From Telopea speciosissima (taxonomy: Eukaryota > Streptophyta > Magnoliopsida > Proteales > Proteaceae), in the NCBI RefSeq assembly GCF_018873765.1, contig NC_057919.1:64288984-64352983 (forward strand): a DNA stretch of 64,000 nucleotides, in the 5' to 3' direction. Made by a program: the position numbers and the translations under genes. Below, one piece after another: positions 1-64,000 of the stretch. How positions within the stretch are numbered: the stretch's first letter is position 1; each line of letters begins with the position of its first letter. Below the pieces are notes generated by a model. That model worked only from the letters and a program-made list of their open reading frames with translations, had not been told where the DNA came from and ran no database searches.

Positions 1-808
1 GTTTAGAGAATGAGATACCTTGATGTGCTTGAATACTTGAATAAACTCTGGCTTCCTCTTCTAAATCTCCAGTGTCTTGTCATCAACATAGGAACTTAGA
101 CTAGGAAGCTTTTAAGCTAAAACTATTACAACCATTAAACTAGACTTATGAAATCAAAACTAAGAACTTGAAATCAAAACTAAGAACTTAAGCCAAAAAT
201 AGGAAAAGAAAGAAAATTTCACTAAGTGAATGAAATAAAAATTACACTAAAAACTGAATTAAAATTGAACTAGAAACTAACTAAAACCTGAACTAAAAAT
301 TACTAACTCCTTACAACCCGGAGGGTAAGGGGTATTTATAAGAGGAAGAGAGGAGAAGAGAGAAGAGGTAAGGTGTAGGAGAAATATTCCCTAAGAAAGA
401 GAATATTCTCTTCTCCTCCTCTTTACTGATGCTTGAATCCTAAGAAAAAAAAAAAATAGAAAGAAGAAGAAAAGAAAATTGTTTTACACGTAGGCTTCAT
501 TTACAGAAAAGTAAACTTCCAATTCTACAACAGTCTTCGTTTTTTGTAGATATCTTATAAAGCAATAAAATCAAAGCATCTTTGATTTTTCCACTTTCCA
601 TAGGTGAGAGAATATCTTTCAAAATAAATCTATCCCAAATAGAATTCCGAAGTGCCCTTGAGAAGTTGGAGGAGAGAGAGAGTAAGGGTGATGACTAGGA
701 TTCCTTCAGAATAAATAAAATACCCATTCTGTCCTTCAGAAAACGTGGAGCATGGGGTGTTTATATAGGTCTCACCATTGTGTTCCTTGCGAAAAATCAC
801 ACAAAATA
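1..808 (-). repeat. Probable distal part of a Gypsy LTR, or flanking DNA
   Basis: No gene is visible. The stretch is AT-rich with purine-rich and T-rich runs and adjoins the LTR copy at 809-1275. The second LTR copy is truncated before this part, so there is no partner to confirm that it belongs to the LTR. The LTR may run off the window start. Confidence 0.3.
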
Positions 809-3800
809 GACCCAAATTTCATCCATTCGGAGTTGGGAGCCAAGATATCTCAAGTTGAAGTTGGAATGTCGAGCCTTCCAAATGGAATCTTTCGGGTACA
901 GTAAAGTAACTTCTGATAATTGCATTAAGGCCCCTAAAATCCGAACTTTCGCTTCACTTTGTCCCCATCCGACTGTCAATAATTATAAATAAACCCCTAC
1001 GGACCATTTTCACGCGTCGTTACGGAAGCGGCCATAACTTCTTCGTTTCAACTCGGAATTAAGTGCCGTTTGAACCATTGCGAAGCTGACTCGATGGGCT
1101 ATGCATCCATTTACACTTCTAAAAAGCTTAAAAACATCTCCTTAGCATCATCTCCTTCATTTTCACAAGAATTCACCTAAACCACGAAAAGCACAAGAAA
1201 GCAGAGTAACTCTGTCCAATGTGGTAAAATGTATAATTTATGCCCTAAAATTTCACACATAAATGTGCTCATCAGATTCCCCACACTTGAACGTTACTTG
1301 TCCTCAAGTAAAACAAAAGAAAAACTAATCTAGAATGCGAGAAAATCCTAACTCACTTTCGTAGGAATCACGATTGCACTTAGCATGTGCAACAAGCCTT
1401 GAACCCCTAAGTTACCCCTAGTGGACGAGTTGTGTCTCGTGAGTGTTTGCGAGTGAATACACCCAAAATTCAATTGTAAATGAATGATGTAAATTTTAAT
1501 CATGGTATAAGTAGGACGAGTGCACATAATCCTAAAAAGTGCTCAACTAAAGATCAAAGAGCCCAAGGTTCCCCCCACTTGAATTTTATTACCCCACATC
1601 AATTCAAGTAACAAGCATGCATCAAGTTCAAGGGATCTCCTCATATTTTTCGAACACTACTCACCTTCAAGTAAACCCCCATAGCATCGATGGAACCAAA
1701 GACTTAGGCATTGAGTAATGTTGACCATACTTCTTTTTTCGGGCATTAAGGCAAAAGTTTTTTTTTTCTCAACCACAAACTCGATTTCTACTCCACTCAT
1801 TGTTCTCTGAATGACATGGTGGAGCATACACAGACACCCAAATACTTGGTAGCTTCGCTTTTGCATATATCCATAAGACATTGAGACATTGATGCAAGAG
1901 TTTTTTTTTTGAGTTTCCTTCCAAGGAATTTCGATCAAGTCACCCCTGCTTCATGAGGCACGATTCCTGTCTAGTCCCAAGGAATTCCACTTTCTTTTCT
2001 ATTCCTTGTTTTTTTCTTTTTCTTTTTTTCATTCACTTCCACTTTCATGCCTTGCCTTGCCACAAACAAATTGGTCTCAACTACTAGCCAAAAGATCAAA
2101 GGGTCCATAAAACACATAGAGGAATCTAGCCATCAAATGAAATAACGCTCATATTTTTCAATTCAATCCCTCTCACCGGATACAAACCAATTACCGTCCT
2201 TGAAAAGAGATTTTTATTATTTCGCATGCTAGGATACCTAATTCCTCTTTCTCTCGTTTTGTAATCAAAGAGACATATGCACAAAACCAAACTATTGTCA
2301 CAATCAAAATTTACCAATTAAGCCCAACATCCCCCACACTTAATTCATGCGGTGTCCTCAATGCATGCATAACGAAAGAATAAGGACAAGGGAGGAGATG
2401 AAGGGGCTTACAGGATATAATCAACAAAGAGAATCATGAAGAGTCATGAGCTCTACAAAAGTGCTAGGAAGAACGAAATCTCAATCCATGGCAGGTAAAT
2501 GGAGAAATAGCTTGAGACCAGGAAAACACTCGACCATGAATTTTAGTAAAGCGAGAAATAATATGAAAGTTAAGAACAATGAGAAATATTCAATAGAAAA
2601 ATCTATCCTCATGGGACAGTGGAAAATGAAGGCATTAAAACTCGGGCCATAAATTCGTCCCTCCTCTCCCGTTTGCGATGTAGAACACCTATCATTCTTT
2701 GAAAAACCAATCAAAAACGGATCAGAATAAGCATAAAAGGATTATGAATAACCTCATCTAAATAATCATCAAAAATTGGAGGTTTACTCAAATCAATCCT
2801 GGCAATACAACTATCCGCTCTTTGCATAACTTGGTTTGCCAAATAAGGATCATGGAAATATGCTTGAAAGGCATTATGACTAACATTGTCCTCCTCAATA
2901 AAATCGTCAAACCTAGGAGGTTTGGACAAATCAACATGTGAGACAATGAAATCCTCAAAATGACAATTATCTAAGTTTTCCAAAGAGAGAGGGGAGATCG
3001 AATTTCCTGGCTTTCTATGTTATCATGAAAATCGATTCTAAATCAATAAATTCACTAGGCTCACTAAAATCGAAATTTCAGGCAAAAGGTGAACTTCCTC
3101 GGGTAGCTCATCAAACCTTGCTTCACTAATATCTTTAGGAGACTCAATCTCAACAAATAAATTGTCATGAAAAGCATCTTGTTGGGAGTGACTCTCATTA
3201 ACCTCAAGCGGGGTGGTGGACTTTCAATATCATTAAGCGGGGATGGGGAGGTTGGTGACTAGGTAATGTACCCGTTTCCTCCTCTTGCACCATGGTTATC
3301 GGTTGAGAGAGTTGCTTCTCCATGGTATTTTGGCTTGTTGTGAGAAGGTCTATGTATTTCTCAAGCTCATTCGGCCTCCTCACCCATGTTTTGAAACTCA
3401 AGGGGTTGATGATATGGTTTAAGGAGAGGTGGCCCATTGAGATTTAATGGAGGGTTGGGCATTGGAGGACCAAACTGACCATGATATTGAAAATTGGGTG
3501 GTCGACTTGATTATTCCATTGATCCCACAAAAATCGGGATGATCACTCCACCCCGATTGTAAGTGCCAAAAGAATTGTATTGAAATTGAGGACTCACATT
3601 CTCATCACCATAGCTACCCCCATAAAGATTAGGGCATCCTTCCATAACATGGATTGTCGGGGAAGTGACCAATCAAAATTTCCGAAAGCCCATAGTTGGG
3701 TTGGGGAGCAAAATTGTATTGGGGTGGTGCAAAATTATTCTCTATCTCACTACTTTTGGCTTCCCTAACTTTGTTTAAACATTTCCTCCAAAATCATGGT

Positions 3801-4346
3801 TGCCTTAGCATAGGTCCATCTTTCCCCCAAAGTCTTATATGGAAGTGTATCTCCCATTATTCTAAATTAACCACCTATCCCAAATTTCATCCAATTCGGA
3901 GTTGGGGAGCCTAAGATATCTCAAGTTGAAGTTGGACTGTCCATAGCCTTCCAAATGGAATCTTTCGGGTACGATAAAGTAACTTTTGATAATTGCATTA
4001 AGGCCCCTAAAATCCGAACTTCCGCTTCACTTTGTCCCCATCCATTGTCAATAATTATAAATAAACCCCTACGGACCATTTTCACGCGTCGTTCACGGAA
4101 GCGACCATAACTTCTTCGTTTCAACTCGGAATTAAGTGCCGTTTGAACCATTGCGGTGACTCGATGGGCTATGCATCCATTTACACTTCTAAAAAGCTTA
4201 AAAACATCTCCTTAGCATCATCTCCTTCATTTTCACAAGAATTCACCTAAACCCTGAAAAGCACAAGAAAGCACCGAGTAACTCGTCCAATGTGGTAAAA
4301 TGTATAATTTATGCCCTAAAATTTCACACATAAATGTGCTCATCAG
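809..4346 (-). mobile_element. Internally deleted Ty3/Gypsy-type element between two LTR copies
   Basis: Two direct copies of about 470 bp (809-1275 and 3877-4346) are nearly identical and differ mainly by small indels. Read on the minus strand both start TGATGAGCACATTTATG. At the lower copy the internal DNA just before that start is a purine tract (GTGTGGGGAAT), as expected for a polypurine tract, so the lower copy is the 3' LTR of a minus-strand element. The upper copy begins abruptly in mid-LTR at 3877 next to gag-like sequence, so a deletion joined the LTR to internal DNA. Only about 2.6 kb of internal sequence remains, and no protease, RT or integrase is visible. Confidence 0.65.
2711..3870 (-). 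pseudogene. Degenerate gag-like open frames of the deleted Gypsy element
   Basis: Short minus-strand frames survive. The one at 2711-2983 contains the motif DLSKPP followed by FDD or FDDY twice, about 55 residues apart. The one at 3204-3437 holds a glutamine-rich segment like the C-terminal part of plant Gypsy gag. A related motif (DFSKPPIFDEYQDEY) occurs on the plus strand at about 22690-22740 beside another LTR, which supports an element-family origin. No zinc knuckle is visible. Identification as gag is an inference from position and composition. Confidence 0.45.
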
Positions 4347-7300
4347 TCTGCATGCCCCTATGTTGTCCCCTCATGGCCACCCCTGCGACCCCTTGCCGAC
4401 CTGCCTTCATGCTGTCCCCTCGCGGCCATGCTCGCGCCAGCCTGCTTGTTGTGTTGTGCACGTCCATGCCTGCATGCTTTGCCGTGCTGCACATGCCTGC
4501 GAGTACCAGGCCAAGCCGCGCGCCCATGGCTGTCTGCCTCGCTTTTGCCCATGGGGCTGTTAAGGCATTTCATCAAACACCTTTGACGGTTCGTATTTAA
4601 AACCCCCTCATTTGGAAGCTTTAGAAGAGGAGGAAAATCTTGAAAAAAAAATCGTGGATTGGAGCCCCTCATCCCCACCTTTGATGCAACTTACAACACT
4701 GTCGTACCCTTCTCTCATATTTTTTTTTTGAAATTTCTCAAGTACCCTTGGTTCACAAACTTTGCCATTTGGAACAATTATTCTTGGAGTGGCTTTTGGT
4801 GGATTTCGATAGTGAGTTCCGACTATCCAGGGTGCACAGTGAGCTAAGACACTCTCACACTACATGGGTAATTTTCAAAAATTTTAAAGTTATTTTACTA
4901 TTTATTTTGAATTTTCTTAGCAAAAACATTGAAAAATTATACATGTCCACCACTGTGTTTTGTGTTCAGTGATGTTCTTGGGGTCTAAATGTTTTTATTT
5001 CAAACACTTTTACCTCTGTGATCATTTTAGCAATTTGTGAAATCTGAAGCTACAGAGCATGATTTGAGTTCTGCCTTCCTACTAAGGTTAAAGTTCATTT
5101 TTGACTTAGTATATCCATGTTTTGTTTGAACCAATTTGGCCTCAAAGCCCGTATTTGGTAATTTTCCCTTTTTACCTTTGTTTTGGCACTTAAAAAATTA
5201 TAAAAAATGCTATAAATTTCAGAAAATTCTCTCAAAATATAGAACAAAGATATCATTTCTAAATTTAATTCAAAAAAACCAAAAAATTATATAAATAAAT
5301 ATGCATTTGCTGCTTTTATGGTTTACAATCATGTTGTATGATAAAATCCACTTTTTATTAGTCATTCCATGGTTAAATCATGTTTTGACGGTTTTGATGT
5401 ATTTGTTTAATATATTTTCTATTTTTTCCATAATTAGGACTAATATGCATCATTAAATTATTATGACATGCCCATGATGAATTTCGTCTATCTAAGTGTT
5501 TTCATGTAACATATCCGCATGTGGAGACATCATTCATATTTTTGTCTATTTTTAAAATAATTTTTTGCTATTTTCTAAAATTGCATTCCATTTTTACCAT
5601 TCATGCATATTTCCGCTAGAAAATTAGAGGAAATTGTTTTTTGATATTTTTTTAATCCAAGGAAAATTACTGGATGTATGTGGTGCTTTACATGACCTAG
5701 GTACGCCACTTCCCCTCAATAAGTGATGGCAGCATGTATGATGTTTTTACATTTCTCCTTTTTAAGGGCATATTGGTAATTCGATAAATAAAATCCAAAA
5801 AATACAGTAAAATTACAAAAAATCATGAAAATTGTTTTTGATGCATTCCATCCTGTTTCAAATAATTTTGGAAAATTCACATATGCATACATGCCCATCC
5901 AAGCTCTCCATGCATAAAACTGTATTTCTCTACCCTACAGGGGTATTTTAGTAATTTTGCTAGATTTAGGGAAAATATGGGTTCTAACCCCTAAATGATG
6001 CATCTTCTGGAAATACAATATTTTTGAGCATGTGGGGGTGTTTTTAAGTCTTTTTGGGTAGAAAAAAAGACATTTCTAGCCGTACTTACCACTCAAGGGT
6101 ATTTTGGTCATTTGGCTACTGTTTTATTGTTGCACTTCATGAAATGTTTTCCATTAATCTTTAACAGCATATTAGGTCTAAATTTTGGTATTAAAACTAT
6201 TTACCATGCATTTAAGGCATCTTAGGGTTTTTCCTATTGTTTTTGGCTTCAGGAACATCTTGTTAATTACATGCAAAATTTTTTTTTTTGTTGGATTTTC
6301 ACATTTCTTGCATTCCTTATATGTTTTTTATACTATTAAAACATATTTTGTGATCTCTTTGCATCAAAACACAGTTTTATGCATCTATTTCTTAGTTTCA
6401 TCTCAAATTAGATGTTGCTATTTTCCTTATTATACCAAATCTAGATTAGGTGTTTAATCATATTTTTCATGTTGACCCCAAGGTGTTAACCATGGAGTTA
6501 GGATTTTGAATTTAGGAAAATGCATTAAAATAAATCAATTAAGATCTATAATGTATTTAATCACCTAACTTAGAGTTAGTAATTAGGTTTAAGCCATTAA
6601 TTCTGATGAGCCTAATTAGGTACATAAATCTTAACCACGATACATTAAATCTTTCAAAAATTAGTTCAATTAGGTGCATAAAATGTATAAACAACAAGTG
6701 TCTAGGAAGACCAACTGTTGGCCTGGTCAGGTGGTTGTTGGGTGCCTAACACCTTCCTAGCCCGTAACCTGACACTTACCTAGAGATCAGGAGTAGAGAA
6801 GCTATTGAGTCTTGGAGTTAATTTAACATCCCTTCTACGAAAAAAAGACACTATTTATGGGTCTTAGACCCCAAATGTAGGTGATGACTTCTTGTCATAT
6901 AAAAAATTCTCTTCTGCCCACACGAGTTTAGGTTAATTTTTCCCCCAATTCTTGGTACCTACAATCACCAAATCGCCGCCATTTCATCAAATAGAAAAAG
7001 CATCATATCGTGCTATGTTGATCATCATATATTGGTATCAAATCATTTGGGAACGACACCGATTTTACTAATATTTTATTATTTTTAATCTTTATCGGTA
7101 TCGGCCAAGACCGATACATAAAACCATTGTGCCAAAATGGATTTAAAATAAAAAATGAATTTTGAATAAAAAATAAATAAGAAAAAGAAGATGAGAAAGG
7201 GAGTTAAATAAAAAAAAAATTAAATAAAGAAATGATTCTTGATAAAAAGAGAGAGAGAGAGATTTGACATATTTGGGTACATTTGGATTCAAGTCTTGTG

Positions 7301-8347
7301 AAAGATGACCCTACACCCATCTCCCAATTAGTCAAATGCCACCTCTAAACAAACACACAAGCATGGGGAATTCATGTACTTGTCTTGGGCTCAAATGTGG
7401 TTGGTGGAGCTGATTTATTTGGTTTTGAAATTTAATATGTGACTAATTCAAACCATGACCTCTTTCCAACAGTCAAAATAACCACATTATTCATCTACAT
7501 AGAAATATTTAAAGTACATAGTATTTATTTAAGTAAATTCTAACATTGAGTTTTCAGAGGTAAAATGTCTGTATTCATTGAAAAATAAAATAGTAGAATA
7601 TGTATATCAAATATTTTTCAAAATTTATGATACTAAATGAGAAAGGGATGCCCTAATAAGTTTGTTAGGATTGGGCCATATATCTATCACGTGGCAGGTC
7701 AAACGCCCAATTTATATGACAAGAAACCTCAAGGTCCCCTTCCTACATGATTAGTTTTAGCCTAAATAGAGTTCTTTGAGTGGCAAAGTAAAGCTTTGAA
7801 AATCTAGGGACTACAATAGGATTTATGAACATACTTGGAGATGGATGAAAAATTCAAGAATGCAAAGACATATATGATTGGGTATTTAATTGAACTTGAG
7901 TATGAAATTTGACCTGTGACGAATCTGTAAGGTATACAAAATCAATAATCCGGATGAAGTTATCAAGAAGGACCATTCCAATGATTTTTTTCCAAAAAGC
8001 ATAAAAGTTTTAAGGCATTTTGATCAGCCAACATGTAAGCATATGGAGTACATGATCTTCTTGTGAATACAAGTCTCTTAATTGATCCTGCAAACTGTTC
8101 ATTCGATGTGTCATACGAAATATTGTAAAATGAACCCGGTAACCATACTTAATTGGAAAAAAATGGAACCCTCTTGCGTAATTTCAACTTATTCAACAAT
8201 TTTGGAAATAAGGTTGAAATTTTCATGTTAACTACCTTCCTAAAGTAACATGGTACATATAACATGGAAACTTGTTTATAATTAGGTGAGATCAATATAG
8301 TGCAGCCCACATAGCAAGTTGTTGGTACTCATACTTTATGAGCAAGT
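4347..8347. other. Gene-poor AT-rich intergenic region with decayed repeats
   Basis: I see no supportable gene. 4350-4565 is locally GC-rich with open frames in several phases but no recognisable domain. 5940-6120 has phrases such as 'gggtattttggtcattt' that recur in plant LTRs. 6680-6790 (a 'gggtgcctaacaccttcctagcccgtaacctgac'-type block) looks like an old LTR end. 7247-7262 is a short GA repeat. The rest is unremarkable AT-rich DNA. Confidence 0.4.
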
Positions 8348-8395
8348 ATGAGTAGGTGGGTATATATATATATATATATATACCCACCTACTCAT
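8348..8395. repeat. Perfect 48-bp palindrome with a (TA)11 core
   Basis: The arms atgagtaggtggg (8348-8360) and cccacctactcat (8383-8395) are exact reverse complements. They flank 22 bases of alternating TA, so the whole segment is self-complementary. It could extrude as a cruciform. It may be the footprint of a TA-targeting element or a fold-back replication product; it lies about 0.9 kb upstream of the YUCCA start. Confidence 0.85.
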
Positions 8396-8536
8396 GTCAA
8401 GTTTTAATAAAAAATTAATAGTTGAAAATACAAGAGAAAAGAATCCATTATTTGGTGAGCCTTAAACTTTATTTCATTGTCATTAATAATTTTTTTTAAT
8501 AGAAATGATCAATGACATTATTACTTTTTTTTTTTT

Positions 8537-8898
8537 GGATAAATTACACGTCACCCCCTGGTTTTTAAACGAAACTCAGGTCACCTCCTATTTTAGACCT
8601 CAATATGACAAATTAGTTCTTACCGTTAGTTTTATGCTATTAAGTGATGATCGATGTCAGCCAGTTAAATAAATTTAAATCCCTAAACTACCCTTGACCA
8701 ATGTTGATGATGAAGGAAGGTTAGTATTGTAAATTTAATTCTAATGTTTTAGTACAAGGGTAAAATAGTATTTTTACACTAATAACTAACTTAACAGACT
8801 AACACCATTACTGTAGAGAGGGTGATTTGAGTTTTTTCAAAAATCAGGGGATGATCTGAGTTTCGTTTAAAAACTAGGGGGTGATGTGTAATTTACCC
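8537..8898. mobile_element. Non-autonomous element with 52-bp terminal inverted repeats (MITE or foldback)
   Basis: The left end (ggataaattacacgtcaccc onward) and the reverse complement of the right end (gggtaaattacacatcaccc onward) match at about 46 of 52 positions. The 362-bp unit has no coding capacity. It sits between T-rich tracts, so a target duplication cannot be read with confidence. The superfamily is uncertain. It lies about 350 bp upstream of the YUCCA start codon, in the proximal promoter. Confidence 0.75.
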
Positions 8899-9150
8899 TT
8901 TTTTTTTTTTTTTTTTTTTTTAATGTTCGATGAGAATTAGGGAAATGCAGTCCACACATGACAACATCTTAACTAATTTACGTTGTCATAATTCATTAAT
9001 TGAATAATCCATGTTGAGTATCACACTAGTGGGTTAGATGATATGCTCCTATCCTATGCATGTTTCATGCCAACATGTAATCCTATACTAGAAAATCTGA
9101 CCTAAAAGAATATCTAAAGTGATAGAATTGACAATAACACTAGCTTTGCC

Positions 9151-9157
9151 TATAAAT
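9151..9157 (+). promoter_or_regulatory. TATA box of the YUCCA gene
   Basis: The sequence tataaat lies 97 bp before the ATG at 9248, a normal distance for a short 5' UTR. The leader downstream is purine-rich with repeated gagagtta units. Assignment rests on motif and distance only. Confidence 0.5.
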
Positions 9158-9247
9158 CTACAATGTGGGTTTTGAAGTAAGTGTAATTGAGACAAGGAGA
9201 GAGGTAAGAGAGTTAAGAGAGTTAGAGAGTTAGAGAGTGATCAAAAA

Positions 9248-12200
9248 ATGAAGGAAACAGTAGCAATAGTAGTAGGAGCTGGGCCTGCTGGTATATCAAC
9301 TTCTGCTTGTTTAAACCTCCAATCAATCCCTCACATTCTTCTTGAAAGAGAAGATTGTTATTGTCCCATATGGAAGAAGAAAGCTTATGATCGTCTCCAT
9401 CTTCACTTACCAAAGCAATATTGTGAGCTCCCTCACATGTCTTTCCCTGAATCTTACCCAAAATTTGTACCTAGAAAGCAATTTGTCCAATACTTGGATG
9501 AATATGTGAGTAACTTTAAGGTGAATCCGGCATGTAATCGAATCATCGAGTTGGCGACATACGATGAAGTTGAGAAGAAATGGTGTGTCAAGGTTAGGCA
9601 CACCAAAACTGATGAGATAGAGGATTTTAGAGCTAAATTTCTTATAGTGGCTACTGGCGAAAACAGCGAACCGTTCATTCCGGAGATGAAAGGCCTTGAG
9701 AGCTTCAAAGGGGAGATTTTGCATTCTACTCAATATAAATCTGGGAGTAAGTATAACAACAAGAATGTTTTGGTTGTTGGATGTGGTGACTCTGGGATGG
9801 AAATTGCTTGTGATCTAGCAAACTTTGGTGCCAAGACTTCTGTCGTCATTCGTAGTCCGGTAAGACAATTTATGGCTGTGTTTGGTGTGTATTTTTAGAA
9901 TAGATTTTAGATCTAGAACGCATTTTGAAACTTTACTCTTCTCTATTTTCTCACTTTAGAATACGTTCTACACCTAGAATATATTCCGTGAATGCATACC
10001 AAATCCATCCTTGGACTCTCAAGATGAGAGAGTTCCCAAACTTACTCACCATTAGGCATACTTGATTATACTTGGCTGTGAGTTCTTATGAAAAGGACCT
10101 TACACCCATCTCATAATTAATCAAAAGGAAAAATATTGTCACAATGTCACTCTGCAGAGTTATGGGTATGCACTTTATCATTCCACCTGTGGACCCCACA
10201 CACTATCTTCTTATAAATACACCTTCACTATTAAATTAATGATTAGGTTTTCCATCCCCTTTTGGTCGGAAACTACACTCTGGCACCGTAACAAACTCTC
10301 TACCTGAAATAAAAGTCGCCTCCTGACAAAAGCACATGCTAGGGGGATTTTCGTAGTCATGGTTTGGGTAGGAATCGATGGAATCAGTCAATTCGAATCA
10401 GAATCGACTAACCTTGGTTTCGATTATGTTTCATTTTTTAACCCCTCTTTTGACGTGGCAATGGATGCACTTGGCTCTCTATATATATTTTTCTTTTTAA
10501 TTCTTCTATTTTAAAAAAAAAAATCAATTAAACTTGCTTCTTAATTTTTATTGTAACAATTGCAAATCTTTTGAATAAAAAAAACTTTAATAAATTATAA
10601 GGGAGAAAGTTCTCTCTCTCCTCTCCATATGAAAAGATACCTCTAATTCTCTTGTTTTTAGGATGAGAGAGATAGACACATGGGAGTGATGACGTAGGCC
10701 ACACTCCAAAACTACTTCCCAAATCATAAATATGTGAAAATCTTTATTATATTTTGGGAAAAAGAATTATGTTCGGGAGTGTGGCCTACGCCAGCACTAC
10801 CATGAGTCTATCTTTCTCCTCCCTATATGAAAAGGCAGTTCTGCCCCCTTGTTTCAAGGAGGAGAGAGATAGACACATCGGAGTACTGGCGTAGGCCACA
10901 CGAATTTTTATCCTCTGTTGTTCCGCTTGTTTGCTGCTCGAACAGCACAGTGTTGTCCCCTTACATAGGGTGTGAAATGACGACTTAACCTCCCTCGGCC
11001 AATGTGTTCAGGCAAGGAGGTTAAGTCGTCATTTCACCCCTATGTGAGGGGACAATAGGTGTTGTTTGGGCAACGAACAGCAGAGGATAACGATCCAGGC
11101 CACACTCCTTGATAGAAAACTGCTTCCTTTATGTTTTTTATTCTATTTTCTAGGGTTTTGGGCATTTCAGCTGTAAAAGAGGGTTAATTAAAGACTGACT
11201 GGTTTTGCTTTTCTTGATTCGGATTCGGATTTGGATTAAATCCGGGTGGTGCAGCTTCACGTTCTGACCCGATGGATGGTACAATTCACGTTGTTTCTGT
11301 GGAAGTATCTTCCCCTTCACTGGGTGGATTCATTGATCGTCGTGCTCAGCATGTTGTGGTTCGGTGATATGAGCAAGTACGGCATAACAAGGCCCAATGA
11401 AGGTCCTTACTATATGAAGGACAAATATGGAAAGTACCCAAACATCGATGCTGGTGCCATTAAGAAGATTAAGGCTGGCGAGATTCAGGTACACTTCTAC
11501 CCAGCTTATCCTTATACCGATTTCCAAACAGTATTGATTCAAAAGAAATTGGCCAATTCAAAACCAAGATTTATTCAATCTTTGATGGACCAGGTTTTAC
11601 CAGGTATAACTAGCATCAATGGTGACGAGGTGTCCTTCACAAATGGAAAGTCTTATCATTTTGATGTGATTCTGTTTGCCACTGGCTTTCGTAGAACAAC
11701 TAAGAAGTGGCTCAAGGTAACAATTCCGTATCCATATCATTCCCTAATTCACTTAATAAACCGGCCCGATTACGGTTTGGTGTTCTTCCAACCCAATTGG
11801 TCAAACCAAACCTGACCTTTGTATATGAGCCAAGAACATATCAATTAGTTCAACTCAGGCCAGGCTAGGTTGGGCCATTGATGAGTTTTGAATGAAGCTG
11901 AGCCTGATCCTCGAATTAATATAGCTCAGATTTGAAATGGACCGTCCGAGTTGAACCATTGTATGGGCATAGGTCTATATGGTTTTATGCAAAAGCATTC
12001 AATATTGAGGATATTAATTCAATTAGTAAACTTTTTTTTTTTTTTGCACTATCCTATTCAAGGGCCCATAGGCCAACTACAAGCTAACGGGAAGGCTAAG
12101 ACAAGCCCACAATCTACAACTAGGGGGGAGGGGGGAGGGGGGAGGGGTAGGAAGGTGCCTTTTTTTTTGGCACAATATGCAGTCCAGGAGAATCGATCCC

Positions 12201-13294
12201 TTGACCTCCTGGGGGGCATGCACCAACAGTTGTTTGCTTCAATTAGTAAACTGGCCCATACGGTTTGGTGTTCTTCCAACCCAATTGGTCGAACCAAATC
12301 TGACATTGGTATTTGCTTGATTTTGTTGAAAATTCGATTGGTCACACCATTTATATGAGCCAAGAACGTGAAGTTCAAGTTAGACGGATCATTATCATCT
12401 CCTATTCCCAGCCCGGTACAGCTAGTGGTCCAGTTCCTCTCAAAGGAAGGCGGAAATGACCACCTAACCCCCTGCCCAAACACACTGCCCGAGAGAGGTT
12501 AAGTGGTCATTTCTGCCTCCCTATGAGAGGAACAGGACCACTGCACCGGGCAGGGAACGGGACAAGAAAAATTCCAACTCAGACCATGCTAGGTTGGGCC
12601 ATTGATGAAATTTGAATGAACCTGAACCCAAGGGCCAAGGCCCAACTTTGTTTTTTTTTTTATAGGCAATATAGAGTTGGGATCAGGTTCTCGTACGAAA
12701 ACGCCTCACAGGCGTACAGATGGAATCCACCATGTGGGTCCCACCTGGGGTGGATTCCATATGTATGCCTGTGAGGCATTCTCGAGAACCAGATCCCTTC
12801 TCCTTAATATAGCTCAGATTTGAAGTGGGTCGGTCCAAGTTGCCCCTCCCTTGTATAGACATAGGATTTATGATTTGAAGAAAGTTTTTCGTGGCCCTGT
12901 CTCTCCAACCACCACCCGATGATTGGACTCTTGGGTAGATGAGTTTCATCATTAACTCTTTCCCTTATTGAAAAAACGTAAAAAAAATACTCATCCTTAG
13001 TTCAATCCTAAGATCTGCGGTGACTTAAGATGTTCTCTCTTAACCGTGTGTGAAAGGAAATCGATCCTTACGATTTCATGCAAAATTATGCAATGTTGAG
13101 GATAGTATAATATTTTTGTAATTTTTCAGGGCGATGATTACCTTCTGGGAGATGATGGGATTGCAAAACAAAGTTTTCCTAACCATTGGAAGGGAAAGAA
13201 AGGTCTCTACTGTGCCGGATTGGGAAGGGCCGGTTTGCGAGGAGCTGGCATGGATGCCCAAAGCATAGCTAATGATATCAAGACACTCAAGTGA
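9248..13294 (+). CDS. YUCCA-family flavin monooxygenase, YUC10/11-like (indole-3-pyruvate monooxygenase)
   Basis: YUCCA enzymes use FAD, NADPH and O2 to convert indole-3-pyruvate to indole-3-acetic acid, the last step of the main auxin route. Four exons join in phase 0: 9248-9859, 11255-11488, 11594-11716 and 13130-13294, with GT-AG introns, giving 377 residues. Visible motifs are the FAD loop GAGPAG (10-15), ATG (135-137), the FMO signature [11 protein letters not shown] (153-163), the NADPH loop GCGDSG (178-183) and a C-terminal FATGF (ATG 311-313). Exon 4 carries a conserved-looking tail with [12 protein letters not shown]. The short length and the start [15 protein letters not shown] fit the YUC10/11 clade better than the longer YUC1-9 types. 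Intron 2 is 105 nt, frame-neutral and stop-free. Introns 1 and 3 (about 1.4 kb each) carry foldbacks. No disabling change is visible. The ATG is the only one upstream of the FAD loop. Confidence 0.92.
10605..10903. repeat. Inverted and direct repeats built on a 'gtgtggcctacgccag' foldback (YUCCA intron 1)
   Basis: A near-perfect hairpin of about 123 bp spans about 10780-10902. Its outer arms gtgtggcctacgccag and ctggcgtaggccacac pair, and the stem continues through a tctctcctcc/ggaggagaga block. A second partial copy (about 10610-10726) precedes it in direct orientation. A further arm end (ggccacactcct) lies at about 11099, past the next hairpin. The hairpin at 10910-11088 therefore appears to sit inside or against this older array. 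No coding content. Confidence 0.7.
10910..11088. repeat. Foldback (hairpin) element in YUCCA intron 1
   Basis: The 179-bp inverted repeat begins tatcctctgttgttc and ends gcagaggata. The inner stem is gaaatgacgacttaacctcc pairing with ggaggttaagtcgtcatttc around a loop of about 20 bases. Its core (AATGAC, then CCT, then an A- or C-rich run) resembles the hairpins at 12388, 16099 and 29970-32264. Confidence 0.8.
12123..12147 (+). other. G-quadruplex-forming motif in YUCCA intron 3
   Basis: Four G runs (6, 6, 6 and 4) are separated by single A residues on the sense strand, so the motif would be in the pre-mRNA as well as the DNA. A T-run of 8 follows about 15 bases downstream. Single-base loops and long G runs predict a very stable quadruplex. 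Any effect on splicing or transcription is inference. Confidence 0.7.
12388..12560. repeat. Foldback element in YUCCA intron 3
   Basis: The inner stem gaaatgaccacctaacc pairs with ggttaagtggtcatttc around a GC-rich loop. The outer arms (agctagtggtccagttcctc and gaggaacaggaccactgc) also pair imperfectly. Same architecture as the hairpins at 10910 and 16099. Confidence 0.75.
12680..12797. repeat. Foldback element of about 118 bp in YUCCA intron 3
   Basis: The left arm (ggatcaggttctcgtacg onward, through ggaatccacc) pairs with the right arm (ggtggattcc through gagaaccagatcc) with a few mismatches and a short GC-rich loop. It starts with GGATC like several other hairpins here but lacks their AATGAC core. 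Confidence 0.75.
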
Positions 13295-13499
13295 AGAGGC
13301 CACAGCCCAACACAGCCCCTTAGTTTAAGCCTATATAAGCTACTTTTAATGAACAAAACTTATGTTCTTAGGTTCTCAATCTATCTAGTTGCTTATGTGA
13401 AAGCATGGAGCAAATGCTGAAAGCCCATAACCTTCCCAAATGAGTTGTGTCTTCTATCGAAAGCTATTGTATTCTCTGTTTGTGCACATGGGCCTTTTG

Positions 13500-13523
13500 A
13501 TAAATAAATAAATAAAAAAAAAA
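13500..13523 (+). terminator. Polyadenylation-signal cluster after YUCCA
   Basis: Overlapping AATAAA signals (ataaataaataaataaa followed by an A-run) lie about 210 bp past the stop codon at 13292-13294. This is a plausible 3' end for the transcript. The 3' UTR itself shows nothing else notable. Confidence 0.45.
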
Positions 13524-13644
13524 GTTAGAGCCCTTGATTTCTACATGGCCTATTTAGAAAGGGGTTGTCTGAATGACACTAATATCTACCACGTGGCAGT
13601 TTAGTTGGAACACAAATTTTATAGATATGTATTCTAAAATCTCT

Positions 13645-13810
13645 GGATCAGGATCGTCTCCAGGGAGTTCAACACCCAGGGTACTGCCGGGGGGGGTATT
13701 CAACGGTTGAGCTGTGCCGCACACATCTCGACACATGCCTAGGGATGTGTGCGGCACAACCCAACGGCTAGCAGCACCCTGAGCATGCTATGTTCCTGGA
13801 GACGAGCTAA
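13645..13810. repeat. Foldback element with a pyrimidine-bulged stem
   Basis: The left arm contains gatcgtctccaggga and a gtgccgcacacatc block. The right arm contains gatgtgtgcggcac and tggagacgagc. The arms pair over most of the length. A single-arm relative lies at 39379-39487, where the right-arm sequence (tagggatgtgtg, then gagacgagct) is recognisable. Confidence 0.7.
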
Positions 13811-14487
13811 ATTCAAAGTCTCTTGCTCACATATCAAATTTAAGTTAAACAGATTCTATTAAGTGAAAAAATAAAACTTCAAAAAATTCAGGAGTTATGC
13901 CAATATAGTGGGTGTTTAATTGAATTAGACTCTAAAGTTTGATAGATCACTCATCTAGACCATATTCTCTGTAATCAATGTCCTAAATACCCATATCATC
14001 CTACATGAAAAATGAGGGCCATGCAGGAAGCCCTTCCTACTTGAGCAGCTAAAAAACTTTTTTTTCTTCAAATAAATATACTTGGCAGGATTGTTACGAT
14101 ACTCATTTCCCCCCCCCCTAAGGGAAAAGGATCCCTGCGACGCTAATGTGCAGATTCCATCCAACACCATCTTACATTCCATGCCATGGACCCTGCACTC
14201 TCTCTCCACATCAAATGCCCGTGTAAAAGAAATGTTTCTCAAAATGCTTTATTGGTGGGAAACTACACTCTACGCCGTGGAAACCTCTCCCGTTTTTGTA
14301 ATAATTTCATCCTATCTTAGACGGTTGGAGATGCTTTTGATTAGGAACATAACATCCCAACCGTCCATCGAAGCGCTTCATTTGTGTTTTTCTTTATTAT
14401 CTTGGGCTTTATGTTCCCAAAATGGGAGAAGAATCTATAGGCTGCCACGCCACCACCTCCCGCAATATATCTAAATTGCCCGCTATG
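13811..14487. other. Intergenic DNA without recognisable gene
   Basis: There are open frames in both directions around 13955-14474 but no domain, splice pattern or homology that I recognise. A run of ten C residues lies near 14109. Confidence 0.4.
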
Positions 14488-15683
14488 AGGTGTCAAGAAA
14501 ACCCAACTAGTTTGAGCCCGCCCGAACCTGCCCCGAGCCTGAATAGGGTCTGAGTGGGCCTGTGTTTAAGCCAGGTTCGGGCTGGGTTTAATGTTTTGCT
14601 GGCCCTAAGTCAAAGCCTCGGGCTGAGCCGGGCCTAGCCCTGCCCGACCCTGTTATGTGTATTTTTGTTTCTAATATTTTTCATGTATTAGTATTTATTC
14701 AGAATTCAGTTTTTTTGGTTTTGATTGCAGGTGTATGTTAAGTCTCTACACACAGATACATGGGATCAACACTATATAATGATTTTCTAAAGTTTCTAAA
14801 TCCCTAATTCCAAAATCCTCGACCCATCTCTTATTCTCTTGTTTGCTCTTTGCGAGAAAGGCAGAAAACGCTATTCACCGATGGCATTATCTCCCTCTAT
14901 TTCGGTTCCGATAGATTTCTTTCGACTATCCTGGCTCTGGCGAGTGTTCTTCCAACTATCCCTGTTCTGTCAAGGTAGGTAAAGTAGTAAATAGTGTTTT
15001 TCTTCTTCTTCTTCTATTTCTGTCTTATTTTTTTGGTTATCAATGCTGTTGCTCAGTGCTCAATGCTTCTTGTTCTACTTTTTTTGTCTTTTGATTTTTT
15101 AATGAACTAACGGTGCAACTTCTTCTTCTACTTGTGTATGTTGCCTCTTCTTCTTCTTCTTCTACTTGTTGATACTGATTTTTTTTTGTAAATTTTTATG
15201 AACTTACCGGTGCTTCTTCTTCTACTTCTTTCTTTTTTTTTTTTTTTTTCATTTTAAACGATGGTGTTGCTGCTTCTTCTTTTTCTACTTGTTTTTTTTT
15301 TAAACGATGGCGTTGTTGCTTCTTCATTTTCTGCTTCTGTATTATTTTTACTTGTTTTTAACAATTAAATAATGGTTTGATTTTGAAACTTGTACTTAAT
15401 CACGTTACAAGTTGATTTTGCTATCAGAACTTGAAAATAATATTATTGTTGTTATCAGTTTACTGTGAATCTGTTGCTATTAGTTTACTGTTCTGAAACT
15501 CTTTCTTAGCTTCTAGCACAATTGCAGGCAATTCAGGGCTAATACAGGAGGGGACAACCCAACCACCAATTAGGGTCAATCAGGGCCGGGTTGGGTTGGG
15601 CTTGGGGTTAGGTTTAGGACTCTAGGGTTGGGCTAGGGTTTAGGGCAGGCCTGGCCCAGTTCGACCCCTTGACAACCCTAGTG
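14488..15683. mobile_element. Possible non-autonomous hAT-like element
   Basis: The left end (gaggtgtcaagaaaaccc) and the reverse complement of the right end (ctagggttgtcaaggggtcg) share a GTGTCAA/TTGTCAA core. Both ends run into G+C-rich 'gggccgggc'-type text typical of plant hAT-derived MITEs, while the interior is T-rich. No transposase is visible, and I could not identify an 8-bp target duplication, so both boundaries and class are tentative. Confidence 0.35.
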
Positions 15684-16098
15684 GTGATGGCAATGGCGGG
15701 GTGGTGGTGGCATGATGCTGGTGAGACCATTTGGAGAAGAAGAAGGGTGGTGTTTTATTTTTAATATAAAATTACTACTTTGCCCAACAAATTTACCATG
15801 TGCTCATTAAAGAGCAAAAGTGAAATCATTAAATTGAAATTCTGAAACAGCTCCTTAGTTATTTCAGAATTTAAATTTCATTTGATTTCTATTTCACTGA
15901 AATAAGGTGCAAAAATCCAACCAAACAAGTTCCGAAATAGAAATCACCCCCTAAAATTGAATAGAAATCATACCAATTTAGGCCAAAAAAGTTTGATTTT
16001 TGTTGTGGCCTATTCTATTTCTAACTGAGATGCCGATGCCAACAAATAACCACTTGGCAAAAAATAACCAGCTTTGTAGTTTATGGAGGGGTTTTCGA

Positions 16099-16290
16099 AT
16101 CGTTATCCCCTTCAATTCGCTGCCCGCTCCAATTCCCTCCAATTCCTCACATAGGAGCAAAAATGACCATCCTACCCCCTACTCGAACACATTGCCCACA
16201 CACTACCCAAGGTGGGGTAGGGTGGTCATTTCCGCTCTTATGTGAGGAATTGGAGGAATTGGAGCAGGCAGAGAATTGGAGGTGATAATT
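16099..16290. repeat. Foldback element just upstream of the cyclin promoter
   Basis: The inner stem aaatgaccatcctacccc pairs with ggggtagggtggtcattt. The outer arms ctccaattccctccaattcc and ggaattggaggaattggagc also pair. It ends about 100 bp before the first MSA core of the cyclin gene and so may mark the distal border of that promoter. Confidence 0.8.
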
Positions 16291-16390
16291 ATTTGGGGGT
16301 TTTCTGAGCAGCGGCATAGTAACGTGCAATGTCTTTGTAAATAGGGGCAAAGAGGTCATTCCATGTGTGTGAGAGGGCTACATATTATTA

Positions 16391-16534
16391 CCGTTGGAGA
16401 TTATGAAAGTGGGCATAAAATGGAAATCGCCGTAACAATTTTATAAGTTGGATTTCTCCAACGGTTGGGATTTTAAATTTTATAAGTTGGATTTGTCCAA
16501 CGGTTGGGATCTTAAAGCAAGAAGACCGTTGGGG
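16391..16534 (+). promoter_or_regulatory. Cluster of four MSA (mitosis-specific activator) cores
   Basis: AACGG cores in MSA context occur at 16391-16398 (ccgttgga, minus strand), 16457-16467 (ctccaacggtt), 16496-16505 (tccaacggtt) and 16525-16534 (accgttgggg, minus strand). The MSA consensus YCYAACGGYYA is bound by three-repeat MYB (MYB3R) factors and drives G2/M expression of B-type cyclins. Four cores within about 150 bp, 250-400 bp upstream of the start codon, predict G2/M-phase transcription. Confidence 0.8.
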
Positions 16535-16785
16535 GTTCTGGGGATTGGGAAGTCTCTTCATGCCCAGCTTAAAAAGAGAGAGAGACAAATAAGACGAAGA
16601 AGAACGCAGAGGGAGAAAGAAAACGGAGAAGGGAAAGGAGGGAGACCGAGAGAAAGAACGAAGAGGGGAGAGGAAGAAGACTGCGTAATCTTCGCGTGGG
16701 TAGAGAATTCGAAACCCACCATCGCCTTTCTTGGAACCGCCGGTCGTGTTCTGGGATTTTTGAGACAGATCAGGAAACTTCAGGA

Positions 16786-19411
16786 ATGGCATCAAAACCA
16801 GTTGTTACACAGCAAGTTAGAGGTATTCCGCTTCTGGATGTTAGGGCTTTTCATGGACACTCTAGTAAACTTTTTTAAATTTCCTTGTTGATTGGATCGG
16901 GATTCTGTGACATCTTTTGATTCACGGCTTTCAGGATTTCCAGTTTCAAAAGATGGCCTGCAAATTTTGCTTTGATTTCACTAGTTGTATAGGTTCTCAT
17001 CTTGTATCTGATTTAGTAAACTTTTTTAAATTTCCTTGTTGATTGGATCGGGATTCTGTGACATCTTTTGATTCACGGCTTTCAGGATTTCCAGTTTCAA
17101 AAGATGGCCTGCAAATTTTGCTTTGATTTCACTAGTTGTATAGGTTCTCATCTTGTATCTGATTTGTTTCTTGATTAGTTCTCGATCTGTATATTTTGTT
17201 TTTCGTTTATTAGCTGATTCCACGCTGTTCTTGGTAAAGGATAATGGGAGATATGTTGCAGATTTTTGAATTCCCTATGTGTAGTTTGTATATGCTGGAT
17301 CTCTTGGTTTTGCTTTAGGGTTAGATCTAACTTTTCAGATACCATATTCCGCAATCATTCTCTGTTTTTTATATATTTTCTTTCATAAACATATTCTCTG
17401 TTTTCTCTGATCTTAACGAGTCATGGATATATACAGGTGCAGCAATTGCCGGGGGAGGAGGCAAACAGAAGATTCCTTTGGGCATAAGAAATAACCGGAA
17501 AGCACTTGAAGATATTGGGAATTTGGTTACTGTTCCAGTCATCGATGGGAAACCAAAGCAAGAGTTCTCCCGTCCCCTAACGAGGTACCCTCTCTTCCAC
17601 ACCTCTCTCTATCTCTTTCTCTCTTGCTACCCCAGATGGTTAATTTGTTCTTACTTGTTTTTAGGAGTTTTTGTGCACAATTGCTTGCAAATGCACAACC
17701 TGATGCAGCAGAGAATATTAAGGTAAATCTCTAGAGCACTTAAGCTTTCTAAATCTGATTTTAGGCAATAATACAGTGCCAATAAATTCTAACTATATAT
17801 TGAATTCGTCATATCTGCAGAAACCAGCTGCAAAAGTTGTTAATGGAGCAGTGGAGAAGAAAGGAGCTGTGCCAGCAAAGCCAGCTCGGAAGAAGGTCAA
17901 TACAAAGCCAAAGCCTGATATAGCAAGGGAGGTAAGCCCAGAGCACAAAGAAGATACAAGAAAGGAGAAAATTGCAAGCCAGAAAACATCAAGGCGTAAA
18001 GCTCAGACCCTCACAGCAATCCTAACAGCTCGAAGCAAGGTAGTTTTTTTTTATCTAAAATATCTCATGCTACTACATTCCCATTTCCATAATCCGTTTT
18101 TGGACATAACTTTTGAATGATTTCTCAGTTTTTCTTGTCATATTCTTAATGGTTCCTCTTCAGGCTGCTTGTGGTCTAGTCAATAAATCGAGTGATCCCA
18201 TTATCAACATTGACACAGCAGATGTAGACAATCATCTAGCAATGGTTGACTATGTGGAAGATCTATACAAGTTTTACAAGCTTGAGGAGGTACTTCCTTC
18301 TTCAATTTCTCTGTCTGTTGGATGTTTGTGAGTTTGTGTATGTGATATGTGGATCTTTTTAATCCTCTTGTAGAATTCAAGTCACATTCAAGATTACATG
18401 GGCATGCAACCTGATATTAATGAGAAAATGAGAGCCATTATTGTGGACTGGTTGATAGAAGTTCACTGCAAATTTGAACTTAGACCAGAAACTCTTTATC
18501 TCACTATCAATACAGTTGATCGATTTCTTTCCAAGAAAGTAATCCCAAGGAGGGAACTGCAGTTAGTTGGAATAGGTGCCATGCTTATAGCCAGCAAATA
18601 CGAGGAACTATGGGCTCCAGAGGTACATATTTATGGGATTTAGTCAGTTGTTGTGTGTTGATTTACTTTGTTGTAGTTAAAAGCTTGAGCTTTTGGGATT
18701 ATGGGATTTAGTCAGTTGTTGTGTGTTCTAAACAATGCTTTTGGAGGGCTTCACAGGTAGCCGACTTTGTCAGCATTTCAGACATGGCATACACTGGAGA
18801 ACAGATTTTGGCCATGGAGAAGGCAATCTTAGGAAAGCTAGAATGGAACTTAACAGTGCCTACACCATATGTGTTTCTTGTTCGTTTTATTAAGGCTGCT
18901 ATGGCTGATCAAAAGGAGGTAATAGATCGACCCTCCTATTAATTTTTCTGTCTTTCAATTACTAATAAGTTATTAACTAATTCCCCTTCTTCTTTCTCTT
19001 CAGATTCAGATAGAGAATTTGGCCTTCTTTATGGCAGAGATAGGTCTGATGAATTATGTAGCAATAATGTATTGTCCATCCATGCTGGCTGCTTCAGCAG
19101 TTTATGCTGCAAGATGCACCCTGAACAAAAGCCCCTTTTGGAATGAAACTCTCAAATTCCACTCTGGATTCTCTGAAACACAATTGATGTATGTGGACAA
19201 TTCTCTCCCTTCTTTAAAACCTTTGTTCTATATATTTGCTTTTTAGTTTACAATTTTCATTTTCTGGTACAGGGATTGTGCTAAGCTCTTGGCAAAATTC
19301 CACTCAGTCGCCCTAGAAAGCAAGTTAAAGGGAGCTTACAAGAAATATTCAAATCCTGATTATGGTGCTGTTGCTTTACTTCCTCCAGCCAAAATCCTTT
19401 TGACTGGATGA
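16786..19411 (+). CDS. G2/mitotic-specific cyclin B1
   Basis: Binds and activates a cyclin-dependent kinase for entry into mitosis and is destroyed by the APC/C. Nine exons join in frame: 16786-16822, 17437-17584, 17665-17722, 17821-18039, 18164-18289, 18374-18622, 18757-18918, 19004-19188 and 19273-19411. They give 440 residues, normal for plant B1 cyclins. The destruction box is RKALEDIGN (33-41). A lysine-rich linker follows. The N-terminal cyclin box includes [13 protein letters not shown] (from 215) and continues through [10 protein letters not shown]; the C-terminal cyclin fold spans roughly 300-415. The start [13 protein letters not shown] is like known B1 cyclins, and exon 1 is only 37 nt. 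All introns are GT-AG. Regulation is by the MSA cluster upstream. Intron 1 contains an exact 151-bp tandem duplication. No damage is visible. Confidence 0.94.
16863..17164 (+). repeat. Exact 151-bp tandem duplication in cyclin intron 1
   Basis: The segment beginning tagtaaacttttttaaattt at 16863 is repeated immediately at 17014 with no difference that I can see over 151 bases. It is wholly intronic, starting 41 bp after exon 1. Lack of divergence means a very recent duplication, or an assembly artefact. Confidence 0.9.
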
Positions 19412-19629
19412 TCAAGTCAGAATCTTAGTTCACCATTGTTAAAAAATACTTCATTAGCAGAACGAAAAAAATATTTCAACTGTTACTATATTAATCGACA
19501 TTGAGAGGGTGATTTAGATTCATGTATTGATTGATTACTTTTTAATAATTTTTTAGAAAAAAATTTCAATGGAGATTTTTTTTTTCCAAGTGATCATCGT
19601 ATTCTTACTTCAACTCATTTGGGTGTGTG

Positions 19630-19765
19630 GAAAAGCTTGCAGCTTGGCTTCTAAGCTGCAAGCAAAGTTTGTATAAGATTTGAAGGAGGAAAGCTCTGAA
19701 AAGCTTGCAGCTTGGCTTCTAAGCTGCAAGCAAAGTTTGTATTAGATTTGAAGGAGGAAAGCTCT
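19630..19765 (+). repeat. 68-bp tandem duplication downstream of the cyclin gene
   Basis: Two copies start at 19630 and 19698 with one visible substitution (tataagat versus tattagat). Each contains a small inverted repeat (aagcttgcagctt and aagctgcaagc). The cyclin 3' flank also recurs: 'aagtcagaatcttagttcac' occurs at about 19414 and 20767. Confidence 0.8.
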
Positions 19766-19982
19766 GAAATCCTAGCTTTCGTATGTGTGTGTGTTTATGG
19801 CGGCACAACTAACCATTAGATATAAAATGGAAACCAGTAAGAATATCCAAAATCTAGAAACAGCTATAGTGAGTGGGTACACTTGGCCTCAAATGTGTAC
19901 TCGTGGGCTTTGTTCAATCAAAATCTCCCCTAAGTTTTCTTGGCAGTCACTATTTTATTCATGAGATCCACAATATTCTTTC

Positions 19983-20484
19983 GGCTATGTTTGGTTGCAA
20001 GGGGAATTAAAGGGAAGGGTAGTGAAAATTTTCAAACCTTAAAAAGAAACTTTTGTAATGAAACATTTTACATGTAATTTTTAAATTTCATACCATATTT
20101 AGTAATGAAACATTTTACATGTAATTTTTATTTTACTTTTTAAACCAAAGGGGGTAAAGTGAAATTTAATAACCAAATATGGAATGATTTGGAGCAAGTG
20201 ATATAGTCACATGGGGGATTAAAGGGAAGGGAAGTGAAAATTTTCAAACCTTAAAAAGAAACTTTTGTAATAATTACCCCATGTAAACTACTTAAATTTC
20301 ATACCATATTTAGTAATGAAATATTTTACATGTAATTTTTATTTTACTTTTTAAACCAAAGGGAAGTGAAATTTAATAACCAAATATGAAATGATTTGGA
20401 GCAAGTTTAAAAGTTTCCAATTTAAGTTTAAAATTTTCTAAGTCCCTTCCCTTTAATCCCCCTTGCAACCAAATGGACGGAGCC
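19983..20484. mobile_element. MITE with internal tandem duplication
   Basis: The terminal inverted repeats are about 40 bp: ggctatgtttggttgcaagg at the left, and the reverse complement of the right end ggctccgtccatttggttgc. The interior holds two direct copies of about 200 bp (starting near 20010 and 20218, each beginning ttaaagggaaggg and containing aacttttgtaat). No coding capacity. The 'TTTGGTTGCAAGGGG' end is of the hAT/PIF MITE style, but the superfamily is not proven. Confidence 0.7.
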
Positions 20485-20814
20485 TTGCATACAAACCTCA
20501 AAAAAGAAAACAATTTCTGTTGCATACATTTTTTTTTGTATAAATTTGAGCAAGGAAACATTGCCAAGGATGATTTCATACTCAATATCAGTTGTGGATA
20601 GTCTCTACACTTTTTATGACCCTCATTTTATATTGGCTATATATCTCACAAAAATCTAATGGTTTTGAATGAGGTTTGTTGCTAATTGAAGTGGAAAGAG
20701 AGGCTCACAAAAATCTAATGGTTTTGAATTTGCTAATTGAAGTGGAGAGGCTCAAAGAGAGGCTTAAGTCAGAATCTTAGTTCACAATTGTTCAAAAAAT
20801 AAGGTTTTTGCCCT

Positions 20815-21272
20815 TTGTGGAATAATAATTTAGTCTTGGCTACCATGCATATTGTGGAATAATATAACATTTTTCTTAAACATAGATATGCTCAAACTTC
20901 AAATCCTTAATATAACAAACCAGTACTGAAGAATTGTAAATTTCAATACTGAAAAGTTTTACAAACTCGATCATCAACTACACACATTTTATACATTCTG
21001 ACTTCTCAAACATATTTTCCCTATATATGAGTTATTCTTCTACTAAAAGCACGCCCAATACATTAAAATACGTACCCAACGCTTATAGTTTCTTCTAGTG
21101 TGACCTTTGGTGTCAATTCAAGGAACAGAGGAAGTTCCCCACTAAAGCATATATAGTGATTGGGACACTAGCTAGAAAAACAATTGGTAAGGAGGCCCAG
21201 AGACGAACATCGTAGCGAAATAAAGTCAGGGCAGCTTCAACAAAGGCATCCGTGGTAGTTTCGTCAAGAAAG
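20815..21272 (-). pseudogene. Truncated paralogous 3' end of an ankyrin/PGG gene
   Basis: This block aligns along its length with the 3' end and 3' flank of the gene at 25847-26491 (for example 'gaacagaggaagttcc' followed by 'catatatagtgattgg' and 'caattggtaaggag' in both, in the same order and orientation). It stops in the middle of the PGG-domain exon, where Copia gag sequence starts at about 21273. It is a broken tandem paralogue. The reading frame is not maintained. Confidence 0.7.
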
Positions 21273-22130
21273 CCACATCTGATGATACCACCGCCTCTAA
21301 CTCCTCTGTAGCTAAGCTCTTTTCCTCTCTACCCTCTACCCATCATTATGTCTCCCTGAAGCTCACACCCAGTAACTATCTCTCCTGGCGCAAGCAAATC
21401 GTTGCTTTTCTCAAAGGGCAACGTCTCTTCTCATATGTTGATGGCTCTAAGCCGCGCCCCCCTTCTGGTGATGCCGCGGATGATTGGCAGCAACAAGATG
21501 CCGCCATCACCAGCATGCTTCTCGCTTCTCTTTCAGAAGAGGTCTACTCACCTGTTCTAGGCAAAGATTTCAGTCATGAAACTTGGACCATGCTTCAGGA
21601 AACTTATGGTTCTACATCATCAACCAGGCTAATGAACTTGAGTATGTCACTCCAAAATCTCAAGCAAAAGCCTGATGAACCCATCTATGCCTACTTTCAA
21701 CGTGCAAAGGTTATTGCTGATGAGTTCGCTGCCATCGGTAATCCACTCAAACCGGTTGATTTTAATACGTATGTCCTTGTACTCCAACCTGATTTGCAAT
21801 GCATCATCCCCTCCATCCTCACTCGTATGGAGCCACCCACATATTCTGAATTGAGTGGTTTACTACTCAGCAATGAGAGCATTATAACATTTCAGAAATT
21901 GCAGATTGCCAAATGCGCCACTCCATCACTTGCGCCTCCTTCGACAAACATTGTTCAAAGGTCTCCTTCATCTGATAATGGTTCCTCCCCTGGATGAGGT
22001 TCTGGACATGGGGGTCGGGGTGGTCGCTTTGGTCATGGTTGTGGTGGTCGCTTTGCTCCCCAAGGTGGTCATTTCTTCTGCATTATCTGTAGTCGAATGA
22101 ATCATGCAGCCCCGTAATGATATTACAAAA
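21273..22130 (+). pseudogene. Copia-type gag fragment
   Basis: An open frame from about 21275 to 21997 encodes a UBN2-type Copia gag: LTPSNYLSWRKQI near the start, then TWTMLQETYGS, a SLQNLKQKPDEPIYAYFQ block and LVLQPDLQCIIPSILTR. After a stop at 21995-21997 the same frame continues with a glycine-arginine run and the start of a zinc knuckle (CIIC, then an H) before homology ends. No LTR, protease or RT is adjacent. It directly abuts the broken PGG paralogue, so its 5' end was lost. Confidence 0.75.
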
Positions 22131-22177
22131 ATTCCTCATACCTTGGGTACCATTCTAACTCATTTCAACCAGCCTAT

Positions 22178-22542
22178 TGATGCAGGCCCAAAATTGGAAG
22201 TAGACCAAGTGGAGCCCAACAAGTTAATTTCAGTTCGGAACCAACCGAGCTGGTTCAGTTACCCTTTACTAGATGGGTTCCACATTAAGTAGTGGAGTGT
22301 GTGCTGGACACTCGTCATCAATTACTTCATTAATTAGGAAGAATTGATTAATGAAATTTTACTCTGTTGAGTATTTTGAACCTTGAAGTGTTCTCCCCCG
22401 TAACCCTGGAAAGTTACGTTGCATCCTTGAAGAGTTGTAATTTTTTTGTGTCCTTGAAGAGCACGTTAAACCCGTTGCGATGTCTTTCTTCTTGTGTTCA
22501 TGTGTTTGACTCTCTCGATCCGTATCTTCCAATGAGGCTGCA
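22178..22542 (+). repeat. Probable LTR followed by a primer-binding-like site
   Basis: The segment starts TGATGCAGG and ends GGCTGCA. The next bases, ttatttggtaatcagagc (22543-22560), resemble the initiator-tRNA-Met primer site TGGTATCAGAGC with one inserted base. A segment of nearly equal length with the same ends (TGATGCAGG to TGCA) occurs at 59953-60321, supporting a family of about 367-bp LTRs. Internal sequence follows from 22582. Confidence 0.5.
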
Positions 22543-22581
22543 TTATTTGGTAATCAGAGCTTTGGAGGAGAGCGAGAAGTT

Positions 22582-22743
22582 GTGATGACGCCCAGGCATA
22601 GAGGTGGATGTACAACTCCCATGGAGGACTTCAACACAAGTGAAGTTCATACGACAACAGATGATGTTGCAAACGAACGAATCATTGTTCATGTTGATTT
22701 TAGTAAACCCCCAATTTTCGATGAGTACCAGGATGAGTACATC
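22582..22743 (+). pseudogene. Start of a Gypsy-type internal ORF, cut by a LINE
   Basis: The short frame includes VDFSKPPIFDEYQDEY, matching the repeated motif of the element at 2711-2983. It stops where T-rich sequence begins at about 22744, which is the tail of a minus-strand LINE fragment. Confidence 0.45.
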
Positions 22744-23800
22744 TTTTTTTTGCTAAAGGTCAGCAAGATTTTTAAATATAAGAAAGAAAAAATAACAAAT
22801 GTTTAACGTCCATGCATACCCAGACAGATACAAAAACAAAGGAGATAAGGGATAAATCCCCTACAGCCATAAAATAGAATAAACTATTCTAAACCCCACA
22901 TAGGAGCAAGACCCCAACAAATTAATAAGAAAAATGATAACTTGCCTTCCCACCAAATCATCTTTTAAAGCAGTTATAATAGATGTAGGAAAGCACAAGA
23001 AAAGAGGGGTGGAGACGCCACTTTTAGCTGCTGACTTTGCCAAGAAATCCGCCACAGTATTCCCTTCTCTGAAGCAGTGGGATATTTTCTAAGATATTTG
23101 ATTCAAGAAGGATTCAAGTGCAATCCACTCTTACAAGACGAACCATGGAATCGATCTAGAATGAATGGAGCTGGTAACTGCCGTTGAGTCACATTCAATC
23201 CATAACTACGAGATCCCTATCTCTCTGGCTCTCTTTACACCACGGATAATAGCCTCGAATTTGGCTACATAATTGGTTTTAATACCAAGGTAAAAACTGA
23301 AAGCCGAGATGGAACAACACGGCTCATCTCTCAGAATTCCTCCAGCCCCAGCTCTACCTGGATTGCCTAAAGAGCAGCCATCAACATTTAGTTAAGACCA
23401 ACCCCGAGGAGGCTTGCACAAAAAAACTTCCCTAATAATTTGAGTCGATTTATGAACAATAGGGATTTTTAATCTTCTCGAGCAGATCAAATCTTGGACA
23501 TTACGAACCGGAGACTTGAAAAGATGTGCTAACTCCCTCAAAAGAGAAATAAACACAATGAATGTACAACGATAGTCAATAGTCTTGCCATCGAACTTTC
23601 TCTTATTCCTCTACAACCAAAGAACATATGGAATCAACACCACCCCTGACAACCAGGCTTCAACCAAGTGCACCACCTTGGCTTTCCTTTTCCAGCAAAT
23701 AATCAAATCCTCATAAGAAGAGGGGGAGTGCCATTTAAAACCAAAATAATCAAGAAAATGGCCAATCCCCCTTGAGCTTGCGGGGGCGTGTAAGCGAAGG
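22744..23800 (-). mobile_element. 3' part of a LINE (zf-RVT linker and RNase H)
   Basis: Reading the minus strand from 23800 downwards there is a C-terminal LINE ORF region and then an RNase H domain (a WSxLNVDG-type start near 23390, RAGAGGILRDE, and VADFLAKSAAKSG near 23040). The run of T at 22745-22752 would be the poly(A) tail of the minus-strand element. Frameshifts and stops are present. It is 5'-truncated, with no reverse transcriptase. Confidence 0.7.
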
Positions 23801-24161
23801 CAATACATCAACAGCTCATGTAACCATTGAGCACAATCTCAGGGAATCAATCAAGGATAAGATCAAATCCCCTACAGCTCATACAATAGTTGTTGGTCTT
23901 CAATTCGTTGCACCTCATGCAAGCAAGATAATTGAAGCCCAGGAAGGAAAGGAAATCGGTAATAAAGGCAAGGATAAAATCCGTAGTTGTAGGATTAATC
24001 CTGTTTCCTTGTATAGTCCTTATCTTAGTTAATCACTCCTTGATTCACTCAACCACAACCACTATAAGAGGAATGTAACTAAAGGCAACTACTACTAAGA
24101 AAGGTTTATCATTACTGTGGACGTAGGTTGTATCATCAACCGAACCACGTATCTCTTGTGC

Positions 24162-24196
<35 letters not shown>

Positions 24197-24255
24197 TCTT
24201 CTTCTCATTCTCTTCTCTACCAAGTTAGAACTTTAACATAGCCCAAGTGCGAGAC
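23801..24255 (+). other. Retroelement-like remnant ending in a polypurine-like tract
   Basis: An open frame at 23772-24032 has no recognised domain. A TC-rich microsatellite covers about 24166-24205. The last bases before 24256 (gcccaagtgcgagac) resemble the polypurine tract that precedes a Copia 3' LTR. Confidence 0.4.
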
Positions 24256-24619
24256 TGTTAGAAGTTTTTATGTAGGCTTAATTAATTACTAGGTTAATCA
24301 ATTAGTGGGAGTCTACGCATGAACCGGTTCGGTTCGTCACACAGTGAGATAGGCTAACCCAACTCACTGTGGAACTGAGATTAGAGTTGGGACAGTATTA
24401 TATATACTGGTCTTGGGTCCCTGCAGCCTCTGCTATATTTCCCCCTCTTTCTCCCACAAAGAATAGACATCTGGAATGACAGAAGGCTGTGGAAGACTCA
24501 CCAACATACGTACGGTGCAAGGTATGCCTGAATCCCTTCTCTATGTTTGATTACATAGTGTTCTAGGTTACATTGTATGGTTAGCAATCAGGGTTTCGCC
24601 ACAAAGATTTATTCTAACA
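24256..24619 (+). repeat. Copia-type 3' LTR
   Basis: The 364-bp segment begins TGTTAGAA and ends TTCTAACA, an 8-bp inverted repeat at the termini. It contains a TATA-like stretch (attatatatac) near 24398 and is preceded by a polypurine-like tract. There is no matching 5-bp target duplication, as expected if the rest of the element lay upstream and was deleted. Confidence 0.6.
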
Positions 24620-25846
24620 TATTATCCTTGATAGCGGCTGAATTCCATCCCATGCAATGAAGTGTGTTTCATTATGTACAAACTATCAGCCCAGGGTAAT
24701 GGAAGAAAAAATGATATAGTAGAAACAAAGGATGCAAATATTAAAGGCCGAATTCTATCCTTCACAACTTGATGCTTCTCAGGGGGAATTGAAACCCCTA
24801 CCATTCTAGCATAATACTTTCATTTGAGACCCAAAAGGATGATACAACAACACCAGCCTAAGCAAGCTTCCCACTACGGGAAGATCTGATACTAAGCTCA
24901 ATAACAATTTCATAACCCCCATCATGGATGATGGACTGTGGCTTACTCAAATTGTACTAATTAAGCTTTCCCACCACAAGTCTTCTTTAAGATTTGCTCT
25001 TCTTCCCCTTTCCACGTTTCTTATTATGGTTGCAATCGCCTCATATGAGAAAGAGAAGAGACCTCAGAAGGAACTGAAGAAATACTTAGATATGATCCTA
25101 CTCCACTAGCAAGGTCATCAGGGTACTAACCCCTTTCCCCACGCAATCTATGAAGGCATGTCACTTACTGGCCGAGAAGATGGTAGTGGACAAGAAATCT
25201 GAGGTAGAGAGTGGCCTCTCTCTCTCTCTTCTAATTTCCCACCAAATAAAGATAGGTATATGGGTCTGACATGGCCTTTATAGGTCACAATTCAACAACC
25301 TTTGAGCAATATTAATTTAGCAATCCGATTTGAAATATATAGTTATGGTAATGGCTGCCATGCATATTGTGGAATATCAGAATACTGGTTTGGATTTCTT
25401 TCATTAATTTTAGTCTCTCAATGGAGAGATCAATGAATAGATGTACAGCCTAGCTGATCTAAATATGGTGAGTGTGATCACATGTGATATGAAAGATATT
25501 ACAAGATTACAAAGAATATTCATGACTTGAATTGGAAGATTGAGATAGAGACCAAATATTGAGTTCCTAAGAATGAGAACTCCTTATTCAGTCAATATGG
25601 AATGATAGCATTTTTGTTAAACATATAGATATCACTAGCTAGGGCAACTTTGATATGCTTAAAATTCAAATCTTACCAATAATATAACAAAAAAAAAAAA
25701 AACATGAAAGGTTTATATTGTAAGCTAAGACAGTTTATACTGGACTTACATTCGACTTCTCAAAAGTATTTTCCCTATATATAAGCTAAGCTATAGTACT
25801 ACCTCTACTAAAGCAAACCCAAACCCACATTAAAGTACTACTACTA
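24620..25846. other. Intergenic DNA without recognisable gene
   Basis: No supportable coding region. 25345-25846 is the 3' flank of the ankyrin/PGG gene and resembles the flank of the broken copy at 20815-21060. An A-run lies near 25690. Confidence 0.4.
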
Positions 25847-26619
25847 CTACATGTTCATGCTTATAGTTTTCTTTCTAATGACCTTTGACTTGGGTAAACT
25901 ATTTGTGGAATGTGTCAATTCAATGAACAGAGGAAGTTCCATAAAAGCATATATAGTGATTGGAACAGTAGCTAGAAGAACAATTGGTAAGGAGACCCCT
26001 AGACGAACATTGTGGTGAAATAAAACCAGAGTGGCTTCAACAAAGGCAGTCATCATCCCCATTATAGAAACGAAAAGGAAAAAAAGCCCCATCATCAGCA
26101 TACGTGGCAATTTCTTTAAGAAAGCTTCTTCTGCATGACTTGTAGTAATAATGGCCAGAAACATCAGCATCGAAGCTACGGAAGTGGTAAGTCCCAATAT
26201 ATCTGTGATAACAAATATTATAGAATATTTGTCATGTTTGTAATTGAGTTTGTTTGTACCACTCTTTACAGAACCTGAAATACTAAAGGCATCTGATACA
26301 CTAAACACTGCTTGAAACATGATTGTGGAGATAAGGGTTGCGACGACCATGCACTGTTGTGCTGTTTCCTTCATCCACTTTGCACCTTCATCTACTAGCT
26401 CTTTGTGCTCCAATGTGAATAACTTTCTAGATGTCAGACCATCTTTGTTTTTGAAATTTTTGAAGCCTGGTGGCATAATGCTTTCCACTTCCTGCAGTGA
26501 TGAAAGAAATTTAGTGAAAGCAAATTGCATACACACATATGAATCACCAGAGTTGTCAATTGTATTGCCTTGATGACATGCATAAAATCTTGGTGGGCAA
26601 TCTTACCAAGTTAGTGAAA

Positions 26620-28915
26620 AAGAAGTATGCAATCTTACCAATTGAATCTACAATGGATTTCCCTTAAAATTTTTCTTAATCTACCTCCACTCTGCCTCTA
26701 GGTTCCCAATCCTCCAGTTGTTAGGCCAACATTTAAACATTATCCCTCCCCATAGACGAGAAGAGAATAGACATCGGAAGAATAAGTGTTGTATATCCTC
26801 GACTTCATTCCAACAAAGACAAGAAGAAGTTGGAGAGGGAACTTGACTCCTTTGAAGGAAGTCCTGAGTTGGGAGAGTTTTTGTAAACACTCTCCATATA
26901 ATAAAACTGTGCTTCGGGATGTGATTCTTTAACCACATGAAACCATGGAACCATATCCACTTAGGTTGTTACTAGATTCCAAGTTGAGTTCGAGGAAAAA
27001 CTCTCAGAGTGCGAAGCATTCGATACAACCAGATCCTGAGAACCTCTACGCCGCCTACTAATCCCCTCACATGCTAAACGTGCCTCAAGCATACTAGGAG
27101 CAAAGCTAGACCCAACCAAGGTTCCATCATCCATCAATGAGAATGGAAGATATCTTGGCAAGTTTATCAGTCCTAGAAAGATAACAAATTGAAAAGAACC
27201 CCCAGGGAGTGCTAGTTGTCCAACCAAAGAAGGGTGGAAGAGCTATTATCCAATCTGGATTTAATAATCAGAGCAACCAAAATGTCTATATTTTAGTATC
27301 TTCCGCTAGGACCAAGATGCATCCAGTGGGCAGGATATTTTCCAAATGGAATCCTCCTTAAGGTATCTAGAATATATCCAATAAACCCACAGACTCTTAC
27401 TCTTGGAGACCAAGTTCCAAATGAGTTTCACAATCCCTGCGATATTCACGTCTTTGATTCTTAACCCAAGATCGCCCTCTCATTTTGGAAGACACATTGT
27501 TGCCCAACTAATGGTTTGAAGGAATTTTTTATTATCAATGTCTTTCCACAAAAAGGCGCTCATTATAGATTCCACTCTCTGGATGATGGATTGCGGTAAC
27601 CCAAAAATACTAGTCCAATATAAATAGGTTCTCTGCAAGACTGTCTTGATCACCACTAATCTACCTACATAAGAAAGGAATTTAGCTTTCTGAAGATAAA
27701 GCTTTTACCTTAGATTATCGAGAATAGGCATATAGTGGTGGGCAGTGAGTCTAGCCATAATGAGAAGAAGATCAAGATATTTAACTGGGAATGAACCCTC
27801 AAAGAATCCTAAAATAGCCCTAAGATTTACTTTTGCCTCCTCTGATACCCAGTGGAGAACAAAAGGGATTTCCATTTGTTCACAATCGAACCAAATATAG
27901 ATGCAAAGGAGGAAAGAAGATCAACAGTAGACGATATTGAACAAACAGTTGCGTTGATGAAAATCATAAGATCACCAGTGAAAGGAAGATGGGACAATTG
28001 AAGAACTTTGCACTTAGGAAACAAATGAATCTTTTCCCACTTAGAGTTGAGCCATCCTAGAGAAAGTTTCAATAACCAGCATCAATGCTAAAGCAAAAAG
28101 AGGACATCCTTGCCTAATCCCAACCCTATTTCTGAAGAATCTTGCAAGGCTGCCATTAACCAAGATAGATAAATGGGCAGAGGACATACAATGGAACACA
28201 CAACCTATGAAGGTCAATGGGAATCTCATCTGAATCATCACTTCCTTGAGGAATTCCCGACACACTAAATTATAAGCTTTATGGATATCTACTTTCCATA
28301 TTATTGTAGGGGAGTGAACTGACCTATCGACACCTCTAACAAGCTCAGAACAAATGAGGACATTGTCAGATATACTTTTGCCACTTATGAAAGCAAATTG
28401 GTTTACGGTTACTAGGTCATCTACAACCCTCCTCAAACGGAATGCCAAGATCTTGACAATGAATTTGTAGAGGGTATTACATAGCATAATAGGGTGAAAA
28501 TCTGCAACCGAGAAAGCACCCTCCACATAAGGGATTAAGGAAATGAATGAATGATTGGTAAGATGAAATTGAAGGGGTTCCAAAAAGAAACTCCACACTA
28601 TGAGCACAAGATTCTCCTTAACTATATCCTAGACATACAAAAAGAAATCTAAACTAAACCCATCCAGACCAGGGGATTTATTCTTTTTGATGGACTTAAC
28701 TGTTGCCAAAATCTCCTCTTTCGAAGGTATTGACTGGATTTTAGCAATTTGATCCTCCGATAAGAATTTGTTGAGAAGCCCATCGGGAATATACTCTCTA
28801 ACCGGAATGTACGGAGGGCTGAATATATCTTTGAACGAGTTTATCACTTCTTTCTTAATTTGGAATAAGGTGTTGCTTCCCCGACACTCTTGTTTCGCGG
28901 GGAGGCTCATGTTTG
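26620..28915 (-). mobile_element. 5'-truncated LINE in an intron of the ankyrin gene
   Basis: Minus-strand frames give a reverse transcriptase: KKNKSPGLDGFSLDFF (about 28640-28690), LVTVNQFAFISGKSISDNVL, VDIHKAYN and IRQGCPLFALAL, within 28041-28607. A zf-RVT region (KHSFIIWRVFTKTLPTQDFL, CLCWNEVEDIQHLFFRC) follows at 26681-26938. The expected active-site FADD box lies in the degraded stretch between. Stops and frame changes are frequent. No endonuclease, so it is 5'-truncated. Confidence 0.75.
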
Positions 28916-28980
28916 GTAAAATCCCTACGGAGGAGACTCTAATGCGTAAAGGTTTCCAGACTGTCTCTCATTGTGGTTAA
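28880..28980 (+). mobile_element. Short zf-RVT LINE fragment in opposite orientation
   Basis: On the plus strand a frame reads RLMFGKIPTEETLMRKGF, typical of the LINE zf-RVT region. It is opposite to the LINE at 26620-28915 that it adjoins, so two LINE events or an inversion met here. Confidence 0.5.
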
Positions 28981-29089
28981 TCATTAATAGTTAAGTAGAT
29001 GAAGACAGGTTGAAACCACATCTTCTATTGCTTAGCAAGCTTCTTCCACAGTTTATCTAGCTGACTCCTAATAAATATCAATTAATGAC

Positions 29090-29194
29090 TCAAATATATA
29101 TATATATATATATATATGGATCAAGTGATGGGAGTAACACATGCTATATGTATATATATATGTGTGTGTGTGTATACCAAACTTTGTACGTACG
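29090..29194. repeat. TA and TG microsatellites
   Basis: An alternating AT tract (about 29095-29117), a further ATAT/TG tract (29148-29174) and a tacgtacgtac motif follow the 28.9-kb LINE fragment within the ankyrin intron. Confidence 0.8.
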
Positions 29195-29969
29195 TACAAG
29201 GGTGATGAAGAAACAAATGTAAAAATTAATTACCTGATACCATTGTAGCTCGCGTTGCACTTGGAGAGCTATATTTGAACTTAACAGAGGAGCATTTTTC
29301 GCAGCTAGATGTGACATATAGTTTTGAGTCCAATCTGCCGACCTCGATCACAAGATCAACCTTCATTGCACCTAATTCATGAAAAAGGCGGAAAATTTGT
29401 TCTTGACGATGGCTGATTGCATAATGAAAAATGGTTTGATCTTTATATTGGACAACCCGATGATGATGATTATGATGACGACAATGATCATCCCTCTCCT
29501 GCTGCTCCACGCCTGCACCGCCCGTTGAATGATCCCCTTCCTGCTCCACCACCACCACCTTTCCAGCCCTTCCCATGGATTCCCTCAGCTTCACCTTTCC
29601 AGCTGCACCGATAATTGTGGCTTTTTGTTCTGGGTAAATTTCCCATAAAAGCTGAGGACAATTATAGATAATCTCCTCCATGATTCAACAATTCCAAACT
29701 CAGTTGCATTGAACATTGCTAAAATCAGATAATCTTCCAATTCTTTAAGATCTTCATATAATAAAACTAACTTCCATATTTCTTTCAGTAGCTTATGAGC
29801 GCTTTCATGCTTCACCTTCATATTGTAAATGTCCTTAAGGCAACCTGAAACTGTATGCATGCATGCATGCACAGTGTACGTACGTAGTCAAAAAATTTTC
29901 ATGCATGATAAACTTAAATTTCAGTAATTAATTAAATATTAGATATGTATAGGCATTAATCCAAAAGGA

Positions 29970-30147
29970 TTCTGTCCAGCACCCTGCCCGGGCTGCATGT
30001 GCAACGCCGGACACAGTGAGGCGTGAAAATAAAGACCGCCTCACCCCTGCTCGGGCAAGGCGCTCGGGCAGGGGTGAGACGGTCTTTTCACGCCTCACTT
30101 TGTCCGACGCTGCACAAGCAGCCCAGGCAGGGTGCTGGACAAGAATC
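29970..30147. repeat. Hairpin-family copy 1 (ankyrin intron)
   Basis: An inverted repeat of about 178 bp. The outer arm tctgtccagcaccctgcccg pairs with gggcagggtgctggaca. The inner stem gaccgcctcacccctg pairs with caggggtgagacggtc, and the loop is ctcgggcaaggcgctcgg. Loop and core match the copies at 30509, 30812 and 32090, while the outer arm does not. Confidence 0.85.
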
Positions 30148-30508
30148 GAGTCCGGCATTAATTAATTCTTACTTAATTTATCTGCAAAGCTAAATCTTCT
30201 TGGAGACCGCCACCACGAGTATAATCCCTTAAAAGAACCACCGAGAGATATTGATGCAGATGTGTCCATTTGCGACACCTATTCCATCCAGTCAATAATA
30301 TTTATGTATTAGAAATGTTTTTGGAATGGAATACAAGCAAGAATTTTCTAGGAAATAATACAAATTACAATTCTTTTCTTCACATGCAATTCTCAACTCT
30401 CACTGCATGCATAAGAGTTGTTAATGGGCCATATTCTCTATTCTTTAAGGGCTTGTATTTAGGTTTGTAGACTGCATGGTCCAAGCCCAACCCATTTATA
30501 GGGATTTA

Positions 30509-30619
30509 GATCCTCTATTGTCGCGTTGCTCGGCAGGACCCCACTGTCAAAACACAGCAAGGCGGGTAAATGATCGCCTTACCCCCATTCGGGCAAGGCG
30601 CTCAGGCCATAGAGGATCC
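30509..30619. repeat. Hairpin-family copy 2, with most of the right arm deleted
   Basis: The left arm (gatcctctattgtcgcgttg onward), core (aaatgatcgccttaccccca) and loop (ttcgggcaaggcgctcaggc) are intact. The right arm is reduced to catagaggatcc. It is followed by a GA microsatellite at 30631-30657. Confidence 0.8.
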
Positions 30620-30811
30620 AAATACCATTTAGAGAGAGAGAGAGAGAGAGAGAGAGATTACCTTCAACATTGCCACCGGTTTCCACAGTTCTGGTTCGCA
30701 CACGCGTATTGGGAACAAATTCTAGCACTGATCCGAATGCATATAAATTTATTAGAGAATATTTTGGATTTTTAGAAAGCGATGGAACAATGATGTAGTA
30801 AGTCATGAAAT

Positions 30812-30981
30812 ATATTGCCGAGCTGCCCGGCAGGACCGTGCTGTCAAGACACGATGAGTCATGCAATAATTGCCTTACCCCCACTTGGGCAAGGTGCTCG
30901 GACAGGGGTGAAGCGGTCATTGCACGCCTCGCTGTGTCTGAACACCACAATCCTACCGGACAGCTCGGCAGTGGAGGATCC
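30812..30981. repeat. Hairpin-family copy 3
   Basis: The outer arms ttgccgagctgcccggcagg and gacagctcggcagtgg pair. The core stem gcaataattgccttaccccc pairs with gggtgaagcggtcattgc. The loop is cttgggcaaggtgctcggac. It ends gaggatcc. Confidence 0.85.
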
Positions 30982-31100
30982 ATATTGGACATATTATAGG
31001 AAAGTCAACCAAAAGCTTCATTCTTTTTTGGTTGGTTTAACAATACGTTAACCGTGCGATACCATATGGAGTTCGGATCCTCTCCATCTACGTTACCATT

Positions 31101-31103
<3 letters not shown>

Positions 31104-31147
<44 letters not shown>
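31104..31147 (+). repeat. (GA)n microsatellite
   Basis: About 44 bases of uninterrupted GA. It is preceded by 'ggatcctctccatctacgtt', which resembles the end of the hairpin family, and by accatttatagaga, which also precedes the shorter GA run at 30631-30657. The two GA tracts and their flanks therefore look duplicated. Confidence 0.9.
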
Positions 31148-31149
<2 letters not shown>

Positions 31150-32089
31150 TTACATGAGTATATGGCATGTTGTATTTCAAAAGTCAAGATCTGAAACCCA
31201 CTTCTGTGTTGGCCGATGAAGGAACTTCGAAATCCAGAAGGCATCATTGTTATTGCAAGCACGACTGTAATTTCATTTTCATCCTTGGTCAAGAGTAGCT
31301 CTTCGCCGTATACTTGTAGTAGATCATAAACTTCGTCTACAAAAGTGAAATAAATAATATAAGGGGAACTGTTCTCTGTACCGCAATGCCCACAAAAATA
31401 TATCATTGGAAATATGTCATGTAAATGACTAACAATGTGGTTCAAAATTAAGTTTTTAGTCAGAACTATTTATGAACTTATAATTAATTTTCCACATATC
31501 TTTTGATAAGAGCTTACTTAATTTATGGTTATTTTTATGTGTGCAATCTCTGACCATGTCATACATTACTTGATATTGCAGTCCTAGACACCTCGGTATA
31601 GCTTGTTGCCCAGAAACTGAGTCACCTTATGAACATATATACTTAAATGCCACAAGGGAGTGAAAATTTAATAACAGTATGTGAGCAGTCTACATGCATC
31701 TTTGTTGACATTTTCATATTAGTAGTCATTTTGGTTAAGGGATCGATCGAAATGAAATATTCACATAGGCTTTGTATGGTAACGTTTCTGTTTTTTTTTT
31801 TAATATTTTTGGGTCCAACACACTTTTGTGTGTTTTTAGCTTTTCTGGGTCTTGAATTGCTGTATAGTAACCCAAAAGCTGTATAGTAACCCCAAAAAAA
31901 AAACGTTTTTGAAGTTTAAAAAAGACTAGAACTTTGTAAAAATAGGCTTTGAATGGATTTTGGATGAAATTTGCATCAGCGGAAAAATATCAATATTTCA
32001 CAAAATTAAATGGCCAAAAAGGCTCAATAATATTATCAAAAATCAGGAAAAAGGGGACCCATAACTTCCTTATAGTCAATGAACAATTT

Positions 32090-32264
32090 GGATCCTCTAC
32101 TGCCGAGTTGCCCGGCAGGACCCTACTGCTAAGACACAGCAAGACAGTAAATTACCGCCTTACCCCACTCGGGCAAGGCGCTCGGGCAGGGGTAAGGCAG
32201 TAATTTACCGCCTTTCTGTGTCTTAGCAGTAGGATCTTGTCGGGCAGCTCGGCAGTAGAGGATC
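32090..32264. repeat. Hairpin-family copy 4, the most complete
   Basis: A 175-bp inverted repeat with near-perfect arms. The outer arm gatcctctactgccgagttg pairs with ctcggcagtagaggatc. The middle ctactgctaagacacagcaa pairs with tgtgtcttagcagtag. The core gtaaattaccgccttacccc pairs with ggggtaaggcagtaatttac. The loop is actcgggcaaggcgctcggg. No coding content. Confidence 0.9.
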
Positions 32265-33088
32265 AGGGTCAATGATTGCACCCAAAAATTGCAGAACGAA
32301 AATGAAATTTACAACTATATAAGATCTAGTTGTAGAATTAGAATAATATAAACGGGATGATGATGATGATGGTTACTTACCATAGTATTCACCAAAAATT
32401 AAAGAAGTAAGGATGGTAGCTCTAGTTGTCTTCTGTTCGTCTCTGTTCCTCCACAATTCTTTCTTGTACCTAAATATATGCGAAGTCCACAATTCTTTCT
32501 TGCTAATGTTACTGTCATTCTCAATTTCTATTCCTCTCACCTCCGTGGCTACTTTCTTGTTTTTAACTTCTAACCTCTCCACACGTTCATACTCCCTTTG
32601 TATTTTTTCTTTTTCTTTTTGATCTTCCTCTTTAATGAGCGTGTAAAGAAACTACACAACTTCTCTTTTCCCAGCCCTTGCAGCAACAACAATTGGTATG
32701 CTGCAAGACATGCTTTTCACCATCACTAGACTCTTATTCCTTTCCACTAGGGCCTTCACCATCTTTAAATTTCCAATTGAGGTAGCAATATGGAGTGCTG
32801 TTCTACCTCGTTTATCCTGAAGCTGTAGTTCTTCTGGACTCATCAACTCCACCAACTTCTCTACAATATGCACCTGTTCTTTTTCAGCTGCGACATGAAG
32901 AGGAAGTTCTCCGTTTGATGTAAGCCTGGCTGTAAGAGCTCTCTTGTTTTCGTCAAGAAAGTCAAAGACAACAACCCAATTACCATCGGCAATAGCATTG
33001 TAAAATGGGGGACATCAAGTGTAATTCGTGATGATCTTCTTTCCTGGAAAGGGTACGAACGCGAAAGCACAATAGCAATCAGTTAGTA

Positions 33089-33764
33089 TGTTAGAAAAAC
33101 GCTGATATCAAAAAAAGAGGACAATGAGATAGCCTAAGTTGAACGAGAACGCCCTGTCCTTAAGACAGTATTTGCACCCTATTACTGCACTGGGTTGCAA
33201 CAAATCTGCCTCCTAAGATAAAACAGGCTGGACTGATTACTGATTTGCAAAGACAATAATCACTTGAAACTATCAGAGAATTGAGAATTTGTTAATGCCT
33301 GACTGACTGAAATCGTACCACAAAAAATTGAATTATTTGGGCTGTCCATTTCACCTTTATTTATAGTGGTGGATGTATCCCTTCAAGACACCTCATGGAA
33401 TGGATGTGCCCATTGACATGAGTAGAAAGGATTAAAAGATTATAATCCAAGCACTTATATGTAAGTGTCTCTTGAAGATACCCCATGGTGTAGGTGTGTC
33501 TCTTGGAGATACCCCATGGTGTAGGTGTGTCTCTTGGATCAATGGATTAGATTAAAAGATTTCAATCCAAGTGCTATGAATGCACCTATACAAATGGATA
33601 TGTCTCTTTGAATATACATGTCTCTTGGATATGTCTCTTTGATGATACATCTCCCTTAGATATGTTTCTTTGAAGATACATGTCCCTTAGCCAAAAAACT
33701 AAGCCAACATTGAACCAAAGAATGACCCAAAACCGTCCACACAATTATTGAAAAAATTCCAACA
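33089..33764 (+). mobile_element. Solo Copia LTR with 5-bp target duplication
   Basis: The 676-bp segment begins TGTTAGAAAAACG and ends ATTCCAACA. The five bases on each side are identical (TAGTA at 33084-33088 and 33765-33769), a proper target-site duplication. Nothing internal remains, so it is a solo LTR left by LTR-LTR recombination. It sits about 45 bp upstream of the ankyrin exon starting at 33043. Confidence 0.85.
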
Positions 33765-33796
33765 TAGTACACACTAGTGGTACTTTAAAAAACATA

Positions 33797-33985
33797 TATA
33801 GGTGTATGTTTTGAGATCAATCCTCCCCAGGGTTATGATGCCCTAAACAGGGAGGTGCACTGACTCTTATATATACACAGACTCTGCAAAGATATAGGTG
33901 TATGTTCTGAGACCAGTCCTCCCTGAGGTTACGATGCCCGGAATAAAGAGGAGTATTGACCCTTATATATACACAGACTTGGATC
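33797..33985 (+). repeat. Tandem duplication of about 95 bp
   Basis: Two diverged copies each run from 'ataggtgtatgtt', through 'tcctcc' and 'gatgcc', to 'cttatatatacacagact'. The copies begin at about 33797 and 33893. Confidence 0.75.
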
Positions 33986-34732
33986 CTCACTGATCGCAGA
34001 GATACAAAGTTACAGAGCATAACATCCTCACTCAGTTCAAAGCTCAGTGGTAGTTCACAGGAAGAACCAAATAAAGTAAGCTATGATAAGAGGTTGACAA
34101 ACAACCAGAGACATTAAGCCACAGAAAAAGAACAAGAGAAAAATAGATAAAGTAAGTTATAAGAAGAAAATAATAGATTGCTAGACACAGTAAGCCACAG
34201 AAAGAAAATAAGAGTTTCACAGTTAAAGTAAGTTATTATAAGAGAACAACAAATTGAAAGACGTAGTAAAACAAGGATAATAATAACAGACAAGCGATGG
34301 TTTCATTGTTTATAAGTTTCATGCAAGACAATTATTTCTTCCACAGTCATTGATAGTATATTTGAATTACAAACTGCCATTACAATATTTTCATAGCATG
34401 ATTTTGTATTCCAGAGCATGATATGAATTGTTTTCCTTCTCACTTAATTAGCTGCAATGTTTTTACTGGGCACACACACGTGGAGTGCAAGTGTGCCGAT
34501 TGCATCCAGAAAGCTAAAGGGTAAGGTGTCCAACCTTTCCAGTATAGGATTGGGAGAATAGGCTTCAGGATATTCTTTTGTGTATATAATTGTTTTTTAT
34601 GTAACTAGATAAACAAACTTTTGGTGGAATTCATATATACAAGTTTATAGAATTTCATAGATGGATGTGGATGAGTAGTTTGAAATGAACAATTATTTGT
34701 GGACCTTAATGTTTATGGATTGTTACGCCCCA

Positions 34733-35070
34733 TTTGTTTAAAGGGGAAGGTGGGGTGGGATTGTTGGGAAAATGGGACCCACATGTTGGTGGAGTTTTGT
34801 TGGGGTGAAAATGTTGAGGTAAAGTTGTTTCTCTCATGAATAGTAACCAAAGTCCCACCTATTTTGTGAGACTTTGGATAGCAAAAGGGTGGGATTTTGA
34901 AGTATCACATTAGCAGACAAAACAATTAATGATGTCCCCTGAGCTTTTGTAAGTTCACCACCCAAATTGACCAAACAAAGTTGGGGTGGGATTTTGAAGT
35001 GCCACATCAGCATTTTCCCACCCCAATTCTTCCATCCCACCTAAGTCCCCTCTAAACAAACGGGGCCTTA
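34733..35070. mobile_element. hAT/PIF-style MITE, 338 bp
   Basis: The ends ttacgccccatttgtttaaa and the reverse complement of the right end (taaggccccgtttgtttaga) form terminal inverted repeats of about 33 bp with few mismatches, continuing into ggtgggg/ccccacc-type text. There is also an internal repeat of gtgggattttgaagt (near 34887 and 34987). No coding capacity. The GGCCCCGTTTGTTT end is common among plant MITEs. Confidence 0.75.
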
Positions 35071-35333
35071 TGGAAATTTCACTTGGGAATGTACATAATT
35101 AACGGACAATATCATGATTGCGAGAATGCGTTCATGAAAAAAGAGGAAAGATATGTTCATATTGGTTCTCAATTCAAATACCACTCATAGGATCAAGCGC
35201 TTACCAGTATATTATTTTGTTCACAAATTGACACATATTAATACTTGGTCTAAAATTGCTTCACGTGAAATTTATTCATGTCCTTGAGAATCAAGTGTTT
35301 GTTATCATAAAAAATGGGAAGATTGTTGGGAAA

Positions 35334-36699
35334 CTAGAATCCCACTCTCCTAAGCAAACATTGGGTTGATTTTAATGATAACAAACAAATGAAAGTATTT
35401 AACATACTTCTTAGATCATGTATTGTAGCTTCAGGTCAAGTGACAAGAATCTTTTGAAGGATGAACAATAAAATGATGAAAAAACATCTCAATGAAATCT
35501 AAGGGATATCATACATAAAGATCAAGAAATTATGAAGATTGAAGATTGAAGAACATCAATTGAAGAAACCAAGTATAAAGCTCCATCAACAAATGGAAGA
35601 AGACATTGTACTTAACCTAGGATAGATTACCTTGCATATTATAATTGGCATATTATTTCACATCCATAGTCTAGAGAGACCTCAAATGATCCATTAAAAT
35701 TATCCAAACTCAATGGATATTGGCTGGTGAAAAGAGCCAAAGTCAGCTGGTTGAAAACAGGCCAAATTGTTTGACGGTCGATCGGTAAAATAGACATGCA
35801 ACCATCAGAGAATTGGAATGTTGACGGTTGATACCATTAGAGTTGATGGTCAACGGATCATGACGGTCGCCTGATGGTGGACTAGACATCGACCGACAGA
35901 CCCCCAACAGCTCTCTGCACCGCAATGGTCATATCCTAAGTCGTGAAGGTCGATCGTCAAAAGCAAAAATATTGCTATTAGACCTTTTTCTTCACCAACC
36001 TTTTGAGCAACAAAGTGAGACTCTCACCATTATTACTATCAACTACCATCCAAACTAGAGCTTTATTGTTGAGAGATCAAATCAATTCCAAAGTTTAATT
36101 TGTCTTTGAGTTCTAGTATATTCGTCAAATTCACATCAACAAGAACTTATTCTCTTAAGTCTCTACACTCTCTCCAATCTACTACATTAGGAGGAGTGTA
36201 CCAAAAAGCTATAAATGCATTCATCATCATATCATCATTTGCACTCATTACAAGGAGTAGGGTCACACTCATTGTTAGGTAACAATTCAATTCTCCTTTG
36301 AAATTGTTTTTGCTCTTGAGTTGTGTTAACTCTAGATTGAGCATTTAGTTGCAATGATCTTCTTATCCTTAAAAGATTGGATTCTCTTATCCGTAAAAAA
36401 TTGTAAAGGATTTTTTTATCCTTGAAAAAAGATTTGTAAATGTGATATTTCTTCACCTATTGTATTGAAAGAGAAATACTAGTGCAATTCTCTCAAGTGT
36501 TGAGAGGAGTGAATATAAACTTGTAAAGTCGAACCACTATAAATCTGTGTCTCCTCTATTTATGCAAATTGCTTATTCTTTAATTTTGAATTGCTCTAAC
36601 ATAATTCTGCATCATATATTGTAATTCACAAGTAATTAAAAAAGAGGCAAAATCCACTAGTAATAGCTTATTCAGCACCCCCTTCTAGGTTATTTCACA
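35334..36699 (+). repeat. Long Copia-type 3' LTR (about 1.37 kb), solo or truncated
   Basis: The segment begins TGTTGGGAAACT after a polypurine-like tract (aaaaatgggaagat) and carries 'ttttaatgataacaaac' near its start, typical of a class of plant Copia LTRs. It ends near ttatttcaca after 'ttcagcacccccttctagg'. No primer site or gag follows and no target duplication is clear. It lies in the large first intron of the ankyrin gene. Confidence 0.55.
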
Positions 36700-37376
36700 G
36701 GCAATGATGTCTTTTCAAAAGGGGAGGAGAGAATGACACATGTTGGGCACCTTAGCAGCGTGCACAACCTTTTCCCAATTTTTTTAATAATTTTACCCTT
36801 CGTTCCACATTTCAGTCCATTTAGATAGCATTGCACTTTAAAATTAAGTAAAATTACAAACTACCCTAATAGAATAGAATGGTTAAAATTTAATATTGAG
36901 CCTAAGTTTTTATAAATCATCAATTGTATCCATAATTCATTCAAAGAAAGAAATATAATCGTGGTAAAAATATCACCTGGTTCTCGAAAAGTATATTCAT
37001 GCATGATAACCAATTGCTTCCAACTAAGTGTGCCGTCCAATCCTTCAATATATAGCCCCGTCTTTGGTCCACACTTTTGTCGAATTGCTGTTTTAGCAGA
37101 TGCTTGTTTCTTTATCCACTCCACATAGTCTGGGCTAAGAGTCTAAGACTATCTTGAGGTTCAACAATTTTTCCTTCTACATAATCCCATAATCCATTGT
37201 TCTCAAAGAACTGTTTCTTCCCAATTCTCCATGCCATATAGTTTCCTTCTACAAGAATAGGAACGTTCCATAGGGAAAGCATTGATTGCAAATCTGAAAA
37301 AAAAAAAAAAAAGTTACAAGGATACATAACTAATAATGTACAACAAACATTAGTAAAAATATTAAGGAAAATCATC

Positions 37377-37529
37377 TTAAGTGATGTACAAGGTCACAAA
37401 GGCCCCCAATGCACAAGGCTCCCGCGTTTAGCAGAGTCTGGGAAAGGTTAAATGTACATAGCTTTAACCCTGTTTCCAGGACTTGAACCCATGACTTTGT
37501 ACATTTTAAGTGATGTACAAGGTCACAAA
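37377..37529 (-). mobile_element. tRNA-derived SINE (3' part), copy 1
   Basis: On the minus strand the unit reads from a box-B-like GGTTCAAGTCC through 'ggaaacagggttaaagctat', 'cagactctgctaaacgcggg' and 'gccttgtgcattgggggcc'. This is the body of a widespread plant tRNA-derived SINE family. No A box is present. A 24-bp sequence (ttaagtgatgtacaaggtca plus caaa) flanks it on both sides (37377-37400 and 37506-37529). Confidence 0.65.
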
Positions 37530-38191
37530 TGTTAGGGTTTTGGGTTTAAGCATAAGGTTGCGTAAAGCAATACACCTTGCATATCAAGCTTGGAATAAAC
37601 AGGTTGTTGCCTCGAGTTAGGCCTGTAAACGGATCGGATTCAGGTCGGATACGGATCAGATGTAATCGGATTCGGATATTTCCTGGTCGAATACGGATAC
37701 CTCTAAACGAATTCGGATGGATTCGGATGCGGATCGAATTCGGATTTTCGGCCATCCGTTTACACCTCTGCCTTGTGTAACTCGAACCTTCCTCCCCCTA
37801 GTGGATGCAATTCACTCTCAATCCATAGTTTTAGATCATGATTCTCTTTTCCTCATATTCTAGAACCAGTTGAATCTTCAAAAACCCCAAAGATCGTTAT
37901 TTACTTAATTTTTTATAATTAAGTATTCGGATTCGGATTTCTATCGGAGTATTCGGATTTTTTTTCCGAATATCTCTAAACGAATACGGATGCCCCTAAA
38001 CGGATACGGATGCGGATCGCAGTCGGATTTTCGGTTATCCATTTACAGCCCTACCTCGAGCTAGTATTTATAGGAAAGACTAGGGTTTTAGGTTAGATGG
38101 GTTCTATCCAGTGGGGCATACCACAATCTACTTCTTTACTCAAGTAAACTTATATTAGAACATATATTAGGGTTATAGAATATATCCAACA
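37530..38191 (+). mobile_element. Solo Copia LTR with 5-bp target duplication, carrying nested repeats
   Basis: The 662-bp segment begins TGTTAGGG and ends TATCCAACA, flanked on both sides by ACAAA (37525-37529 and 38192-38196). Inside are two related 'cggattcgg'-rich blocks (about 37619-37771 and 37921-38060). Each ends with a gtttacac or tttacagc motif like the ends of hAT MITEs. The LTR is inserted in the second copy of a duplicated SINE. Confidence 0.8.
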
Positions 38192-38325
38192 ACAAAGACC
38201 CCCAATGCACAAGGCTCCCGTGTTTAGCAGAGTCTGGGGAGGGTCAAATGTACACAGCCTTAACCCTGTTTCCAGGACTTGAAACAGAGACTTTGTACAT
38301 CTTAAGTGATGTACAATGTCACATA
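38192..38325 (-). mobile_element. tRNA-derived SINE (3' part), copy 2
   Basis: It matches copy 1 (37401-37505) in order and orientation, including the flank cttaagtgatgtacaa at its right. Without the solo LTR, copies 1 and 2 would be adjacent with the 24-bp flank between them, so the SINE plus flank was duplicated in tandem before the LTR arrived. Confidence 0.65.
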
Positions 38326-38329
38326 ACTA

Positions 38330-39378
38330 ATAATGTAGATTAATCATAAGATTTTAACAATATTGGCTTACATGCATGGACCTCATGGTTAGATGATCCT
38401 TGGTACATAAATTTACAAAGATACATGCCCAAACTATGAAAAGAAATATAAGAAAAATGATACATGCTTCAAGATTAAAACCTACAAGTTATTTTTAAAA
38501 TCTACATATGAGACTCTGGTAACAAATATACAATAAAAAATAAAAAATAAAATCACATCCATAATTTTGCTTTTGACAAATTAAGTTACTAAAGGAAATA
38601 AATAGCCAAAGTTCACTTAGATCAATATGACCCATGGATTTACAGTCACATTAAAACAAAAAAACAAAAAAAAAGACTTCAAATATATAATATAGATAAA
38701 TTGATAAATAGATATAGAAAAAATTTTGGTAGATGAAACCCACAGAAAAAGAGTGGGCAAGGTACCTTATTGATCGGCGATGTATCAAATCAAATGAAGC
38801 AAAAATCTTATTAATAGGTAGACCCAGAGGACTCCTTATTTATCAAGTTTCAAGTTTCAACCCAATCGAAGTTGGCCACCAAGAAAAACTAAACATAGAG
38901 AAATTAACAAGGGAGTACATTGTTGTCTTGATCCTTGGCACCTTGTAGGAGTGCATTTCAACAGATTTGGGGAACGCATCTGGTATGATGCAAGCTCTGA
39001 TAGAATGGTGGGTCCAGTCCATTCTGGTGGATGGAAGATGGAGCCATGGGCCTCCCACTTCTTCAGATCTTAGATTGATTTGGGGGTAACTTGATAGAAT
39101 CATTAGGTGGCGGGTGCAGTCCATTTTTTTTTTTTTTAATTTTATAATAAATTGATATTACTTTTATAAAAATAAAAAATAAAAAGGGTGCACAATGATA
39201 AAAGGGTAAGATTGGGCATTCACCCCTACCCCTACCCATATTTAGTTATTTTAACTAGTTGATAAAAGTTGAAGTGCTACTGTTTATATGAATGGTATTT
39301 AAAAAAAATTATACGTGGGCTGTTGGTGGAGGTTAATTACACAAGCAGCTCCTCTCTTTATCTCTTTCCTCCTAGCAT
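38330..39378. other. Intergenic DNA without recognisable gene
   Basis: AT-rich sequence with A-runs. A local repeat of 'gggtccagtccatt' and 'gggtgcagtccatt' occurs at about 39010 and 39111. No coding signal is seen. Confidence 0.4.
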
Positions 39379-39487
39379 TCTCTATGCTGCACGCATCTTG
39401 GCGCATGTCTAGGGATGTGTGAGGCACGTGCAGCCCAACAGCTGGATGCTCCCTGGGCGTGCTGGGCTCCCTAGAGACGAGCTCAAT
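39379..39487. repeat. Single arm of a foldback element
   Basis: It matches the right arm of the hairpin at 13645-13810 (tagggatgtgtg, cagcccaacagct, gagacgagct and aattc in order). The complementary arm is missing. Confidence 0.6.
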
Positions 39488-39961
39488 TCATTCTATCATC
39501 CTACAATTCTACCCCTTATTGATGAACCGTAACTCATCCCCGGTTGGTGGGTTCTATATACCACTAGCTCAAAGAACCCTCTCCCTAACAGAATATTAAT
39601 TATAAATTAAAAACATAGCAAGAACTCAAAAGCAAACCTGAAGGGCTAGGAAAGAATGGCCCTATTTCCTACCATAGATATACCATTGAAAGACCAAACG
39701 CAAATGCAAATTTTGATTTTCAAATATATTTGCTCAAGTAAAGAAGACCAAGAGTTTAGTACCCAAAAAAATAAAAAATAATAATAATAAGGCCAGGAGG
39801 AGGATTCAACTTACCTTTCAGCTGACGATTTTTTTTTTTTCTCAAACAGGTTTCAGTAGAAAAGGCTTTTGGTTAGCCAACTCTGGAACTATCACTCGAT
39901 GTCCCAACAATGGTGGCTATGTATATATAAACTTAGTTCTCATTGTTTTGGTGTTGCTTTA

Positions 39962-40458
39962 GAAAAGTAATTGTTTGCCCCCACAATGAGAAAAGACCAA
40001 AATACCACAATGCATTAATCCATTTGATAACTTTATTGAGGTTATGTTTTGTCATTTCCATAGGTTTGTTCTCATATTGTTGTGGTTTGTACTTAAAGAG
40101 GGAACTAAATCAATCCTTTTGATGCACTCAAGGCTTCTATTCCTTGATTGAAACTGTAAAAGATACAAAGAAAGTTGCATAAGGGTTTGTGAATCCTTTC
40201 TTTTGTTTTATAAAGTAATTGTTTGCCCCACAATGAGAAAAGACCAAAATCCTGGAATGCATCGATCATTTGATAACTTTAATGAGGTTATGTTTCGTCA
40301 TTTCCATTTATAGGCTTGTTCCCATATTACTCTCAATTGTACTTAAAGAGGGGCTAAATCAATCCTTTTGATGCACTCAAGGCTTCTGGTTCCTTGATTG
40401 AAACTGTAAAAGATAAAAAGAAAGGTGAATAAGGTTTGTGAATCCTTCTTTTGTTTTA
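39962..40458 (+). repeat. Tandem duplication of about 248 bp
   Basis: The second copy starts at about 40210. Shared blocks in order are aaagtaattgtttgcccc, caatgagaaaagaccaaaat, gaggttatgttt, aatccttttgatgcactcaa, ccttgattgaaactgtaaaa and tttgtgaatcctttc. The copies are roughly 10 percent diverged with small indels, so it is older than the cyclin-intron duplication. Confidence 0.8.
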
Positions 40459-40479
40459 GGGAAAATTATTTGTACACCC

Positions 40480-40860
40480 CATGTACTATTGTCCGATTGC
40501 TTAATACATCAACAGTTAGTTATCCTCGGACTCCTTGTGTAGAGAGGTTAAGGTTAATTAGATCAAATCCTAGAAATTTGACTGTTGTCAATGCGCAAAC
40601 ATTCAAAGCCGAACCATTGTCCACCAAGACTTATGAGACTTGAATTCTGTTACAATCAACTGTCATGTATAATGCCTTGGCATGATCCATCCCTTCTATA
40701 GGTAATTCTGTTTCCAAGAACATGATAAAATTCACTGCGTAGACTTCTCCTATTATGTGTACCATTTGCATAGGGACTATTTCTACGGGAATATAGAGTC
40801 TAATCAGGGGTTTCAAGAGTATGTCTCGGTTCTGCACTATCATATATGTATTGCCACTAT
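40480..40860 (-). pseudogene. Gypsy aspartic-protease fragment
   Basis: The minus-strand reading from about 40843 gives a stretch with MDHAKALYMTVDCNRIQVS, then a stop, then LVDNGSALNVCALTTVKFLG near 40560-40620. The DNGSALN box and spacing fit the protease of Ty3/Gypsy elements of the type that has DNGS instead of DTGA. No RT or gag flanks it. It is a fragment. Confidence 0.65.
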
Positions 40861-41301
40861 AAACCTATTTGATATAATTGTACTGACCATACTGCTGTTC
40901 TTCAGCTCTATTCACATCACTATGTGATTGTGTTACTCAATTGATTGTGTTGACAACAATGACAATCTTAGTCCAATGATAGCACCGATAACAATATCAA
41001 TTAGGTATAGTACCGATAAAAGTGGCCTAACCAATCTGATATTGATAATTGGGACCATGATTGAACAAAGACTTCAAATTTTTTTTTTTTGGGAAAGGAA
41101 AGCTTCATATTAAATAATAAAATAACATGGAGGGAAAGAGAAGAAAAAAAAACAAAGAAAACAAAAGGCCAAAAACAACAAGCCCTCACAAAACAAAAGA
41201 AGATCCCTTAATTACATTTTAGACATATCTACATCCCCTGAGATCCCTAATTATATAGGCTTGGATCTTAGAGGGCAAACACTCAAAAGAGAATTCCTCC
41301 C

Positions 41302-42020
41302 AATCTTACTTGCCTTTGTGTTTCAATCCTTGAAGCTCATGCATCTGATAAACCCTCTATGGCTTGGGTCTGGTCTGATCTGTTTTTATTGTAACTTGTT
41401 ATTTCATTTGGAATATAAGGAACAAAGTGATTTTAGGTCATACCTTGGCTGATCCTATGTTGGTCATTCGGGACGTGTTAAAATGGCTATCTGACATGAA
41501 TATTCACCCCCCATCTAGAGGTTCATCTGAATTGGTTCATACACAAGACACACTCATCTTTCTTTGCAAAAATTATATGCTAACGTAAAAATGAATTTCT
41601 CTAGTTTAATTGGCGTAGGCATATATGAACCAGACCTTAAAACAACCAGTTGGACTTTTTACATTTTGAAAGATGGACAGGATGTGCTGACAGATGTAGG
41701 TGAAGTTCTTACTCATGATGTTTGGGAAGCAGAACTTTTTGGGCTCCTTAAAAGATGGAAATGCGCTCAAGAAGCAAAAATTCCAATCAATCAAGTGTGG
41801 TTTTGCAATAGAGATCTTTGTGAATATTTTACCTCTACAAACTACATTAAAATTCCATGGAACCTTCTCGGACCTTTCTTAGAGTTAGCGGAAGTTACTT
41901 CCAACTTCACTAGTATCCCTTGCACCTTGTTTGATTATCAGCACTATATCGAACCTAACCTTATATAATGTTGTTCAGTTTCTTTAATAATATTTCTTTT
42001 TCCCATCAAAAAACAAAAAA
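41302..42020 (+). mobile_element. Short poly(A)-tailed LINE-type insertion with target duplication
   Basis: The 17-bp sequence aaaagagaattcctccc occurs at 41285-41301 and again at 42021-42037, right after an A-rich tail (about 42007-42024). This marks a target-primed insertion into the older minus-strand LINE. Inside is an open frame of 134 codons (41564-41968) with an acidic, tryptophan-containing pattern (DVWEAELFGLLKRW) like the RNase H domain at the end of plant LINE ORF2. It is 5'-truncated and carries no RT. Confidence 0.7.
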
Positions 42021-43543
42021 AAAAGAGAATTCCTCCCTGCCAATAGATGACTCAACTTGGAAAGATGGTCAGCCACTTGATTAGACTCCCTATATATATG
42101 CTTGAGAGTGACACTTCTGAACCTACCAAGTTACTTCTTGATATAATCAACGATCCACCAACACTGCCAAGGGGCTGACTTAGAGCCTTTGATTAAGTCA
42201 ATAGCACTTCTAGAGTCAGACTGTATATTTACATATTCAAAACCTCTCTAAAGCAGCTCTTCCAGACCAATCATTATAGCTTCCAATTCATGGTTAATGA
42301 CAGAGATAGGGGGGACAGCAACTGAGATAGCAAAAATAACTCGGCTACCACTGTCCCTAGCAACACAGCCAAGACCAGCGAGGTTTTCACTAAAGGATCC
42401 ATTCCAATTTAAAGATATCCATTGACCTATAGGAGGTTCCCAACAACACCATTGAACTAAGGGATGCTTGAAAAGGCCAATAATATTCCAAGTCCTGCAA
42501 ATATCTCTGTATTTTAGGCTGTCTTGAATATCAAACTGAATACCCTACAACCTTAATATCATTTTGAATGATGTTAACAATATGTTGAGATGATGAATGC
42601 TTACCTCCATGGAGCCTTTGGTTCCTTTCACGCCATAAATGGTAGATAGTACCACAAAAAGAAAGCTTCAAAATAGTACTAGTGGTAGAATTCCCCTTGG
42701 AGTGAAAGATAACCCACTGCACCTCAGCAGTGGTAGTTGATGACGATGAAAATAAGAGTTCTTCAAAATTTCAGTCCAAACCTTGCTTGAAAATTGACAT
42801 TGAAAGAAGAGGTGAATTAGATCTTCGGGGTACCTCTCACATAGAGCGCACAACTGGTTTGTAGTAATACCCCATTCCACCAACTAATTTTTAGTACTCA
42901 ATGTAAGATTTCCATAAGGTGGGCTAGCATAGTTCCTCTTTAATTTTATTAAAACCGGTTTAGTTATGTTGATGGGAGCTGCCTTAATGGTATGACTCCA
43001 GTTACTATATGTGTACCTAAGGTATTGTTTCCTTATTGGGAAGGAAACCTTAGTTTCTATGCAGGGTTGGTCCCTACCCTCACCACTATAAATAGTTGTC
43101 ACTGGTCCATTAAGTGACTAACCTAAGAAAACCTGAAGTTGAGTGGAAGAGGGTAGACTAGACCAACGCAGTCCGTATGCGATAGAGATCGTCAAGAAAT
43201 CGACTTCCACAACCATGGATCCAGATACGCCAATTACACCTCTGTGGTTTACTTGTATGCTTATTGATCTCCATGAATATTCCGCATGATTTATTCTATC
43301 ACTCAATGCTTTGCGAACTGCTAATCACGCGACAAAGTTATGATGAGGAATCTTCAAAGAGAACCTGCAGATGATTTTGTTCCAATCCACTTGATTCTGC
43401 CGAGCTCTGATTGAGTCCCAAGCTGAAAATAAAGAAAACCTTCCTCTAGGATTGGGCTTCCATATGATTGTATCAGCCACTTCATTTCCAAAGGTAGCCA
43501 TGTAAGGGAGATTTGAGGTCACAAATCAATCATATATGGGTGG

Positions 43544-44257
43544 TGTTGCGTGTGAAAACCTCCGGTACTTGGTTCGCCCGTGGATGAACCTGCAAAAACC
43601 AAGCAATGAGCGCAAGAGGGCCGGTGTGGCTCCGGCCTAGGACTCTCCGATGCTCAAGTCAGGTCTTCAACGCGACAGCGTAACTGTGTAGTAAAAAAGC
43701 CAGCTGAGGAATAGTGCTCCATACCTGGGTATTTATAGAGTAAGGAGGAGATGAGACGGTTGGAAGAGTCCTAGTATGGTAGGAGTCCTTCTTTCGGAAG
43801 GTTCTCTCGCGTGGAGCGGAGTGGAGAGTTATTTTCGGGGTCGGACTCTTATTAAGGTAAGAGTCCATGTAGAGTGTGATTTCGTGTTGCGCTGGGATCG
43901 TGGCTCGGTCCTTATCCCACGATTCTCGGGATGTGCTGACGTGGCCTGGAGATCCCCGGTGGGGTGCTATGAGAGCCTCAATGGAGGAGGGCTCGGCCTA
44001 CGAGGTCGGCCCGTGGGGTCGGTAATGGAGGTCGGCCCGGGAGGAGGTCTCGGCCGCGAGTTCGGCTAGGAGTTTATGGCTGACCCGTATAATCTCGGCC
44101 TCAGCCACCAGCCAGCTCGCCCAAACCAGGCTTTGTCAGGTGACTTATCGGAGATGGGGTCGGCCCAATTTCCTGCTCGGCCCAACTCGGTTCTCGGACT
44201 GAAGTCGGGTCGGCCACGTGGCAGCCTCTGATAGGTGGGGTGTTTTATGCCTCATCA
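43544..44257 (-). repeat. 3' LTR of the Tat-lineage element
   Basis: 714 bp. On the minus strand a TATA-like ctctataaat lies at 43731-43740. The adjacent internal purine tract (gagtggggggcctg, 44258-44271 on the minus strand) is the polypurine tract. It retains a 21-bp segment near 44098 that the other LTR lacks. Confidence 0.9.
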
Positions 44258-44513
44258 CAGGCCCCCCCACTCATCAGGTGTCGGCTCGGCGTTGATGAGT
44301 GAAGTTTCCTGGGCATTTGTCTGGAAGATTCTTGCGGTTGGGCCGAGATTATTTATTGCTGCGGATTTGACGTTGCACGATCTGACGGTTGGGTGTCCGT
44401 GCCACGTCAGCAGAGTCATTATGGCGGGCTCGGGAATTCGAAACGTCCTTTGATCTGGGCCGTTGGATCATGCTGAGCTCTGGTCGGCCGTTGGATCAGT
44501 AAAACCCAAGGAT

Positions 44514-44520
44514 TATAAAT
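44514..44520 (+). promoter_or_regulatory. TATA box of the antisense gene
   Basis: The tataaat in gattataaataggcgactc lies outside the LTR, 257 bp inside the element, on the strand opposite to gag-pol. About 200 bp downstream is the first ATG (44715) of the PF04195-like frame. Spacing and context look like a normal plant core promoter. Confidence 0.6.
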
Positions 44521-44714
44521 AGGCGACTCCTAACTATTCATTCTTCACTGCTCTAAGTTATTGACTTCTCGGCAAGTTTGGAACCGTCAACTCGGTAGAT
44601 CTCGTCGTTTGCTTGCTCGTGATCGACTCGGCCGAAGCTTCGTTCGTGATCGACTCGGCCATCGTTTCGTTCCCGCTCAGCTCTTCTTCAACCAGTAAGT
44701 CTTCTCCGCCCAGT

Positions 44715-46990
44715 ATGTCAGTTGGTAGTAGTCCTATGGGCGAACTGCTCGCCAGGGCGGCAGAGGGCGCTAGTCCGAGCCGAGAACTCCCCATTCGCTC
44801 TCCCACCATAGACCTGTTGGGCTCGACCTCAGACGAGCCCGATGTAGTGGAGCTTCGTCAGGCCGAGGTGGCCGAGCCCCCGTTACCCATGGAGTTTGAC
44901 CACGCGGCCCAATCCACAGCCGCAGACCGGGCCGAGAACTCCGGGTCATCCTCATCCGATGAGGAATCAAGTGAGGGAGATTCGTCCGAGATGGGGGTTG
45001 GCTCGGTAAGCTCGTCTACCGATGCCCCTGAGCCCGAGGAAGGCAGTGTCGGCACTGATCCGAGCACGATCACGGAGGCCGACCTCGACTATCTGAGGAC
45101 GACCTACGCCATCCCCGAGGACATTCAGCTCCGAGTTCCTAATCCCGGGGAGATGGCCTGCTTCATCAGGCCCGGCGAGGTGGCTCTGTACGAGACGCCC
45201 TTCAAGTATGCGTTTTGGCTCCCCGTTCTCAGCCTGGTGGACCAGATCTTGGACCACTTCCACCTGTCTCCTGGTCAGCTGGTGCCGAACTCTTGGCTGG
45301 CCGTGTACGGCTTCTACGCCCTGTTCTGCGAGATGGGCCGAGGTGCGAGCGTGGCGCTTTTCTCTCGGCTCTTCTTCCTGAAGAAGTCTCCCGAGAAGGG
45401 GTGGTATTACTTCTGCCGCCGATCAGGGAAGAGTGCGGCTCTAGGCGGTCACAAATTTCTGGTCGGCACGCCGACCTTCAACAAGTATTGGAAGCCCCGT
45501 TTTTTCTTTGCTTCCATTCCCAACAGCCCTCTCCGAACCGAGTGGAAGGAGATGAATCTGAACTATGTAAATAGAGTACTACCCCTGACCGAGAACGAGA
45601 TGACCTCGCTCGACCTGATTCCCCAGCGTCCGCCCTTCGATGTTCTCCAGCTTCAGGACGAGGGGTTTCTTTAGAGTTGGCATATGACCCCTGGTAGGAA
45701 TCCTTGCCGAGCTTATCTCAGTTGTCCGAGCCGACCCCTTTACTTTGTTTTCTTTTCCTTTTCTGACTTGTTTTTTATGTTTTCGGTTTCTCTTGCAGTG
45801 GTCGGCCACATTCCTCCAATGGACACAGCTCGGCTGAAGGCCGAGATTATCGCGAAAAGGAAGAAGAAGAATGCCGAGAAGAGACCCCGGGGCGAGTCCT
45901 CCAAGGCCTCCAAGGGCAAGGGGGTGATGCCTGGACCATCGGACTCGGTGGTAGGTCTGGAGGCCGAGAAGAACACGGGTCAAGCCGGGTCTCCGAGGAA
46001 GGGGAAAGGCCGAAAAGGCGAGAGGAGCCCGCCGAGAGACATCAAACGCCAAAAGCTCTCAGTAAACCTGACGAGTGGCGGCCTTCCGCCCGTGGCTTCT
46101 CCCACCAACATCTCCCGATACATCCTGGGGAGGGCTTCGGCCAACAACGTCCCTGTGAGGCCTACCTGGTGCCTCTTCCCTGGGGACTCGGCCTTGACGT
46201 CGGCCGCTCACGCCAAGGAAAGGCTGGATGCAGGTCGGCTCCCAGCCGACAAGGAGAAGCTCGAGGCGCTGTCCGACCCTGAGCTCCTCTCCACCCTATT
46301 TCAAGACTTCAATATGGTAAGTTTCCTTGTCAGCTCTTGCATATGATCTGATGTGTGCAGTTTATCCTGATTTTTTGTTCTCATGCTTTTTTGTAGGGGT
46401 TCGCCAAAGCATGGAGACCATGCTCCGCTTGAGCTCCGACCGAGAACTATTCCTTGGACGTCCAGTGCAAGAAGGCTTATAGGACGCCCAGGATGCCGTT
46501 CGAGGCGTCGGAGACCCAAGAGAAGCTCACCGCGCCGAGGCCGAAGTGGAGAGCTCTCAGGCCGAGGTGGTCGGCAGAGAGAGAAGGTCCGGCTCTGCAG
46601 CTCGGCTCGGCCGAGGTGAAGGAGAAGGCCAAGGAAGATCTGGCCACGGCTCGGAGCGCGGCGATCGCGACTATCTCCAATCGGAGGAGTACGCCGATAT
46701 CTCGCCATGAGATCGGGAAGCCTCCCTTCGCCGAAGGTTTTGAAAGCGAGCCGAGTGAGCTTTTGGCCGAGATCAAGGCGCAGACTCGAACTCAATCTCT
46801 CCCGCTTTGACGATGATGCAACTACTTTTGCGGGGAGATAGGAGATGAGGAGGGAGCCGAGGTCACCCAAGCTCAGCCCCTTGAGGCACTGCTCCGGCCG
46901 ACGTCTTCCCTCTGGGAGCTGTCCCCCAAGACCCTACTGCCGAGCCCAATACCGTGGACGCCTCCGAGGGTGCCTCCAAGTCCCACGCTG
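44715..46990 (+). CDS. Antisense PF04195-like protein gene inside the Gypsy element
   Basis: Proteins with the 'putative gypsy type transposon' domain (PF04195) accompany plant Tat elements; their function is unknown. Exon 1 from the ATG at 44715 has an acidic serine-rich N-terminus. A domain of about 150 residues follows (RPGEVALYETPFKYAFWLP, MGRGASVALFSRLFFLKKSP and GWYYFCRRSGKSA). A TAG at 45672-45674 ends the frame, but the same frame continues to a donor at 45693/45694. A phase-1 acceptor (ttgcag, 45798) opens a basic exon 2 (45799-46316), which ends in phase 0 at a gtaagt donor. A T-rich acceptor follows at 46395. Exon 3 (46396 to about 46990) is Ala/Glu-rich, coiled-coil-like, and frame-broken. 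It is GC-rich like the rest of the element. Whether the TAG is a lesion or the true end is uncertain. The strong frame match across the intron favours a lesion. Confidence 0.55.
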
Positions 46991-47087
46991 AGGAGGCAGA
47001 GATGTAAATTTTTTTTTTTTTTTTTTGGTGTGTGTGTGGGGCCGAGCTGCCCCTTTTGTAACCGTGCCGATCAGTCGGCTTACAATG

Positions 47088-47093
47088 AATAAA
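47088..47093 (+). terminator. Polyadenylation signal of the antisense gene
   Basis: AATAAA in tacaatgaataaaacaactt, about 100 bp past the end of the last antisense exon and before the tandem array. With the TATA box at 44514 it would define a transcript unit of about 2.5 kb wholly inside the element. Confidence 0.45.
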
Positions 47094-47474
47094 ACAACTT
47101 ATTTTTGTCAGAATTCGTCTAAGTATTTGAACTCGGCGCCCTCAGCATTCTTTTCCTTGCGTATTCTGTTTTGTTTGTGGCCAAGCTGCCGAGTCGTTTC
47201 ACTAACCGAGCTTAGGAACTCGTCTCTTTTTTATCCATGCCCAACGTTGTAGGCGGTTTCGGCCATGCACGCCCGAGGTCAATGCGATCTTCGCTTTGGT
47301 TGGTTAATTCGCCTTTCCCTTCAGTCCGATTGGAGAGGCTATCATATAAGCGGACGCGTGGCCGAATATCCTTCTTGGCCGAGCCTAATGCCTTAGCGTG
47401 GTTTTGTACTTCGTTAGGCTTGGCCAAATAGGGATGTCGGCCCTTGAGAGGTCGGCCATGTCTATGTGGGACAG

Positions 47475-48170
47475 GTCTTACGACTGGTTGCCGACCTATG
47501 AGGGTCGGTTTTGATGTCGGCCTGGTCTATGAGGACCGGTCTTATGACTTGGCTGCCGACCTATGAGGGTCGGTCTTTGATGTAGGCCTGGTCTATGAGG
47601 ACCGGTCTTATGACTTGGCTGCCGACCTATGAGGGTCGGTCTTTGATGTCGGCCTGGTCATGAGGACCGGTCTTATGACTTGGCTGCCGACCTATGAGGG
47701 TCGGTCTTTGATGTCGGCCTGGTCTATGAGGACCGGTCTTATGACTTGGCTGCCGACCTATGAGGATCGGTCTTTGATGTCGGCCTGGTCTATGAGGACC
47801 GGTCTTATGACTTCTGGCTGCCGACCTATGAGGGTCGGTCTTTGATGTCGGCCTGGTCATGAGGACCGGTCTTATGACTTGCGCCGACCTATGAGGGTCG
47901 GTCTTTGATGTCGGCCTGGTCTATGAGGACCGGTCTTATGACTTGCGGCCGACCTAGGTCGTTGATGTCGGCCTGGTCTATGAGGACCGTCTTATGGCTT
48001 GGTGCCGACCTATGAGGATCGGTCTTTGATGTCGGCCTGGTATGAGGACCGGTCTTATGACTTGGCTGCCGACCTATGAGGATCGGTCTTTGATGTCGGC
48101 CTGGTCTATGAGGACCGGTCTGCCGACTTATGAGGTCGGTCTTTGATGTCGGCCTGGTCTATGAGGACCG
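47475..48170 (+). repeat. Array of eleven 66-bp tandem repeats inside the element
   Basis: The consensus unit runs from gtcttatgacttggctgccg through acctatgagggtcggtcttt and gatgtcggcctggtctatga to ggaccg. Eleven units are present, with lengths from about 53 to 67 because of small deletions and insertions, and a twelfth starts at 48171. Each unit contains two short inverted motifs (ccgacctatgagggtcgg and a ggtc/gacc pair). It lies between integrase and the antisense gene, the hypervariable 3' region known in Tat/Ogre elements to generate satellite repeats. Confidence 0.95.
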
Positions 48171-48472
48171 GTCTTACGATTTCGACTTGGGAGCTTGCCA
48201 ATACGTTGAGTGTTGGAGAAAAGACTTTATTAAATCAAATGGAACAAACCGAATACAAGCATGCTCAATTATTGAAAAACTTTTTCAAATTTTCCGAGTT
48301 CAAGGTCTCGGTACTTCTTGCCCCGAGTCTGCAAGCGATATGTGCCAGGTCAATTTGCTTGGAGACTATATACGGCCTTCCCAATTTGGTGCTAATTTTC
48401 CTTGTTGCCTCGGCTGGGAGCTGAGTTTTCGAGAACAAGGTCCCTCGAAAATGCCGCTCTTTGACTCTTGAA

Positions 48473-51400
48473 TCATAGTAGCTTGCCGTCTTCGTTGGTA
48501 CGCGCTTTGAGTAGGGCATTTTCTCGGACTTCATCGAGGAAGTCCAGATTGGCTCTCAGCCCATCTTCATAGGTCTTCTCATCGAAGTTGAGCACTCGGT
48601 ATGATGAAGCCATAACTTCAACCGGTGCGAGGGCTTCGGTCCCATAAGCGAGGCGAAATGGACTCTCCCCGGTTGGAGTTCTTACAGTCGTCCGATATGC
48701 CCATAGGACACTTGGGAGTTCTTCCACCCATCTCCCCTTGGCCTCATCCAACCTCCTCTTAATGCCGACAAGTAATGTTCGGTTGGACACTTCTACTTGT
48801 CCATTTGCTTGTGGATGAGCTACCGAGATGGGTCGGAAGTCAATGTGAAAGTGCTCGCAGAATTCTCGGAAGGCCGGGTTGTTGAATTGCGCGCCATTAT
48901 CAGTGATGAGAACTTTCGGTAGCCCAAACCGGTAGATGACCTTATCTCGAAAAAATTTTTCCATGTTCTTCTCAGTGGTGGTGGCAAGGGGCTCGGCCTC
49001 GACCCACTTGGTGAAGTAATCGATCGCCACTACTACGTATTTTCTGTTTCCCGATGCCGGGGTGAAATCTCCGAGAATGTCCATTCCCCACATAGCGAAT
49101 GGGATTGGGCTCAGCATTGAGGTTAATTTTGTTGCTGGTCAGCTTGGGATTGGCGCGAACAGTTGGCACTTCTCACACGTCTTCACGTATTTCATGGCCT
49201 CTTCTTGCATTCTTGGCCAATAGAATCCTTGCCGAAGTATCTTGTATGCAAGAGCTCGACCGCCCATGTGACTCCCGCATATTCCCTCATGTACCTCGGC
49301 TAATGCATACTCGGCCCCCTTCGGTCCCAGACATCAGAGAAGAGGGACCGAGATTGCCCTTTTGTAGAGTACTCCGTCGATCATCGAGTACTTGGAAGAT
49401 CGGATCTTGACCTTCCTTGCTTCGTCTCGGTTCCCCGGGAGCAGGTCATTCTCCAAGTAGTTGACAATGGGGTCCAACCAGGTCGGCCCATCCTCTTCAA
49501 TGTGCTTTATGCTTTCTTCTTGTAAGGATGGCTTCTCCAATATTTCTATGTATACTGATCGGCTCAGATATTGGAGGTCAGCCTCGGCCAATCTCGATAA
49601 GGAGTCCGCCGCGGCATTCTCTTTTCTCGGTATTCGAGTCATCTCAAAGTGTTCGAGCTCGGAGATCAGATCTCGGGCTCGACCCAGGTATGCTATCATC
49701 CTTTCGTCTTTTGCCTCGTAGTGTCCGTTGACCTGGTTGACCACGAGTTGGGAGTCTCCTCGCACCTTCAATCGTTTTATGCCCATAGCTTTGCTGACTC
49801 GAAGTCCAGCTAGAAGGGCTTCATACTCAGCCTCGTTGTTTGAGGCGGGAAACTTGAACCTTAGGGCATATTGGACCAGAAAGCCTTCGGGGCTTACAAG
49901 TATTAGGCCGGCCCCGCTTCCTCCGGAATTACTTGAGCCGTCAACATTCATAGTCCAAATCGGGTCGGCCGTAGCCCCGACCTCCTCGACTGTCTTTTCT
50001 TCTCCAACCTCATGTTCGGGCCCCGTGCATTCGGCGATGAAGTCGGCCAGGGCTTGTCCTTTTATTGCCGTCCTCGGTCGATAGCTTATATCGTATTCAC
50101 TTAGCTCAACTGCCCAGGAAATCAGCCATCCCGAAACGTCGGGTTTGTGTAATATCTTTTTGAGTGGCTGGTCGGTCAGTACCACGATCGGATGAGCTTG
50201 GAAGTACGGCCTTAGTTTCCTTGCAGCCGTGATTAGAGCGAATGCTACTTTCTCGAACCCGGAGTACCTTGTCTCGGCATCAACAAGAACGTGGCTGATA
50301 TAGTATATCGGCCTTTGAGTTCGACTCTCTTCCCTGATCAACACCGCACTGACCGCTACGGGAGTGGCGGCTAAGTAGACTTGAAGCTCCTCTTTTGGTT
50401 CAGGTCGGCTGAGAAGAGGCGGGTTCTCCAAATATTTCTTCAGCTCTTCAAAAGCTTCTTGGCATTCGGATGACCAGATAAAATCTTTTGGGTTCCGGAT
50501 ATTCTTTAGGGCCTTAAAGAACGGTAGGCACTTGTCGCCCGATCTCGACATGAATCGCGCCAACGCCGCCACACGTCCGTTTAGCCTTTGTACTTCTCGG
50601 ATCGTCCTTGGGGGACTCATCTCTTGGATGGCTCTGATTTTTGCCGGATTGGCTTCGATGCCTCTGATAGAGACCATGAAGCCGAGGAACTTTCCTGAGG
50701 TTACGCCGAATGCACACTTGGCAGGATTCAACTTCATCTGGTTCTTCCTCAGTACGCCGAAGGCTTCTTCCAGGTCAGCCAAGTGGTGTTCGGCCTTCAA
50801 ACTTTGCACCAACATGTCGTCCACGTAGACTTCCATGTTCTTTCCGATCTGCTCGTGGAATATATAGTTCACGAGGCGCTGGTATGTCGGTCCGGCGTTC
50901 TTCAATCCGAACGGCATGACCTTGTAGCAGAAATTCTCTTGGTCAGTTCGGAAGGCCGTGTACGACTCGTCCTCCTCATGCATCATGATTTGGTTGTAGC
51001 CGGAGTACGCGTCCATGAAACTCAGCATCTCGTGACCTGCCGTGGCGTCGATCCGAGGTAGTGGGTACTCATCTTTTGGGCAGGCCTTGTTGAGGTCGGT
51101 GTAGTCGACACACATTCTCCACTTTCCGTTCGGTTTAGGGACCATGACGACATTAGCCAACCAGGTCAGAAATTTCTCTTCTCGGATGAATCCTGATCGG
51201 CGAAGCCTCTCCACCTCTTCTTTGATTGCAGTTTGTCGATCAAGTGCGTAGTTCCTTCTCTTCTGCCGGATTGGTTTTCGACCCGGATCCACATGGAGTC
51301 GGTGCTCAGCTATATGTCTGGGTATGCCCGACATGTCCGCGGCCGACCAGGCGAAGACATCGGTGTTCACTTTTAAGAAAACTCCGAGCCGCCTCCTTTG

Positions 51401-51949
51401 ATCTTCACTTAGTAGTGATCCGAGCTGGACCACCTTAGCTGGGTCATCTTCGCTGAGATGAAGTGGGGTCAGGTCTTCCACGGGTCGCCCTCTTCTCTCG
51501 ATAAGCTCATCCCGCTGATCTTCGGGGAGATGTTCGACGCACATGGCCATTCCTCGAACATTACCCTTGTTTTGCTTGACGAAAGTAGCGTAGCACTCTC
51601 GTGCCTTCTTTTGGTCGCCTCGGACCTCGCCGACACCGTTCTCGGTGGGGAACTTCATCTTCAAGTGAGTCGGGGAGATGATGGCTTGGAGGGCGGTCAA
51701 TGACGGACGGCCGAGTATGGCGTTGAAAGCCACTACCGACCGTACCACCATGAATTTGACTTGGATCGTCGCCTGGCATGGAGCTTGCCCAATTGTGACT
51801 AGTAGATCGATCGAGCCCTTGATGGTCGCGGCCGCTCCCGAGAACCCGTGAAGCGAGGTTCCTTCGGGCTTAAGCGCTTTGTCGTCGAAGCCAAATTGTC
51901 GGTACGCTTCCAGTGACATAAGGTCCACGGATGCGCCGGTATCGACCAA
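48473..51949 (-). pseudogene. Gypsy pol: protease, RT, two RNase H domains, integrase
   Basis: One reading frame runs from 51949 to 48473, broken by two TGA codons (49334-49336 and 49139-49141). In order: protease with DTGA (residues 3-6), reverse transcriptase with catalytic YVDD (50817-50828), a Gypsy RNase H (about 50460-50050), a second RNase H starting WTMNVDGSSNSGGSGAG (about 49960) with NNEAEYEALLAGLR, an integrase zinc-binding region between the two stops, and the integrase core with MDILGDF, ITDNGAQF and QANGQVEV. The second RNase H places it in the Tat lineage. No chromodomain is visible. Upstream, pol joins gag across a short stretch in another frame. Confidence 0.9.
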
Positions 51950-52000
51950 TACACGGTGTACGGTCTGCTTCGCAATTTCTACCGCACCACTAAAGCATCG

Positions 52001-54165
52001 TCATGAGGTAAACTTATACCTTCGAGGTCGGCTTCCGTGAAGGAGATCGTCACCGCCGGCTTGAGTTTCTTGGCGGGCATCTCGGCTACTCCGACGAGCG
52101 AGCGCTTGCCTTAGCCTTTCGAGTACTCTCTTGCCGGGCCCCGAGGATAGTGTATATGGGGGCTCCCTTGTCATTGCTCGGCCCGATCCGTCCTCCTTCT
52201 TCTCGGCTCGGACCTTGTCATCATCTCTTTCAACTCGCCTATTTTCGGCCCTAGGCTCGGCTCTTCTTTGATCTCGGTCATCAGGCCGCCGACCTCCACG
52301 ATCTTCTCGGCCTCCTTTGACATATCGCTTCAAGTGGCCCGCTTTTATCAGCTCTTCGATTTCTCTTTTCAGCTGATAACAATCTTCGGTGTCGTGACCG
52401 ATGTCCTTGTGGAATTGGCAATATTTGTTGGGATTCCGAGATGACCCCGCTTGCATCGGTCGGGGTCGGCGGATGTACCCCCCATCTTGTATTTGCATCA
52501 GGATCTCCTTGCGAGATGCATTCAATGGCGTGTAGTCGGGGCTCCGAGCTCGATCCGACCTGTCAGCTCGGCGATCCGTCCTTGGCCTTTTGTCTTCTCT
52601 TCGGTCGTCTGTTGTCGGCCTTTTCTTGTCGGTACGACCTTCGTTGCCCTTCCGGGCTTGGAGGACCTCGGCCATATTTGCGAACTCGTTGCACCTCTCA
52701 AAGAGCTCGGCCAGGTTTCTTGTCGACTTCCGGGCCAAGTCCTTGATAAGGTCCATGTCGGCCAATCCGTTGCTCATAGCCGTATGGGCCGTGGCCTCAT
52801 CCAAATCCTTGATATCTAAGGATTCCTTGTTGAAGCGGGAGACGAATGCTCGGATCGACTCGTCGGGCCTTTGTTTCACTCTGAGGAGGTTGACCGTGGT
52901 CTTCTTATGTTTCATACTACTCTGGAAGCGCGTGACAAAGGCTCGACAGAGTTGAGCGAAGCTTCTTATGGAATTCGGCGGCAACCAGGAAAACCATGAG
53001 GTCGCCGCGCCTTTGAGGGATGCAGGGAAGGCTCGGCAAGAAACGATCTCGGTTCCCCCGTACATGGTCATCATCGCATTAAAGTAGTTGATGTGATCTG
53101 TCGGGTCGGTCGTCCCGTCATACCGGTCGAACGGGGGAGGTTTGAAACCGTGTGGTAGCGGCGCGGTCATGATCTCGGGAGGATAAGGGTGACGCCCGAC
53201 CAAAGAGTAGGCGTCCGGGGTCGCCTGTTTCTTCAACCCCTCCACCTGCTCGGCCAAGTCTCGTAGCCGCTTCTCCAGCTCGGTTTCAGGTGCTCGGCCA
53301 ACCGGCTCCTCGGCCCGGGGCTGATAGGGTCGGTCATCCCGTTGTAGTCGGCCATTCTGGTCAGCTCGGTCCTCCCCACCCTCCCTTGTTCTTTTTTCTT
53401 CTTGGAAGTTGGACCCTCGGGGGCTCCCCTGTTGCTCTTCTCGGGGAGGTGAGCTCTGACCCCGGGGAGTATGACGCGATCCTTCTCCTTGTCTCGGCGC
53501 GCGCCTTTCAACCGGGTCTTTCTTTGTTCTCGGAATCTCCTCGGCGGTTCGTCCTCTCCGATCCGTCCAGAAAATACCGACCTCCTCGCTACCGAGCCGG
53601 TCGGTTCAATTTCCTGCCCTGTTCGCGGGCTTTGGCGATGTTCTTGTTCACCCCGCCGAGCGCCTCTACTGGGGCGCGGAGGTGGAGTCTTCTGACGAGA
53701 CGGGTGCGAGGACGCAGCCCGACTCGGCTCGGCCCTACGCCGGCTGCCATTTTGCTGTAGGTTTCTTTCAGCGTGAACCGGAGCTGGAGGGGGCGCGGCC
53801 AGCGGCTGGCCCATCAGCCCGCCTCGGGCCATTTGGTTCATGAAGGCGCGCAGCATCTCGTTGGTGTGGAGCATCTGCAGCTGCAAATCCATAACCTGTC
53901 GATTATTTGCCGGGGCTTCTGGGTCCAAACTCTCCGGCAAGGGTGGTGGTGCAGGTAGGACATTCCCGTCCAAACTTGGCTCGGCCTGTACCCGGCTAGC
54001 CGCGGCCGTGGTTAGTGCACCTCCCCCATTCCCGCTCTCTGGAGGGGGAATGGTGCCCGTGATGGGCTGCGCACCACCTGCCCTAGGGGGTCTTCTGTTT
54101 ATCCCCTGCCGAGAGGCTTCGGGGGGCGGTGATCGTCTCGTCGGCACAACGGGAAGTCGAGTCAT
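52001..54165 (-). pseudogene. Gypsy gag polyprotein, frame-shifted
   Basis: Two overlapping open frames, 54165-53233 and 53257-52001, together cover a gag of about 700 residues. The first is proline- and arginine-rich. The second holds the gag core (LPHGFKPPPFDRYDGTTDP, SFAQLCRAFVTRFQSSMKHK, RPDESIRAFVSRFNKESLDI) and a zinc knuckle of the CX3HX4HX5C type (CQFHKDIGHDTEDC). The switch between them falls near 53330. A further stretch before the stop at 52001 continues better in a neighbouring frame, returning to the pol frame near 51984. The first ATG lies about 95 bp inside the 5' LTR end. Confidence 0.85.
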
Positions 54166-54260
54166 GCTGCCCTGACCTCCTATGCACCATTATTATTGTT
54201 CTGGGAATTGGCAGAAACGACGATGCTTGCCGATGTCGTTCCCACAGACGACGCCAAATC
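54166..54260 (-). promoter_or_regulatory. Leader and primer-binding-site region of the Gypsy element
   Basis: Reading the minus strand from the 5' LTR end (acgcaaca) the next bases are gatttggcgtcgtctgtggg. The TTTGGCGTCGTCTG text resembles the TTTGGCGCCG-type primer sites of Tat and Athila elements. I do not assign the tRNA. Confidence 0.55.
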
Positions 54261-55009
54261 TGTTGCGTGTGAAAACCTCCGGTACTTGGTTCGCCCGTGG
54301 ATGAACCTGCAAAAACCAAGCAATGAGCGCAAGAGGGCCGGTGTGGCTCCGGCCTAGGACTCTCCGATGCTCAAGTCAGGTCTTCAACGAGACAGCGTAA
54401 CTGTGTAGTAAAAAAGCCAGCTGAGGAATAGTGCTCCATACCTGGGTATTTATAGAGTAAGGAGGAGATGAGACGGTTGGAAGAGTCCTAGTATGGTAGG
54501 AGTCCTTCTTTCAGAAGGTTCTCTCGCGTGGAGCGGAGTGGAGAGTTATTTTCGGGGTCGGACTCTTATTAAGGTAAGAGTCCATGTAGAGTGTGATTCC
54601 GTGTTGCGCTGGGATCGTGGCTCGGTTCTTATCCCACGATTCTCGGGATGTGCTGACGTGGCCTGGAGATCCCCGGTGGGGTGCTATGAGAGCCTCAATG
54701 GAGGAGGGCTCGGCCTACGAGGTCGGCCCGTGGGGTCGGCAATGGAGGTCGGCCTGGGAGGAGGGCTCGGCCTGCGAGGTCGGCCCGTGGGGTCGGCAAT
54801 GGAGGTCGGCCCGGGAGGAGGTCTCGGCCGCGAGTTTGGCTAGGAGTCTATGGCTGACCCGTATAATCTCGCCCAAACCAGGCTTTGTCAGGTGACTTAT
54901 CGGAGATGGGGTCGGCCCAATTTCCTGCTCGGCCCAACTCGGTTCTCAGACTGAAGTCGGGTCGGCCACGTGGCAGCCTCTGATAGGTGGGGTGTTTTAT
55001 GCCTCATCA
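54261..55009 (-). repeat. 5' LTR of the Tat-lineage element
   Basis: 749 bp. It differs from the other LTR by about eight point changes, an extra copy of a segment of about 54 bp (ggaggagggctcggcctgcg onward, near 54750-54803), and loss of a 21-bp segment near 54870. A minus-strand TATA motif (tataaat) lies at 54448-54454. Confidence 0.9.
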
Positions 55010-56714
55010 GGTGGGTCTCTCCATGAACCATCTTGGTATAATAGGGAAATTACTTTCTGTTATCTGACTCTACCTGTTGCTTGAGTTAGAGGAATACCAA
55101 TAGTTTCACTGAAAATAAAAGGGCCAAACCATGGATCTAACCAAAGGTAAGCATTGTTCCCGTTTCCTATCAAGAATTTGATGTGGTGAACAACTACCTC
55201 CCGGGTTTTTAATATGCCTAGCAGAGATGAAGAACAAGTATATGGAATCCGAATAGACCAAATAGCATCATGTTGAAAGTACCTTTGATATAACCAATCC
55301 ACCCAAATGTTGCGCTTGTTTGAGCAAATATACCAGAATTGCTTCATTAAACCAGCAATATTCCATTCATGGATACGTCTCAACCCAAGGCCTCCCTCAT
55401 TTTACGAAAGACAAACTATAGCCCATTTCACTTTGTGTTTCCCCTTGTCTGAACAACATTGCTAAAGAAATTTTGAAAATAGCCTTTCTATTGTTTTACA
55501 AACTGATTTTGGGAGAGAAATAACTCCAGCTCAAAAAATCACAACACCAGTCAAAACTGATTTTATCAAAAGAAGTCTACCAGCAAAAGATAAGGTGTGA
55601 TTCCTCCAAGAGTTTATTCTAGAGTGAACAGCATGGATGAGAGGCTCACAAAGTTGTTTAGACATAGAAGCTGATGTAAGAGGAATTCCCAAGTATCTAA
55701 TCGGCGGAAACTCAACACAAGATATGCCAAGAATATTAGATATATCGTTCTTGACCGGATCAGCCGAAACCAAGAAGAACGCTTGTGACTTAAGGTGATT
55801 CATGGAGAGCCCCGATAATGATTCAAAAGTGTCAAGACACCATTTGATAGAAGTGGTTGATTGAGTAGTAGCCTTAGAGAAAATAAAAATGTCGTCTGCA
55901 AAACAAATGTTAGTCATTAGCGAATTAGAGCAATTCTGATGAGGAGTTAGTCTGTTGACTTGGCCTTCAACATCCAATAAATCCGAAAGGAACTGCATAG
56001 TAATCATAAAAAGGTAAGGCGACATGGGGCATCCCTGTCTAAGGCATCGAGTACCTGCAATATAGCCAAATTGGACACCATTGATGATGAAAGAGAATCT
56101 AGTATTAGTAATGCCGGCAACCATCCAATTTATAACTTTTGCTGGGAAATGCATTTTGTTCAGAACTGAGAAGAGGAAACTCGATCCAACTGACTGTATC
56201 GTAAGCCTTTTGTATATCAATCTTGGCTGACCCCCTTTAAGGTTGTAATTGTGAACCAACTCTTGGCAAAGAAGAATATTCCAAGACTTTTAAAAAAATG
56301 TGCGTTAAATCCATCCGGCCCTGGAGCTTTGTCCCCCATCTGCACCAAACACCACATTTCTAATCTCAAAAGGAGTAATAGGAGGAATTAGAGATAGACC
56401 TTCTTTTTGGGTCAAAGCTCGGTGAATAGGGAGGTCGAAAGGAACACAAACATGTTGCCAAATAATAAACAATAGCTTCCTGTTCAATGGCTGTTTGTTG
56501 GGTCACCTGCTGCCTCTGAGAATTCAGAATGGAACTGATCCTGTTAGCACTCCTTCTAGCCTTAATACACCCATGGAAAAAACTGGAATTAGCATATCCA
56601 TATTGAAGCCACTTAATTCGGGGCTCATGGCGAAGCTCTTTCTCTTCTCTAGCACTCAACAACTGAACCTTCGCAGACAAATCCTTTTCTTGATGTTGCA
56701 AGGTAGGATCAAGG

Positions 56715-58562
56715 GGGGGAGGTGATCAAACTGTCTTGGATTTGTGCAAGGGAATTCTTTGCTTGTTAGAGAAGGGGAGAAGTTTTCCCAAAGTGCAATT
56801 TACCCCATGCTTTGAGCCGCTGCTTAACCTCCTTGAGTTTAAAAGCAACAAGAAACTTACATCAGCGACACGAACCTTATTATGACCAGATAAAGGAAAA
56901 TATTTGGAAAAAAAGGATGAGGAACATGTCATATGTTGGTTGCCCTTGAGTCAATTACCCAGGAATCGGGCATGACCGAGGTGCAGTTCCCACCAAATGA
57001 AATACCTGTGGAAGAGGGTATAACGGGATGGGTAGGCAGAGACAGAGCCAAGGCAGCCATGGAAGGAGAGACAGATGCCGAAGAAGATGTGTCCAAGCGA
57101 TTCACCATATCTCGTAGATTTTGCAAATCAGCTTGAAGTTGGGAAATTGATTGATTAGGCTGTACTTCAATAGCTGCCTGATGAGCACGGGTGTTACTGG
57201 GCCAACTGGAACCACCCTTCCCTTGCCCGCGAGTATCAGCAGGGCGACCATGAAGCTTCCAATAGCGGTCCTTGGTATGCCATTCCTTCCCACAGTGATC
57301 ACATTTAATGGGAGGGCGATCACCAGATGTTTGGATAGTGCTAGCTGAACGGGAAGAATTTCCACGGGAAGACTGGGAACCAGAAACAAGGGCCGATCGT
57401 TCCTGAGTAACAGGATGAACCAAGGCTGTACGCTGGCTGTCCTCAGTTGAAAGAATCTCATAGGTCTGTTCAAGAGTTGGGAGGGGAGCCCGATTCAAAA
57501 TGTTGGCCCGTTTATGATCAAATTCAATATTCAGGCTGGCCAAGAAATCAAAGACTCTTAAACCATCCTGCCACTTGCAGTAGGCTGTGGCATCAATATC
57601 AGTGGTTGTAGTGAAGGTGCCCAGAAAATCTAACTGCTACCACATGGTACACATGGTATTGTAATACTGAGAAAGGGACAATTCCAACTGCTTGGTGAAT
57701 GAATCTTCTGTCGCAATTCGTAACATTGGATGGCATTCCCAACCTAAGAATAAGTGTCCTTGGCGGTCTTCCAAATTTTTGCAGCCGAATCAAGAAGGAG
57801 ATAACGCCCAGCAAGGTCTTGATTCATGGAATTAACCAAATAGGACATAACCAGGAAGTTGAAATTTGTCCATCGATTTTGTGCAGTACTAGCCTCAACA
57901 AGCCTAACCTAAGTTCTCATGATGTATCCAGAAAGACCACGGGAGCCAATCGCAAACAAGCAAGAGCGAGACCATAAAAGATAATTGCTGTCATTCAACT
58001 TGATAGGATTCAGCGGAAGCGGAATAAAGTCGTGTGGCGATGAACCATCAAAATCAGAGGAAGCAGAAGAGATCTCAGAAGGGTCAGGCATGGTGGCTGG
58101 TAGAGAAAAAAAAACTCGGAAATAAACCCCCAAAAAAAAATCAGAACAAATGGAGGATAGGTAAAAAACCCTCGGTGGGAGTCAACTCACCAACAAGGGG
58201 GTTTAGAAAAATGGCAGCAAGGTAGAAGGCTCTCGCGGGAGAGAAAAAGGAGGCGAGAGGCCTGTGGGACTGGTGGGAGGTGGCGGAAAAGGTAGAAGAG
58301 GGCTGTGGGGCCTGGTGGAGGTGGTGGAGAGGCTGTCGGAGCCTGGCGAAGGTGGCAGTAAGTGGTGGAGGGTCTGGCAGGACCTGGTGAAGGAGGCAGA
58401 AGGTGGTGGAGGCCTTGGCAGAGGCTGGCGGAGGTGGCGCTAGGTGGTGGAGGGGCTGGCGGTGCTCTTCCTTACGGCAGAATCTTTAACCGAGAAAGAA
58501 AGAAAGAAAAAAAGGAAAAATTAATTCCTATATTCCTAGAATATTTTTGACTCTGATACCAT
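56715..58562 (-). pseudogene. Copia gag and leader, degenerate
   Basis: The minus-strand start at 58092 (MPDPSEISSASSDFDGSS) leads into a UBN2-type gag (IKLNDSNYLLWSRS). The frame breaks around 57900-57550. It continues at 57543-56930 with a zinc knuckle whose last cysteine is lost (CDHCGKEWHTKDRYWKLHGR) and the beginning of protease (PDSWVIDSRATN). Between gag and the primer site is a GGT-rich leader with degenerate repeats of about 50 bp (58258-58460). The primer site tggtatcagag lies at 58550-58561 (minus). RT and integrase are absent; the fragment ends at the 5' end of the LINE at 56712. Confidence 0.75.
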
Positions 58563-58780
58563 GTTGAATTCCGTGAATACTGGCTTGTCAATGAGACAAT
58601 GGCCATGCAATTATTTATAATCTTATAATATTTCAGCTATGGAAGATTTTCTTAACACTCAACTAGCACATTTAACATGCGCATAATGAACCTAGACACT
58701 ATAGGTACAAGGACGATATTACCCCTGAACCCATATTACAACATTAACATTATCATTCCCTCAGTTTAACAGATTCTACA
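58563..58780 (-). repeat. 5' LTR of the degenerate Copia element
   Basis: The LTR begins tgttgaattcc on the plus strand, immediately next to the minus-strand primer site. A minus-strand TATA motif (ttataaataa) is near 58609-58620. The far border, near gattctaca at 58780, is an estimate since no second LTR is present. Confidence 0.5.
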
Positions 58781-59056
58781 TTCAAATTCCCCCCAAACCC
58801 CATCCTAATATCTTGCACGCTTTATTTTCAATATAAACATGTACTGGACATTTCTATAAATACTTAGACTAGATTTACTTCAGTTATTCTTTGGTTGGAC
58901 TGTACCAATAAGAGAAAAAGATGATAACAGAAATGTTCATCATGCACACCCCCCCCCCCTTCAGAAATTGTAGATAATTTTGAAAATAAGGAACCATAAA
59001 TATGGGAGGTGCTGACACCAAAATATCCATTTCCATGATTAAGAGGTAAGAGGGAC

Positions 59057-61743
59057 CTGAGAAAAGTATCCTTGAAATGCAGATCCGTATAAGGGAGTAA
59101 GGTCAACCCCATAATAATTTTGTTGTTGCCAAAACAGGGCCTAGCAAGAAACAGAAGTAGTGTTCACACTTGGGGCAAATTCAGCACAAATTGAACTGTG
59201 GCTAAATTTAAGAAATAAACTAAATTGTAACAAACTATCCATCACTGTTACAAAACAAGAGGGAAAAAGGCAATTGCATAAATAAAAAATATTCCAAAGC
59301 ATGAAAGCCAAGGATAAGCATGGAAAAACTGCAACTTTCTGAGAACAGGCATGTGACCCAAAAAAAAAAAAAAAGATTTGGCATCCATTCTGCCAGTCTT
59401 GATCCAAAAATCACGTTAAATTCTTAAGCAAACATAAAGCGTTGCATCTTAATTAGGATATGGTCATTTTACCTTAATCAGGCTATGGATCTCAGTGACT
59501 GAAAGTTAGTCACAGTAGCTGCTGCTAGCCTGTGAATCTCAGTCTCTACAACTGTAACTGCAAACTGTAATTACATGTAACATACAGATTGTCCCTCTTT
59601 TCAATGTTGTCAGTGGAAAATCTAGAACAAACTACAGTAATATGTATTTTTAGAATATATGAACCTTAAAGCTTTCCTCACATGCTAAGACTGACAGGGA
59701 ATAATTGTAAAGATAATTGGACACCAAAAAAAGGGCCCTATTGCCTTGTGAAGTTAAAGAGAGTTCCAATCATATTTCTAGAAAGAATATCTTATTGACA
59801 AGATGGGTGAAATTACTACCAAGATTAAATTTTGAAGGGGAACTGTTCTTGGAGTGAACAAAAGCATCAAAGTTTTTAATCAAATTATTGTGGAAGGAGA
59901 CTCCGCTAATGTTATTCAGTGAGATGTGCTAACAATAATCCAATAAGACAATTGATGCAGGAGAATCCTGGACTGGGCCGACCCAACTGGTGCACTACTT
60001 GGACCAATCCAAACCCAGTTGCGTATCTAGACGGAGATGAACCAGGTCCAGTTTGAGTGTTTGGATCTAGTAGGATTTTAGGAATTTATGTTATTTGGGG
60101 AAATAATGTTTTTAGTTTATTTTATTCTTTCTTTATATTTAGAAGTTAGTTACTAGGATATTTAGTTTCCAATTGTTTTCAGCTTCCTCATTTGAATAAG
60201 TTTCCTAGTTAGATAGTGAGTCTTATTTTTAGGAGTCTTTTATTTCTCTTTATATATGATGTAATTCCCATCATTGGAGGATTATGAAGAATGAATTAAA
60301 GTTTGAGTTTGTCCATGTGCACTCCTCCTTCCCCTCCCCCCCCCCCCCTCCTTCTTATTCTATTATCCATGGTTTCTTCACCTGCAACTCTGATTTCTTC
60401 CAAGCTTCTCTCTTCTCTTTTCAAGTCCCCCATAAGCAATACTCTCATCTCATTAGATTTATTCCAACTCTTGCAGCCCAGCTAAATCGTCCATTCACTT
60501 GGATGCCAAGAATAGTGAATCACGAAGCTGATGACTTAGCCAAGCAAATGATAGTAAGACCTTTTATATTCTTTGGGGAAAGCCTTCCTTTGTAGATTGC
60601 TTCAGTCATAGTCTTATTGATTCTGTTGTAGGGGTGAATAAGTCAATCTTTCCCTCTTTGGAAGTTCTATTATTACTTTTTCTTATCAACAAAGCATTCA
60701 TCAGTTAATATATATATATATATAAAGAAGCTTCATAATTTTTATTTGCCAAGACCTGATTTCTTTCAGTATGATTGCCCACTCTCCAATCACTGTAACA
60801 CTGTTTCATCTGATAGTTTTCACACACTAAACTAATCCTTAATGATCTCAACCACTGCTAGCTTAACCCTGTGTTTTGTATGAGGATCAACATGCTGCCT
60901 GGCATTTGTTTGCCTTGTGTTGTGTCCTCCTCTGAGCACAATTGGAGTGCCACCAGTAACATTGAGCCTACCTCTAAAAATTGTCAATTATTACAACTGA
61001 GAACTAAATGAATCTACCACTCCCTATGTCCTTGTTTACTATGTTACCATGACAACTGCACATCTTTTCATTGTCACTTCCTTGAAATGGACATTTTTAG
61101 GAGGGTTTAAAAATCTACACCTGAACAAATTTTACAATACATGATTGTGCCCTATACTGCACATTTGGCTAAGCTTCTTGTGCCACTTCGGCTAGAGAAG
61201 CAGAGGGTCAGACATATACGTACCAGGTGTGAGGGGGAGAGACCTCCCAGAAGCTTGTGGAAAAGATTCTGAATGCCAACTTCTCATTGGATCTGCATTT
61301 AGCTGGCTTCTCAGAGTCTGATAAGCAGAAGCTCAGGAAGCTTAGTCAAACATGCACACCATTCTAATTATCCTTTTTCAATGCAGAAGAGTCAGCCAGT
61401 CAGGCAATTCTCTTTCCCCAGTCATTTAGAGCATGGATCAGTAAAATGCATCATACAACTTACGATCTGATTTCAGCTATAAAATGTTCCATCAACAGTT
61501 CAGATTTAGATTCGGATGCAAAATAATTTCTTAAATTAGTTGACCATTAACAACCATTACTACCAAAAACAATCTCAGCATTGAACGACGTGCATGTATG
61601 ACAAATCATTTCAGAAAGTGCATAATCTCAAAGTATGTATTCAAAACATCTATACTACGATGGACTTAGCAATCATCCCTTGCAATACCTTATTTGCAAC
61701 TTCAACATATAAATATTCATCGCTGAATGGTGCCATGTGTATC
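59057..61743 (-). CDS. PRMT4/CARM1-like histone-arginine methyltransferase, two internal exons
   Basis: Plant PRMT4 enzymes asymmetrically dimethylate arginine in histone H3 and other nuclear proteins. The exon at 61743-61689 (55 nt, acceptor tttgtag, donor gtattg) encodes IHMAPFSDEYLYVEVANK after one base of a split codon. The exon at 59140-59057 (84 nt, acceptor cttgctag, donor gtccct) encodes ALFWQQQNYYGVDLTPLYGS followed by AFQGYFSQ. They join in frame into a block that I recognise from plant PRMT4 (start of the beta-barrel domain, after the SAM-binding fold). Both exons are undamaged. Upstream exons would lie beyond 62294, where a Copia element starts and runs off the window. No downstream exon is visible leftwards. 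It may be a real gene with huge introns or a gene fragment. The intron between holds an LTR and a LINE end. Confidence 0.7.
59953..60321 (+). repeat. Possible solo LTR (TGATGCAGG to TGCA, 369 bp)
   Basis: Same ends and nearly the same length as the LTR at 22178-22542. It contains an ctttatatatgatg stretch. No target duplication was found, and the poly-C run at 60337-60350 follows. Confidence 0.4.
60360..60725 (+). mobile_element. 3' end of a LINE
   Basis: The open frame ends with WMPRIVNHEADDLAKQM, the usual C-terminal RNase H tail of plant LINE ORF2, then a stop at about 60593-60595, a short 3' UTR and a TA-rich end (60710-60724). It is strongly 5'-truncated and lies in the PRMT4-like intron in opposite orientation. 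Confidence 0.6.
60726..61688. other. Intron sequence without recognisable feature
   Basis: This is the remaining part of the intron between the two PRMT4-like exons. I see no coding signal in either strand and no clear repeat boundary. Confidence 0.4.
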
Positions 61744-62293
61744 CTACAAAGAAAAAAATCAAGGTAAGTCACTATCAAGAAATCGAGAAAAGTACAAGTA
61801 GATATTTTACACATGGATATTATATATATATATATATAATTACATATGTGTGTGTGTGTGTGTGTCAAGCTGCAAAATAAAGCAACAAGACTATAACCAC
61901 TGTAACAAATGCTGTGATTCAGAAGAATCCATGAGCGAGCCGGTACTGGGCCCACCTACAATTCTAAGCAGAATTATAAACAATTGAAGGAAAAAGATAA
62001 AGAGACACAGGAACAATCCACCATGAATAATAGTAGAGCCTCAAGAAAATTTGAATTTCGGTTTGGTGTCACTCATAGACCTTATTAGGGGTTTTGATTT
62101 GGGATTTAGGTTTTTTTACTCATGATTAACCCTCTGTTGGGCTGGGCCTATTTAAGATATAAGGATTATACATGGGCAATTGAGTCCACTTACCATGAAC
62201 AGAAAATGGGCCAAATATGTAGGCTCGTATTTCCCTCTCAGTCGTGGGGCTTAATAATCGATTATTCAGTCTTGTGAAAAACTGATTAAGGAC
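61744..62293. other. Probable intron upstream of the PRMT4-like exon
   Basis: A TA tract (61822-61838) and a TG tract (about 61846-61865) are present. A plus-strand open frame is absent, and the minus-strand frame reaching into this stretch (to 61955) is simple sequence. No upstream PRMT4 exon was found here. Confidence 0.4.
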
Positions 62294-64000
62294 TGTTGAG
62301 AACCATAAGATTAGAATATGTTAGTACCTTACATTTTACATTAGGTTAAGTTAGGGTCTTGTATTATTTTCCCTTTTTACCTTTTTACCGCTCTTTGGGG
62401 TTTAACTCTATTATAAATAAAGAGGACTTCTGTCATTAATGACAAGTCACATCATTCTCATTCTCTGATTCCGAACTTGGTATCAGAGGCCAAAACCCAA
62501 GAAAATTTTCTCGTTCTTCGCACTTCTCTACCGCCACCGCCGCCGCCGCCGCCCATTGGAGGCAACTGCCTCCTCGTCTAGCAGAGTAGATGACTCCTGA
62601 ACCATGCACCTCTAGTTCTACCTTCATTGTGCCTACCTCACCATGCGTCCTTCCACCACTGCGACCACCTTTTTATGTCGCCTCTAGCAGCACCACTCTC
62701 TCTTTATCGCGCCTCTCTCCGCCTTGATCTCTCTCTGTAGGGTCTCTCTCTTCGCCGTGATCTCTCGTAGTGCCCTTCCGCCTTGAGTCGTGACCTCCCT
62801 CATCGCCTCTCTCGGTGCTACCGCCGCGATCACCTGTCGGCACACCTCCTCCTCGTCACGCCGCCTATCCACTGGCTTTCTCACTGGTGCCACTGCGACC
62901 CACGTCGCCATGCCATACTCGCCAGCCTCCTTCGCTGGTGCAACCGCGACCCTAGTCGTCGTGACTCTTTGCCAATCTCCCTTGCCATGACTCTCATGGC
63001 TTGCTCCCCTTGCTTGCTCTTTCCGGTTGTAGAGTGATCCTCCCATCTTCTTGTTACCATAACTGATGAAACTGCAAGTGTTACCTCCACTGGCACCACT
63101 AAGGTGCACCCACTTGGACAATCAAGCAACTTCGGACATCACACTCTTCAATCTGGCCCTATCAAGCTCAACTGTTAGAATTATCTTACTTGATCCTGTG
63201 CATGTCTTCTCACACTCCAGGGACACAATTATTCTGGCCTCATTACGAGACACCCCCAAGCCGACGGATCCTACTACAGCCACCACATGATCATCTAATG
63301 ATGTGTTGGTAATGTCCTTTCTACTCAACTCTATGGAGCCATCTGTCAGTCCCAACTTTGTTCTCTTTAATTCTGCTAAGGAACTATGGGATGCTCCTCG
63401 ACAGACCTACTCGCAGGTAGGGAACTATGCTCAAATATATGAGATACGACGGCAGGTTTGTGGTACTACTCAGAAGGAGCTCTCTCTCACTGCCTTCTAT
63501 TCTGCCTTGACTACTCTTTGGCAGCAATTCGAATTTTATCATCCCGTTCCCATGGTTCATCTCGTTCCCATGGTGCACCTCGAGGATGTTGGTACCTTTC
63601 AAAAGGAGAGGGAGATGGAACGTGTATGACTTTCTGACAGGCCTGAACCCTGAGTTTAACTAAGTTAGGGTCCAAATACTGGGACGTGATACACTCCCCA
63701 TACTCCTTCAAGCATATAATTTGGTTCAGTCTGAAGAACACCGACAAACTGTCATGATGCCTACAACTGTTCCCATCCGATCTGCCTTGCTCACTACACC
63801 ACCTGCATTGGTACCTACAGATCTCTCCATGACACCTACTTCTGCACGGGAATCCATGAAGTGTGATTATTGTGGTCGCCCTCATCAAACACGGGAAACT
63901 TGTTAGAAGCTCCATGGGTGTCCCAAGGGTGGGTGCAATTCTAAACAGGGCAGCAATCATTCCCAGGCTCATCTCTCAGAAGCTTCTGACACTGGCCCTG
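62294..64000 (+). mobile_element. Copia element, 5' part (LTR, primer site, broken gag), cut by window end
   Basis: The LTR of about 184 bp begins TGTTGAGAAC (62294) with a TATA motif (ctattataaataaag, near 62410). The initiator-tRNA-Met-type primer site tggtatcagag is at 62478-62488. A (CCG)n-rich leader follows (62523-62550). Gag homology from about 63300 includes FNSAKELWDAPRQTYSQVGN (63364 onward) and a zinc knuckle CDYCGRPHQTRETC (63861-63902) with a stop directly after it. Several frame changes and stops make gag non-functional. The small LTR fits the Ale-type group, but lineage is not proven. Confidence 0.75.

Follow-up and report, generated by a model that had tools for sequence, protein, structure and literature searches.

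The family of Retand-type Gypsy retrotransposons described here very probably keeps a spliced, protein-coding antisense gene, a reading supported by purifying selection in the predicted reading frames and by the lack of a clear codon pattern in the predicted introns. The gene model lies on the plus strand, antisense to gag-pol, in the region that separates pol from the 3' LTR. This is a real conserved gene first noticed in a copy where it is dead, as the element in the window, by which the whole analysed stretch of 64,000 nt is meant, is a recent insertion with a broken antisense gene. A first-pass annotation of the window had proposed a spliced antisense gene with its own promoter inside the retrotransposon, a proposal that holds for the family and not for the copy in which it was made. 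That such elements carry an antisense accessory ORF is known, while its predicted three-exon structure under selection appears to be new. The parts of the element and of the gene model are, in window coordinates:

43544..44257, minus strand: left LTR, the element's 3' LTR (blastn and MAFFT against the right LTR)
44514..44521, plus strand: TATAAATA, presumed core promoter of the antisense gene, invariant in 40 aligned copies
44715..45693, plus strand: coding part of exon 1, with an acidic, Ser-rich N-terminus and a PF04195 domain at about 45195-45383 (Pfam, codon-position distances)
45694..45798, plus strand: intron 1, phase 1, T-rich, borders kept in siblings
45799..46316, plus strand: exon 2, basic, with nuclear-localisation-like runs, open in 28 of 40 copies
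46317..46396, plus strand: intron 2, phase 0, T-rich, GT and AG in 57 of 57 siblings
46397..47009, plus strand: exon 3, coiled-coil-like, about 208 codons where open in siblings, broken in the window copy
47088..47093, plus strand: AATAAA, presumed poly(A) signal, kept in most siblings
47451..48176, no strand assigned: 66-bp tandem array, 10.4 units, between the antisense gene and pol (repeat search)
48473..53605, minus strand: gag-pol, with gag, RT, RNase H, a second RNase H-like domain and integrase (Pfam matches, ORF borders)
54261..55009, minus strand: right LTR, the element's 5' LTR (blastn and MAFFT; GGTGG on the outer sides)

The host element spans 11.5 kb on the minus strand (43544-55009), and a target duplication of 5 bp, GGTGG, flanks both outer LTR edges. 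The two LTRs (714 and 749 nt) show 8 mismatches in 692 aligned columns (blastn, MAFFT); the right LTR possesses one extra 57-nt tandem unit (54700-54829) relative to the left LTR, to which a stretch of 22 nt (44094-44115) is private. At a commonly used rate of 1.3e-8 per site and year, the age of the insertion is roughly 0.4-0.5 million years. Within gag-pol, a single ORF contains Pfam matches to RVT_1 (287-442), RT_RNaseH (535-636) and RVT_3 (685-804), followed by the integrase in the next ORF; the RVT_3 match presumably represents the extra RNase H-like domain. With RVT_3 identified in this way, the domain order agrees with the second RNase H-like domain between RNase H and integrase that Retand is described to share with Ogre (available text of PMC6317226). 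The PF04195 ORF is located antisense to RT between pol and the 3' LTR, and the region between these two, which includes the array of 10.4 units of 66 bp, measures about 4.2 kb (48473 to 44257), within the range of 2,933-6,566 bp given for Retand elements, about half of which have tandem arrays there (PMC11963269, as far as available). By these domains and this layout, and not by RT phylogeny, the element is assigned to the Retand lineage (Tat clade, Ty3/gypsy). In the window copy the integrase frame differs from the RT frame, the compared RT stretch is about 12 nt shorter than in 12 siblings, and one stop sets the gag and pol ORFs apart, which may be normal as many Retand clusters have two ORFs there.

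On the plus strand, TATAAATA at 44514 is the sole TATAAAWA from the LTR to the ATG and is located 256 nt past the LTR edge, confirming the TATA box outside the LTR noted on first reading; the whole window contains 13 TATAAAWA on this strand. The presumed 5' UTR holds a 27-nt unit repeated 2.1 times (44617-44672), and a 45-nt stretch at 44590-44634 belongs to the most variable parts of the antisense gene (0.143). The ORF that starts at 44715, initially called PF04195-like, indeed matches the PF04195 profile over its cut-off (E 7.1e-09, 36.2 versus 26.2 bits; Pfam). The predicted splice motifs were all located, with donors at 45694 and 46317 (gtaagt) and acceptors at 45798 and 46396, and AATAAA is present at 47088-47093. 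Scored with consensus weights, the two donors reach the 97.0 and 99.8 percentile of the 3201 GTs of the window, the intron 1 donor (97th percentile of all GTs) being only a fair consensus match, and the two acceptors reach the 95.4 and 97.9 percentile of the window's AGs by pyrimidine content. The T content amounts to 47% and 49% in the proposed introns versus 15-22% in the proposed exons. Codon usage trained on exon 1 predicts the expected frame of exon 2 (+56.6 versus -116.0 and -64.6), and codon usage trained on exon 2 likewise selects the predicted frame of exon 1.

In the window copy itself, the description of the gene as complete-looking had to be abandoned. An in-frame TAG at 45672-45674 truncates exon 1 at a distance of 19 nt (6 1/3 codons) from the exon end, and none of the three frames of exon 3 is intact, the stops numbering 3, 3 and 6, although phase 0 is still preferred by codon usage in 12 of 18 windows along this exon. 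The statement that the frame is kept exactly across 45694 and 45798 is thus correct with respect to the phase only, as the frame of exon 1 stops before the donor is reached. Similarly, the proposed third exon is open in 21 of 40 copies, but not in the one where it was proposed.

The same genome (823 Mb) was searched for sibling copies. From the nucleotide search, the best 40 of 850 candidates were scored, including the window itself, with which the other 39 were aligned; from a protein search, the best 125 of 3765 candidates were scored and gave 30 loci, to which six more distant copies were added, and of these 36, 18 were dropped as repeats (one being the window itself) and 18 kept as new copies, six of them 82-86% identical. 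The resulting 57 siblings (39 + 18) rank among the best-scoring copies and do not sample the family at random. Every sibling of the first set (39/39) has TATAAATA, the ATG and the full set of four splice dinucleotides. In the 18 further copies TATAAA is found in all, giving 57/57, while donor 1 is intact in 18, acceptor 1 in 16, donor 2 in 18 and acceptor 2 in 18; overall, donor 1, donor 2 and acceptor 2 are preserved in 57/57 siblings and acceptor 1, lost in two of the further copies, in 55/57. The sibling alignment proposed with the first-pass annotation therefore bears out the conservation of the intron borders and of the TATA box in 57 other copies. None of the 57 shares the TAG of the window copy, two of the 18 having small gaps at its site, so that exon 1 does not end at 45674 in any sibling, and the exon 2 frame is maintained, being open in 28 of the 40 copies with the window counted. 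AATAAA is retained in 32/39 and 10/18 siblings (42/57), two of the 18 ending before the site, and the 3' end that it defines is the softest part of the gene model.

Conservation of the gene in the family goes along with decay of single copies. Exon 1 is open up to the donor in 22/40 copies and exon 3 offers 200 or more open codons in phase 0 in 21/40, the window being counted in both cases and not open in exon 3, and all intactness tests are passed together by 8/40 (window counted). Most copies are decayed, each broken at different places. At the splice borders, none of the 8 columns varies among the 40 copies, while 41% of 395 noncoding columns are invariant; when four adjacent column pairs were drawn at random, 51 of 20000 resamplings gave four invariant pairs. 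The length of intron 1 is 105, 106, 107 or 110 nt in the 40 copies; among the further copies, the six divergent ones range from 101 to 105 nt and the remaining 12 from 103 to 111 nt, which follows no multiple-of-three rule.

These observations bear on the alternative that the region holds two or three separate unspliced antisense ORFs (PF04195, basic and coiled-coil), which we consider improbable. Such ORFs were reported one by one in a 2025 survey (PMC11963269, in the text available), and a retained intron 1 is free of an in-frame stop in 15/39 siblings. On the other hand, separate ORFs do not explain why the splice dinucleotides are invariant in 40 copies, why both introns are T-rich and the variation of intron 1 is flat over codon positions, or why a retained intron 2 carries an in-frame stop in 40/40 copies; moreover, the stop closing the window's exon 1 ORF is missing from 57/57 siblings.

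A spliced protein gene is supported by constraint at the level of codons. Pairs among the 40 copies differ on average, at codon positions 1/2/3, by 0.032/0.030/0.100 for exon 1 and by 0.035/0.030/0.135 for exon 2, the contrast persisting without CpG columns; for exon 3, the 21 open copies give 0.031/0.033/0.087. Noncoding parts differ by 0.128 (intron 1), 0.093 (intron 2) and 0.083 (5' UTR) in 40 copies; read through in the exon frame, intron 1 is flat (0.113/0.129/0.126), and the values of intron 2 are 0.084/0.066/0.101. Towards its end, exon 3 shows intron-like variation (0.129 and 0.161 over the last 90 nt, 46885-46974). The copies are related and their pairs are not independent, so that the contrast of frames versus introns versus UTR is the argument, and not a P value. 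The pattern extends to the six divergent copies, which, each compared with the window, differ by 0.091/0.058/0.220 in exon 1 and by 0.111/0.085/0.326 in exon 2, with the introns differing by about 0.25.

Ratios of nonsynonymous to synonymous change (dN/dS) point in the same direction, with 0.159 for exon 1, 0.192 for exon 2 and 0.231 for exon 3, each calculated for 20 copies (the first 20 of the 40; for exon 3, 20 of the 21 open copies). The controls yielded 1.3 for shifted exon 1 frames, and 0.68 for the 5' UTR and 0.51 for the introns, which, being below 1, indicate that part of the dN/dS deficit is a bias of the method. In the same 13 copies, RT shows 0.145, exon 1 0.195 and exon 2 0.234. 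Codon constraint close to that of RT argues that a protein, and not RNA alone, is in use. This weighs against a role mainly as antisense RNA, which would pair with the genomic transcript in its 3' part, feeding silencing or limiting reverse transcription, the protein being incidental. The geometry fits this proposal, and the idea has already been published for these elements (PMC7264820, accessible text), yet a pure RNA role predicts no preference for change at codon position 3, whereas the exons have a dN/dS of 0.16-0.23 and the introns differ in pattern; the double-stranded RNA trigger raised in the first-pass annotation is not required to account for the codon constraint. A role mainly as RNA is very unlikely; protein and antisense RNA roles may both be present together.

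More unlikely still, to the point of being hardly credible, is an origin by chance, through long shadow ORFs in a GC-rich region with coincidental TATA, GT-AG and AATAAA motifs. Single motifs are common, and minus-strand ORFs of up to 210 aa that overlap the region are within the range of shuffles (maximum 304 in 300 shuffles). The stop-to-stop run of the PF04195 ORF on the plus strand, however, extends over 369 codons and, when the region was shuffled by dinucleotides, was reached 1 time in 1000, and chance accounts neither for invariant splice and TATA columns nor for codon-level constraint in 40 copies. On shuffles, sibling conservation and codon constraint together, a chance ORF was rejected at the family level. 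The minus-strand ORFs at 46301-46933 (210 aa) and 45579-46058 (159 aa), which overlap the antisense exons and are devoid of Pfam matches, are likely shadows of the plus-strand frames.

The spliced antisense gene, with modal exon coding lengths of 979, 518 and 624 nt, would encode a product of approximately 707 aa (707 codons by arithmetic, not from a joined sequence) with an acidic N-terminus, the PF04195 domain, a basic middle part and a coiled-coil-like end. Of the first 100 residues that exon 2 encodes in the window copy, 24% are K or R, with localisation-like runs among them, and such basic runs occur in 31/31 stop-free exon 2 copies among the 40. The Pfam matches of exon 3 in three sibling copies are all sub-threshold, several of them to coiled-coil families, and its heptad periodicity in six copies was not beyond that of shuffles, 8-18 of 100 of which were as good. 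The coiled-coil label given to the third exon on first reading, based on composition and the sub-threshold matches, is thus fair but unproven. A structure predicted from a single sequence for a 201-residue PF04195 piece had a mean pLDDT of 42.6 and was discarded; a search of solved structures gave nothing usable (best E 0.54), and a pattern search of viral contigs gave 4 matches with no relative among them.

Genome-wide, PF04195 yielded 2440 first-look candidates, the best 150 of which, when scored, were all over the cut-off, and many of these 150 lay in open frames that share a length of 299 aa. Further PF04195 families probably exist in the same genome. Elsewhere in the window, a plus-strand ORF at 9191-9898 with matches to flavin monooxygenase/pyridine nucleotide oxidoreductase and a minus-strand ORF at 25847-26602 with a PGG domain match are probably host gene exons. 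Other retroelements have left remains at 21224-21997 (plus), 28041-28628 (minus) and 55531-56289 (minus), namely a gag of copia type and two fragments of reverse transcriptase, one of them about 0.5 kb past the right LTR.

From the anatomy and the conservation we infer the following course of expression. RNA polymerase II would start the antisense transcript at the internal TATA box (44514), and the pre-mRNA would shed its two introns and terminate near 47.1 kb, before the tandem array. The protein would probably act in the nucleus as a nucleic-acid-binding oligomer that aids or regulates replication of the element, and copies that remain intact would supply it in trans. A nuclear accessory protein seems the likeliest product by its likeness to gene23 of Grande and to the spliced antisense genes of deltaretroviruses. 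The element can keep the introns because they are antisense: the genomic RNA reads them as CT...AC, and they are still in place when it is reverse transcribed. For spliced retrocopies at junction 1, a 27-nt pattern found 0 genome sites at up to 3 mismatches, a positive control with the exon 1-intron 1 border pattern finding 157 (74 + 83), and a joined 120-nt probe gave half-matches only (80 matches; best 40 of 566 candidates). Absence of junction 1 retrocopies is neutral in this respect, as an antisense mRNA would be without the element's own replication signals.

Antisense ORFs have been known from Retand elements, as the first-pass annotation had stated, and those with PF04195 (TRP28, Transposase_28) occur in 97% of the surveyed clusters (Vicient, 2025; PMC11963269, text as available). 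The Retand ORFs of that survey share with the gene described here the position between pol and the 3' LTR, the antisense orientation, PF04195 and a tandem array in the region, and some clusters have separate antisense ORFs labelled Smc. While the survey, in its accessible part, lists single ORFs from ORF Finder, the ORFs are here read as parts of a single gene, joined across two conserved introns; the survey's main text contains 0 occurrences of 'intron'. A published intron structure for Retand antisense genes was not found in the texts, titles and abstract openings covered, and an earlier description is possible in the Grande paper of 2013 or in the survey of Ty3/gypsy extra ORFs. Plant LTR elements are generally intron-less, with Ogre and EVADE as named exceptions (2025 review, PMC12786077, available text).

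For Grande of maize, antisense transcription from an own promoter is reported, and promoter activity and nuclear location are reported for its gene23 (Gomez-Orte, 2013, as cited in the available text of PMC7264820), while the gene described here shows, in its sequence, a conserved TATA box and localisation-like basic runs. Retand ORF4 of Silene is, like the window gene, antisense with pfam04195, and is weakly expressed (Kejnovsky, 2006, via PMC7264820); that review, in its accessible text, makes no mention of an intron structure for ORF4 and calls for a search for antisense and spliced transcripts. HBZ and APH of HTLV-1 to -4, of which HBZ and APH-2 are nuclear, have in common with the gene proposed here that they are antisense spliced accessory genes of an LTR element, the splicing being predicted in the present case (PMC10186651, text available). 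HBZ starts inside the 3' LTR, unlike the window gene with its TATA box 256 nt outside the LTR, and no homology is claimed.

A wider proposition, which we put forward tentatively and at slightly less than an even chance, is that the Retand antisense ORFs listed singly (PF04195, coiled-coil 'Smc') may be exons of one ancient spliced gene for a TRP28-basic-coiled-coil nuclear protein, and that the antisense orientation may be a device that keeps constitutively spliced introns through replication cycles. If true, this would give plants, as far as the working principle goes, a counterpart to the spliced antisense genes that deltaretroviruses carry. For work on the function of the antisense PF04195 ORFs, the gene model names the junctions to seek in strand-specific RNA-seq and yields a predicted full-length protein instead of an ORF fragment. 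With the introns held in antisense, the model also shows a way in which an element that replicates through RNA may retain introns.
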